Source of the DNA: Ceratodon purpureus
Taxonomy: Eukaryota; Streptophyta; Bryopsida; Pseudoditrichales; Ditrichaceae
Reading direction: 5' to 3'
DNA: 64,000 nt
Assembly (NCBI GenBank): GCA_014871385.1
Contig: CM026429.1
Span: 4,738,083 to 4,802,082 of the forward strand
Positions 1-64,000 of the stretch are shown here, piece after piece. How positions within the stretch are numbered: the stretch's first letter is position 1; every line of letters starts with the position of its first letter. The translations under genes were made by a program, and so were the position numbers. The notes beneath the pieces are model-generated. The model was not told where the DNA came from, did no database searches, and saw only the letters and a program-made list of their open reading frames with translations.

Positions 1-660
1 GACTTTGGTCTTGCTCGCATAATCCACCACGAGAAGCTGGAGAAGACGACCATGATGGCAGGCACATTTGGGTACATGGCCCCGGAGATGCACTACACGG
101 GCAAGGCCACAAAGGAGTCAGACGTGTACAGCTTTGGTGTACTGATGCTGGAAGTTCTTTGTGGCAGGAGAGCAGTCAATCTTCAGGTTGAAGATCCGGA
201 TGGAGAATTCATGCTAGTGCAGAATGTGTGGCGAGCTTATGAAGCTGGCAGCATCCTGAGTGCTGTTGACCCTGGACTTCTGCAAGTAGACCAACTCAGG
301 CCCTCCACGAGCACCGCTGAAATGCTCACTAACTCTAAGGACTTTGAAGCAGAGCTAGTTGATGAGTGCTGTTTCATCACAATTTCAGATATCGCAGCGG
401 ATGCATCTTTCAATGGAAGGGACAAATGGAAAATTGAACATCTGCTTCATTTAGGGCTGCATTGTTGTTTGTCAGATCCAGAGTCTCGGCCCTCAATAAG
501 AGTTGTAAAGCAGGCAATCATGCAGGTGCAACGGAGCAATGCGGGGGACGCAAAAACCGCCTTCACTTCGATGCCACCGTTGCCTTCGACCATGCCTGTC
601 TACGGACCGCTCAGAAATGACAGTATGTATGAGTTGCGCCGTCGATTCCAATCAAGTTAG
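1..660 (+). CDS. L-type lectin-like receptor kinase, C-terminal part (5' truncated by window)
   Basis: The frame is open from base 1, and the first codons are the kinase DFG motif (DFGLAR). The activation segment GTFGYMAPE with the APE motif follows, then DVYSFGVLMLEVLCGRR of subdomain IX and the C-lobe helix with ESRPSI. Spacing and wording (TGKATKESDVYSFGVLMLEV) match plant L-type lectin receptor kinases, plasma-membrane Ser/Thr kinases that phosphorylate targets after ligand sensing. The extracellular lectin domain, membrane span and kinase N-lobe lie upstream of the window. An acidic stretch of about 50 residues between the GRR region and the HLLHLGLHC helix is longer than usual. The protein ends RRRFQSS at the TAG at 658-660. 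Family call is good; the lectin subclass is inferred from the kinase alone. Confidence 0.9.
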   Translation, partial: DFGLARIIHHEKLEKTTMMAGTFGYMAPEMHYTGKATKESDVYSFGVLMLEVLCGRRAVNLQVEDPDGEFMLVQNVWRAYEAGSILSAVDPGLLQVDQLRPSTSTAEMLTNSKDFEAELVDECCFITISDIAADASFNGRDKWKIEHLLHLGLHCCLSDPESRPSIRVVKQAIMQVQRSNAGDAKTAFTSMPPLPSTMPVYGPLRNDSMYELRRRFQSS

Positions 661-1735
661 TAACGACCCATGTCGCAAACAGAACAACAGCAGCCAATTG
701 GAGCGGTTATGGTGAAGTGTTTTCAAAAAGAATTTAGCCATCCTTGAGCAGGATTCGTAGAGATTTGCGATGTTTGGTATTGTTTACTGTGGACATTAAA
801 CTTGGGACACTGAGCCTTTCATTTTACTCTTCCTGCGTTACTATTGTGATGTCAGTGGAAGAATTGGCAGGTGGAAAAACATAGTGAAGTACAGAGTTGC
901 GGATATGGGTGTAAGGCTGCTTTTGTCCTAGCTACATGTTCTTAACTATCGGTACTAGTAAACCGTTTACGCTAGATTGAGGCCCGAATCATGACATTGT
1001 CAGTGCTTTGCAAACCTGACTTGTATTATTATGACTTCACAGTCCGTATGACCTTCAACCTCCCTCTTGATTGCGATTGCTGAAACCGCTGAAACTAGAT
1101 CATCACTTGGTAGAATTGTTGTTAGGTTTGGTTTTTGGTTCGTTGCCCTGGACTTGGTCCGATGAGGGCTTGTACACTAATTCTCTGCAATGAAATTCAA
1201 TTGCTTCAAACAAAAAACCAAAAAAACAAAAAAAACAAAAAAAAAAACCAAAAAACCCCGCTGAAACTACTCTTAACATCATGCAGATTTAACGTGACAC
1301 AATTGCAGTCACTGTTATTACAGGTTGACCAAAGAACTCAATGCTGATTTCATGGTCAAACCACCATTCATCCCTTGAGCATTGTACTCCACAGGGTCAT
1401 CATTTCATGAAGCACCATGGTACCGGTAACCTTCAATCAGATTTGGTAACTTGTCCAATGGTTGGTTGAAGGTGATGAATTTCTAAGTAGGAAACATGGC
1501 TCAGACACCAATGTAATCCCAGGTAGGATGATTGTCCCATTCTGGTAATTACCCTTTCGGTAAGAATTTAACACGCACATAGCTTGCGTCCAAAGCGTTG
1601 CAGAATGGTTTAGAGAAATGCAGACCTATACGTTCGAAACATTTATCAAATTCTAGAACACCTAGCTATCTGAATTGAATCCCGCATATGCACTTCATTA
1701 TATTTGATTGCATGACCGAATGGTGTGAGTAGTAT
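661..1735. other. Intergenic, no gene seen
   Basis: This is the 3' flank shared by the kinase gene (+) and the NHL gene (-), which converge here. It holds a low-complexity A/C tract at about 1208-1257 (runs of A broken by single or paired C). No open frame with family motifs was recognised. Confidence 0.6.
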
Positions 1736-2431
1736 TTAGAGATGGACCTTCTTCCAGCACAGGTAGTCCTTCATGGAGGAGTTGCCGACCCAGAAGGTGA
1801 CATCGCAGTGATACTCCAACACCACGTCGTGCTTGAAGATGTGGACAACATTCACACGCCCTGGAATGTTGACGCTCATGGCGAACGGCAGCTCGTTCTT
1901 CTTGAAGTCCAGGGACAAGTTGCCAATCGAGTTTCCAAGCTTCAACGAACCCACTGTCACGAGCGCGGGCAACGCCACGGACTTGCCGGGCCGAAGCTCC
2001 CCTGCGGGCATGGAGATGTTACCCACCATGACGTCGTGGTAGATCACATGGATGGTGCTGTTGGTGAACTTGAAGTTGTAATGGTTGGGGTTGTACACGT
2101 TCATGTTGGCCGACAGGGAAGCATTCACGGAGGACGGGCTCAAGGGTCGTGTGTAGTCGATTTTCACTCCGGAGAAGTGCACATTCGACAGCGTGATGTC
2201 CGGGTCCCGGAACTTGAAGATGGTCTGACTGAGCACGATGAGGACGATGGCCACCACCAGGAGCGGGATGCCGCACCATGTGCAACATTTTTTCAGCTTC
2301 CTTCTCTTCAGGATTCTCTTGTGGTGGAGCTCTACTAGAGTTCCCTTTTCTGAGTCTACGGCCTCTACCTTGTTACCGGTGCTGCCGTGAGTGAACTTGG
2401 AGTCCACCACGTCCAAAGCCTCCGCTCCCAT
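1736..2431 (-). CDS. NDR1/HIN1-like (NHL) protein with LEA_2 domain
   Basis: Intronless 231-codon frame starting MGAEALDV. A basic stretch (HHKRILKRRKLKKCC, about residues 37-51) precedes one hydrophobic span (IPLLVVAIVLIVLSQTIF, about 55-72). The rest is a beta-rich LEA_2 domain with the NVYNPNHYNFKF segment typical of NHL proteins and several N-glycosylation sequons (NAS, NST, NIS, NLS, NSS). The topology predicts a type II membrane protein with the LEA14-like domain outside the plasma membrane or in the endomembrane lumen. Family members are linked to defence and abiotic-stress responses; the exact role here is unknown. Length fits the usual 200-260 aa. Start codon is the only ATG upstream of the basic and membrane segment. 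Confidence 0.88.
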   Translation of the reverse strand: MGAEALDVVDSKFTHGSTGNKVEAVDSEKGTLVELHHKRILKRRKLKKCCTWCGIPLLVVAIVLIVLSQTIFKFRDPDITLSNVHFSGVKIDYTRPLSPSSVNASLSANMNVYNPNHYNFKFTNSTIHVIYHDVMVGNISMPAGELRPGKSVALPALVTVGSLKLGNSIGNLSLDFKKNELPFAMSVNIPGRVNVVHIFKHDVVLEYHCDVTFWVGNSSMKDYLCWKKVHL

Positions 2432-4515
2432 GGTTGGATCAACAAGGTAGAACGGCCAGCACTCTGTCTGATTCCGTCCTCTCCTCCGTGATGTAACAAA
2501 TTTACCACCGCAATGTGAAAATGGAACATAGGGAAGCAGAATGGAGATGTAACTATGTCATATCTCAAAACCTGACTCAGGTGACCTGCATTGGAAGAAT
2601 ACTAGATCTAAGAAATCAAGGAGAATATTTCACAAGTTGAAAACTGATCACTGGGAATGGAATAACGAGCACATAGACATTGTCAATAGTCACTAAGCTG
2701 CGCACCCAGGCTCCGGGAGTGCTTGAACAATATCCAACGTCCGTCCTCCGTGAAACAATATCCAATGCTCATCAAGGAGAAGTCTGTGAGAAACGGACTT
2801 CGGAAGTGCTATGTGTCTACATGAAAGATTCAATGCAAGCTGAGAAGCAGCATACTACTATGCAGCTGTCCGCATTCATTCACTAGCTCACCAGCGTTAT
2901 GCATTGCCGGCGTGCAGCATTGGCTACCGTCCTCGAGAGCACCTCCCACACAAATATCACCGATACCAGCAACCAGCTTCAACTTGATGGAAGCTGCATC
3001 TTCAGCAGGTCCTCATGACCAGTTGTGATGATGAGTTTCGCAACCTAATCGCTACCACAAGTCAGTCCTTACAACCACAAGAGGGTACCCAGCTCTAGAG
3101 TGTCCCCGGATTCTGTACTAAGAATCTGCACTTGGATTATCTTCACCACTGCGGATAATAAGCCGGATTATTTGACACTGGACCAACCTGGATGTGTCCT
3201 TCGGATCGAGATAACACGGCAGCTCTTAGGCTCGAGGTCAATCTTTTTAATGCACGTCAACCTGGGTACAAACCATCGATTGACTACCTTCCAGATTCCG
3301 ATAATCTGAAATCAAAAGAAGGATACAGCATTTGCATCCCATCCCAAGTGTGTGTACTGCTGTTGCATTTAGGGGTGACCTACCTACCTTTATCAACACT
3401 GAAGCCTCAAGAGTGCTGATAAACTTCTAACCCTTCGGTGACTCGGCTACGGGGTGATTGAGTGATCAGGTTCTTATAACGTGGTACGTAGGGAGAATGG
3501 TACTTGCTTAAATTCAGGAATAATCGCAGAAGATTTTGGTGAAAGAATGTCGTGATGGATGTCCAAGTGACCACTTGAGATGGTTGCCGTTCAAGGACAA
3601 TAATCGCCTTTGGGTTGACTTCTTATTGCTGATGTTACGTAATAATTCTCACTCAAGGGTGTTGACGTGAGGATTGACACCATTCGGTGAAATTGTCTGT
3701 TAGGCTGGGCATGATTTCTGAACCGAGCAAGATCTGCAGGCACTTATCCGCTGATCCGGCCTACTCAAATGTAGAGGAATTATAGGAAGTGACCCTGGGA
3801 CTCAACAATGACGTTCTACCTTACAGCAACAACCACAGTGAAACATGTATCACATTTGAGGTCAATGAACCACTGCTGGCCTAACCGCCTGAGACTCGTG
3901 AAGCAGTAAAGTATGAACCAAATTTATTGCACCCCGTTCAGGCTGGCCCCAAGCAGGCATGTACACTACATGCCCATTGTGCTGAAATAGTATTTGCAAG
4001 ATCATAGATGGCTATGCAACATCACGTCCACGAACAGCAACACTAAATTCAAAATAATTAAATGATTCAATATGTAATAGGAAATATATAAATTGACTGT
4101 CGTGTTAGATCTCTTCCGCTCGAAGAGTGCCTAGATTGCTCAAATGGTGGAATACTGGCAGCATTTGCTTGCAAGTGATTACTAGACTCAAGATGTTGAG
4201 GACCCAAGGTCTGGACAAGCCCGTGACATCACAACATCGATTACTCTGAATATGAACAAGAAGCCGGAGACCGTGTCTGATCTGACAAACTTAGCAAAGT
4301 ATTTGGCAGAATTTACTAGCAATGAGGACTCCATATGCTGACCAAATCCTTGCACATCCGCAGCATGTGGATCCACAGTCCGACCCTGAGACCTGTTTAT
4401 ATTTCTGAACATTCATAAATTTACAAAAGCAAGAGAAATTCATGGTTTGAAGGACAGTAACTTAGGACTCGACATGATCCATATTGTTACACTGAGCTCA
4501 TCATTCTACGCTTAC
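2432..4515. other. Intergenic, no gene seen
   Basis: Upstream region of the NHL gene and downstream region of the PAR1-type gene, both on the minus strand. Only short frames without recognisable motifs or splice-compatible partners are present. The part near 2432-2900 is the likely NHL promoter, but I see no clear core element that I would commit to. Confidence 0.5.
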
Positions 4516-5997
4516 TCAGTTGAAGTAGGTCTCATAGAGATACTCTTCATCGTTCACCTGCTGGTTGTTGAACAATTTAGCTGATAATTCCTTCGGCTTG
4601 AAGACCTCGGACGGCACTGGTGCCGATTCGGACTTGGCGATGGAGCTGGGTGAGATTCCACTCTCAGGTGGCGTTACTATGCCTGCCTCTGGAGTAGTTC
4701 CATCTGCACCTGGAATGGGTTGTATGGACGCAGCGGCAGTGGGAGAGGAGGACGGAATGAAGAAGAAAGGGCGCTTGTTGACAGATGGTCCGGCAGCGCC
4801 TGCTGAAGGTGTAGACGGCGGTGTTCCAGCACCAGCACTTCTCTGCAGTGGGCCAGGTAGAATATCGCCGCCTGCTGAAGGTGAAGATGGTGCCATTGCA
4901 GCACCTGCACTTCTCTGCAGCGGACCAGGTTGATAATTGCCACCTGCAACCGGGGAAGTACTAGGTGCGGATTCGCCTCCGCTTGTAGGGATGTCGCCAG
5001 GGCTGCCTTGATAGCCACCATAGCCGCGGTAGTCAGGTCCTCTGGGCAATAATCCGGGAGGAACTCCGCCGTTTTCAGGAATGGGGCTTCCATTTGGAGC
5101 CATGGCACCGCCACTTGTGAGCTGGGGCAGGAGGCTCCGAATATACTCCGCGTCCATGGCCTTTTTCACCGGGTCCGCGATCACACGGCGCGTCCTGTGC
5201 GCCTTGCACAACTGAGGCAGGTACATTCCTGTTCGCATCTTAAACCCATTCTTATATCAGGGACGGCGCAGAGGTTAAGTTCGAGCATTTGAGTGAACAG
5301 AATTAGGATTTAAGTCAGTTTTCTGTACAAGAATGCCGATGCATACCTTCACCGGCAGCAAGGCTGATGTAGAGGTCGATGATATTGGGGCAGTTGTTGA
5401 GGCACTCGGAAGAGCAAAACATTTCGGTGAAGTGGTAATCCAAGAGGAGATCTGTCGAGAGACCTACAGACATGCGCTCCAGTCCACATGCTTTGATACA
5501 CTCGTCGGATTCAATCCACTCTTCTCGATTCTCGGCGATTATGATTGAAGACTGCGGCACGATGACGTTTTCAACGCAGAGTATCAGGTTTTTCTGGTCA
5601 GAGAGTGGAAGTGATGTTTTGGTGTATTAAGATTGCTGCTCTGTGAAGGTTGTACCTGGCATTCGTATTGGATAGAATCATCTTTGCCAAGGTACTTCTC
5701 CAACACACAGCGCGTTCCAGTGGAGGCAACTGAGAACGCACAATCCTCAATTGGCAGGTCCTCGCACTCAAACTTCCCTGCAGATGGGGTTCAGCATCAC
5801 ATGGCCATTGGTCATTCAGGTGAGAAATATATCGAGGAAGACAATCATTTCAATGACACACGTTCCTGGTATCTCAAGGCCCGTAGAATGCAGCAAGTAA
5901 GGATTCGATATGAGTGCTCACCAAGAGTGCAAACGATATTGGAAAACAGGAGGCCTAAAACTAAAGGAATGGTTGACAGCTGACGTAATTTGGCCAT
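4516..5997 (-). CDS. PAR1-domain secreted protein with Pro/Ser/Gly-rich tail
   Basis: Assembled from four exons: 5922-5997, 5656-5777, 5347-5593, 4516-5228, giving 385 aa with all phases agreeing. Exon 1 is a signal peptide (MAKLRQLSTIPLVLGLLFSN, ending near VCTLG). Exons 2-3 carry the PAR1 (photoassimilate-responsive) domain: CEDLPIEDCAFSVASTGTRC, then EWIESDECIKACGLER, MSVGLSTD, and FCSSECLNNCPNIIDLY with LAAGEGMYLPQLC across the exon 3/4 junction. The many paired cysteines suit an apoplastic disulfide-bonded protein. Exon 4 adds a long low-complexity tail with two copies of PGPLQRSAGA and SPSAG/TPSAG units, absent from the compact PAR1 proteins I know. Molecular function of the family is unknown. 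The exon 4 acceptor was chosen at ACAG/GA because it restores GEGMYLPQLC. Confidence 0.88.
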
Positions 5998-7800
5998 GGC
6001 TATTTCGGCCGCTGAGACGAAACAACGAGTTCGTCTACAACGAGCCACGTTCTACATGAGATCTGCACAGCACCATCCCCTTCAATCATGAGCAATGGCA
6101 TAAAACATGGTCAGAAACACTTCAACTGTCACATTACTACCCGATAGAAGAAGAGACAGTGCGTGACTTTCAGTCAAGCTTCGCACCGCTTGAACGATCC
6201 TAAATGTCCCACAGGTTATGCCTGCTTCATTTATTAATTCAAATGTTCCACACACAATTTCAAAGGCTCCGGAAACTAAAACGTTTGTAAGGGTGGCACT
6301 GCATCTATAGATGCAATTCAAATCCAGCCCAGACTTTGCAGAGTGACGATTTCCAGATGCAGACTCGAACTCAGTACATTAACCAATGCTTGCAAGCCAC
6401 CCACACTGAGAATACATTCCAGCCCATTCTTATGCAACAATTTCACATCAAGATCCGATCAGAAACAAAGCCTCTTCCCATGTTACACCACAGCCTTGCC
6501 ATGAACAGGATGATCTAGTAAGGTTTATGATAATCCCACCACCTCTTCACTTGGTAAACAGAAACCCCCAAGCAGAGATATCACTTCTCTCCAACAATTG
6601 CACGGTAGAAAACAGGAGACCAGGAAGAATCATAAGAAGCTATTCGTCATCAACATTCAAAAGCCACACTGCCGATTCGAACTACTATTCCGCAATGTGA
6701 GAGATGCGATGTCAATGGGGCGCGGTGAGGGAGAAGCAGGGGGTCACTTCACAAGGTAGCTGATGAACTCTGGAGATCGGCTGGTTTTGTGGATCAGTTA
6801 CTACCCCCGCGCTCGTCTTGTAACTTCCTTCCGCAGCAAGCATGGCACCACTTCCAAACCCTAGGTCAGGCAAATTCACCTCCACTCTCCCTCATCTTCT
6901 CCTCCTCCTCAACCAAATCTCATGCATGTCACAAATTCCCAAATCACATCTCACACATATGAACATATCTCAACCACCATTCCTCCACATACTATCATGC
7001 TGATCCCTTCCTTGACACAACCTAACGGCCATGCCAGCTGACCATGACACTTTGGTAAACCTCAACCGCCACTCTTCCGACCAAACCGATGACCCAACTG
7101 GGCAAAGCTTCGAAGCTTGCTTGCTACAGTCGAGTCGCCACACACTGATCAACCGAAGCACGCCACGAAACAGAACCTGCACCATGACGTCGATCCGATG
7201 AGATCAGGTCCAGCGCTGCGGCAACTCGGTGATGCACACCGTCATCCCAGCAGCCTACTAGGCAGCTCAAACCAGTTGAATAGTTTCTTCACTGCTCGTG
7301 TGGGCCTTCCGTAAAACCTACCAGTGTAAGAACTGATCCGACTGCGTGGGCCATGGTCACCGAAACACACCAAACGATTCACGCGCTAGAGAAATTCAGG
7401 ACAAATCCTCGTGTGCACTGAATCACTTATCCAAGATGTCGTTTGGACCACCGGAGAGCGGTGACACTATTTGTCCCATATGGATTGTATTCCACGCTGC
7501 CTCTGTTGTGTATAAGTAGTTCTCCGAATGAAAGAATTCTTTGGAGTTGATAAATTTCTAAAGTTTTTCAAATCGCGGGTGAAAGACCCCGCACCAATGC
7601 TAAACCCAAACCGGATGTGCTTGACTTTTATACTTCTGTCTATTCTGAATTTTCTTTTCCGACCTTGGTGAAGAAAAATCAGGATTAACCATCTGGGTTC
7701 TTCTTTTTCCTGATGTGTGTATGGCTATTTTACGTTCTAAGATTTTTGGGGTGGATGTAAGTGTATTAATTTTTAATCTATGAATGGTTAGTTTATTGTG
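5998..7800. other. Upstream region of PAR1-type gene; no gene seen
   Basis: This begins the roughly 11-kb interval without a recognisable gene between 5998 and 17091. The first few hundred bases are the presumed promoter and 5' UTR of the PAR1-type gene. No coherent coding signal was found on either strand. Confidence 0.5.
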
Positions 7801-7850
7801 AACTTAAACAGGAAGTCCGGGGTCAAGACTGTGTACAGTCGAAGTAACCT

Positions 7851-7955
7851 AGGTGTTACTGTATTCGGAGGTCAAAAAACGCTTGACTGCTCCTGTGATT
7901 GGAAGAAAGCTCCGAGAGAGGTGGAGAGCCCTCACAGGATTTAGGGTTACACAAG
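7851..7955 (-). repeat. Degraded LTR-like fragment, copy A
   Basis: The segment with GGTCAAAAAACGCTTGAC, GTGATTGGAAGAAAGCTCC, GAGAGGTGGAGAGCCC and GGATTTAGGGTTAC is a diverged copy of a sequence at 10572-10734 (same orientation) and at 11107-11236 (reverse complement). Shared order of these blocks, not just one word, supports a dispersed repeat. Similarity may extend to about 8040. No coding remnant is attached. Confidence 0.6.
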
Positions 7956-8100
7956 ATTCAGGCCCATTCCCGCTTTGTATACATGTACCCCGTTTAAAAG
8001 GAATGACAAGATACTTTGTTTTAGTTTTTGTTCTCTGGAATGCTGGCCTTGTCTGAGCAATGCTGCATGATGGCAAGGTTGATAGATAACCAGTGTTTCC

Positions 8101-10416
8101 CATTTTTTTTCTTGTTTCGTTGAGTTTTTCAGTTTTCTACTTTGCTTTAGGTTTTTGTTTTTGTCTTATCTTTTCTTTTAAAAATACCGGCATAATGTTT
8201 ACGTTTCAGTAAAAAGTTTGAATGGTTTTATAGCAGTATGGACTAAAGCACTTCTGTGGTCCTAAGTGTGCTTGAAATCCGACACTTGGTTCCTGTGTGT
8301 CCAGCATAAATTTACGGGAGATTTCAGAGTTCAAGACATGCAGGGACACTGGTTGTATCAAAGAAAGTTGTTAGGTTGACAAGTCTAAAGGAAAAGTTGT
8401 GTCACTTAGCTGTGTGCAGTACTGCATACTTCTATGCAAAAACAGGAGACCAGCCACAAAACCTACCAGATTGATAATTTCTATGACTCAATCATCCATG
8501 TGATGCTTTTACAAACTTCAAAGTTACAAGTTACATGCACAAAATTGGACTTTTTTAATTCAAGAACAATAACTTGACTTGCTGGGGACTTTTGCAAGTG
8601 ATCATCAGCATAGTGATCATCACCACATCTGAAAAAGTCACATGCATACAGTGAAAAATAAAAAGATATCTTCACTTGTACTTGAAGAAGTTACTCACAG
8701 AGCATCCAGGTTGACATGAGAAAATTCAAATGTAAAATATATAATAAAAGAATCACAAGGCATTTTTCTCTAAATTGTATTGAAAGTTGAGTTCATGATT
8801 TCTAATTAGACCTTCTGAACATGATTTTCCTCCTGTGAGATAACTTTTGAATATGTGTTGAAAATATGTCTCTGAAATACCACTTCCAGGCTTCTGGAAT
8901 GCTAAAGGAACAGTTCTGTCCAGAGCGGAATAATGCCAGATTCCACAGTCTTCCCAACCTAGCTGCCATCAATCAATTGCTGCATAGAAAAGAATCTGAC
9001 CTGAAGCTTCATCATGATCCACAATATCCCATGGCTAGCTTACAAACTGCGGGATTGTATTCTCCAAAAGGATGATCCTTTACACTCAATCATTCAAGAT
9101 GAAAAGGCCCAAGCATCTTGTTCAATAGTCCTCAATTCCATCAGGTATTGCAAACCTGCCGCTCAGCTCATTGGTACCATCAAGAATCTTACCATTTCCA
9201 CCTTGAATCCATTTGGGAATTGAACTTTTTGAAGGTAGTTTGAGAGGCTTGGATTCACTTCTCTATTTGTCATATCCCCTATGTATACCAAAATTTGGAG
9301 ATAGACACATTTCGGTTATGAAACATATTCCACATTGTAAAAGATCTAATTATTTTCCATGAAACATAATACATTTGCTTTAATTTTCTTAGCAAATGAA
9401 ACCAATAATGTATACTATTTTCAAATATTGGTATTAGATGGAATAGTGCCAAAATTAGAATCAAGTCCATGCGGATCACATTGTTGATGGTCTTCAATTA
9501 AGGTAGAAGCACTTCAATTTGTCATGACTTTTAATCTGCCATAGACTCATGGTCTTTATTTGACCACAAATGGTCTTAACTCCACGGACCACCACAATTA
9601 AACAATGAAAAATATTATGTGATCAAACTATTGCATCCAAAGCATGTGAATACATTCTTGTTAGAAAATGATACCTCTATGGTTGATCTTCCTACCTATT
9701 AAACACAACCTAAAAAAAATTGTAAAAACTCCATAAAGCATCAAAATCATATCCACTTTTCATGATTACTAGAGTAATTCTTAAAACAGGGACATGAGAG
9801 AAATCATTTCAAGTTCACTGGGCACTAGCATATATGCAAAGACTCTCAAAGCCACAGTTCCTGGTCCTCCCAAATTTTACAAACTGAATACTACAAATTA
9901 GACACACCATTTCGGACACACAACTAGCTGAAACCTGTTGCAAAATGGAACTGGTCTCCAGACCCAAAAGTACATGGTTTCCACTAGACAATGACATTGC
10001 AGATTCTCAACATTCACCCAACTATTCCAACCCTTTCTTCCACCAACACAAGGCCACGTAAATTCAGATGCTTCAGGCAATGATCCCCAACTCTGATCAC
10101 CCACGGAAGATGCTCCAATGAAATAAAATCATGCAGCCAATTGGAGTGGCAGTTGGGACTAGTCTGAGTGGGGAGCCAATGGATGTGTGAGAGCACCTGC
10201 AAAAGCAAGGGAAAAGCATCAAATGGAAGGGCAACAGGGGTGGCATTGGAGCGCCCGAGGTGTATCACAAGATATGGATAGGCTCAAGGTGTCGTGCTCT
10301 TGTGCAGCCCAGTCCAAGAGCCTGGGAAGATAAGCATTCGCCCCCGATTCTCCTTTCCCACTTCCCAGGCCCCTTGGGCCTTGGGAATGGGGAGAGCCCT
10401 AATTCTCTAATTTATC
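8101..10416. other. Intergenic, AT-rich, no gene seen
   Basis: A/T-rich sequence with only short frames. I recognise no protein family, RNA gene or terminal-repeat structure here. Confidence 0.5.
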
Positions 10417-10516
10417 CTATGGTATCACAGTCAGTTCTAGCTGCCCATCTGCAAAACAATTTCTCTTGGGAACAAGTAGGGGTCAGAGACAAAGATGGGC
10501 CTTGCCATCTTTCTTG
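10417..10516 (+). mobile_element. LTR-retroelement leader relic with primer-binding-site-like start, copy 1
   Basis: Starts CTATGGTATCACAGTCAG and matches 11290-11390 as a direct repeat over about 100 bp with few differences (CTGCCCATCTGCAAAA, GGGGTCAGAGA, CCATCTTTCTT). TGGTATCACAG resembles the plant initiator-tRNA-Met primer-binding site (TGGTATCAGAGC) found just inside 5' LTRs, so this is read as an internal leader left behind by a Copia-type element. No gag or pol frame follows. Confidence 0.55.
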
Positions 10517-10571
10517 AAGGGAAGTCCAAGGTGAAGATATCATAGTCAGTTGCTTCATTTACAGTTCTAAA

Positions 10572-10734
10572 GTTGCTTGACTCGAAATCTGATTGGAAGA
10601 GAGCTCCGAGAGTGGTGGAGAAACACGCCGAATTAGGGTTTAAAATGGGTAGAGACTATCCCCCTGTACATAGGGGAACTCTAGATTTAATTAAACCAGG
10701 ATACGAGTAAGGTAGAAACACCTTAAACCGGGCG
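10572..10734 (-). repeat. Degraded LTR-like fragment, copy B (arm of inverted pair)
   Basis: Inverted relative to 11107-11236. The outer 27 bases at 10708-10734 are the exact reverse complement of 11107-11133 (core CGCCCGGTTTAAGGTG). The inner part carries the GATTGGAAGAGAGCTCC and TTGACT blocks shared with copies A and C. About 370 bp separate the two arms. Confidence 0.65.
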
Positions 10735-11106
10735 AATAAGAGATTCAGCATGATTGTGGACCTCGTGTGTACTGTTTGTAATTTTTCCTGGATGGGGAAA
10801 CAGGAGGGAGAGTGAATGCAAAAATTTCCAGAATTAAATAGCAAAAATTGAATTTACTACAAATTTTTGAAGTCAAAAGTGTACATGACCTTAAAGTGAT
10901 CAGTAGACTCTCCTTTTGTGGCGCTCACGCATGTAGCTAAAACCGTGCAAATAGAGTTAATGAACCATGAATCTATGAACCAACCACCTCACTACACGTG
11001 TCCATATCGAGTCACTATTCATGAACTATTTATGAAATTGCTGTGCACGCAATAAGGTTCATGCCATGGGCGGCACAGGGGCGGTCTACCCTGCGCTTCT
11101 GGGGGC

Positions 11107-11289
11107 CGCCCGGTTTAAGGTGTTTCTACCTTATACAAAGCAGCAATGGGCTTAAGTCATTTGCAACCTAAATCTTGTAAGGGCTCTCCAACTCTCTTCC
11201 AATCACTAGAGAAGTCAAGCTTCTTTTGAACTCCAAATAGGGTAACCCTCAGTAATTACTTCTGTGCACTTTGGACTTCCAAATTAATT
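11107..11289 (+). repeat. Degraded LTR-like fragment, copy C, directly before a leader relic
   Basis: Contains CGCCCGGTTTAAGGTG at the left, CTCTCTTCCAATCACTAG and GTCAAGCTTC in the middle, and ends at TTAATT just before CTATGGTATCACAG. The order LTR end then primer-binding-site-like sequence is that of a 5' LTR boundary, so copy C is read as the 3' part of an LTR in + orientation. Copies A and B are the same LTR in - orientation. Confidence 0.6.
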
Positions 11290-11390
11290 CTATGGTATCA
11301 CAGTCAGTTCTAACTGCCCATCTGCAAAAACTTTCTTCTTGGGCACAAGAAGGGGTCAGAGAAAAAGATGAGCCATACCATCTTTCTTAC
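11290..11390 (+). mobile_element. LTR-retroelement leader relic, copy 2
   Basis: Direct repeat of 10417-10516, beginning with the same CTATGGTATCACAGTCAG. It sits immediately after LTR copy C as expected for an element leader. The downstream frames (to about 11800) show no convincing gag or polymerase motif. Confidence 0.55.
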
Positions 11391-14300
11391 TCAGCTTTTC
11401 TTTTCTGCCCATTTTCCATCTTTTGAGTTCCTTACTTTTTCTTCTTCTTCTCTTTGCCTTTTCTTTTCATTTACCGGATCCACTTGATCAGCGATTCAGC
11501 AGAGGGAAATTGGATTGGTGTAGGAATATGCTTCATGTCAGGGAACCTAATCCATGTCGATGCCAGATGGATTCGATTCCCACGCTTGAACACAATGTTT
11601 CCCAATCCTGTGTCGTATATGCTTTATGTTTACAGAGAATTTGTTACCACTATGTTCAGTACAGCGGCAACCATGCCATCGGTGTGCCCCAAAATTATGG
11701 GACGTGTTTAAATTTTGTTCAGCCCATAGTCAAGCTGAGTGTGCTATGTGTTTTTTTAGTTTTTAAAATCCGGCTATGTGGAGTGTGTTTGCATTATGAA
11801 TAACGTAAACGTCATTATTTCTGTTCATTTAAAGATTTTTCTCAAAACTTATGGATATCTCTAGTGTGTAGTCAATAGTGTTGAATGTTTGATTTGTAAA
11901 GAGTTTAGAAATATCTCAAAGTACAATTTTAAGCTGGGATGGTTTGAGGTGCATTTAAATTTCTATGGAAAATAATGAGAAGGCTGAATGATATTTTGCA
12001 ACTAAATGCCAATGAACATCCTCTTGGTAGTTAACTTCTCGTAGTGATTATTCTCAGTTTTTCTAATGATTGTTATTTTTGCCGCACTAGTATATATTTG
12101 TTGCTTAACCCCTACAGGACAATCTGCCACATTTGGGCTTTTTTGGAATTTGGGCATGTACCTATGAATGCAATTTATATTAGGATTTTCTGAAATTTTC
12201 ATCGAATGTCGGCCGTTCGGAGATCTTCGTGTGGGTATTTTTATTTTTCAATTCCGACATCGGGATCAAAAGTTATGATGGTTTGAGTGTCAAATGCTGC
12301 TCGTTGGGCAGCTGCTGAATTTTTCTAAGCCACTGTGAATGCAGCAAATTCTGCCCAAAACTGCCCAAAACTGCCCAAATCTGCACAAAGACGAAACTTT
12401 GAAATTCCACCAAAAATTGACATTTTGATATTTTTCAAAAATAAAAATTTCTATGTATAGAGAAGGCAGTAGAGCATGTTCCCACGGTTCGGATTTTCAA
12501 TCCAATTTTTTTTCATATGCTATTTTTATTGTCCAAAAACGGCCTTTGTTTGTGAATTTCAGCATAACCCCGAGTGGAAAATGATTTTTTTGGCAACTTT
12601 CCACAACTTTTTGAATATAATTTCTCTTAATACAGTTAGATAACTCAGTCTTCTTTGACGTGCATCAAAACCCCCAAAATCCATAATGCAAAAAGATGGT
12701 TTTTTGGGCCTTCAAAACTCTGTTGTCCCCTTTTTTTGCAGGGAAAAAAAACTTGTTTTTCTACTTTGAATGTTATGATCTTGCAATTGGTGAAGAATGA
12801 GTGTGTGAGATTTGGTGGACATGTAGACATAGAAGTTAGCTACAAGATCTTACGGTTAGATGTTCTAAAAAAGACCCCAAGTTTGCAATATCCACCTTGC
12901 TTTGAAGAGGGGCTGTTTTGAGGCATTTTTGATGAAAAATACCCTCAGAACTTTAGGGGTTAATAGAATGCAAACCTGAATTTTGGTGCACTGTTTCAAG
13001 ATTTACTAACACGTCTGAAAAGAACAAACACTTGATTCACACTGTTCTCTTAAAAGTGCAAGAGCTCTTCTTTTGTTGGAATTTAGTAGACATCGGTTTT
13101 AGGTACCTCACAGTTTCAAGTCCTCGGACCTTGTCCCTTACCTAGTCAATCACAGAAAGCATTTCCTTTGGATCAGATTGTGGTTCATGGCCTGCCTTCA
13201 GGAATAGGAGAAAGGCCAGATTGCATACAGTACTGGGAAGGCCCTGGTGAACACTTCTCAGGTTGCTTGTCCAATGGCCCATAACAAATGAAGGACTCTT
13301 ATTTACTCTTGGAATTTGCTCATTCTCTGACCCACGCAAATAGTCATGACGTTTTGACAAGTTCCACAGTTTCGGAACTGCTGATGAACATAGTTTACAA
13401 ATTGAACTTGAAGAGCAGTTCGAAATGTTAGGTCCTGATCATGAGTAATGAGTCACAATATCTTCCGATTTATAATTTACAGACACCCATGGAGTGGAAA
13501 ACACATCATGAAAAGTCAGGCCAAGCAGCATTTTGGGGACCAAGAAGTTTATTTTCTCTAAATTTAGTCATGAGATATTGCAACAATTTAAAAAATTCAC
13601 TGTGAGGGTTTTGCTTCATGACTGGATTAAATTAATTCTCTGGATAAGTGTGGAAATGAAGCTTATGAGTTGGCATGAGTAGCCACCTTGTTCTACACTT
13701 CACTCTTGCTCTAATTTTGATCCCTACTACCAATGGCAAGTCATGTAAGCAAATGATAAATCTTTCAGCTGAGCCCCACTTACGACTTGGGTCACTCAGA
13801 AAAAGTATGAAAATTCCAACGAAAAGAGTTCACACTGCAGCTCACCGCAGATGGCTTCTGTAGCAATCAATCAAGGCTGCAAATTCCTGGAACACCCTAA
13901 TTTGTGCCAGATGCATAGTTTCTGGTACCACTTGAAGAAACCCGTCCTAGACTTGCTCTAAGTTTGAATTTACTGATTCCCATATGTGAATCCTGCACTG
14001 ATGTTTGCCATCCTTTCCTACATTCTGCCCAATATTTTACTACTTTCAAGTACGTCTGGCCATGGAAAGGAGCGGCTCCTGCTTCATTTCATGAAATCTC
14101 TGCAGATTCAACTCTGTCACTTCTGTTGTCTACCTCTCAACAAAATGTGGAAAAGAGCAACACATGTCTCTCATGTGAGCTTGAGATCCAACTTGCTCTT
14201 GAAAAGCTACGCACATGTAACATATAGGTGAATAATCAAGGTCAAATATCCTCCAGGGGAGCAAGCTTTCAATACACTCTGTCTTGTTCCCTACCACTGG

Positions 14301-15040
14301 TTGAAAGAAATATCACTGCCTTGCAGGGAACTGGGATGCTGATGATGGCATGCTTTCAGAAGTTTCTCCCATTTCTTCACATTCTGTACAACCCATGACA
14401 TCCTGTTGTCATGGATGCGTCTGCAACCTTAAAGAGCTTCCTTTCAAGCACCCGTGATGCTCAAAGGTAATGATATTTGCATGCATACAAACCATTGTAG
14501 TGAAGAATCCACCCAAATAAAAATGTCAAAACCTTTGAGTACACAAGCTTGCTTCAAACGATTGATACGAATCAATACAAAATCTATTAGATTTTGAAGA
14601 TTGAATTTTTTTAAACCTTCAACAAGTTTTGATTAATTTCCTTGATTGAATACAAATTACTTGATAAACAAAACATGCCATGAAGAAGTACTAAGAATAT
14701 GAATCTAGTATGATTCTACTTCACTTCTATATTTATTAAAATATATCACTATACTTACCCTAATAATAAAATAGCTTTAAATTCATGATTTCCATCTAAC
14801 TCTTCAACTACTAGTTCTATAATTTCAAATTAATTAAATCTTATATAATAATCTAGTATTTGAATTGATTTATTTTTAAAAAACTTAAGTCTATATCATC
14901 CAATAATACAATATTTTGTATAAGCTGTATCACAAACAAAAGTGATGTAAACCTTACTTCAGTTAATATATTTGCTTCCATCAATTACTTTGACCCTTGC
15001 AACATACATCTATAAATTTTTCATCTTCCCAAGCAGAGGA
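11391..15040. other. Intergenic, AT-rich, probably decayed repeats; no gene seen
   Basis: Short tandem word GCCCAAAACT recurs around 12350-12390. Several homopolymer runs occur, and the stretch 14520-15000 is strongly AT-rich. Short frames lack family motifs on either strand. A decayed retroelement body is plausible from the neighbouring LTR pieces but cannot be demonstrated by eye. Confidence 0.45.
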
Positions 15041-15048
15041 TTAAAAAT

Positions 15049-15109
15049 AGATGGTAATTTGACTCAAAAATAAAAATAAAAATAAAAATAAAAATAGATG
15101 GTAATTTTC
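15049..15109 (+). repeat. (AAAAT)n microsatellite between two AGATGGTAATTT copies
   Basis: An array of AAAAT pentamers at about 15065-15097 is bracketed by two direct copies of AGATGGTAATTT (15049 and about 15096). The bracketing suggests array expansion inside a short duplication. Confidence 0.8.
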
Positions 15110-15199
15110 CTTCCACCCAATGAGAGCAGAGATAGCACTGATGCCGGCGCACCAGCCCTGAAATCGCGCTGGTCCTAAACTTGACGGGCCGACGACGCC

Positions 15200-17091
15200 T
15201 CCGAATCACTCCGCCCCCAGTCAATGCACCCTAACCCCCCTTCATTATTTTCTCACGCCCCCTGCCCGCAGCCCGAGCACCGTATAGTCCACCGTGTCGC
15301 CCCTGCCCGGGCAGCCGGGCTGCAAAAAGGCGTCCAACGTCGCCTCTCACGCCGGCCCAGATTTTTCTTCCCTTTTTCTCCCTCGCCTTAAAGCGCTCTG
15401 CCGCAACCCCTTGCCATGGTCATTCCGGAGCAAACCGCACAGCCTTAATTGCCACTCCAAAATCCTCATTCTCCACACGCCAGGCCTGATCTCCCTCTCT
15501 CTCCCCGAAGGCGAACCACAGTATCGAGGACCTTGCAACTACCTGGTGTTGAATTCACTCGTCGCAGCTAGCTTGCGTCGATCGATGAAGATCTAAGGAT
15601 CTAGACAGCGCGGGAGACGGAGGAGATCGACGACAGTGAAGAAGGTGGAGTGATTGTTTCTTTTCTTTTCTAGCAGTGGGTGACGGAGTTATTGGTTTGT
15701 TCGATGGTTTGGTGAGGATAGCTAGTGCTAGTTTGTTCTAGATTATCAGTGACCGGTGATTTCTAGATTATATCGATGTCTAGTTTGAGAGTATCTGGAG
15801 AGTAAGAAGATTGTCTGTGAATGCGGTGTAGAGATACTAGTATTGTGTAGGCTCTGGAGCTTTTCCACCTTTGTAGGATTTAGGAAAGTACTTTCGTCTG
15901 AGGTATCTTCCTATCTAGACACCCACTAGTGTTGCAGTAAGTAGTGATATTTTTCTTGTGGAGCTGGAGACTGGTGAGTTGGTAGTTGAAGGTTTGGTGG
16001 TTTGGTTGTGTGGATGTTTAGAGAGGAAGTTGAAATGCGGGTCGGAGAGCGGGGTAGTGGGAGGCAGGGGGCCGCATTATGGTGAGAGAGTGTGATCGAA
16101 GGGAGTACAGGAGTTCTAGTTGTTGAATTTTTGTAGCTTGGGCTGGAAGAGTTTTTCGTTGGCCTTGCATTTTAGTGGAGATATATCGGTGTTTGACGGT
16201 AGGATACGAGTTAGTTCGCTTTGAAGCGTTTCAGGAGAGTGACTCACATGGTATGCACCAGTTTCTGTGGTTTTCTGAGTTCGTGTAAAACGTGTACTAG
16301 TAGATGATTTTGATCATTGTGTTCAGATGTTCCAGCTCCAAGGGTAGTGTGGGGTTGTGTTGTAGAACCTCACGTTTTTCTTCTTGTCGTAGTAAGGGCT
16401 CAGGTTGTTGTGAAGCATATCAGCCATGGCGCAGAGCTGCACTTGCTATTAGAATGATGTATTGTGCTTTGCTTTTTGGCAAAGCTGTCGGTACAGAGGA
16501 AGTGTGCACATGTTGAGAAAGAAATTTGTGTTCGTTATGACCAACCTCTAGAGCTATTCAGCACCTGTTTGCTTTCTGGGCCTTGAATTGTTTCGTAGGG
16601 ACGCTTTACTTGAAGGCGCCTTTACGAATTATCAGTCTACTTTAAAATAATTTGAGATGGTCGATGGTGGGTTGGTTTTGAAGTGATGTAGTGGAGCCGA
16701 CCAGCTACCTTCTAGAGTGTATAGATAGTACAGCTACATTTACTTTCTTCTCCACAAGTAGTGCTTTATCTTTTTAGGCTTTTTAGACAGTTTCAAGTCA
16801 CAGTGACTTGTAAAATTTCTTGGAGATCACAGTGTTGACAAAGTGCTGCAAAATTTGTTGATGTTCGAAGCAGTTCATTGTAGTCAGTTTTTAAACCGTG
16901 GATTACAGCCTAGTGGAAGAGGGATTTTCTGTTGGTATGTGATTAAGTGCTGAGTTCCTATTTGTCCTTGCCGTGGACCAGGTCACAAATCTGATGTCCA
17001 GAAGAAAGAGATGACTTGAAGATAGTCACGAGATTCGGCCTTAGCACTTGGCTGTTCCAAAGCAGAATTTCAAATTACAACGGGTACAAGA
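15200..17091 (+). promoter_or_regulatory. Promoter and long 5' untranslated region of the NPC1 gene (inferred)
   Basis: Composition changes here from AT-rich DNA to a C/T-rich block (about 15230-15540) and then to a G/T-rich, coding-free stretch up to the NPC1 start. That pattern is usual for a plant promoter followed by a 5' UTR, possibly with a leader intron. No start site can be fixed from sequence alone. Frames within it have no family motif. Confidence 0.4.
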
Positions 17092-20000
17092 ATGACAATG
17101 AAGACAATTTACTTTGTGCTTCTGCTCTTCCAGGCAAGTTGATTATAATTATACCTATAGATCGTATTATAAAGTTCTAAGTCATGTTCCCTAACTTATA
17201 GCAAATAAATTAATAGACTAGTCGACGTGATGTGCGAGCTTTACACGCCAGTGAATCGGTACTTATTTTACATTCTTGTCTCCTACAGATAGGATCTTCG
17301 TGGGCGGCAGAAGTTGAGAAGACTGCAACAGCTGCTTTCTCTCTTCCGTAAGTTGATTCTGATGGCGTTTCTCTATTAGTTGTCATCATCGTTTAAGGCT
17401 TTGTCTTAATGGCATTCTTCTTTTGATGTCTGGATGCACTTAGAGCTGCCATGTCTGCAGTATAAACATAGACCATTCGCTGATCTATTCGTGGATGATG
17501 CGCACAGATGGAAACACGAGTTACGCGCAGAGAGCACATGTACAATGTACGGTGTGTGCGCAGAGCGCTCAGATGGAAAAGCTTTGAATTGCCCGTATGC
17601 CACACCCGCCGTCACTGTAATTTCTTCTACCCGTTCAATCAGCTTATGTTTTTCGAGATCTGGCACCTTGGTTTCAATTTTCATCTTTGAATTGTCGACT
17701 TAAAAATAATTATTCATTATAACATTTAGATATGAAGTTTTCGGCTAATGTAGCGTTATGTAGGAATGCTGCCTCATAAATTACGATCTTCACGTCCATT
17801 TTTAGAATGAATTATCCCATATCTTCATTCTAGCACAGGAGATTGCAGAATGAGCTAGTGCTACTGTTTCTGTCTTCTCAGCCCTTTTTAAAAAACTGCC
17901 CTAAATTTGCAGCCAAGCGAGGAGTTATCTCAGAAAATTCAGAGCCTATGTCCGAAGCTTACGGACAAGGTTTGCTGTACAAGCGACCAATTTTTCCATC
18001 TCCGCGATCAAGTTCAGCAGGTTTGTTTATACTATTTCCATTTATGTTTTTTGTTTGACAGCAGAAAACTCATTGATCTCTATCCGTCTTTCAGTTTTGA
18101 GTGCAACCACAAGTACGATCACATTTTGTAATTCGTGATTGTTTTGCGCAGGGCGCAAGTAGTTGCTGATAGATATCAGTCTTTCATATGTTAAGGCAAT
18201 TGAGCTAACTTAGTAGGATTTGTATACGAATGATGCAGGCTGTGCCGTTCTTGACTGGATGCCCAGCATGTTTACGCAATTATCTGGACCTTTTTTGTGA
18301 AATTGCGTGCTCTCCCAATCAAAGCCTCTTCATCGACGTAACTGATGTTCACAATGTAGGTTTTCCTAGCTTGAGAGTTTGTTGTAAATTCAAATGATTT
18401 CTCGATCTGTCAGGTATCATTATTAGGGATTATAATGTTTCACGCGGCTCTTCCGAAATATTTAGTCTTTGTTGTATCAAAAATCGAGTAGGTCTATCGA
18501 CTGCAGGGATATCTTTCCTGTTCTAGATAAATTTAAGGAAGTTACACGCCGATTCTCATTTTGGTACATAACCTAATATCGAATTTCGAGACCTGCAAAT
18601 GTAAAGGTTTCTTTTGTATCTTAGAAGGGTCGTGGCCGGTTGCTGGAAAATGATGTTCTTTGAATTTTCTTATCAGGATTCCGACTCGAAGAGCGTTCAA
18701 GGAGTTGATGTATACGTTACTGAAGATTATGGATCAAGGCTCTATGATTCATGCAAAGATGTAAAATACTCATTACCGAATATGAGGGCTATGGACTTCG
18801 TTGGTGGAGGTGCCAATAATTACACAGGTCAGGATCATTTCACTCTACTTCCGGCTCTTCATTGCAGTGGCATTCTTCATTTATTTACAATTCATCCTTA
18901 TGCTACAGTGTGGGCTTAGTGTTTTAGTATGCAAAGATGCCTTATATAATTGCTTTTCTACATTGTGAGTTAGCTTTCTAGATAATGAGTGCTAATAGTG
19001 CTTTAATCTACTTCGAGTTTCTATGATGCATGCTACATATTTTCTTATATACACTTCGTCTTCCTTCAGATTGGTTCGGGTTCTTGGGTAAAGAGGCAGA
19101 GCTACAGCAGCCAGGTTCTTCTTTCAATATGAAATTCCGGACCCCAGGCACCAATGACGTCAACGTGAAACCTCTCGATCTCACGGTGACCGCATGCTCT
19201 GATCCATCTCTAACTTGCTCGTGTGGAGACTGCCCATCTGCTGCCATATGCACAACCCTGCCGCCCGACCAACCCAGCCTACCCATGTGCGCAGTTTCTC
19301 TTGGCTCATATGAGGTCCGTTCCAACTCTAACACAGTTTACTATATAATTGCACCACTCTTTTGTGTAACAAATAGATCTCGAAATACCCAAGTGAAAAT
19401 CTATCTCAAACAGCATTGCACTTGGCCAATAATTGACTCAGTCAGTTTGTTGAATGTAGTTGGTTTCAGAACAATGAATTCAGCTCATCAACTACTAACA
19501 CAATTCCATTCCAAAACGCACATTGAAGTAAATAATGATCTTTATCTAGGCCATCTCGGAAGCATATAATTTTGAAGGGTCCTGTAGACAAGTTTACACG
19601 GTTGCTCATCATCTGGTGATTTCTATGGCGCGATTTTTTAAGAAAGGAGTCTCCTGATTCATACGAGAGCAGAAAATGTTGTACTAGCTATGTTTCATGT
19701 TGGAGAACTGTCTGATTGATGGAATCGGACTATGTTTTGCAGATCGGATGCCTCCCAGCGTCTATGATGATTTTGTATGGTGTCATCTTGTTCATCTTGT
19801 TCGGCTGGTGGTGGACGTTTCATGCACCCGGCATAGAGGATTTGGTGGAGCCACTTATGGCGACCTCTCAGAGCCAGGCGTCCCTGTACGATGAAGCTGA
19901 TGAGATTCAACAAGCTGATGTAAGTTTGTAGAATTTCGTTTCTAAATTCAGGTGGATACTGAGTAATCAGCCATATCATGGCGAGGATAGCCATTCAGTT

Positions 20001-23000
20001 CTTTAACTTTTCTGCTTTGTTTTTTACATTTGATGTGTTGGTCTTTGTTCAACGCATTTTCTTTGTGGAAGTATAGTCTAGCGAGTGAGTTTTGGAATTT
20101 TACCGTGGGCCACATGGTTGACTCGTGAGAAATTGCATGCAATTGTACCGTTTCATTTCTCTAATGGGTGTGATTTCATATGCACAATAGCAGGACGATG
20201 TGGATAGATCGAAGCTTCCGACCGTTCCAGAGTACAATGAAGCATTCCTTGCAGATGGATTCAGGTATGGTACATAGCTGAAATGGTTAGGTTTCAGATA
20301 AGTGAGACGAACTATTGTCGTTTAATATTATGTTTTTCTCATGACCTTGGGAGATAGGTGTGCTGTCTGGTATTAAGTTCGATTTTCTAGTGCGGGGAAT
20401 TTTGTCTTTGTGGATAACCCCATGTTGCTAGTAAAGCCTTAATATCAGTCCCAAAACTGGAAAATATACGATGACTGCGAAAAGTCCCAGCATATATGTT
20501 GATCGAGTGGGATTTCTTCAGATACTGGGGAGAATGGATTGCGAGAAACGTGTATGTCGTGGTAGCCGTTGCGACGATTGTCATCCTGATTCTTTGCACG
20601 GGATTGCTTCGTTTCTCTGTCGAGACCGATCTTGAGAAGGTTAGTATGGCTTTCGTTTTCTTAGAATCATATTACAGATTTAAGAGCTGCTTTAGCAAAT
20701 TTTGAAGATTCTTTGATATGATAAAGAAGTTCTTCATGCTAGATTAGGGTTAGCATCGTGGTTACACATAATTGAAGTAATCTGATAGTGGTTATTCCTG
20801 CAACCATCCATGGCGAGTGATTAAACTTTGTGAGATTATTACCACTGTAAGGTAGTAACCTGGGTTTCCTATCCGATCATGATGTTCATCGCAAAGAAGT
20901 CACGGGATGATTCCGCTTGACAAACACCAATAGTACAGCATTTAGTTCTGTGGCGTCTTGGATCCTCAATAAGTGATAAACCCATGATAGGACATATTGA
21001 TAGGAATTTGGTGAGGCTATATTTTTATCAAGTGAGGACAGAGTCGATGGCGTTGAGAATTCTGTGCGGTCAAATGGTGGTTTTGTTGGGTTCTCACTTT
21101 CTGTTTGTGTCCATCTGTGATAATCTTGGCAGCTTTGGGTTAATCCAAACAGTCAGACAGCACAGGAGAAGGCATTCCATGACGAACATCTTGGCCCATT
21201 CTATCGTACTGAGCAGGTAAATCCCATCCATCTTTTGGCACCGTGATGTAGACCTCATTCCTTTCTCGAGCTGATCTCGTTCTTTACTAAAGGAACTTTG
21301 AATTAGGTCTTTGCTAGGTTTCATTTTTAACATTTAACAGTCTTTGCATCAGAACGTGGCAATACTTGAACCTAAAATGGCCTTGTGTAACAATAAAGAT
21401 GTCTCTAAAATCTATGACGACCCCGTGCTTCTAGTTACAATATTAATCGCTGACAGAGGTTGATTTTTGTGCACTAACTTGTGAATGCTTGCAGCTTATT
21501 ATTGCGACCATCCCTGAAAGCGGCCAAGTAGTTGCTCCTGGAATCGTCACTGATAAGAACTTGCTGCTGATGTTTGACATTCAAAAAAAGGTACACAGTA
21601 CAACGTCAGAGTTGCCACATTCTCATTTTGCCTTTTAAGTATAGTTAATAATTACGAACATGGCTTTAGCTATGGATTGCGAGGTTTAAGTCGAAGGTTT
21701 ATGAAGTCCGCTATGTTCAGTTGACAGTTGAAATCTTTTGGATCAAAGGTCAACTAAATGTTTGTTCGCAATCATTTGCTTCATATTGCTGCGAACTTTC
21801 ATTAACTTCTAGTTTGCATGTTCATGACACTAGGTTGACGAGCTCAGAGGAAATGTCTTTGGAAAGGAAGTTTCTCTACAAGATATTTGTGCGAGAACAC
21901 TTGGCTCGTCCTGTGCGACCCAAAGCATCCTCCAGGTGAATTATATGTTCCATTGCCTTAAGTTTCCGACAGAAATTCTTACATCGGTGTGAATTGACCA
22001 TCATTATAGGTGATTGATCCTTATTTTATGTTTTGCAGTATTTCAAGATGGATCCGGATGTATTTGCCAAACACGATGGAGTTTCTCATTCAAACTTCTG
22101 CTTCAAGGTCTGTGATTTTTAAAAGAGGATCTGTGTTTCTTTAACTTGATGCACAAACACCACAACTGATGAATAGAGGAAAATGATGATAGTCAATAAC
22201 AAGTTATTAGCCATGACCAAAAGTTTTATGCGATTACGTGACATAATACATTTAGTTATTGTAGGTCAACATGTCTTGGTCGTGTGTCTGTTGGTCTCGT
22301 ATGATGGAGTTGCTCACTTTGTCTCATATGTTTGTTACAGCACTATGCGTCATCTGCATCATGCCTCAGCGCTTCAGATGAACCGGTTGATCCTATGACC
22401 ATCCTCGGAGGCTTTGCAGATGAGAACTTTCACGAGGTCATTCCAATTTCCTTCTTACGACTGGTTTTCCTTGATTTGATTCGCAAGCCCAGTAACGTAA
22501 TCAATCGAATGTGAGCAGAGAATTTCAATATTCAGTAACACCATCTTAGTTATTGCCTATTCACACGTTTGACACTGAGTGTTTTTGTGTCTAGGCCACT
22601 GCATTTGTTATCACTTATCCTGTCGTCAACTCTGTAAACAAATCCGACGACAACTACGTTGCAGCTGTAGCTTGGGAACACGAATTCATTCGACTTGTTA
22701 AGGTATGTCCCTTCGCTTTCAAAATTCAACTGGTTCAAGGAAATTACAAGCGATTATAAATGACCAGAGTGACGAATATCGTAAACGTGTACACCTTATC
22801 TCATATTTGGGAAGCCCTGCAACGCAACGGATACCTCTCCTACCGTAATAGCCGTTAATGTTGATCCTAATGTATTATTCTAGGTCGTTTAATGCTTGAA
22901 TTTTCAAGAATTTGATAAAGAAATTGTGCTGTTGGAGCAGGAGGAGGTTGTGGGCATGGTGGAAGCCCACAACTTGACAGTTTCTTTCTCATCTGAGAGC

Positions 23001-26000
23001 TCTATGGAATCTGAATCTGATCAGACGAGCCACTGGAGCATTTTGCTAATTCCGGTAAGTCCTTGACATTCATTCGAATGACTGTTTGGCTTCAAGTGCA
23101 ATGACATCGTTTCTTCCATCTATCATGCAATCATATCAGCATTGAGCAGTTCTCAATGTACTTTCAATGATCTTATCTAGGGATTTGTTTCTGTATTTCT
23201 GCAGGTGATCTATGCTGTGATATTTCTGTACCTCGCCTTCATGCTTGGCGACCGTGCAACGACTCGGGCACCATTTTACGTAACATCAAAAGTACGTGGC
23301 ACCCTGTTGTTTCAGTTCTGATTTCTTATCAGCCAATATTACGACATGATATAGTGGCATATGTGATTGGTCGATTGTGTGGAAACAGTTGTTGTTCTAA
23401 CATTCACAGCGTGTCGAAGAAGGCCTAATGGTAGTCAATTTGTGTACAGGTGTTACTTTCCATGTCAGGAATGTTCATCGCGGTTGCTTCGCTATTGGGT
23501 TCTGTTGGTGTCTGCAGTGCCTTTGGAGTGAAGTCCAACTACATTGCACTTGAAGTGATCTCATTCCTCGTGTTGACGGTAATAGAATCCTCAGAACTCA
23601 TGGAGTGATTCTGAAACTTTAAACGTTTAGAGTAATCTTTAACAGTAATGAGAATTAGAGCAAATTTTTCCACAGTTGAGTAAGATTGGCATGTATTCTA
23701 GAACCAGGTGTATGATTATAGTCCCCGTTAGATTCTCGTGATTTCGATGTCGTTTATAGCCGGTTCATTCTGTCTTTATTGAGACTCTTGTGTCTTTGCA
23801 GCTTGGTGTAAACAATATGTTCTTACTGGTGAACGCAATGAAACGACATGATCCATCCTTGCCGCTTGAAAAGCGAGTCGGGCTTGCATTGGCGGAAGTT
23901 GGACCATCAATAACACTTACAAGCCTTACTGAGTTCGTAGTGTTCTCAATGGGCGTTTTCTCATCAGCCCCAGCATGCCAAGTTTTATCTGGCTTCGCAG
24001 GTAAGATAAGTTCATGAATGGGAAAGTTTTGTTGATGTAGTTGACTGGTTAGTTCACTACATACAACGATTGCATATGTTTTTAAATATACAATCTAATG
24101 ATTTTGAAAATTTACTCTAGTTATTGGAAAATTGAGATTGAATTAACAAGTTATTGTTCTTTTGCAGCCGTAGCTATTCTTCTGCAGTATTTCTTACAAA
24201 TGACAGCATTCGTAGCTCTCCTTACCCTCGACTTCAGAAGAACTGAACGTGCTTCTATTGATTGTCTTCCCTGTCTCACAATCGAGAGATCGGATAGTGA
24301 GAGCTCGCAATCTGGTAATCAAACTCCTGGAACTATTTGATGATACTACTGTTTGAAGAGTCAGCTCTCCGATAAAGTCCTCAGGAATAGGAGTCCACCA
24401 AGTTGCATTGTGTTCAATCGTAAAGTCATGCTTCAAGTTCATGATGTTGGTTTAACAATCCAACTATTTTAGCAGATGAGTCTTCCAAGTTATCCGATCT
24501 TGCAACTAAAACTTCATTGTGACGGTGTTTTGCATTTATGAACTTCCTTTGTCGTACTGAATATGCAACTTATTCTTGTGCGTTATGTCGCTTAGATGAC
24601 ATCCGATCAAGCATGCCACATGGAGACTCCGGAGCCCTTGTGCGTTTCATGCAGGTGTGTTGAAATTTGATGTAATTCGAATTTAATATTGGGAAACATT
24701 AGTATCCTGTGGAGTAACATTAAACAAAGATAGCGGAATGAACCTTGTCAGAAAATCTTATGATCTTCAATCTTAGAAGTTTCCAGAAGTTTTCAGTTTG
24801 TCCTATTCATTCAAGATTTGCTAAGGTGCATGAATGATTGGGAATAATAATACTGGGCACCTTTCTTTGTGATCCAGAATGTCTATGCTCCATTCATTGC
24901 CAATGCCCAAGTTCAAGCCGTTGTGTTGGGAGTTTTTGCCGGGATGCTGCTCTTGAGTATCGTAAGTTTTCCTAACTTTTTCTCTAATTTGTGTTTGTCA
25001 TCAATTTGAATCTCGTAACTGCGCGCCTTCCATGACGGGTTCAAATTTCTCAAGTTTGACTATGCTTGTGGAATTAGGTTTTGTTACCGAGTCTTTCAAT
25101 TGGCGTGGATCCAACGGTTACGTTGCCTGCAGACTCATACCTTCAGGTGAGACTTCTGACATGATAACAAATCTTACCCGATTCTGCGGTTCGCGATGAT
25201 ATGCACGATGCTATTGACCTTACACATAGATAATCAAAATTCATTCTGTTATTTACAATTTCGAAAATCTCATTTTGTAGCTATCTGAACATCAAACACT
25301 AGTTCTCAAGTTTTGATTCGACATAATCAGAAATACTGATAGCTTTTGGCATTTATATTCAGAAATACATCGATGATGTCGCTGAACATGTCCGAGTGGG
25401 CCCACCTGTGCATTTTATTGTCAAAGATTACAACTACAGGTACGTAATTAGACTTTTTGTGTTATATTTCCATTTGAGAACTGCCGCTTCACAAACTGTG
25501 CCATCGTGAATAGTAAAATCATTGCTAATAACTGCATCCTTCCTTTGAATGTTGACAGCTCTCAGACAGAATCCCTGTGCTCAGTCAGCCAGTGTGACCC
25601 TAACTCACTCCTAAATGAGGTACGTCAACTTTCACCTCAATCAGACCCATTGTTCCGACGTTTAACTTCTGATCTTGTCAGGTCGGAAAGAGCATGAACA
25701 TTTGGATTTGAAAACATCTTCCTAATATTCTGAAGTCTTTATGTGGAGCAGGTTTCACGAGCATCGCTCACACCTGAAACAAGCTTCATTGCTAGACCAG
25801 CTTCGTCATGGTTGGACGATTTTCTAGTGTGGATTTCGCCTGATTCATTTAGATGCTGCCGGAAGTTCCCAGATGGAAGTTATTGTCCTTCAGAGGATAT
25901 GGTGAGACCTCTTACGCTTGTGAAAGTTCGACCAAACACCTAAATTCCTGAGTAATTCAAGTAACGGTAGAAGATTGTTGAGTTTTGAAGTACGTGGAGA

Positions 26001-29000
26001 CGATATATGTCTGGTTGCAAGTGGAAATGCGGGAGATAGTATTTGCTCACTTCTGTAACTCCAAACGCAGAAATACATCACAAGATGCTGATATTTCAGG
26101 AGGTGTCTTTCATCATTATTTTTTATCTTGCTAGGTTTGTAAGAGCTAACGCGATTTTATGGCATGATGGTTTTGGGATCAGGGACCTAGTTGTTCGAAA
26201 GGAGATGGTTCCTGCACAATGAACACCACTTTCAATGATTGTACAACGGTAAGATCTTTCGAGGCTATTAACAATGTTCTCCTATGAAATTGAAATCGTG
26301 TGATGAACTAACCAAGTTGACGGAGGAAGTGATAGTGATACAGCTGTTTTTTCCTGCATTGATTATAGAATTTGGACAATTCTGCTGTGCAGTGTTTGTT
26401 CCAAGAGGATCTTCTTCAAGGCAAGCTGTCAGCAAGCCAGTTCCATGATAAATTGCCTTGGTTTCTCCAAGCATCCCCAACATCTGATTGCACCAAAGGA
26501 GGTCGTACTTCGTATCAAACTAGCCTTGACCTCACTGGTAAGTTTTTCCGTATTACGTATTCTGCGGACATTACCGCTATACGGTTCTGGTTGCGGTCAC
26601 CATTGTACATGAAGTTTCTGAATCGAAAATGGAGTCTAGACTCATTGACAATCTTACCAAAGAAAGATTCTCAGTTACATGGAAAACATCTACATTTGAG
26701 CAGCAAGGGTAGATATGTGTAGGGATACTGTACCGCAAGGGTGCGTCTAATTACTCATCAAGTCGGTCTGAAATGTTTTTTGATCCAGAGTTTTCTATCG
26801 CTATTTTTGCAGGATACGAAAGTGGAGTTATCAAGGCCTCGGAGTTTCGTTCGTTTCACACACCTCTCAATAAAGGGGTGAGCCATTCCTTCTCTTTACC
26901 CGGCTTTTGTACAGTATCTGCACCTAATTATCGGAGGACTTGACTGAAATTTATGCCGTTGTGCAGAGCGACTTCACTGAGGCGCTTCGGTCATTAAGGG
27001 ATCTCACCTCCAATATCTCTGCAAGATTTAATGTAAGTTCTTGACCAGTTTCTTTTGCTTGTAAAAAGACACTCTTCTAAGTACAGGGTCGATTTAGAAG
27101 TAGGGAAGATGTGTGGTTTAGAGTTGTACGTTATGAATTGGCTGTGGCTTTGGTATCAGGACAACCAGAAGCAATACATGTTTAGCAATACGTGAATAGT
27201 ACTTGAGGTATTACATATATGCAATGTGGTTTTGTGTCAATGATCTTTTGGCTCACCACCTCCTTCGTTGGCAATTGATAATTTTTACAGATAACCGTCT
27301 TTCCGTACTCGCCGTTTTACATCTTCTTCGACCAATATTTGGAAATAGTGTCGACAACTGTGCTCAGCATTTGTCTGCCTCTAGGTTAGTCTCTTAAAGG
27401 AGATACCTACAGTATTTTCAAGCTATACATTGTCTATTGAACATTCATTCCTAGTCTTCAGAAGATTCTTTTGTACTGGGGACTGCAATTCATAGTTACA
27501 ACATAAGTTGGTGTTAAGGGCAACAGATAGCAAAGATTAAGAGATCGTCTCAAACATTTACAAAATGATTATTAGTATTATGTTGCCCCGCAACAATTTT
27601 GCTAACTAACAATCGTTATCTGGATTGCACAGTGGCGGTGTTTGGAGTTAGCCTTTTGGTGACGACCAGGTAATTCCTCTAAAATTGTGGATGTGTCAAT
27701 TGGTTTCATATGTATTTCTGTGGTAATCACTCACCTTGCACAATGCATTGACTTCTAAAGTTTCAGTGTGTGCATGAGTTAAAGTCTAACGTGATTCACA
27801 TTTGTGCTTCAGTATTTGGGTTGCAATCATCAACTCGATGGTGACTGCTTCAATCGTCTTGAACCTGTTGGTGAGTTCACTAGCCCAAAACGCACATTAT
27901 TTCGATTCCAGTCCCTCGTACATTTCAAATGGTAGTTGCAGTGTTACCAGATGTGTTGTACTGAAGTGTACTGTTAGATTTATTTATTTGTTGACGAAAC
28001 AACTCCTCTAGGGATCCAACAGGTATTGTTGCTAGTATGTCTTAGCATGTCTAGACGGTCTTCCGGTGAGAGTTGACTGATCAGCGTGTTCGAATCGCTA
28101 TTTGTTTGAGTAACTTTGGTGTAAGTTTCTAATAGTTTTCTACGTAACAGGGTCTCATGGTACTGTGGAATATACAACTCAATGCGATCTCTATTACCAA
28201 TCTCATGATGGCGATTGGTATTTCCGTCGAATTTTGTGCACACATCACGCATGCATTCACGGTACGCCTCTGACACCATCCTTTCTTTCATTGACTTTCT
28301 TTTGTTTAACTGAGAATAAAGACAGGTTCTCAGGAATAGTTGAGATTATCTGGGTTTCGTAGTTATGAAATAGTATTTGCTGCCATTCAGATCAACAGTT
28401 TGAAATGGCAACAACCAATCAGTATCGTATGCTATGCTCTTAATAACGCGATTCACTTGGACTGTATAGATGTGCTCCGGGCGAAGGAGCGAGCGAATCA
28501 GCAAGGCTCTTGCAGCTGTAGGCCCATCTATTTTCAGGTACTGTCCTCGATATATCTCACATATATTTCCTCGGGTTTTCTCAAAGAAAAGAATGTGTTG
28601 CATCAGATTTTAAACCCATCATATAATACCCTGACTTGTTCGATTGCTAAGTACACGGGTTTGATATAATACAAATTGCTGAAAATTCTCTATTGGTAAT
28701 TTTTTGCAGTGGAATCACTCTCACAAACTTCTTAGGGATTGCAATCCTTTTTTTCTCCCAAAGTAGAATTATTCAGGTAAATCAGAAAACTTCCCACCTT
28801 GAATTTCTGCTAATATCAACTTTATTGCATCTAGAATTTTCTTGTCTGGCTGAAATCTTCACCTAAGTAATAAGCTCTCTTTTTGGAGCTAAGATGTTGA
28901 AACGGTCCTGAAGTCCCATTTGCTTCAAGACATTTTCATAACAACTGTGGCCATCAGAATGTCATTGAGACCTTAGCAGCTTCATCGTTGATGTCTCCCG

Positions 29001-29493
29001 CAAAGATTACAGCGCCCATGCCTAGAAATGCTTCTGTATTGTGTTGTGGATTGAATGCCAGAAGTTGACAAAAAAGTGGCGTTGATAACAGGTGTACTAT
29101 TTCCGTATGTACTTAAGCCTTCTGATACTAGGAGCAATTCATGGTTTCGTCTTTTTACCTGTAAGTCATTTCCAACGTAACCTCCATCTGAGAACGCTCT
29201 TCCTGAATTAATGATTTCAATTCGGCAGAACATTCTTTCTAATATCAATCTCCTTGCTTCTGAGATTCAACAGCTGCACCATGCATGCCCCTTTTTTTCT
29301 GACTTCGTTGTGGTGAATGCGGCAGGTTTTACTAAGTGTAGCTGGTCCTCGCTCTTTGGCATTTTTTTCATACACCGTAGACGGCAAAGCTGTGTACTAC
29401 AAGAACCAAGACCACGACCATCACTTCAACGCCATTACAATCAAAGAACCCGTCTCTCCGGAAACTCCCAGTACCTCCGAAGCAGCATGCTGA
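17092..29493 (+). CDS. NPC1: Niemann-Pick C1-type sterol transporter, 39 coding exons
   Basis: Exons: 17092-17133, 17289-17347, 17508-17616, 17913-18020, 18239-18355, 18677-18827, 19070-19314, 19743-19919, 20194-20264, 20522-20639, 21133-21216, 21495-21590, 21834-21935, 22039-22107, 22341-22436, 22595-22702, 22941-23054, 23205-23291, 23450-23578, 23802-24000, 24168-24314, 24596-24654, 24878-24961, 25078-25146, 25363-25439, 25559-25619, 25752-25901, 26183-26248, 26369-26537, 26813-26877, 26967-27032, 27291-27384, 27633-27669, 27813-27870, 28151-28261, 28470-28537, 28710-28776, 29092-29160, 29326-29493; 1321 aa, near the usual plant size. Signal peptide ([14 protein letters not shown]), Cys-rich sterol-binding N-domain ([34 protein letters not shown]), first membrane span [20 protein letters not shown] near residue 283, sterol-sensing domain about 615-790 ([13 protein letters not shown]), and the final RND-type bundle ([20 protein letters not shown], then ASVFSG replaced by PSIFSG). 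NPC1 moves sterol out of the lysosomal or vacuolar lumen through its membrane. Exons 1-2 use a GC donor. Two in-frame ATGs (17092, 17098) are possible starts. Confidence 0.93.
20188..20194 (+). other. Tandem NAGNAG splice acceptor at NPC1 exon 9
   Basis: The acceptor reads AATAGCAG/GAC. Splicing at TAG or at CAG differs by three bases, adding or omitting one glutamine in the cytosolic loop after the first membrane span without changing frame. Confidence 0.6.
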
Positions 29494-30440
29494 CTCTCTC
29501 CACTGAGAAAACAGTACCTAGAAATGTATCATAGTATCTAACATCAGGATGAAAATCACACACATTCAATTTACACATTGACACTGGGATGGACAGGTTC
29601 AACTAGACCCTCTCCTAAACTATGATAGATTCTCATTTTTTTGCCAGGCTAACCTTTAGCTGCGACCCGAAAGTCGACACGTCTAGCGTGTCATCCCTGT
29701 ACCATAGATTGAAAGAATTAGTGCTAAGCATATCAGCAGAGAGAGAACATATCCGGAGTCGTTAGAACTAGATTAAAGGCGGGCACTCTGCATGTCATCA
29801 ACATGTTGTACCTAATGCTTCACTGACCCAAATATATTGCCACGGTTTTCTAGACTCCTGAATGACTCTTGTGAATGACCAAAGCTATGCATACACGTCC
29901 ACCTTATGACCCGAAGCTGAACCACTGCAACAGTTTATACACAAACATAAAAATTCAAACCTCATCAGATCAGGAGCGAAGTATTCATCGGCATTTGAAG
30001 ACGAAAAAACTCACCTCAACACCGACACAGATGTTGCATTTCATTTCCACCTGAGCGGGAATTCCTTTCGCAACTGAGAAGTGGGGCATCACTGAAACAA
30101 GTCATTCCAGCAAACTAAATCAACACAGAAGTAGGTTAGAAATCACTGTGTCAGGAAGGATATGAGCAACGAACTCCGAAGAAACACTTTACTCCAAACG
30201 CTTTACTCATTCATCCGAGATGTGAGGTAGCTGCCACATTCTTTCAACGGCGCCCACAACTCCACATAAACTAAAACAACAGTTTGGATTTGTCAGAGAA
30301 ATCATCTTTTGAAGCATGAAAATTTGAGCTCATATTGCAAAACCAATTGCTATCATATTGAGCATGATGGTTTTGCAACACTCTCATTGAATTTTTGTGA
30401 GAAGGGTCATTGCCCGGGTGAATTTAGAAGGTTGGAGGCT
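29494..30440. other. Intergenic between NPC1 and the zinc-finger gene
   Basis: Contains the NPC1 3' UTR and the presumed promoter of the next gene. A frame open from 30309 continues into the zinc-finger gene, but its first 44 codons look like 5' leader. No other gene is seen. Confidence 0.5.
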
Positions 30441-31798
30441 ATGGCTGTGGCGTTAGCTGGAGCTGGAGCTGGACTTGGAGCTGGGCTTGGAGTTGGTAGT
30501 GGGTTGCATGCCCAATGTCCACAATTGCTGCAACGTTCCGCGCATCGGCAGCAGTTGGGTAGGGCGAAGGGGGCGCAGAGAGTGGCAGGGAGGGCGCGGG
30601 CAGCTGTGTCGGAGCTTGTGGAAGCCTCGCAATCCATCCAAGCTGCGCCTGACCTCACCTGGCAGATTTGGGCTGGAACTCTTGGTGGGTTGTCGCCCTC
30701 TCTTGCTCTGAATTGCCGTCGTTGCCTATGTGGGTGTGTAGTTATGGTTCGTTAGAATCAGCAATTGTACATGTCCATGCATTGTTTGTTGGAATTGTGA
30801 GGCTATGGCGAGGTTTTGTAAACCGGTTTATGTTTTAGGTTTGGAGTTTAGTTTGTAGGGTGGAGGTTTTTGTTTATTTCTAGGCACCGGTGGTTACATG
30901 TTCATGCCGCAAATTTATGGTAACTTTCCTTTGTTTTTTTCCTCTGTCACGGCAAAATGTGGCGGGGCTTTTGAATCTGTAGCAGTTTGCATTTCGCAGA
31001 GACTTTTTTCTGATTAAGTAGTGAAGGTGGCAGATTGTTGCAATAGGTTAGACTGTGATTCTTGACGGAGAGATTATTGAGGAGTGCATCATGACTATAA
31101 GTAGAGGGGTTGGGGAATCGATCAATTACTCATGGGCGATAGTTTATATTGATTGTTACAGAGTGATGACGAAGTGAGGGCTTATAATCAGAGTGTGTTG
31201 GATGTGAATCAGCTGGAGTGACGCCCTTCGTAATCGCTGGAATCGAGTTCAGCAAGCGCATTGTGAGTTTATCAACAAAAATCTAATCTCTATCGGGAAG
31301 CTGAGAGCAGATCTCAACATAGATCTCACTGCCATGAACTCATTTTGAATGTACATGGAATTTTATTGGTTTGAATATGAGATGTTACACACTTTGTTGA
31401 AGTTTGGAATGAGGATATCTTAGTATTAAGAATAACATGACCATGGTAATGCAGGCGGCTCAAAAACGGTGTTCAGTATGCGGTGGATCAGGTCTTGTGA
31501 AGAAAGCTGGATCCTACTTTCGATGCGGTAACTGTGGTAAGTCCTTCATTCTCCACTCTCCAACTTACCTCTGAGTTTTCATTTTGAAGATGGTCGTGAT
31601 TATCAGTCATGTCTTCCATGACAGAGGTGGCATTGGTTGGTTTCTTATGATTTGTTTCTACACTTCTTATAATTTACTCCTGAGGGAGTTGTTCCGGTTC
31701 TCTTGTTCAATGAGTATCAATGCTTTAAACACTTTTGTGTGGCAATTGCAGGAGGATTCTTACCATGGTACTCATGGAGAAGGTTTTTCAAAGGATGA
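30441..31798 (+). CDS. Small plastid zinc-finger protein resembling FtsH5-interacting protein (FIP)
   Basis: Four exons: 30441-30684, 31213-31262, 31455-31536, 31752-31798, all phases agreeing, 140 aa. The N-terminus is Ala/Gly-rich then basic (QLGRAKGAQRVAGRARAA), consistent with a plastid transit peptide. Then come TWQIWAGTLAGVTPFVIAGI (probable membrane span), one DnaJ-like zinc-finger half (CSVCGGSG plus CGNCGG) and the C-terminus GGFLPWYSWRRFFKG. This order matches the plant family that includes Arabidopsis FIP, a thylakoid protein that binds the FtsH5 protease; that identity is from memory of the family, not from a search. Exon 2 is only 50 bp and was found by looking for the missing GVTPFV segment. 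ATG 30441 is preferred over upstream in-frame codons because it starts the transit-like region. Confidence 0.82.
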
Positions 31799-34218
31799 TT
31801 GATCTCTTAGAATTTGCTGGATTATATTCTACTTACCATTATGAAGCACGATTAAATTCTCATTTTCCTTGGCCTTTGTTAGCCTTGTGAGTGTATTTCA
31901 GCAACTTATTTTAGGATACTGTTCTACAAATTGAAGAGCTTAGGTGTTAGACCAGTATAAATTGATTTGTAGTGAGATCGTTGCTTTTGCAAAGTGCTTT
32001 CAGAAGTACTCTCCTTGCACAGATATTCTCACAATGTAGCTTTGGAGTTTGTAAATTGTACACAAGATATGGACTGGTATGCTTCGTCTGTGCTGTGAAT
32101 TATGTTGCTAATGGAGCCTGCAAGTTTGCAATTCACATGTCTATTCCATTTCATAGTAATAACAAGGGCGCCTCTTGTTCAGTTGTGAACAATCCACTGT
32201 TGCTATAATTTTGTTTTAAACTAGATATTGGGTGTTGTGATTATTAGAAAAACATACGAGACATATATTTCACTTCTACAAAACACCGAAATCTGTCAAT
32301 AACTTGTACCACCATCAACATCAAGACAAATGATAAACACATAGACGTGTCATTAGTTTCATAGTATCTTCTACTGATTCAATTTGTGATAAATCATTGT
32401 CTGTATTGGTTACAGGCGTTCACTTCCCACTCTGTGTAGTGGAGGGATCACAGGCCTGAATGTTCTCAGCAGGTCACCCTTCCTGGCATGCTCCTATGCA
32501 CCATCTTCCCCTTATGGTGTAAGCACCTATACCTGGACCCCCTAAAAGGCGAACACCTCAAATTCTTGCTCCACTCGAGATTTGATCACCCTATAATTAT
32601 CCATAATATACCCCATGCGTACATGTAGTAGGGTGTCCGGCAATAGGTTAACCTATATTGGTTACTTCTAAAATTTGTAGTTATTATTGAAAGTGCTTAT
32701 AAATATCCTAAAAATGGGAAAACTTCGTCTTTTCTTCTTGTAAATCACTGAAAAATAGTAAGCCACTCATTCCATCTCGACAAGTATAGTGAATTCTTTA
32801 AATGTACAAAAATAGGTGATGTTGCCTTAAAGATCTTTACTTCCATACCTTTGTCCTATAGGCTTTGGATACCTAATTCACGTCGTTTTAACACACTTCA
32901 CAGACACTTAAGAAACAGACCAAAGTTTCTCTCTCTATTGGCAATCAGCTGAGTGTTCACATGGAATTCATAAAGAGAGAAGATGAACAATGAACTATGT
33001 CAGCTTAGTCTATTTGAATTCTTCCACAGAGAAAAAAAATTATCCACATCCACTTTACTTTATTTCGAAAAGCAAAAATATCATCAACACATCTGACATC
33101 CTCAGCTGAAAATCTTAGTAACTTCAAAACTTACTTCTGATTTCTTCTCAAAATGCAAATTTCATAACTAATTTTTTGCAAAAAAAGTTTGTAGAGTAAC
33201 AACATGTCTGTTCAAAGAACTCATTATTAGAGTTAAAATTCAGTTGTACTTTCCACAATTATATTTAGATGTACTTCAAAGATCCCGGCAGAAAAGGAAA
33301 ACCAATTTACTCAATGCACAAATGTCCAATTCCATCTACTTATACCAATATCACACACTCATTAATTTTAATATCAATTTCTGTCACTGTCCTTGAATTA
33401 AGACTGATGGAAAACAAAATTCATGCAGACTGGGCCCAGAACTTACACACACTGATGCTCCCACAACTAGACAATGAAGCATCAAATCCATGCTCAACCT
33501 ACTCATGATCTCCCACTCCACAGCACTAGCTCACGATGTGTTCCATCTGGATCACATCACAAAACCAGAATCTCGAAGGACATCACAAAACCTCCACTAC
33601 ATTAGTCATGGAGACTCATCAGTCACACCAAAATCAGCTCTGACTGATCAACCATGTCCCAGCATGAATCACTTCAGATTCTCACAACATCGAATCCATG
33701 GAAGAGACACCACGTCGTGGAGGAAGATGAAGTGAAAGCACATAATTTAAGAAGATGTGGAGCATCAAGAGATCATCAACCATGGATCAGTGAATTATGA
33801 GAAGTTGAATCAGTCATGACATGATCCTCATTTTTACTGCCATATATATGCAGCTGTGTCTTCATTTTCATTCTAACTTGTAACCATAGTGATCCATGAT
33901 CAGTACAGTACTTGTTAGATCTCTTGTGAGTATGTTGTGTTGAAGATGAGGTTGAAGATCATGTCTGATGGCTTAATTCTTCAGATTATGTCTCCCTTGT
34001 GCTGTTTGTGTTTGTGAAGTTGTAGAGGTTGAAGACAGAATTCATGTTCACTGAGTTGACAGAATTGATCATGTTGGCGATGGTGCAAGAGAATTCATGA
34101 GGAGGAGATGGGTTAGTGCTTAGCTAGTTGATGATCTGTTGCGTAGAGAGAGTTCTGATACAATTTGTAGAGAGAATTGTGAGAATTTGTGAGCTTGCTG
34201 ATCTGCTGGTCTTTTGGA
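31799..34218. other. Intergenic, no gene seen
   Basis: 3' flank of the zinc-finger gene, AT-rich spacer, and the presumed promoter and leader of the GMI1-like gene in the last several hundred bases. Frames at 33269-33735 have no recognisable motif and no splice partner. Confidence 0.5.
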
Positions 34219-37200
34219 ATGGGAGAGCCGCGGCCGAAGACACCGCCGGTTGGGTTGATGAGGATGAGGCGCAGTACAGGACGTGACCCCGCCGAGAGCC
34301 CCATACATTCTCATCTGTCAGCGCCAGCGTCCATGCATGGGGGTCGGAACGTTCGCCGCCGCATCGACCTTGATAGTCCATCACAAGATGGGCGGGTGGC
34401 GACTACTGAGTTTTCTACTGTGTTTGAGTTCCATGTGTATCTGCCCAACAGGACCTCCGTTGAAGTGAAGGTGGTTGCGGAGAAGTGTAAGAACTTGACA
34501 GTGCAGGAGTTTGTAAGATTGGTGAGGGAGGTATACTTGAGCAAATTGTGCTCCGACATGAGGGTGAGGCAGAAGCAGCGGGAGATCGCTTGGGGAGACC
34601 ATGTGCACATCGAGGATTTCCACGGGAAGCCTGTTGATGATGGTGAATTTGCATTGGGTCATGAGTCGAAAGCCGCCAGGGTTCTTCTGCTGTATGTGAG
34701 TTCCTCTGCTTTTGATGATCTTGTGCTCATTCCATCTGAATGGCAGAGGTCTCATGTGAGTACTCGTGGTGTTTTCCGATTAGGTTGTGCACTTGTTTTA
34801 GTAACATTGTTTCTCTTTCCTCTTTTTTCCTCATTCGCAGGATGGTCACCCTGATACGGTTCATGCTCATTCGGTAAGTCGCTGTCTCCTTAAGATCATG
34901 AATGAATTGTCTCTTCTTTTCTTTGATTTCTAAGCTAGAAAGTTCTCTCGTTGCAATGTATGGCCAGGGCTTGTAAATGTTTAAGATCCATTTTGATGTT
35001 TGATTAGAAGTTTGGTTTGAGAACACTTCTAACAATGGAGAAATGTGTGTCCTTAGGGCTTTTGGAATGTGACACCAGAGCCCCAGATGCTCGGGGTGTT
35101 GCCACAGGATTACACTCTGTTCTCGGCGCTAGCGGATGAAGTGGTATGGATTTTTTATAATTGATGGCTTTGATAAACACCATGTCGGATGTTAAGTTTT
35201 TCTACTCAATGTCTCGCAGGTTTTGGGTTTAGGGTTTTAACTTTGAAGGGTTTTGGTTTTGCACAGGATAACTCTCTGCAAGCTGTATTTCAACTGGAGT
35301 TTGGGAAACAGCGTCTCATATGGTACATTCTCTTTGACTCATCTTTCTCCAAAAAAATTAGGAAATTATTCCGCAAACGGAATTGACAATGCCCGGAACT
35401 TGTTTCGCAGTGTGAACCTCGACCAGGAAGAGGGGAAGATCAGCATATTTGACACAGGCAAAGGCATGGATGGCACCCCTCAGAACTGTATTTCAAAATG
35501 GTAAAGATCGCATCCTCCTTCGTCATCTCAAAATATCACAATCGTCTGATTAATGAAGTCTGTAGTGATTTTTGGACTTTCCTTCGAATGTCGCTCGTTT
35601 GGTATGTTCTAACATAGTGGAAAACTTGAATATGTCGAGATTAATGAAAGGACTTGTGGGCATGACTTGAAATTCTGAATTTCTGAATCTACTCTACAGG
35701 GGAACTATAGGATCCTCTATGAACCGGCACTCAGTTGCTGAGGCGATTGGTGGAAAACCTCCATACCTGAAGGTAGAAATCTGCACTTCTATCTGATTTT
35801 CTTCTGCTGATTGAAAATGAGTGCATAACTAGTTGAGAGATGCGTTACAGGATTAGAGGATCATTCATTGTTGTTGGTTGATTTGATGTGCAGCCCAACT
35901 TTGGAATGTATGGATTTGGAGGAATTGGAGCTGGGCTTCACCTTGGCGGGTTCATCCCAACCTTCTCCGATTTTGTCCTTTTCCATAGACCTTTTTTCGC
36001 TTCTCAAAACAGTTTAGTCCAACTTATTGTGGAGGAAAATAAGGTTACTGCTGGGAGCACTCAAATTCTAACTTAGAGGTGGTTTAAGGTGGTTAATATC
36101 TTCAACTGACATCTCTCTTTCACATGGTGGACCTGTCGTGCAGAAACATATCAGTCTATTCCAAAACGGAGGTATCCCAGAGAGTGGCCATTTTGCATTT
36201 GGGGAGGAAGTCCTTGACAACAAGCGTAAAAGCTGGTAGTGTTTGGAAGGTATATGATATATTTCTTACTACCTTGCTAAGCTTGAAGCCTTGATCACAA
36301 TTTGCACTTGCCTTTGTTGTGATAATAGTTTCTTTCCTGAAGTTCTATTTTACCAATACAACGTGTTTGTCATATGCAAAGACGGGAGGTGAGTTTCGTT
36401 CACCAACACAACAAGAGCTTCAATGGTCTCCGCATGAAAGCTTCACCAAGGTAATTCGTTGTTCACGATTAATAAATTTGGTTCTTTCACTTCGGAAAAT
36501 ATATTTTGTGTGTCGTGAAATTCTACTTGTATTGTTGCATGGCCAAGGCTTGTCTAGTTCCGTTTCTAAGGATTAATCGTATCCAACGTTGCATGGGAAT
36601 CACTACCTAAATCACATAAAATCTAAAGCTAGCGTAATTTCGGAAGCCCAGGCAGAGAGAGAACTGATACTTTCAACAAAACTTGAAACATAGATGTCAG
36701 TTGAAGATATTATCAAGTTGATATCAAGTTGACATCTATCTTTCACATGTCAACTTCGTTTCACTCTGCCAGCACGCTTATGAAATTGCTGACGTTTACT
36801 GAATCTTGTAAATCACAGGTAGAAATCTCGGATCTGAGTTGCGATGTTCGATCATGGAGGGTTGAAGAGGTTCAGCGCAAGCTAAAAGATTATTATTTTC
36901 CCTACATTCAAGTACGGACACTCTAACTTAACACTGTTGATGCCTTGTTTAGAAAAGTCAAACATCCTACAAAGTTTAGACCTTCCATCGTTCAATGAAA
37001 TCATAAAGTTAACATCACAAACGTGGGACGTTTTGATGCAGAATGACGAAGGGGAGGGTGGAATAACTGAAACGCCTGTGGAAATCCGGGTGAGAAAACA
37101 CACTGCTCTCAGATCACATTGTCATTTCCTTGTTGCATTTGGGGTTACAACACTGAGTTTCCATGCTTCGTATGCAGGTTAATGGTGAGAATCTGGCGGG

Positions 37201-40200
37201 GATAGTGGGTGGTGAGGTCGCTCACGCAAATTTTCACTCCAGTCGTGGAGAACCTTATGTGATTATCTTGGAATTCACGAAGCCCAAAGAGAGAAAACCA
37301 TCAGGTACTTCCGATCACTGTCAAGACGTTTCTAAATTGGGCTCCAGTTGCTACTTCCTTGCTCTACACATCCCGCAGGTATTAAATTCAATAGCAGAGT
37401 TCATGATGGTTTTGGCCTTTTCAGAGCATGCGGGAGCCGGAGTTGACAGGGCAAACGCACGCATCACTTGTCATTATTTTCCTATCATTCAGGTGTGATT
37501 TTCATTATTTGAGGCACAATCCTGTTGCAAATGGATTGGAATTGTTGCTCTTTAATTAAAGATTTCACTCTCAAGCCTATTTATCTCATTAAAATAAGTT
37601 TGTCTCCTGTAATTTTTCATGGTAAATAGGGGAGAGAAGGAATTGAAAATATTATTCAGGAGTTAAAGGATGAAGACTCAGATTTCTCGGGAACTTTTGA
37701 AACCTTCTCTCGCCGTTCTATACGTCGACTCGGCCGATTGCTTCCAGATGCAGGTCGATTTCTTCCAGATGACCGATCAGCGGTAAGTAACAGTAAAATG
37801 AGCACTAATAAATATATTCCAAGTGTTATACGAGTGATTGTCATTGTTTGTTTACAGATGTTTTTATTTTTATTTTTTATCACAGTTTAATAGCTTTTAT
37901 ATATACATTATTAAATCTCAACTAGCAACTCACGCCTGTGTGTTATAATCATGTGCAGGGAAGGCTCCCGTTTATGGAGCCCAAAAGATTTTACAGGGAG
38001 AAAGAAGTTAATAGGCATTGCTACAAACGTGTCAAAGCGTTCATAGGTACTGAAATTTGTCAAAGAGCATAGTGGATTTATCGTTATTCTAGTGTAGGTG
38101 AGACTTGTGCTCCTTGGGGTCATATACGTCAATCTGTCTTGCAGTGTGTCCTGGAACGAATCGATTTCAGTAATTCAGGGTAATCTTCTGGAACTACAGA
38201 TAAATCACTAAATTATTAATTTGAACTTTATGATCAGTACTTTAAAGATGATTTCAATTGTGAGCATGACTAACATGACTGGTTTTGGCAGATGTGGATG
38301 CGGGATTTATACCCACCACCTCCAAAGTAAGCTCGCCATCATACCCAATATCTGCGAAATTCCAAGTCAAACTTTATACGTTGCTGTTTATCCCCGTTTC
38401 ATAATGTCAGAATTTTACACCAAATCCTGATACTTGATGTGGAGTAGAATCATCTCACCAACAATGTTCAAACCTTCAATGAACAGATGGACCTTGTTCA
38501 GAAGCACCCCTTCACTAAGGCTCTCTTAGAACTGGGTCTCGGTTTGCAAACTAAAGACACTGCAAGTAAGACGTTGAAGACTAAAGGAACCGGTAAGAAT
38601 ATATCACTTTTTTTTTTTTTTTTCTTACAATAAGTTGGCTTTCTCCACCCATTAATTTATAATAAATCAATAACGCAGTTTCTTCAAAAGCTACTGAATT
38701 ACATTCTGATTACATTTAATCTTGGGGTTATCATGATGCCATGTTGTTATCATGACACACATGTCATGCCTTGGCCTGATTATCTTTTGATGTTGCAGGA
38801 CCGGTAACTATATCGATAACGCGAATATCAAAAGATACCGGTGACCGTGCTATTGATGTTCAAAAGCTCCATTCAGATTATACAGAATGGCTTACTAAGC
38901 AACATGATAACTTCGACGTAGGAGCCGTCTTTAACGACGGTGTGATTATTCCTACACAGGAACATCACAAGCAGGACTTAAATATCACAAAAGACGGTGA
39001 GAAATTAATCACTTACAAGCACATCATTTCATGAAGAAAAGCATCAAATCTCGCCACTTTTGAAGTACACGATGCTCGGAGACCAATGATTAGATAACAC
39101 GCATGCGTGAATCACAGACTTCTATCCTGATTGATTAAATTTCTAACTGTAGTCTGTCCTTCATTTTAATTAACAGTTTTTAAATTTCTCATTGCAGTTT
39201 TCCGAGTGGTTTATAGTATCGAATGCGATGGCAAAATTAACTGGACGGTAGGCAAGGAAAAGGCTCCGAAACACTTGAAGCTCCTAAAGGGCCTCCCGGG
39301 TCTGAAAAACGACGACAAGGATTTATTTGTGACAGTCGAGTGCTTCATTTCCGACGGCTTACCTGATGAAAAAGGTGATTATATTTGCAAGATTATTTAC
39401 TGTTGGAATATCTGGTCATTGCTCTCGGAGTGTAGAAAATGGGTTCAAAGAATTCTTCCTCTAGCGTGCTAATTTTAAAAGGATGGCATTTATTAAATTA
39501 TTGAGTAGCACTGGTCCATGAAGATTTTACTGCCTCAAGTTTCTAAAATGCTTGTTTGGCTACAAAAACATTGCTATTAAGATGTTAGGGGCGTCACACG
39601 TTTTCATGATTACCGTAGAGAGTGAAATCTTGACCATCTTAAAACTTGATCGATCTTTTTTTAAGCTTTTTTGTTCTCATTTTTACAGGTGATACAAAGA
39701 TCATATGCAGGTATGACCTAGCTCAAGTTGTTACTCATGTTTTGAGTTCTTGCTTTCAATGTCTGATGAAGGTTGTATTCACTTCGGCAGTATCCTGTTG
39801 CAAGCCCATGATCATGATGAAAATTAAACGCAGGATTACTCGTAAAGTAACGAAGAGAGAAATCAGAACTTTCAACCTCTGTCGGATTAATATTTATTAT
39901 CACATGTGCAACTAAAACCAGAATTTCAGCTAAATGAATCAGATGAAGTGCTTCCGCATTATAGAAATGGCTATCTTACCAGTTGCAAGATATCCATTTC
40001 CGTATTTTACCAGTTGGTATAATTAGAAATGGCTATCCTGCAAGTATCTCATCCTGAGCTTGACAGTTCTCTGTTGTGATAAATTCCCAACGTAATGTTG
40101 AATTAAGTTTTAAACTGGAAAATTCTGAACTTCCTTAGGCCAATTGAAGTTCCTGAGGATCGTGGAAGCAAAGTCGAAGGTGAGCAGGACCAAGGCGAAC

Positions 40201-41899
40201 TCCTTGACTTTGTTCTTGGAGAATCACGGCCCTTCCCTATTGAAATACTGTTTGGTGACAAGGTAATCATCATTTCTTTGTTAACATTGAGCACAAGCTC
40301 CACTGTTGTAGACCCAATCTTGAAGTAAGTACAATTTACTTCGTCAATCAGAAAACCATAGGAATTGCGAAGAAAAATCTAGGCAGCCACAGTAAAGCCA
40401 CTCTCTGCATATTGTGTTTGTCACAAGGATCTGTCCTCCTACTTGAATTTCAATTCGGATGTTGTGCAGTATGCGGAGGTTGACGAAGCGAATTGGCAGA
40501 GACGGCTAGACGTGATTCAAAGCAGGTTACCTGCATATATCGAGCTGCTGAATGAGCAAGACGTCTCAAAACTAACAGGGCCTCAAGTAAGCGCTTATAA
40601 CCCCGTCATTCCCTACCTTATACTCTTCAACTTTCAACGGAATTAGAACCGGCAGGTTTACAGTGGAAATTTCTTCCTGAGCATTTTCTTTGTCTTTGAA
40701 ACAATTACACCAGGCATAGTTTGATGAGAAACAATACAGGATAATATGACTCCTCTTCAGCACTTTCCAACCTATTAATTCTTGAGTTTCTTACTTGGGA
40801 GTCAATCAAGCATGACATGACTCTCTGCAGACCATCTGTTGTGAGAGTGTGTTTTAATTTCTATCGAAAATTATGCCTAACTAATGTCCTTATTTGTTCA
40901 AAAAGGCTCGAAGTGCTTCATGTATACAGAGCCTTCGGAAAAACGCAAGTTTAAAAGCAGGGGCTACTCTGCCACAGGAGATTATCGCAGTGGTGAGGCC
41001 AAAAGCACATTCATGTACTAGTCCAACGCCCTTGGAGCAGAAGTATGTGTTTACAGAGTCCATGGAGATGAGCTTAGAGGTGTGTCAAGTGAAATTGCCT
41101 CTAAGTTTGCAAGTTTCACTTGACGAAATCAAAGCAAAATCTGAAAGAAAACACGAGACGAAAGTGACACCGTCCGCAAAAGGTGGCTTGAGAGGCTTGT
41201 ATTGTTTTAGATTGGCTGGTACCGAACTCGAGAGCTTCTTAAGGACAACTGGGACATACGTTTTCATCTTCACTCTGGTATGTGACTATCCTCACAATTC
41301 TGAACATGTGAACATCATCTTTGGTCGTTCAAATAGAAGTTAATTTAAGCATTGCAGTCAATAATGAGGACTTGCAGCGCTTGATAATAATTCCTTGATA
41401 ATAATCTTGTGCAAAGTACTGTACATTCCTGACTCTCTAAAAACCACTTCAGTTTCAAGCTCAGCATCGGAGTTAGGCTCCGATCCAGATTAGACAAGTA
41501 TCTCCTAAAACGATGGCCCCCACCGGTGATAAGTGTAATGTCACTTAATCGTCTTGATGGTTGAACTCTTCTAGAGAAGACGTTAGGGTCTGATTCTTGA
41601 CTAATTATATTGGTGTGACTAAAATTTGTTTAGGTGAGTGTGAAGTACAAGGAGGTGCAGAACCATAATTTTCACATAGATATCACACCATCCTCTAAAA
41701 TAGGACATTGGAATATATGTTCCCATCCTGGGATCTGCAGTGAGCACCACCCAGATAGAAATCCAGAAGTGATGAAAGTAAGGTGGGTTGTTCGGATTCT
41801 GAGCTGGTTGTGCTTACCTTCACTTCATCTCAACCTTAATGCCGAGGCAAATGCAATTTATGTACGTGCACATGGATTCCCTGTCAATATGACTACGTA

Positions 41900-41964
<65 letters not shown>

Positions 41965-44900
41965 TTATAAATTTTGAAAACAGTTTATGTTCGTGCTTGG
42001 ATATTACATATGGTTCCGATTGTTAAATTCATCTATATTTGAAAATAAACGCAGGCTTGGAGGGTTGCTTTCTGGAACTTTATACCTCACACGAGTTGAT
42101 GAGTTCAGCAATCCAATGGAGTTTACAAGAATCCCTACAGATGTCAAATGTGACATCTATTCTGTAGAAGGGAACCAAGTCGAGATCTCAATTACCATTG
42201 TAAAGGATCTGATAAAGATATCAGATGACCACCTCAGTCTTGAAATCCCGGTTTGACTCTGACCTGGAACTTTGGCAAAACTCTGCAATTGTTGAATTGT
42301 TGAATCCCGGGGACGGGCTCCAAATAACTAGACTTGTCATCGTATTAGCTCATGAATATATTATCATCAACTTAGCTTCAGGAAGCAAGTTTTGGATATG
42401 AACGAATTGTTGTCTTTTGAAAGTTAAGACAATTTGATTGTGCTTGTTGAGAGCAGAGAATTGAAGTTGGTGGAGGAAAGCTTGAACTACTCAAGCAGAC
42501 TATGAAGGCTGCATTGAAGATGAGCGTTGATGGTAACCCGGCAGCAGACTTCCCAATAGCAGGTCGAAATCATTCTTCCACAAAATGTATCATTTCTCAG
42601 TGAATATTTACATTTACATAGTACAGGTTGACCAGTTTTCAATATCAATTTACGCTTTTAAAAGTGTGTATCGTGATCTCTATCCTTCAAGAGATTCTAG
42701 TTTGGTATATCATTAGTCCAGGCTGGAATCCTAATTGGCTTGCTTAAAGTTCTATTTAGGTCGTTTTAATTGATTTTAATCACGGCGTTTTAAATGACTC
42801 TCATAGACTTTCACTAGACTTTCACTTCCAAAATTCTCAATACGTTCAATCCTCAAAATCGCAGTGTTGCCGGGACAACCAGCGTCAGCTCGAATCAAGG
42901 AGAATAATGCACCCAAAGGCGGTCTCAAGCCAGGGCAGGTCTTCGAAAATATCATCTTTGAGGTAAAATTTCTAGCTCGAGAAACTTTTGCTAGAACTTC
43001 TTCAGTTTCAATTAATGCACGCTCTCAATTGTTATCCTCTGTCCGATGTGAACACATCCTCGCCAATTGATTCTGTACCTTGGGAAGAACTAGTGGAACT
43101 TCAGTGTGTAGAGACTGAGCCAACTCGGACATTGAAGCAATAGTATGTGGTATGTGCATATGCAGATTCTGGACAGATATCAAAATCCCGTTTCTTCGGG
43201 TGAAAAAGTCAGAGTGCTCTTGGATGGCTTCGAGTGGCAGGATAAATTTGAAATCGAACGTTCAGTAAGTTCATCTTTTTCTGCGCGCTAAATTACGTAA
43301 AAGTTTAAACAAGAGCAGTCAACAGCTGCAGATTGAACTACGGCTTGCAACAGGATCTGGACTGATCATATACGTTGTTACTGTGATCAAATTTAATACA
43401 CAGGTAGATGAAAATGGATGTCTGGACCTTGGAATGCGACTCCGCGTCACAGCGGGCTATGGAGAAACAGGTACATATATAATGTCATTGATACCAGCGT
43501 GGATGAGTCAGGATTGACGAAGTGGATCAATATCCTCATCATACTTATTGTCTTTATCTGATAAGGATTATTCGTCGAGACCACTATCATCCTTGTTGAA
43601 ATGAAGTAAATTAATTCCGTGGGTCTCAATGGATGTCTGCAGCTCGTGTGGAGTTTCGGTCTACAGAGGACTTGCCTCTGTGGGATACAGCATTCGATAT
43701 CATCGATCGGAAGCTTCGGGTCATGAATGTATGTTCTGGATTGCATTTTAGATTTTACTTCTGTGCATAATTTTCCTTAGGTGAAGCATTGATTGGCGGT
43801 GTAGAAGAGAGGGTAAGAGTATTATGCAGCTACTTGGAAAGTTAACCGAGTGTTGAAATATGCTTCATATTAATTTGGTTTGCTGGGGTACTTCAGGATA
43901 TTCCAGAGCGCGTAGCAGCGGGGTCCCAATTGAAGGACATTGTGATTGAAGCCGTGGACGAAGTTGGGCAAGTAGATAATACGATGGATGGCGTCGATCA
44001 TACCCTCTCACTAGATTGGGATCCCAGTATTATTGTTCCATTACATCAAGGGCGATGCACGGTTCCACCCATTCAAATTCCACACACTCCTGGAAAACTG
44101 TGGTTAGGATGTGTGGCACATACAAAAAATTCAGAACTAAAAATCCTTTTAACGGTATGTTTGCAAATCTGAACTTTAGTGACTGAATCATTAAATACTA
44201 CATTACAGTCTAGTGCTAGCATGTCAAATAAAGAAAATTTTACAATTCATTATGCACTAAGTTTGAGGATGCGTGTCCTGTCAGGTTGTGATAGAAGAAC
44301 ATGAAAAAGGTGGCGATGGATCGATGGCTTCAGAGAATCCACCTAACGACCCTGGGAATCTAGAATCTCCAGCTGTCCCGACTCGTCATTTCAAATCAAG
44401 CATTTTCCGTAAGAAAGAGGTTCGAGAAGTATCGCCTGATAATGAAAACAACAAGATTCGTAAAGCGGAACTTCAAGCTGCTGTGGACCGCAAGGTAAAT
44501 GTAATATATCATAAATTTCTTAGATCTTTATGAACACTAAATCTATTGATCACGAGGATCAATAACTTGAAGAACTTGTTAGTTATCTATCCAGCATAGA
44601 TAGATTTAAAATATTTTCAATCTCAGTCTCGATGCACCATCGTTGTTTCTAAGCACAAGAAGCCTCAAGGGCGAGTAAGTCTTAATACATCCTCTTCGTT
44701 CACTCTGCGGGGATTCATTTCTGATCGTACTTGTTTCCAGAAACTGGAGGACAAACTTAAAAACCAGAGATCGAAGGTGAAAAAGTACGGCAATAAACTC
44801 AACGAACTTAAACGAATTAAAAAGGACCATGACGATGCGATGAAGCAATATCAGGGTAAGATCTCTCCACTCAAAACCCCCTGACAAACTGTAATTGAGT

Positions 44901-46737
44901 TATGGCTTGACGGATACACTTGCTGTCTTCAGCTCTAGTAGGACGATCTGGTCATAAAATCTTGTAGCTAGAGTGGCTTATCATCAATGGATCTTACTTT
45001 GCAGATGAGCTTGACATTCTTACCAAGGAAGTCAAATTGGAAACTCCGATGGTTAAGGAAGCAAACGAACCAACTAGAGAGGAAAGTCTCGGCACATTTG
45101 ACTGCACACTAATGCAAATGGCAGCGAAAATTTCATTGCTCGGCGACCCGCCTGGAACTCATGCAGCTGCAATACTGTTACAAGCCCAACGTGAACGTTA
45201 CAGTGAGATCAAGGACGTGAAGGGCATTGTTGGGATCGTAGCGTTGCTAGGGGCAGTTGAGAAGGAAGACTACAACAGGTCAGCTTTTGACAGTCAGAAC
45301 TATTTCATGTTTGTAGCTTTGAGTGGTTGGTTATGAAATTGTAGCTGTGTTGGTATGGGCAATTTGAAAAGCTTTTTGTGGACTAATACACTCTGCTAGG
45401 TTGCAAGAGTCGGAGTGGTCATTTCTAGCTCTCTGTTGTTAATGACTACATCATGATTCAAAGTTTAATATGTGTTCCCTTAATTCTTATTAATGGTATC
45501 CTTCTGGTTCACAAATTTGGTAGACCTCTGATGTAAGGTTGATCTTCTGATATGTGATGACATTCTAATAACCTTTGATTGCTTGCATCCAGGGCACTCG
45601 TGGAATTTCTGGGGTTAGAGGACATGCTGAGTATAGTTTGCGATTCAAGAAGTGCTGCAGAATGCTTAGGAGTTCCTCCTGAAACTGGATCACTTAACAA
45701 AAATCAGGGACTCCTTGGCTTTGTGAAGAGTCGAAATTTGAGTATTTCTGGTCGATATCGAGTGATTACTCTAACAGATGAATCCAGGTATGATCAATTG
45801 TCCGTAGAATTTTATGCTTGTGTTTGATGGTGTGCGATCATTCGGAAAACAAACAGGAATTTGCAATTTTCTGATGGCTGTGACCTTATTGCAGATTTTT
45901 CCCGGGCTCAGAGGGTATGCCCCCAGGTGTGCCAGCAATTGACGACGCGGATCCTCAGAAGCTGTTAAACATATCACCAACCACTAAGCCTGGTATAGAA
46001 CGCCTGGTCGGTAGTCTTGGATATGCGGTGAATATGATACATCTCAACGATGATCAACTCAAAATTCGCATATTGGGACGAGGATTACGTGAGTCTCTGT
46101 TTTTTGTCTTATTTGGCTACCTTGAAGTTTTTGATACGACAAACAATATGTTACGGGCATGGAAGAATATCAGAACTACTGCTGTATCTCTCGACGGTGG
46201 GCTCATCCGGAAGAGGAATCAATACGAGATGGGCTCAAGGTATGCTTTCTGTATGCTTCAGCACAAGAAGAGTAGAATTTTACACAAAAAAATTGGACCT
46301 CACTCACAAATTCGACCATGTATAAGTCTTGTCATAAATTTTTGTGAATTTGTTTTAACGTATACCATCGAAAAATTGATTATGGCAGGGAAGATCCCGT
46401 GGTGTGGTTTCCAGCAGTGCACAAGAATGTTGGCTCTTCGTCAAAAAAAGGGAACCTCAAGGTCATTACTTTCACACCAAGACCAATGCATCACGCAATG
46501 AATAATAAGACAGCAAAGAGAATTTTAGAACTGAAGCAAAAAAAGAGAATTGAATATCAAAGGTATTCTGAAGGAGACACACAGAATGAAATTGACAAGT
46601 ACACCAACTTATTGAAATGTGCTCAGCAAAAAGTTGCTGACACGGAGCTACTGATCAAGAGTACACCCACTGCAGCTCTCACCAGGACAGTCGCCGAGGT
46701 GACCACTGGCTTGCCTTATGGTAGATTCAAAGCTTGA
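34219..46737 (+). CDS. GMI1: SMCHD1/GMI1-type protein: ubiquitin-like, GHKL ATPase and SMC flexible-hinge domains, 38 exons
   Basis: Exons: 34219-34755, 34841-34873, 35057-35143, 35267-35322, 35411-35500, 35700-35772, 35894-35949, 36144-36249, 36382-36450, 36819-36911, 37042-37089, 37178-37304, 37425-37492, 37630-37782, 37959-38046, 38292-38326, 38487-38592, 38799-38996, 39198-39374, 39689-39710, 40139-40262, 40470-40586, 40906-41277, 41634-41782, 42055-42250, 42457-42562, 42865-42962, 43166-43264, 43404-43470, 43643-43728, 43897-44154, 44285-44494, 44627-44674, 44741-44855, 45005-45278, 45593-45787, 45895-46239, 46389-46737; 1809 aa. Residues about 68-160 look ubiquitin-like. GHKL motifs: DNSLQAV (from 220), FDTGKGMDG (251-259), GGKPPYLK and FGMYGFGG. 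A basic coiled-coil-like stretch (about 1360-1440) precedes the hinge (CTLMQMAAKISLLGDPPGTH; GYAVNMIHL; AVSLDGGLI). Relatives act in chromatin silencing and DNA repair. Least certain junctions: exons 4/5, 24/25 and 25/26. Confidence 0.9.
41903..41961 (+). repeat. (TA)n dinucleotide repeat in intron 24 of the GMI1-like gene
   Basis: About 29 uninterrupted TA units in the intron between 41782 and 42055. It is a probable length-polymorphic microsatellite and could form a hairpin. Confidence 0.97.
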
Positions 46738-48402
46738 GCATAAATCTTTACATTTTAGAGATGATTAAATTTCAGGAATAGCAGGATATTAATCTCTTAC
46801 AGCAATCGTTTCATGTTCATGCAATTTTTGTGTTTTCAGCAAGACATATGTTGGCTTCTGTATATATATTAGGCATAGTGAATTACAGACAAAGACGCAG
46901 TTAAATTCCTCAAGTAAACCTCGTAAATGTTGTTTAAGCAACTTGTGATGGTTTTGAAAACGTTCTTTCCTCCTTTGCAACTTTCTTAGTAAATCTATGT
47001 TCTTATCGCACACACTGAATTTAGTACCAGTAATCATGAAGTCACTGCCTCCTTGTGAAATCTTATGTTTAGTTTGTGGGTACTTACATAATCAAAGGCT
47101 AAACTTGAATTGCAAGACTACCTGGACTTATCCCATGATGAGTCATGACGTTACATGAATATAAACACTAGTTTAAAACACGCATTACAATGTGTTTCAG
47201 TGTCCAATTAGTCTATGTGCATAAAACGATATGAGATGGCATAAGTTACAACAATCAGTGGACAAGCAGTTTGAACATACTGAAGAAGTACATGTTGCTA
47301 ATGCGTATCAATTAGATAGTGTACCAATTAGATAGTGATCTTTCAAGTGACCACAGGAGTTTCAGGACAACGTTATCCCGGCCGAGAAAGATGTGCACTG
47401 ATTTCCTGCTCCTTAATGCTGTAGGATGTTTGCCGTGTCCACTACCGAAGCACTAAGAAGATTTTTCCGGCAAAAATATAAACCGGCAAGGTTAAGAAGT
47501 TTTTGGTATTTGTTAGTTATAGAGTAGACCTGTTGCAAGGTATTCAAGGATTTCTCTTAATTTCAGCGCAGCTTGTGTCATGATTGCATCTTAGAATGTG
47601 AGAAATCACAGCTGGTTGTTTAGAACCGAGTTTACATGCACTGAAGCTGTATTTGGCAACCAAGTGCTCTGAGAGGGTTCGAATCTCAACATAATTGAAA
47701 TTCACATACCGAGGCGAAGATACATGAGAGGGCGTATTCAACTTGGATGCCAGGTGTGACGAGAATGACGATCAAACTCGCCATTGCAGCTGCAGATTTG
47801 CTTTTGGATGCGTTTGAGGAATTCAGAAACTTATCCATGTCACTGGCACATCCACACATACTCTCGTCGTTATGTTTGACTGTTACTTGGGCCTTGTAAA
47901 ACTCCTATTCTGATTTTTCTTATACGCACTTGAAAGCTTGAAGAAATAGTGTAAATTATTGTTTTCTGTTGAGAGTTTATTCGGGAATTTTTGAAATTAT
48001 CTATCACGTGATAGGTGACCGGATCATGAGAGCATAGGACGAAAGCATAGAATCTTTCTAGTTTTCAACTATTACAGGGTACTGTTATTATCACGAAGGC
48101 ACCAGACTCATTTCAGAATGTTTGCAATTGCTGCATTGGAACAGAAAGCGTGTCAATATTCAATGAAGTACGTGAGTTTATCGAATGACAATTCAACTGC
48201 AAGTTGAGCAAAATGACGATTAGATTAATGTATTATGTAATCACAACAGACATGAGAATTTAACAGAAGTAACATGAGCAAGCTCATTTAGTATGTATGG
48301 CAAACGTAAAAAAAGTGATAACAAAATAGGTATTAAGCCACTACCCAACTCGTGCAATTCAGATTGCCTGATTCTTAAAAAACAGGACTCGATTGTCAAA
48401 AG
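46738..48402. other. Intergenic between convergent genes, no gene seen
   Basis: 3' flanks of the GMI1-like (+) and glutaredoxin (-) genes. A short direct repeat containing AATTAGATAGTG occurs at about 47310-47338. No coding or RNA gene signal is convincing. Confidence 0.55.
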
Positions 48403-48659
48403 CTAAACCTTAGATGTTTCTACATTCGGAGAAGAGAAGTTTCTCTTAAGTGGAGGTCGGCCGGGGCGCCTAGTCATGCGAGCCCTGATACGGTGCACGA
48501 CAAGAGGTTTGGCAGCTACCCAAGCGAGGAACATGGCCATCATGATAGCTGCACCTATCACTGGTGGCCATATTCTTGAGTAACTGAACGGAACTTTCTG
48601 CTGCTCAGCACCACCATTTCGAATGGCATCTGCAAGCTTCCCAGCAGAAAGTACATCAG
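48403..48659 (-). CDS. Alternative last exon 4b of the glutaredoxin gene, encoding a membrane-anchored tail
   Basis: Open for 84 codons after a good acceptor (GGGTGCAG/CTGATG), with two bases completing the phase-1 codon left by exon 3, so exons 1-2-3-4b are in frame (196 aa in total). The sequence starts DVLSAGKLADAIRNGG, an alternative to exon 4a's [15 protein letters not shown] at the same place in the fold. It then has a hydrophobic span (VIGAAIMMAMFLAWVAAKPL) and a basic tail (RIRARMTRRPGRPPLKR). It is also in the same frame as exon 4a, separated from it by one TGA at 48676-48678. Interpretation as a mutually exclusive terminal exon is inferred; transcript evidence is lacking here. Confidence 0.65.
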
Positions 48660-48675
48660 CTGCACCCCGGCCGGT

Positions 48676-50140
48676 TCATAGTTCAGACTTGAAACTCTCC
48701 TCCTGGCGAACAGAAGAAGCCTTCAGGAGCTTCTTGAGCTTTCCGCTCTGCTCAGCAGCAACAGTGTCTGTACCCCCAAAAAAGCGAAGGAACAGAGAAT
48801 CAAAATTGAGAAATGCTTAGAAAGATCCAACACAGACAGATCAGTCAATAAGACCGCTAAGCCCTAGACAATCCCATATCTGTTCACTTTGATTTGTAAT
48901 TGTGATTTACCCCAGTCATCTTAAACTTTGAACCACACTAAGTTGAAGCCTCATTCTTGGAATTAAACATATATTTAATCGAAGTAAAACAATTGATGTC
49001 AGAGGATACCACTCACATTCACTCATATATTAATAAAAATGGTAAGCGGCTCATCAAAAAGAGAAAAGAGAAGAAAAGATCGTACCATCAGATCCTCCGA
49101 TGTGCTCGCCGTTGATGAATACTTGAGGAACAGTCCGGCGACCAATGAACTTACCCAGCGCCTGTTGAATGGCATCTCCGTCATCTGCAATTAGGTGAGA
49201 AAGTGTCGTTAATGACAGTATCATGAAAGTACACAACAATCGAATAATTGAACTGAAGAATTCGCAAGTGTTCATGCACAGGCTCTAAACCGCACCACAT
49301 AGTACACTGACCTTGATTCACAGCTTGCATAAGATTAGACTAACTTAGACTACCCTACCATCATCTAAAACCACTTCACTTCAAAAGGGGGTAAAATCTG
49401 TGTGTTAGAACTTAGAATACACTAGAATGCAAAGAATACATAAAGTCCCACTCGTACCTCTTTCGTCAAGCTCAATAACAAACGGGGTCTCCTTCATGTT
49501 CTCAAAGACGGACTTGGCACGCCTGCAGTATCTGCACAACAAATCGTCAAAAATATCAGCATTGTGGCAACAACGCTCCTCACGATACAACCGAACCTAA
49601 ACACGAAGAAAAAGCTGACACCACGGTACTACCAGCCTAGATTAACCACATCTCTAAGAACTCTTCCAACAGAGCAGATCGACAAGAACACAAAAACGCA
49701 CCCCGACAACCAGAAAACCCAACGAGACAGTCTCGTCCCGGAGGACCCTAAAACTCGAAAGTAGGACTCCAATGTCAAAATTCCGAGAAAAATTCACCGG
49801 AATATTCAAGGGCAGGGGGTTTCAAGTGAGAGAAAAAACCCACATGAAGGCAACTTGTGGGACAGAAAACAAAACACATGCAATCGGGGACGAAAACCTA
49901 AACCCAGGAAACTAGAGGAAGACGATGATCTAGTGAAGAGAATGCCGAGGGATCGGTAGGAGTTTTGGTTCCAGCTTACGGGCAGTAGGATTTGGAGAAG
50001 ATGACGAGCTTGTTCTCGGCCACGACCTTCTTCACATACGCAAGCTTGTCACTTCCTCCCTCGACTGGCGACCCCAGCTGCAAGACCACCAGAACCGCCA
50101 CTGCGAGCGAAGCCCATGTGAGCATACGCGTGGAAGCCAT
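48676..50140 (-). CDS. CPYC-type glutaredoxin with signal peptide (isoform a, last exon 4a)
   Basis: Exons 49980-50140, 49458-49531, 49086-49184, 48676-48767; 141 aa. The N-terminus [20 protein letters not shown] is a signal peptide or anchor. The thioredoxin fold follows: [13 protein letters not shown] with the CPYC redox site split by intron 1, ELDERD, then [19 protein letters not shown], the glutathione-binding TVP and GGSDD motifs. The end is SGKLKKLL...FKSEL. The layout matches secretory plant GRXC3/GRXC4, which reduce protein-glutathione disulfides using GSH. ATG 50140 starts the hydrophobic segment; an upstream in-frame non-ATG extension is ignored. The C-terminal KSEL only loosely resembles an ER-retrieval signal. 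Exon 4a competes with exon 4b (listed separately). Confidence 0.92.
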
Positions 50141-51629
50141 GATCTCTCTCAGCTGCGTCGCGAGCAAACCCGTCTCCTGATGCGATCAGGTGCAAAATCA
50201 GCCCACAAACTCTGCGGAAACTTCAAGCGAGTCTGGGTTTTGTGGGTCGTTTTCTGGGTTGAGAGGATGCTTCGTGGGTTTGCGTGGCTACATCTGCAGC
50301 GCCCCTGTTTTTATCTAACGGCGACGGATGATGCGAGACCAGGACTTGACTGATGTCATTCGGCACTGAAAACCGAAGTTATCTACCAGACAAGTACGTT
50401 GAAGGCTCTGAAATCTCGTCTAAGCATAGATGATGCAGGTTTTGGAACAGTGAGTGACGGTTTTGGATGTGCACATCTTGGTTTCGAGATCCTCTTTCGA
50501 TGGCTTCATCCTCATGTCTGTTGGATTGATTCGGTGGAGCTTGTAGTTAGGGTTTATCGGAGGTAGTTGAATTTTTGGGGTGGGGTTATGAATTTGTTGA
50601 AACAAGTGGGGGATTATGTAGAAGATGGAGCATGTTTCCGGGTGAATTAGAGGTGGCTAATGGCATGTTAGTTCGAGGATTGTGTCAATTTCAAGTGCAC
50701 AATCCTGAGACGTGCTGGTTATGAAGTCGGTGGGTTGTATTGGTTTCGCATTTTAATCCGAGTTGTCTGTGTTACGACGATGTTTGTGTGGCATTTCCTT
50801 TCTGAAATGGGGGTCGTCTATGTCGATTGTTTTACACACGTTCTATTGCCTCAGCTTCAAGAATTGAGAGGCATTTGCTTGGATGTTTGATGGTATTCGA
50901 TTGAGCCAGTCTAGAATCCTGCGATTACAAACCATGATAGTGAGTATCTGCGGTATGCACCTGATTAGATTTAAGTCAGCTTTGGAGGTTGAACTTTGTA
51001 GACGCATGTCAAGATTCATCAACTCCGAAGGTTAGCCGATGTAGCAAATATTGGCCTGAACGTGAATTAATGAGATGGGTAATTCTTAGTCATGGGCACA
51101 AAGAAACGGTAACTTCGTGATTTGGTGATTCGTTTGATACGAAGAAGAGATGATCCACAAGATGACCATTAAATTTGGACCGGATAAGTCATCTCAGTTG
51201 AAGGAGACATGTCATCAAAAATGGGATTTCGCGGCACTATCAGAAACGCTCAGTACATCCAACCAACACATGCAAAGCAGAAACTGATATCTCCATTCTG
51301 AGTCGATCGCAAGCTATAGCATTATCCAACACAGCTCCTCAGCAATGGGACTCCAGTGACATATCATGTCAAAAACAGAATTGTGCAAAATAAATACCGT
51401 GTGACAAAGGTTTCGGCTATGGATAATCAAGGGTACAGTGGCAATTTATATTACTCAAGTAAGCCGATTGAAGTGGCCAAAATGTGGTCCTCAGCATTCC
51501 TACTTGCTGGATACTGAAGAAGATATACTCTGCTTTACAAGTAAATCGAATGGTCCTCGCAAGAAGGTACCAATCACAGCGGCTAGGCCGAAAACCTCAA
51601 AGATATGACATGCTATTAAGTTTACATCT
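50141..51629. other. Intergenic: glutaredoxin promoter and geranylgeranyl reductase 3' flank
   Basis: The first part is the presumed promoter and leader of the glutaredoxin gene (- strand); the last part is the 3' UTR of the reductase. No further gene seen. Confidence 0.5.
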
Positions 51630-53198
51630 CTACACAGTCATCTTCTCGGACTCCTTCCGCAAGGCATTGGCTCTAATCAGGCTCCCAATAGTGTTGAACG
51701 CAAGCTTAATGTCATCCAAAGGATTTCCGGGAACCACCACCTTGTACAAGTAGCTGTCGAAGGTCATCTTCTGGACGTAGTCATCGGCACACATCTCCAC
51801 GAACGCCTCACGAGCAGGGTTCGACCTGTAGAATACCTTCTGCAAGATATCCAACACCTTGTATGTGGCCCAGTACTTCTTATCCCACTTGTCGAGGTAC
51901 ACTCTCAAATCAGACTCGTTCACCATGCGGGTTCCGTTGGCGGATCCCTCAACGATAGCTTCAGCACACATACGCCCGGACTTCGCAGCGAAGTAGATAC
52001 CTTCACCTGAGCACTTCGTCACGTACCCTGCCGCATCACCAATCAACGCCACTCTGTTGCTCAACCTGCGAGGCCTGGGGTGCTCCGGGATGGGATGTGC
52101 CTCCACTCGGATGATCTTACCTCCAGCAATCTTGTCCTTCGCCCTGTTCCGGGTGGCGGTCTGGTACTTCTTAATGGCCGGCTTGTTGATCACGGTGCCG
52201 GTACCCACGGCGACATGGTCACACTTGGGGAATACCCACCCGTAAAAGTCCGGCGACACATCGTCTCCCACATACATCTCGGCCAAATTCTCATAGTACT
52301 CCATCTTATCCGCAGGAATCTTAATCCTCTCCTGGAAGGCAATGGCGTAATCATACTCACCAGCATCGATATCCTTCGCAACTCGGCTGTTGGCACCGTC
52401 GGCTCCAATGACGGCATCCACCTCCAACACAGCCGGGGTACCCAGCTTCGACGACCCATCGAAGTTCGTGTAATGGAGCTTGTACGGGGAGTCGTCATCC
52501 TTCGGTATCTCCATCCGCAAAAACAACCCATTGATAATCGAAGCTCCGTTCTTCTCCGCCCGCTCACGCAAGAACGAATCTAACACCTCCCGCCTCACCA
52601 TACCAATATACTCGTCATCGTTCAAGGTCTTCCCGACATCCACCGCGACATTCGAAGGCGAAATCATCTTCATCTTCGTCACCTTGCGATCGATAATTTC
52701 AGCCGGCAAGTCGAACTCCCCCACCATGCACAGCGGAATCGCACCCCCGCACGGCTTCGCATTGTCCAACTTCCGCTCGATCAGAAAAGTCTCAACTCCA
52801 CCCTTGGCCAGAGTCTCCGCAGCGCACCCTCCCGCAGGCCCACCTCCCACAACCGCCACTCGCAGCTTCCGCCCCTCGATCTTCTTACTCCCCCGAGCAG
52901 CGTACACGCGCAACGGCTGGTAACCTACCTGCTCCTCCACCGCAGCACCCCGCTCCGCCCTCAAGCTCTCCACTGCAGACGCCATCCCCGCGCCATCTCC
53001 CCCTCGCAGCCCCTCGAACGACCTCAACGCAGTCCTCTTCCCTGCAGCGCCGAACCCGAGCGACGAGCTCGTCACTCCACGAGCCGAAGCACAAGGCACC
53101 AATGTGGCGCATGTGGAGTCGTGGTGTGAGGCGATGGAGCGCGAGGACGACGCGAAGGTGGCCGGGGACGCGGCTGCGGCGACCTGCAGGGATGCCAT
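51630..53198 (-). CDS. CHLP: Geranylgeranyl diphosphate/chlorophyll reductase, plastid
   Basis: Intronless, 522 aa from ATG 53198, which has a good context and is followed by an Ala/Ser-rich transit peptide (MASLQVAAAASPATFASSSR). A FAD/NAD(P)-binding Rossmann start follows at about 113-145: RVAVVGGGPAGG, then ETFLIERK, and NAKPCGGAIPLCMV. The second flavin motif GDAAGYVTKCSGEGIYFA is present, and the C-terminus is NALRKESEKMTV. The enzyme reduces the geranylgeranyl side chain to phytyl with NADPH, giving phytol for chlorophyll, tocopherol and phylloquinone in the plastid. Length and order match plant CHLP throughout, with no frame break. Earlier non-ATG in-frame codons are not used. High confidence. 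Confidence 0.97.
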   Translation of the reverse strand: MASLQVAAAASPATFASSSRSIASHHDSTCATLVPCASARGVTSSSLGFGAAGKRTALRSFEGLRGGDGAGMASAVESLRAERGAAVEEQVGYQPLRVYAARGSKKIEGRKLRVAVVGGGPAGGCAAETLAKGGVETFLIERKLDNAKPCGGAIPLCMVGEFDLPAEIIDRKVTKMKMISPSNVAVDVGKTLNDDEYIGMVRREVLDSFLRERAEKNGASIINGLFLRMEIPKDDDSPYKLHYTNFDGSSKLGTPAVLEVDAVIGADGANSRVAKDIDAGEYDYAIAFQERIKIPADKMEYYENLAEMYVGDDVSPDFYGWVFPKCDHVAVGTGTVINKPAIKKYQTATRNRAKDKIAGGKIIRVEAHPIPEHPRPRRLSNRVALIGDAAGYVTKCSGEGIYFAAKSGRMCAEAIVEGSANGTRMVNESDLRVYLDKWDKKYWATYKVLDILQKVFYRSNPAREAFVEMCADDYVQKMTFDSYLYKVVVPGNPLDDIKLAFNTIGSLIRANALRKESEKMTV

Positions 53199-55120
53199 GG
53201 CTGCGAGGCGCAAGCAGATGATTGTCTAGATTTTTGTCTAGAGACGCGATGCTCTAGTGCCACTGCAGGGATGCCGACCTTGAGCTTCGGAGGAGGGAGA
53301 TTAATACATGGAGGGAGAGGAGGGCAGGGCAGTGGAGTGGCGATGGTGGGACTGGATAAGTTGAGGTGCGTTGGGGCCTGATTGGAACGCCCACCACCAC
53401 CAGATCACTCTCCGTCCTTCACTCGGTTCCTCCGTTTCTACCTTTTCACTGAATTTTCTTCCACTTCATAACCAAATTGCTACACTGGAATAATTGGTGG
53501 TTAATTGTTGTGAAGGTGTTTTGGAAACATGAGAGATTAGATAGCTAGATAGTGAGGAAATGTTAAGGTTTTTAGCCGGGGTACTGGTTGGGTATCGATA
53601 TGTTATCGCCGAAGTGTTGCCGAGGTATTGTCTTGGTGTCATGTGAGTGTTGGGGAAATTTTTGGTTACTAGGAAAGATTGAAGGGAAAAGGGATTACTG
53701 CTTACTTTGTGCCTGTCTTTGATGGTTGCATGGACGTTGCAGACGCTCCTCCTTGGGGTGGTTTTGCATTGAGAGCCTGCACATGGTGATATCATGTAGG
53801 TAGGTACCTAAATTAGTTGAGGTGTGGAGTTGGGGTTGACTTCTGGGTTTGTAAAATGGAGAAGAGGTGACTGGAAACAACGAAATTCGGTGTGAGCATG
53901 GTGAATAAATTACAGTTTTGGTGTCTATGTTTATGAGGTTTTTCTCTATCTTAAAAACAGACAAATTTCTCGACTCACCGTAGTCTTTGTCAAGGTTATA
54001 ATTGTGTGGTTCCTTCATGCAGGATTCATGCTCTGAAAGGAAAGAAAAGTCAGCCCAAGTTCAGGCCCAAAAATTGACTCGCATCTAGAATGAAACCTGT
54101 AACACTCTTCAGTGCTTGGACATAGTAATTTGAACTCTTTTACTAATTGGGTATTACGTGTTGAGCTCCTGAAATCAAACTTATCTCTGGCAGATAAGTT
54201 TGATTCCTGAAATCTAGAAATGAGGAAGGTAATAACGATTTTTGGGGTAAAGTGACGGTTCTGCATCTGAACATTATGCGTTTAAGCTTCGACATTGTGT
54301 TCTAAAGCTTTTGACATTATCTATTCCAGCTCTAGATTTACAGAGGCTCGAATATTTGTTTTTCTAGTTGTGCAATGATAGCACAATGACGTCGAGGGGG
54401 AAGGTAGGTATGTAGGGGACAGTGCACGGAACCAGGTAGGAAGCTTGGAGGGGAGAGGTCCTCGGGTGAAGGATATTTGGGAGCGAGGATATTGGCCCAG
54501 GAGCGTACCTGGCTTCTCCTCCATTGGTTGCCACCGGTACTTCAGTATCTACTGTTCTGTCTCTGACTTCATTCTCCTCATGTTCTGATACTTGTTCTTC
54601 AATCTTGGATCTTTTACTCGTGGACTGCATTTTGAGCCTCGGAGGAGCTTTTCCGGTTGGAACCTGCCTTTTTCGCAGCTCTGTTTGTAGGTCCTCTTAC
54701 AACAGAAAGGTGCGGATGATGGAACCCTTCACTTAATAATTGGCGGTCTACAAGGCTTCTATTGAAGCACTTTCGAAATGCATCAGTAATTTCAGAAGAT
54801 ATTTGTAGCAGGTGAGGAGGTGCACTCAAATATTTAGCCGCAGTGTTTACCGTACGCAAAGATGCCAATGACATCAGACTAAATATCTGCATACTCGGCA
54901 GAGGAGTTGAAACAGGGTACAAGTGACGGTTCTTCTAACCTTCTCGAGTGAAACCTCGTCAAAGAGCACTAATCCCGAAAGTGATCGGATCAAAGAATAA
55001 TCCAAGCTGTGGTAGCAGTTTCAAGCATGAAACTGTGAAGCTTGTAACTAGAGCCTATAAATACTAGAGTGACTGAGGGGAGACAGTAAACGGAGATGTT
55101 CTAGGGAGAGGATTCGTTTT
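53199..55120. other. Intergenic: reductase promoter and NAA25 3' flank
   Basis: The part next to 53198 is the reductase promoter and leader (- strand); it contains a GATAAG I-box-like word at 53354. Frames at 54321-54922 show no family motif. A perfect hairpin at 54174-54204 is listed separately. Confidence 0.5.
54167..54214. repeat. Perfect 13-bp hairpin flanked by 10-bp direct repeats
   Basis: ATCAAACTTATCT (54174-54186) and its exact reverse complement (54192-54204) surround the loop CTGGC. TCCTGAAATC occurs on both sides (54167-54176 and 54205-54214), overlapping the left arm by three bases. It looks like a tiny foldback insertion with duplicated target, or a replication-slippage product. 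Confidence 0.85.
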
Positions 55121-58100
55121 TCAAAATTTTATTGACTTCAATAATTGCGCCCTTGAATTGCAAGAGTCCCTAATACCCGTCATGGTAGATTGTTGGCAGT
55201 CAATAACCTCCTTCAGAATTGTATCCCACGACTTAATCTTTGAATTTTCTTTTCCCAAACCTGCGCTCAGAGTCCTCAAAACGTGGCCAGGAGATGAAGT
55301 AGATTCCGTATCAACTTCAGCCAGCAACTCATTGTGATTCTTGTCTTTGAACCTGCCGAGGTATTCCGTGACCCAAGAACTGCACACCTCCAGTTGTGAG
55401 CAGAAGGTGTTGATAGCCTTTTGAAGAGCACCTGGAAAACTGTCTGACGGTCCAGGTGCAGACTGTTGATGTTTCTTCTTTTTGCTTCCAGGTTGCGATC
55501 CTGCTGTCCATGATTGTAGACACAACCCAAACCAAGCCATGCTCTCCGTGCTCAGCTTCACAACTTTCTCCAATACCGCACCTGAAACAACTACCTCTGG
55601 ACCAGTGACCGTAGATGACATGGCATCCTGTAAGGCGGAGGCCATAAGTTTATTTACGATCAACAAAGAATCAGAGAACAAATTCTCCTGACAAGTTGAA
55701 TCATATCGTTGGACTGGGAACAGAGCCGCAGACCAGAAAAGCGATAGCGTAAGTGCCTCCACAATTCCCACCTGGCAGACAGATTCCCACATATCAGGAT
55801 CCGTGTTCAACTAACGACTGAGTATTGTGAAGATGATTTTGCACAATCACAATCAAAAAAATCAAAAAGTACCCAATAACCAGAATAAATTGCCACGAAT
55901 GCTATGAGATACACTTTAATCTAATGCATTGGTAGTAACAAACTATAAATTTGACACCATCCACAACTGAAAACCTCGGTAATGCAATCGGCAGGAACGA
56001 TCAACATGATTTCTTCAGTAGTATGCACCGAGATTACAGCAGTCACCTCAAGAAGGGTAATGACTTGACATGATTAGGGGTAGTAAGAACCTCGTAATCA
56101 GATGAATCGACTTTTTCTGATAGCCATGGACCCAGGTCATCAGCACAAACTCCCAGTGATTTTGAATACTGTAGAACGAGTTCCTTAAGCTCAGCAGAAG
56201 CAGCAAGATCAGCCTCTCTACTACCAGAGTTGATAGTAAGTGCCAGATGTAACAGTCGTGGCAGCATACACCGCAGTTTTAGATGCCTCTTAAGACAAAC
56301 CTGTTTCTTCTGGACTTCCTGCAATTAACACAACAAGAACTGTCTATCAAAAAAATGGATCCCATCATTTACTACAAATGCCACCCAAATTTACTTGTTT
56401 CCTTATATTCGATTATATAAAAGCTTTTAGCGTTCGTTTTCGTGTTCATTAAGACTACAGTTTTAGGCTTGACTTCTTGAAGTTCAATGAATCATCCGAA
56501 TAACCCAGAGGACCGTATGCTTGATGCTTCAAGAGCTCCAAAATTTAATCGAAGATAATGAAATAAATGGTAAAGCTGGCAACAATTATAAATCAATCAG
56601 TCAATCAGGCAGATCCTACTAAGTCCAAAACCGAAAAATTACCTCAGTACGTCCCAGATGCCGATGTCTGATCTGGTCAGAGGATTGCGATGACCCTGAG
56701 ATCCAGTTGACAGCAGACAAAGTCAGAACCAAGATACATCCAACATGACGGCCCCACAAAATTCCGTGATATTGAGAACGTAATTTACCTATGAGAAGAC
56801 ATTCATCCGGAGTAGGGGACCACCATGGACGCGTCTCCAAGTCTTCATTAAATGAAAGAGTATCCAAGCGGCTATCGGATGCCCACTCCAGAGGTGTGCG
56901 ACCTCCATCCAAGCTTTGCAGGGCAACCTACCCATACACAACTACCCATGTCTGAGTATTCTACAGAATCTAAGAGAATTTCTTGAAATGCCATTACCAG
57001 TGTGATCAAAGACAATGCATCTTCAACACCGAAGAATACAACGTGTAGGGCAAATTGGTCAAATCTTACAGAGAAATCCAGACGCACAGAAATAGTTACC
57101 TCCAATTCCTCTAGATTACTGGCCTTCCGTTTCAAAGACAAAATGGCAGACTCGATACGTGCAACCACAAGTTGATGTGACCTTTCTAGCTTCTCTTTAA
57201 AAGCTACAAACTCCATCACCTGGAAGAAACATAAAGAAATTTGCAAATAGAAGATAAGAACACGTTCAACTTTAAGCTTTAAAGTTTAAAATTAAAAAAA
57301 TTGAATTAATTCACCACCAGCTTTCACTAGATGCTAAATTAGGCATATTAATACACGCAAATGATTCTGATTATCAGTAAAGTGAAGCATACTTTACTGT
57401 AAGTATTGTGATGGTAAGCGAGGATAGCGAGATCTGCAGCTTCCCGCTTGTAATCGTCATGAAATTTGATGATATCACGGGTCGCAGAGTCTAAAGAATC
57501 CCAATCCAGCGAGCTTACAAGGCCTGGCAAGATATGATGCGACATGGAATCCAGAAGAATATACTTCACGTCTGCAGCCTTAAACCTGTGTCAAACATTC
57601 TCCTTCGTATGAGAAGTCTGCTGTGAAAGCGACAAGTGAAGCAGCTGACTAGAAACTTCTGAACAGTAAACGAGATAGTGGATGTCACTAGCTAGCATCC
57701 ACAACAAGAAAGGTAAGAGGATATGCTTAGTCAGGCACTTACCAAGTCCAAGCCAGTTTAGGTGCTGCCAAAAAAGAATAGAAATTCACAAGCAAAAACT
57801 TGTGCAGTGGATGATACCTGGAAAGCAAATGGCTATGGTAAGTAAAGCCAGATCTAGTAAAGGCGTTGAACAAAAATCAGATCCGACTTGACACAGAATT
57901 TGCAAAATAATCAGAGAACCACTGTCTATGCAGGGAGCTATCTTATACAGCCAAGTTATATTACAGATGAACTTCATACCGGTGAAGTGCTAGCCCCAAC
58001 TCAAGAGCAAAAACAGCCTCCAATATGAAGCCAATATGCTTTGTTTGGAGAAAGAGCTGTAAAAATGCATGAGTGAGAGATTTAGTACATCCAACCAATT

Positions 58101-61100
58101 CCAACAGACTACAGCCTAGTTGACTACTGATATTGCAAAATACAAATTAAACATGCAGCATAGCAACAAGAGTAAGAAAAGATCTTTAAGTGTTTAGCAC
58201 AAAAACACAAACGCTCCTAACATCCGTTGGGTTCAGAAGCATACCTCCACTAAAAGGTCACTAATTAACGTCAAAAATTCTCCTCCAAGCATAGCTTCTT
58301 GAGAGTCCACTTCTGAAGAAAGCTTCACACTCTCGAGAAATAGGTGCCCAATCTCTTTAGCGGTGTCTAACAAGCCTGTAAATACAAGTTCGCAATGGTC
58401 AAAAGGCTACTCAAGGCATGTTTCAAGAGCACAATGCTGACAAAAGCTATCACATGTCTTGCAGAAATAAAAATAGGTTCAGAAAGAAGAGTACCAGCCT
58501 CAGAAGCATGTGCACGCAGCCAGCCCAATCGTCCTTCCACTTGAAAAGCAGCCAACCGGAAGTGCAATGCCTTAACAGGTGTTGTTTCTGCGGGCAGATC
58601 CTGACAATATCGATGCAGTTCCTGGATGAGCCACAATTGTTGCTCTTTTCCAAGGTGTAGTATAAAATCCATAACATCTGATGTGAAGCTGGCCATGGAC
58701 CCAAATCTGGAGGAACAATGGAGCACATTAATATGCCTTTCATAATCAACAGAAAGAAACCCTGATGGAAATTCAAAATCATGCTATACATTGACTAAGA
58801 AGCACCCAAGAACTCAAATTTGAGAAGAACTGTCTCGAGTCAATAGCCAGAAACTCCACAATGACCTGACTTAAGATCAACATTAAACCTAAAGGCCATA
58901 CCAAGCAAGAAAAAAACCCAGGTTCGTTCAAACTGCACCTTTGATAGTACTTAAAAATCGATTGCGCCAGACGTGCAGAAGACGCATCTGCTTCACCCGT
59001 ATGTGATGTCAAGATCAAAAGCCTTTTCTCAATTTCCACTTCAGCAAGATAAGGCCCTCGACGAACGTCTGGCACTTTCAGAGCTTGTAGTTCAAGCACA
59101 AACGCATGAACTCGCTGCAGTAAAGACTCTACCTGCCAATCACCAGATAGGTTATATTTCAAGCCATTATATGCAACGATTTCAACTAACTATTCCCTTT
59201 CATCATCTAGGGAAGATTACAGTAACTACCAAGATAACATTCATTGAATTAAGAACAACATGCTTAATAAAACAACTGACAATGAATCCGGCTTTCAGGA
59301 GAGTCTGCGATAGCAGAGTATGTAAATCAACTACAACCCTCTCTATCAGAAAACAAGTTACAGACTTTCAGGGTTTCTTATTTCCGGTCATGAACCTTTT
59401 TCTCTACGTACAAAGAATCAGTACTAATTTACAAAGCTTTATAGGTTTCAGGGGCAGTAACCTCTTACCTCCTCTTTCCTACTGGATGTCAAAGAGAGCG
59501 ACTCTAGCTCATTGGAAACTGGGAGCACAGGTTTCAGCGTTGCATCCAGAAACATTTGAAAAGCAGCCCAATCATCTGAACTGCAAAACATAAGCCACAC
59601 TCAAAATTGCGAAACCAACAAGAACATGTGCTTCACATAGCTGGATTTAACTTGCATTTTGAAATTTTAGGAAATAAGAGGAATCCTTCATAAATATTCA
59701 CTGATAAAGTTAATCACAAGTTCAAGCCAAAGTCCGAGCTAGATAGAAGCAATGCTGCCGGGATACCAAAACGCATACCTGATCTTCAAGATTTCTTGAA
59801 ACACATCTGCTGCCTCTTTATGCTGATTCAAGTGTACAAGGAGCTCTCCCTGCAAGCTTAATGATAGTCCACGCCAAATCAACCGACTGTTAAGTTTGTG
59901 TTGAATCAAACACTATACACTAATCAAACGAATGTTTTTCAACATCAGAATTTTCGAGACGAAAAGTCCGATCCGAACGTGACATTTATCACAACACCAA
60001 ATAGAATCTTATAGTTCGTGAAAAAACTAAAAATAAATAGTATATTTAGATTACGATTTTCCAACTCATATCTAACAAGAAAATAGCTGAGATCCTAACA
60101 TACCTGCAAACGCAACCGATCAATGCCAATTGTGAGCAGGTCACCTGACAGCCCCTGCAACAACTTCAACGCATCGCCATACTTTTGCTGGCGCTTCAAA
60201 ATATCGATATAAACTATAACTCCTGCAATGCACAGACCGGGTCAAACCTCCAGAACAAATCCATAATAACAGGGAGAAAAATGGGAACAGGAGTCTGCCA
60301 GTAGTGCTCAATAACACAATCATTCTAATCCTGACAAACTAGGGAGTTGTTTCCAATCAATATGATTTAGTGTAATACAAGTACTAATTTGCCACCTCAC
60401 ACAATTCATGAATTACCTTCACGATCCTGAAAACCCTGAGCCTGAAAGTGTTTCTTCAGCATTGCCTCCGCCAATGGGAGAAGTTTGATATTGTTATTGG
60501 CCTGTAAGTTGGTCATTTTGCAGTGTAAGTAGACAACACTGAATTAGGTCTTTTTAACCTAGATCGTTTCATACGAACAATATCCTGGGCATTTTATAGA
60601 GAGAGAGACCAATAGAGAACCATTATATTCAATCTGGTATTGTGATCGCGCGAAATAGCTTCATAGTAAAACCTATCCGCATAATGCAAACAATAGCGGC
60701 ATTCTGTTACGTTGTGAATTTTTAACATGACGTCAATGCATGCCATAAACCCGGGCATTGCTTTCATAGCAGTAACTTTAGCTCCAGACGGATGGCCTGA
60801 CATATCTGAAACACTATCCTTAATTACATCCCTTCTGGGGAAAACGTGTCTTAAAATTCGCAATGTCTCCACAATAAATAAGGACATGTAATAACAAACC
60901 TGTAACAAGATGCTGCAAACGGCCCACAGCAGAAACCTCTCTTCTCCAGCTACTTTATACAACCTAATTGCAACCTGTCCACAGTTGAAAACCCAGCCCA
61001 CATTCCCAGTCAACAGTGAAGTTCATACCCAATAACTCCCACCTCTTTCATTCATCTCACTAATACTTAACATGCAGCTGCGAGAGAGACATAGTTTCAA

Positions 61101-61822
61101 ACACTTCACCTGCTGCTGTTTCACGTGATTATACTGCCGAGCATAGCAGTTAAACAAAGCAGTCTGATAATCCGTGTTCTTCGGAATCTTCGAGCAAGCA
61201 TACTCAAAAAGAGCTGTCGCTGCCTCCACTGCCCATAATCAAAAAAACAACAACATCCAATATCAGCACCTCTCAGATCCCTCCACAACCTCACCAAACT
61301 CCCTCTACCATTCAATCCCCTCCCTAAACTCCCAAAAACACTCCAACAAATAATCAATTCCCACTAATGACAATCACAACCAAACCATGAACCCTATCTC
61401 AAACTACAGAACACAAGAGAAAAACTCCAGAACGAGCACGCACGCATATTGAGGCGCTGCAACACTGTCTGCAGAGTATTCAACGTGATGTCGTCGAGAG
61501 GATTGAACGACTTCGCCCGAAGAGCGAGCTCCGAAGCCTCATCCACCTTTCCTAGCTTCTCCAGGATCAATGCCTTCAACGCCTGCATGAGCATCGAAAG
61601 CACGATAACCGATCAACGTGAGTGAGTGAGTGGAAGTCCAGTCCAGAAGAATGGACCTACGAAGTAGTGGTAGTAGTGTGGACTTACGAAGAGGTAGGGG
61701 GAGTCGGGGTGCTTCTGCTGCAGCTGCGAGGCGAGCTTGAGCGCGGGCTTGAACTGGCGGTGGTCGATGGCGTCCCAGAGCGGCTTGAGCTTGCGTTCGG
61801 GGATGCCCCCCCGCGTGGCCAT
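55121..61822 (-). CDS. NAA25: NAA25/MDM20-type auxiliary subunit of N-terminal acetyltransferase NatB, 19 exons
   Basis: Exons (5' to 3'): 61688-61822, 61444-61582, 61110-61228, 60900-60974, 60417-60501, 60104-60222, 59779-59849, 59469-59580, 58939-59132, 58495-58706, 58245-58375, 57980-58056, 57743-57817, 57393-57585, 57100-57219, 56789-56927, 56643-56695, 56091-56318, 55121-55810; about 988 aa, close to plant homologues. The N-terminus (ERKLKPLWDAIDHRQFKPAL, then ALKALILEKLGKVDEASELA and FNPLDDITLNTLQ) is the TPR start typical of NAA25. Alpha-helical repeats continue through CQDLPAETTPVKALHFRLAA and LAWTWFKAADVKYILLDSMS to the C-terminus RDSCNSRAQLLKSIKF. With catalytic NAA20 it forms NatB, which acetylates N-termini beginning Met-Asp/Glu/Asn/Gln on ribosomes; Arabidopsis TCU2 is the counterpart. 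The weakest junction is exon 18/19, with donor GAG/GTTCTT. Confidence 0.9.
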
Positions 61823-61974
61823 GGCGTCGCCCTCGCCCTCGCCCTCGCCCTGGTCCTGTTGAAGTGAAGTGATGAATTGGATTGATTACCTAGCTCCACA
61901 TTTGTATGTAGCCTACTAACTTACCGGAGAGTGAGAGTGGATTGCGTAGGGAGTGATGGCAATGAGTGTGATGC

Positions 61975-62055
61975 TATGCTGGTAATGAGGTGGTGATGAT
62001 TGTGGCGATGGTGGTGATGATTGTGGCGATGGTGGTGATGATGGTGGTGAATGAG
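61975..62055. repeat. GTGATG-rich minisatellite upstream of NAA25
   Basis: A 21-bp unit (GGTGATGATTGTGGCGATGGT) occurs twice in tandem with degenerate GGTGATGATGGTGGTGA copies beside it. A GA-rich tract (GAGAGAGAGAGAG) follows at about 62085-62100. Both lie in the presumed NAA25 promoter or leader. Confidence 0.8.
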
Positions 62056-62127
62056 AATGGATTGCACGAGAGAGGGGGAGTCCGAGAGAGAGAGAGAGTG
62101 ATGTGAGTTGAGTGCAAGGTGAGCCCT

Positions 62128-62136
62128 AAACCCTAA
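62128..62136 (-). promoter_or_regulatory. Telo-box (AAACCCTAA) in NAA25 promoter
   Basis: Exact AAACCCTAA, about 300 bp upstream of the NAA25 ATG. Telo-boxes are common in plant promoters of translation and growth-related genes, which fits a ribosome-associated acetyltransferase subunit. Confidence 0.6.
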
Positions 62137-62156
62137 TCACGGTTGGTTTCATCCTC

Positions 62157-62363
62157 GTACCGTAGGTTTGCCCAAATATAATCCTAAAAGTTAAAAAATA
62201 ACACTATAAATTAGTTTTGTAATGTTATATTATTTCTTAGGCATTTAAGGTCGTTTTTACTGATTTTTTGTTAAAAATTTAAAAAAAAAAAAAAATTAAA
62301 AAATTAAAAAAAAATAAAAAAAATAAAAAAAAATAAAAAACTGAGAAATTTAGTTTTTGAAAG
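62157..62363. repeat. AT-rich duplicated element, copy 1
   Basis: Order of words GTTTGCCCAAA, TCCTAAAA, ATTAGTTT, TTATATT, TTTAAGGTCGTTTTTACT, a long A-rich tract, GAGAAATTTAGTTTTTGA recurs in diverged form at 63372-63546. Includes a poly-A/AAAAAT tract at 62279-62340. Confidence 0.65.
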
Positions 62364-63371
62364 GCAAATACGTTCTAAATGCACACATATTTGTGATTGA
62401 TAAATTCAATTCAACCTTTCAAGTATGTTGCGTGACTTGAATAAGATAATATTTGCACCATGATTGACGTTGGAATTTTCATAAGCGAGTTATTTATGAC
62501 TAGACAGTTACCAAGCAGCGGAGGTATGGATGCGAGGTATCAGAGTGACGTGGACATGGACAACTTGACTGTGAACTTAATAGTTGTCTCCCTATGCCTT
62601 TCCATACCAATGCATGAAATGCCATTTTTGTACTATTTTCGGAGTTGTACAACATTTTATAACAATTTTCCATCATCATCTTCCCATCCCTCTACAACCT
62701 CAAAAAATTGTCTCAATTTTGGTGCCACCTAGGAAACTGACTAGTTTTTATAATTGTCTACCTTGTCTATAGTGAATGCCCCTGTACAGACCACCGCGCT
62801 GCCTACGAGGGTATCAATTGCGCACCTCCTTGTGCGAGAGGGCATAAGTGACTATGATGACAAAAACATCCATTCTCATATCCATATAAAATTAAATAAA
62901 TCACTGAAAATCTTCAAAAAGAAATTTTGTGTACCAATGGAAGGAAAGAAATTTGCTCTATAACATGGAGTACTTTAAATGCACATAATAATTTACTGTT
63001 TTTACTTATGAAGCTATGAAGTACAAATTTACGTTTTTAATTTAGTGATTAAAAGCAATCCAATGTTTTCTTTCTTTAACTTTATGTTTGCTATATGTTG
63101 ATAGTAGGTTCATTTATAAATAATTAACCAAAAAAACCAAAAAAAAGGAAACTAAGGATAGAGAAATCAAATAGAAGACACTATTTTGTATGAAATTTCT
63201 CTTTTAAATCCATATAAGGCGATGTTTTAGTGCTCTTTTATTTGAAAAAATAAAAAATAAAAAATAAAAATTTGGAGAAAAGAACCTTATTTTTCCCAAA
63301 AAAACAAAAAACTGAGTGAACAATTTTGCTATCAACATAAGGTAATCAAGTAATCAAGTAACCATAGTACC
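62364..63371. other. Intergenic spacer between the two copies, no gene seen
   Basis: AT-rich with an (AAAAAAT)n tract at about 63246-63271. The 90-codon frame at 62460-62732 has no recognisable family. An eight-base tandem ACCATAGT (three copies) sits at 63361-63384 at the edge of copy 2. Confidence 0.5.
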
Positions 63372-63546
63372 ATAGTACCATAGTTTACCCAAAAATATTT
63401 CTAAAAATTTAAAATTATGAAAAGAAGAAAAAAAAATGGAATCAATTAGTTTATATGATATTTTGTTATATCTAAGCCATTTAAGGTCATTTTACTATTT
63501 TTTTTTCCTCTAAAAAACAGAAATTGAGAAACTCAGTTTTTGAGAG
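63372..63546. repeat. AT-rich duplicated element, copy 2
   Basis: Diverged direct copy of 62157-62363: GTTTACCCAAA, TTCTAAAA, ATTAGTTT, TTATATCTAAGCC, TTTAAGGTCATTTTACT, T/A-rich tract, GAGAAACTCAGTTTTTGA. Same orientation, about 1.2 kb away. Confidence 0.65.
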
Positions 63547-63623
63547 ACTGAAGTCAGTGCACAGAAGAAGCCGTGTCGTGCAAGGGGAATGCGAAGGTGT
63601 GAAAAGGAACATTAAGAAACCAT

Positions 63624-63632
63624 TTAGGGTTT
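63624..63632 (+). promoter_or_regulatory. Telo-box (TTAGGGTTT) upstream of a possible right-edge gene
   Basis: TTTAGGGTTTAGGG lies about 50 bp before the ATG at 63682 and just before a C/T-rich leader. This arrangement is typical of a plant core promoter and supports a gene starting here. Confidence 0.5.
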
Positions 63633-63681
63633 AGGGCTCTGCATCGCCTCCGTTGTAATACCCCATCAAAGGCCCTCTCTC

Positions 63682-63858
63682 ATGCACTCTGCCCACTTTG
63701 GCCGAGGCCACAGCCTCTTTGCCTCCCTCTCTCTGCCCCTGCTTCTCTCTGTGCCTCACTCCACTTTCTTCTCATCTCCTCCGGACACAACCTCTCTCCT
63801 CACCGCTCTATTCCTCCGTCCAAGGATTGCCAATTTTGACAACTCATTTCATCTCCAG
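63682..63858 (+). CDS. Possible first exon of an organelle-targeted protein, running off the window
   Basis: Open from ATG 63682 for 59 codons to a clean donor CTCCAG/GTAACC. The peptide is rich in Ser, Leu, Pro and Arg with few acidic residues (LFASLSLPLLLSVPHSTFFS; LFLRPRIANF), like a plastid or mitochondrial transit peptide. A telo-box and C/T-rich leader precede it. No family can be named because the mature part would lie beyond the window. Confidence 0.3.
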
Positions 63859-64000
63859 GTAACCAGACTATGTTCTAGCCTTCAATTTCTGTGCCCTAAC
63901 CCCAACCATTTGCAATGACTCTGCTCATGAATTCACAGGTCGCACTGAATTTTCTCGCAGGTTGTAGGCTCATGAGGGAGCGTCGTTTTCTGTTCTAGTG

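What the first reader, a model, noticed from the sequence alone, without database searches (positions are those of the whole stretch)
48403..49184. Glutaredoxin gene with two in-frame, apparently duplicated last exons giving soluble or membrane-tailed isoforms
Exon 3 ends in phase 1 at GSD/G. Two downstream acceptors both restore frame: exon 4a ([15 protein letters not shown], ending KSEL) and exon 4b (DVLSAGKLADAIRNGG, then a membrane span and a basic tail). Both encode the final fold helix with a GKL core, suggesting an exon duplication followed by divergence. The two are in the same frame, separated by a single TGA, so stop readthrough would also join them. One locus could supply a lumenal and a membrane-fixed CPYC oxidoreductase.
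Basis: partly seen in the sequence, partly recalled or inferred. Interest (0 to 1): 0.75.

Follow-up and report, generated by a model that had tools for sequence, protein, structure and literature searches.

The report
Glutaredoxin gene with structured stop-codon extension
A moss-like plant gene for a secreted redox enzyme is followed, directly after its stop codon, by an unusually strongly folded stretch of RNA that could also be read as a membrane anchor, so ribosomes that ignore the stop might make a membrane-fixed form; no expression data or relatives were available to prove it.

Summary
The glutaredoxin (Grx) gene is real: exons 50140-49980, 49531-49458, 49184-49086 and 48767-48676 (minus strand) join in frame to a 141-aa CPYC Grx ending KSEL. 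The in-frame tail after TGA 48678-48676 is also real: 90 codons with a hydrophobic span and a basic end. The proposed mechanism is not supported: 74% of 3965 AGs on this strand score as high as acceptor 48659 or higher, and the exon duplication is no better than shuffles (352 of 5000). A four-way junction, 48673-48458, starts 2 nt after the TGA (z -6.2, 0 of 300 shuffles; tail 0 of 400 same-peptide shuffles). Tail DNA and protein each matched only themselves in the 362-Mb genome. Best reading: one terminal exon with UGA readthrough promoted by this RNA, giving a minor membrane-anchored isoform. A structured, untranslated 3'UTR is the main rival. Codon usage is undecided. No relative of the tail was found, and no expression data were available.

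The parts
49980..50140 (-). Exon 1: ATG, hydrophobic signal-like N-terminus, up to the first part of CPYC
   Evidence: hydrophobic segment [19 protein letters not shown], mean KD 1.89
49458..49531 (-). Exon 2: rest of the CPYC active site, ends in phase 1
49086..49184 (-). Exon 3: [17 protein letters not shown], ends in phase 1
48676..48767 (-). Exon 4 canonical end (4a): last Grx helix, C-terminus KSEL, TGA at 48678-48676
   Evidence: the five alignments shown run through the GKL stretch; acceptor 48767 scores 5.7
48403..48675 (-). In-frame 90-codon extension ORF ending at TAG: hydrophobic span and basic tail
   Evidence: no Pfam match at E up to 1 and no PDB match at E up to 10 for its last 85 residues; only itself in own genome; helices at residues 4-16 and 27-62 of an 85-residue single-sequence model, mean pLDDT 65, block means 86 and 89 over residues 31-50
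48458..48673 (-). Predicted RNA domain: closing stem 48673-48662 / 48469-48458 (12 bp), hairpins 48657-48587, 48586-48513 (22-bp stem with a 5-nt bulge, then 7 bp) and 48504-48470 (coordinates counted by me from the dot-bracket string)
   Evidence: z -6.23, 0 of 300 dinucleotide shuffles; whole tail z -5.57, 0 of 400 same-peptide shuffles, closing-stem pair probabilities 0.98-1.0; same fold when the predicted mRNA from the ATG to 47980 is folded
48629..48629 (-). [quoted passage not shown] would give GSD-DAIRNGG
   Evidence: score 4.8 against 5.7 for the 4a acceptor and -1.7 for 48659; no expression evidence
47976..47981 (-). Only AATAAA in 48676-47400; the canonical mRNA would then carry the RNA domain in its 3'UTR

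Best explanation
One terminal exon (48767 to beyond 48403) carries two messages. Normal termination at the TGA gives the soluble, signal-bearing CPYC Grx ending KSEL. Directly after the TGA the mRNA folds into a 216-nt four-way-junction domain that hinders termination. A minority of ribosomes then decode UGA and run through the open frame, adding a C-terminal membrane anchor with a basic, presumably cytosolic, tail. Shown by computation: gene structure, open frame, predicted fold, no second copy. Inferred: translation of the tail, stimulation by the fold, topology and function.
For: Fold far stronger than dinucleotide shuffles (0 of 300) and than shuffles keeping peptide and codon counts (0 of 400, z -5.57). 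Of 13 other presumed coding 270-nt pieces given the same-peptide test the lowest was -3.6. Of 2026 window-wide 216-nt pieces 10 were at or below z -4 and 1 at or below -5 (minimum -5.71; 12 shuffles each, rough). The domain starts 2 nt after the stop. The frame continues that of exon 4a and is open for 90 codons (302 of 20000 shuffles); in-frame runs after the stop of 19 other long ORFs, picked by eye as likely genes, were 0 to 69 codons. The extension has a plausible membrane-anchor layout. No second DNA copy was found in the genome. Precedent: readthrough was inferred for 144 Arabidopsis genes, TGA was over-represented, 8 extensions carried a membrane helix, and A/U were commoner at -1 and +1 of the stop, as here (PMC9293766, passages). 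A stem-loop after the stop promotes readthrough of Drosophila dfr (PMC13170385, passages and one section).
Against: Codon usage does not show the tail to be coding: 569 of 2000 shuffles score as high, and 11 of 85 uncharacterised open stretches of 84 codons or more in the window also do; 170 of 3000 shuffles and 12 of 182 GC-matched windows with a second training set. With a third it lies at the 34th percentile of 68 coding pieces, 16.5% of 218 GC-matched non-coding windows score as high, and its own frame does not beat the others. Three-base periodicity is modest (41 of 2000 shuffles, 10 of 375 non-coding windows), weaker in the first half (94 of 2000) and absent in the second (957 of 2000). 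GC drops at the end of the RNA domain (0.56 to 0.38), not at the ORF stop (0.38 to 0.35), so the fold alone could account for the composition. One other window piece (41896, minus) has a rough z as low as the whole tail's. The closing stem starts at +6 (T of TGA = +1, assuming the paper counts likewise), closer than the +9 of dfr. UGA-A is not a known leaky context (recalled). No conservation or expression data.
Confidence: 0.38

Rival explanations
1. The region after the stop is an untranslated, structured 3'UTR element (stability, localisation, translation control or small-RNA precursor); the open frame is incidental.
For: The fold is the strongest signal, codon usage is undecided, and GC follows the domain rather than the ORF. 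The GC-rich domain alone stays open in 1207 of 20000 shuffles.
Against: The whole 90-codon frame with a hydrophobic span is rarer (8 of 20000). It needs the frame and the anchor-like layout to be accidents. No Rfam family reaches its gathering score in 47800-50600; 2 sub-threshold hits in 48300-48800. The 5-nt bulge in the long hairpin is unlike a standard miRNA duplex (recalled criterion).
Confidence: 0.3
2. Chance: an ordinary 3'UTR that happens to be open and foldable.
For: One other 216-nt piece of 2026 reaches a rough z of -5.7. Openness alone is about 1.5%.
Against: Openness, fold, frame and position right after the stop all have to coincide.
Confidence: 0.15
3. Alternative splicing from 49086 into the tail (48659, or 48629) makes a membrane form without KSEL.
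For: Frame-compatible; 48629 scores 4.8, close to 5.7 for the 4a acceptor, and by reading would restore GSDD.
Against: 48659 scores -1.7 with 6 of 16 pyrimidines. Either acceptor would sit inside the very stable fold. It does not explain the fold or the open frame right after the TGA.
Confidence: 0.1
4. The tail was once part of one long protein and the TGA is recent, polymorphic or an assembly error.
For: 4a and tail are one continuous frame broken by one TGA, and the 16 nt from 48675 to 48660 are 81% GC, unlike the introns.
Against: The Grx domain is complete at the TGA and ends KSEL, an ER-retrieval-like ending (recalled). It does not explain the fold. Five other Grx-like loci of this genome, read by eye, show no such tail.
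Confidence: 0.07

Closest known systems
Plant class I glutaredoxins of the C3/C4 (secretory) clade
   Same: CPYC site, signal-like N-terminus, IGGSD rather than IGGCD; the clade is described as CPYC with predicted secretory targeting (PMC3866529, PMC8256493, passages)
   Different: KSEL ending followed by an in-frame membrane-anchor-like ORF and structured RNA; no phylogeny was built here
Arabidopsis stop-codon-readthrough genes with membrane-helix extensions
   Same: In-frame extension with a membrane helix; TGA over-represented in the readthrough set (PMC9293766, passages)
   Different: No footprints or conservation here; the passages I saw describe no such large RNA fold for those genes
Drosophila dfr readthrough with a downstream stem-loop
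   Same: Stable RNA structure just after the stop, within the sequence of the extension (PMC13170385, passages and section 19)
   Different: Here a 216-nt four-way junction starting at +6, not a stem-loop of +9 to +59; UGA rather than UAG
Yeast Grx6/Grx7
   Same: Glutaredoxins of the secretory pathway, in the cis-Golgi (PMC6584808, passage)
   Different: Grx6 is monothiol (chain name); membrane anchor at the N-terminus (recalled), not a C-terminal one

Membership tests
Plant class I glutaredoxin, C3/C4 type | Glutaredoxin domain | tested here: met
   PF00462 E 1.6e-18; 67 PDB sequences at E up to 0.001, best 5.1e-27
Plant class I glutaredoxin, C3/C4 type | CPYC site and IGGSD rather than IGGCD | tested here: met
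   Sequence; definition from PMC3866529 (passages)
Plant class I glutaredoxin, C3/C4 type | N-terminal secretory signal | tested here: inconclusive
   Hydrophobic stretch, mean KD 1.89; no signal-peptide predictor available
Plant class I glutaredoxin, C3/C4 type | Phylogenetic placement | not tested
   No tree built
Programmed stop-codon readthrough gene | Long in-frame open extension | tested here: met
   90 codons; 302 of 20000 shuffles
Programmed stop-codon readthrough gene | Coding signature of the extension | tested here: inconclusive
Programmed stop-codon readthrough gene | Stimulatory RNA structure at suitable spacing | tested here: inconclusive
   Strong predicted fold but it starts at +6, against +9 in dfr; no effect on readthrough tested
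Programmed stop-codon readthrough gene | Ribosome footprints or protein beyond the stop; conservation | not testable with these tools
   No expression data; no relatives of this genome held
Alternative last exon by acceptor 48659 | Usable acceptor with pyrimidine tract | tested here: not met
   Score -1.7; 74% of 3965 AGs score as high or higher; 6 of 16 pyrimidines (tables recalled)
Duplicated exon | Similarity above chance in the GKL register | tested here: not met
   352 of 5000 shuffles as good, 344 of 5000 with a longer tail piece. A DNA match in another register (AEQ) is reached by 2 of 2000 simple shuffles, in CAG/GCT-rich sequence
Transposable element insertion | Other copies in the genome | tested here: not met
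   Only itself in 362 Mb at E up to 10; the tool skips simple repeats and very common words

The most novel reading that the evidence does not exclude
A plant nuclear gene uses programmed UGA readthrough, driven by a large four-way-junction RNA domain that itself lies inside the extension's coding sequence, to split one secretory glutaredoxin into a soluble KSEL form and a membrane-anchored form.
Probability: 0.3. Interest if true: 0.72.

Novelty: new member of a known kind. Interest (0 to 1): 0.45.

Why it matters
If true, it would be a plant case in which the RNA element, the stop codon and the membrane-anchor product can all be tested in one small cassette, and it would put the localisation of a secretory-pathway redox enzyme under translational control. 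If only the fold is real, it still marks a structured 3'UTR element, without a second copy found in the genome, worth testing.

Tried and rejected
Duplicated-exon idea: rejected in the stated register. Acceptor 48659: rejected on score. Introns inside exon 4 that would remove the TGA in frame: 68 combinations, best sum 7.3 (donor 48688, acceptor 48484), which would remove the hydrophobic span as well. Acceptor 48419 (6.1) would, by my reading, only give a truncated Grx ending GSDETSKV. Selenocysteine: considered and dropped, since the stem shows ordinary pairing and land plants lack the machinery (recalled). miRNA hairpin: considered, 5-nt bulge. Known RNA family: none at gathering score in 47800-50600; 2 sub-threshold hits in 48300-48800. 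Transposon: no second copy found. Relatives of the tail: none confirmed in viral contigs (38 pattern matches) or genome contigs (479 pattern matches), which are viral and prokaryotic; none but itself in the own genome. Codon-usage tests did not decide. Literature searches. In the listings (20 of 26, 3 of 3 and 10 of 11 papers shown; titles and abstract starts only) I saw no paper on glutaredoxin readthrough or a glutaredoxin membrane-tail switch; one search found no paper with all its terms. Slips: exon 2 was one base too long, so its isoform and tail queries were read in a wrong frame (the translations were corrected; the within-window protein search was not repeated, but the tail's DNA search and the genome searches cover it); one line scored 48631 where 48629 was meant (the table there has 48629).

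Full report
What is there. On the minus strand a four-exon gene encodes a 141-residue glutaredoxin: MASTRM... with a hydrophobic N-terminus, CPYC, TVPQVF, GGSDD and a C-terminus KSEL. Pfam Glutaredoxin matches at 1.6e-18; 67 PDB sequences match at E up to 0.001, the best at 5.1e-27. After TGA 48678-48676 the same frame stays open for 90 codons to TAG at 48405-48403. This tail has a 19-residue stretch of mean hydropathy 1.98 and a C-terminal +8 segment. A single-sequence AlphaFold model of its last 85 residues has helices at 4-16 and 27-62, with block means of pLDDT above 62 only over residues 31-50 (86 and 89), around the hydrophobic span. Those 85 residues have no Pfam match at E up to 1 and no PDB match at E up to 10.

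Both joins keep the frame, but 48659 is a poor acceptor: score -1.7 against 5.7, 8.6 and 9.5 for the gene's own acceptors, and 74% of 3965 AGs on this strand score as high or higher (tables recalled). 48629 (4.8) is the better frame-compatible site nearby and by reading would give GSD-DAIRNGG, skipping the GKL on which the duplication idea rests. The duplication is not supported: 352 of 5000 shuffles reach the protein score. A DNA match in another register is reached by 2 of 2000 simple shuffles, but it is CAG/GCT-rich and not the claimed alignment.

The RNA domain. Folding the tail RNA gave z -5.20 with 0 of 200 shuffles as stable; a second run gave -5.69 for the tail and -6.23 for 48673-48458, 0 of 300 each. 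Keeping peptide and codon counts leaves z -5.57, 0 of 400. The same test on 13 other presumed coding pieces ranged from -3.6 to +1.8. Across the window, 256 pieces of 273 nt had minimum -3.8 (one piece overlapping the domain was -3.7). Of 2026 pieces of 216 nt, 10 were at or below -4 and 1 at or below -5 (-5.71 at 41896 on the minus strand). These scans used 12 shuffles each and are rough, and that one piece matches the whole tail's value. The domain limits were chosen after seeing the fold, which flatters -6.23; the tail limits were not. The closing stem pairs 48673-48662 with 48469-48458 at probability 0.98-1.0, also within the predicted mRNA from the ATG to 47980. The only AATAAA in 48676-47400 is at 47981, so the ordinary mRNA would carry the domain.

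Is the tail coding? Openness: 302 of 20000 dinucleotide shuffles; with a comparable hydrophobic span 8; with the basic end 1 (features picked after the fact). In 19 other long ORFs of this genome, taken by eye as likely genes, in-frame runs after the stop were 0-69 codons (some of those stops may lie in introns). Periodicity: 41 of 2000 shuffles and 10 of 375 non-coding windows reach it; 94 of 2000 for the first half, 957 of 2000 for the second. Codon usage against three training sets: 569 of 2000 shuffles and 11 of 85 uncharacterised open stretches as high; 170 of 3000 shuffles and 12 of 182 GC-matched windows; 34th percentile of 68 coding pieces with 16.5% of 218 non-coding windows as high, and no advantage of its own frame. 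The GC step lies at the end of the fold (0.56 to 0.38), not at the ORF stop (0.38 to 0.35). So the coding case is suggestive, and the fold is the firmer result.

Relatives. The window's own genome is held (362 Mb, 151 contigs, no relatives). The tail protein and its DNA matched only themselves there, which speaks against a transposon. The Grx protein had 22 matches, 4 of them its own exons. Of the 16 other loci fetched I read five by eye: two that look C1/C2-type (L007, L009), one that looks C5-type and intronless (L003), and L010 and L012. I saw no comparable tail beyond their last exons (the last exon of L010 is uncertain). Types are my reading of motifs, not a tree.

Mechanism. I favour UGA readthrough from a single terminal exon, helped by the fold, at 0.38. 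It explains why the frame continues exactly from the stop, why the fold starts 2 nt later, and why the extension looks like an anchor. Against it: undecided codon usage, spacing +6 rather than +9, and no expression or conservation. A structured untranslated 3'UTR element (0.30) needs fewer claims but leaves frame and anchor to chance. Chance (0.15), splicing (0.10) and a recently gained or false stop (0.07) follow.

Known background. Readthrough in Arabidopsis was inferred for 144 genes, with TGA over-represented, 8 membrane-helix extensions and A/U preferred next to the stop (PMC9293766, passages). A stem-loop after the stop, with defined distance and stability, promotes readthrough of Drosophila dfr (PMC13170385, passages and section 19). 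C3 and C4 Grxs are described as CPYC and predicted secretory, final destination not known at the time of that paper (PMC3866529, passages). The phenomenon is therefore of a known kind; this would be a new member with an unusually large RNA element (unusual against the dfr case and my recollection, not a survey).

Noticed in passing
window 41770-42111, both strands: Other strongly foldable pieces (rough z -5.7 on minus, -4.7 on plus at 41896), perhaps an inverted repeat or small transposon.
   Followed up: no
window 51633-53225 (-), 1739-2557 (-), 18605-18916 (+), 1-657 (+), 58782-59189 (-): Neighbouring genes by Pfam: geranylgeranyl-reductase-like, LEA_2, NPC1 N-terminus, protein kinase, and a below-cutoff NatB/MDM20 match.
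   Followed up: partly
L010 (G000:C13:12287884-12287988, minus): Grx-like gene with exon-like pieces SFCKKTKEIF... and [20 protein letters not shown], and a possible last piece LKESGKLYELLKQMPP; unusual GGCSG motif.
   Followed up: partly
L012 (G000:C10:1289592-1289693): Another Grx-like gene whose last exon runs on into a charged C-terminal extension (EEEVRKIEAEGAKAVEE) before its stop.
   Followed up: no
window 48679-48690 (-): Canonical C-terminus KSEL resembles K/HDEL-type ER-retrieval endings (recalled), relevant to whether the soluble form stays in the ER.
   Followed up: no
window 48419 (-): Best-scoring acceptor in 48800-48400 (6.1, good pyrimidine tract); use with exon 3 would by reading give a truncated Grx ending GSDETSKV.
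   Followed up: no
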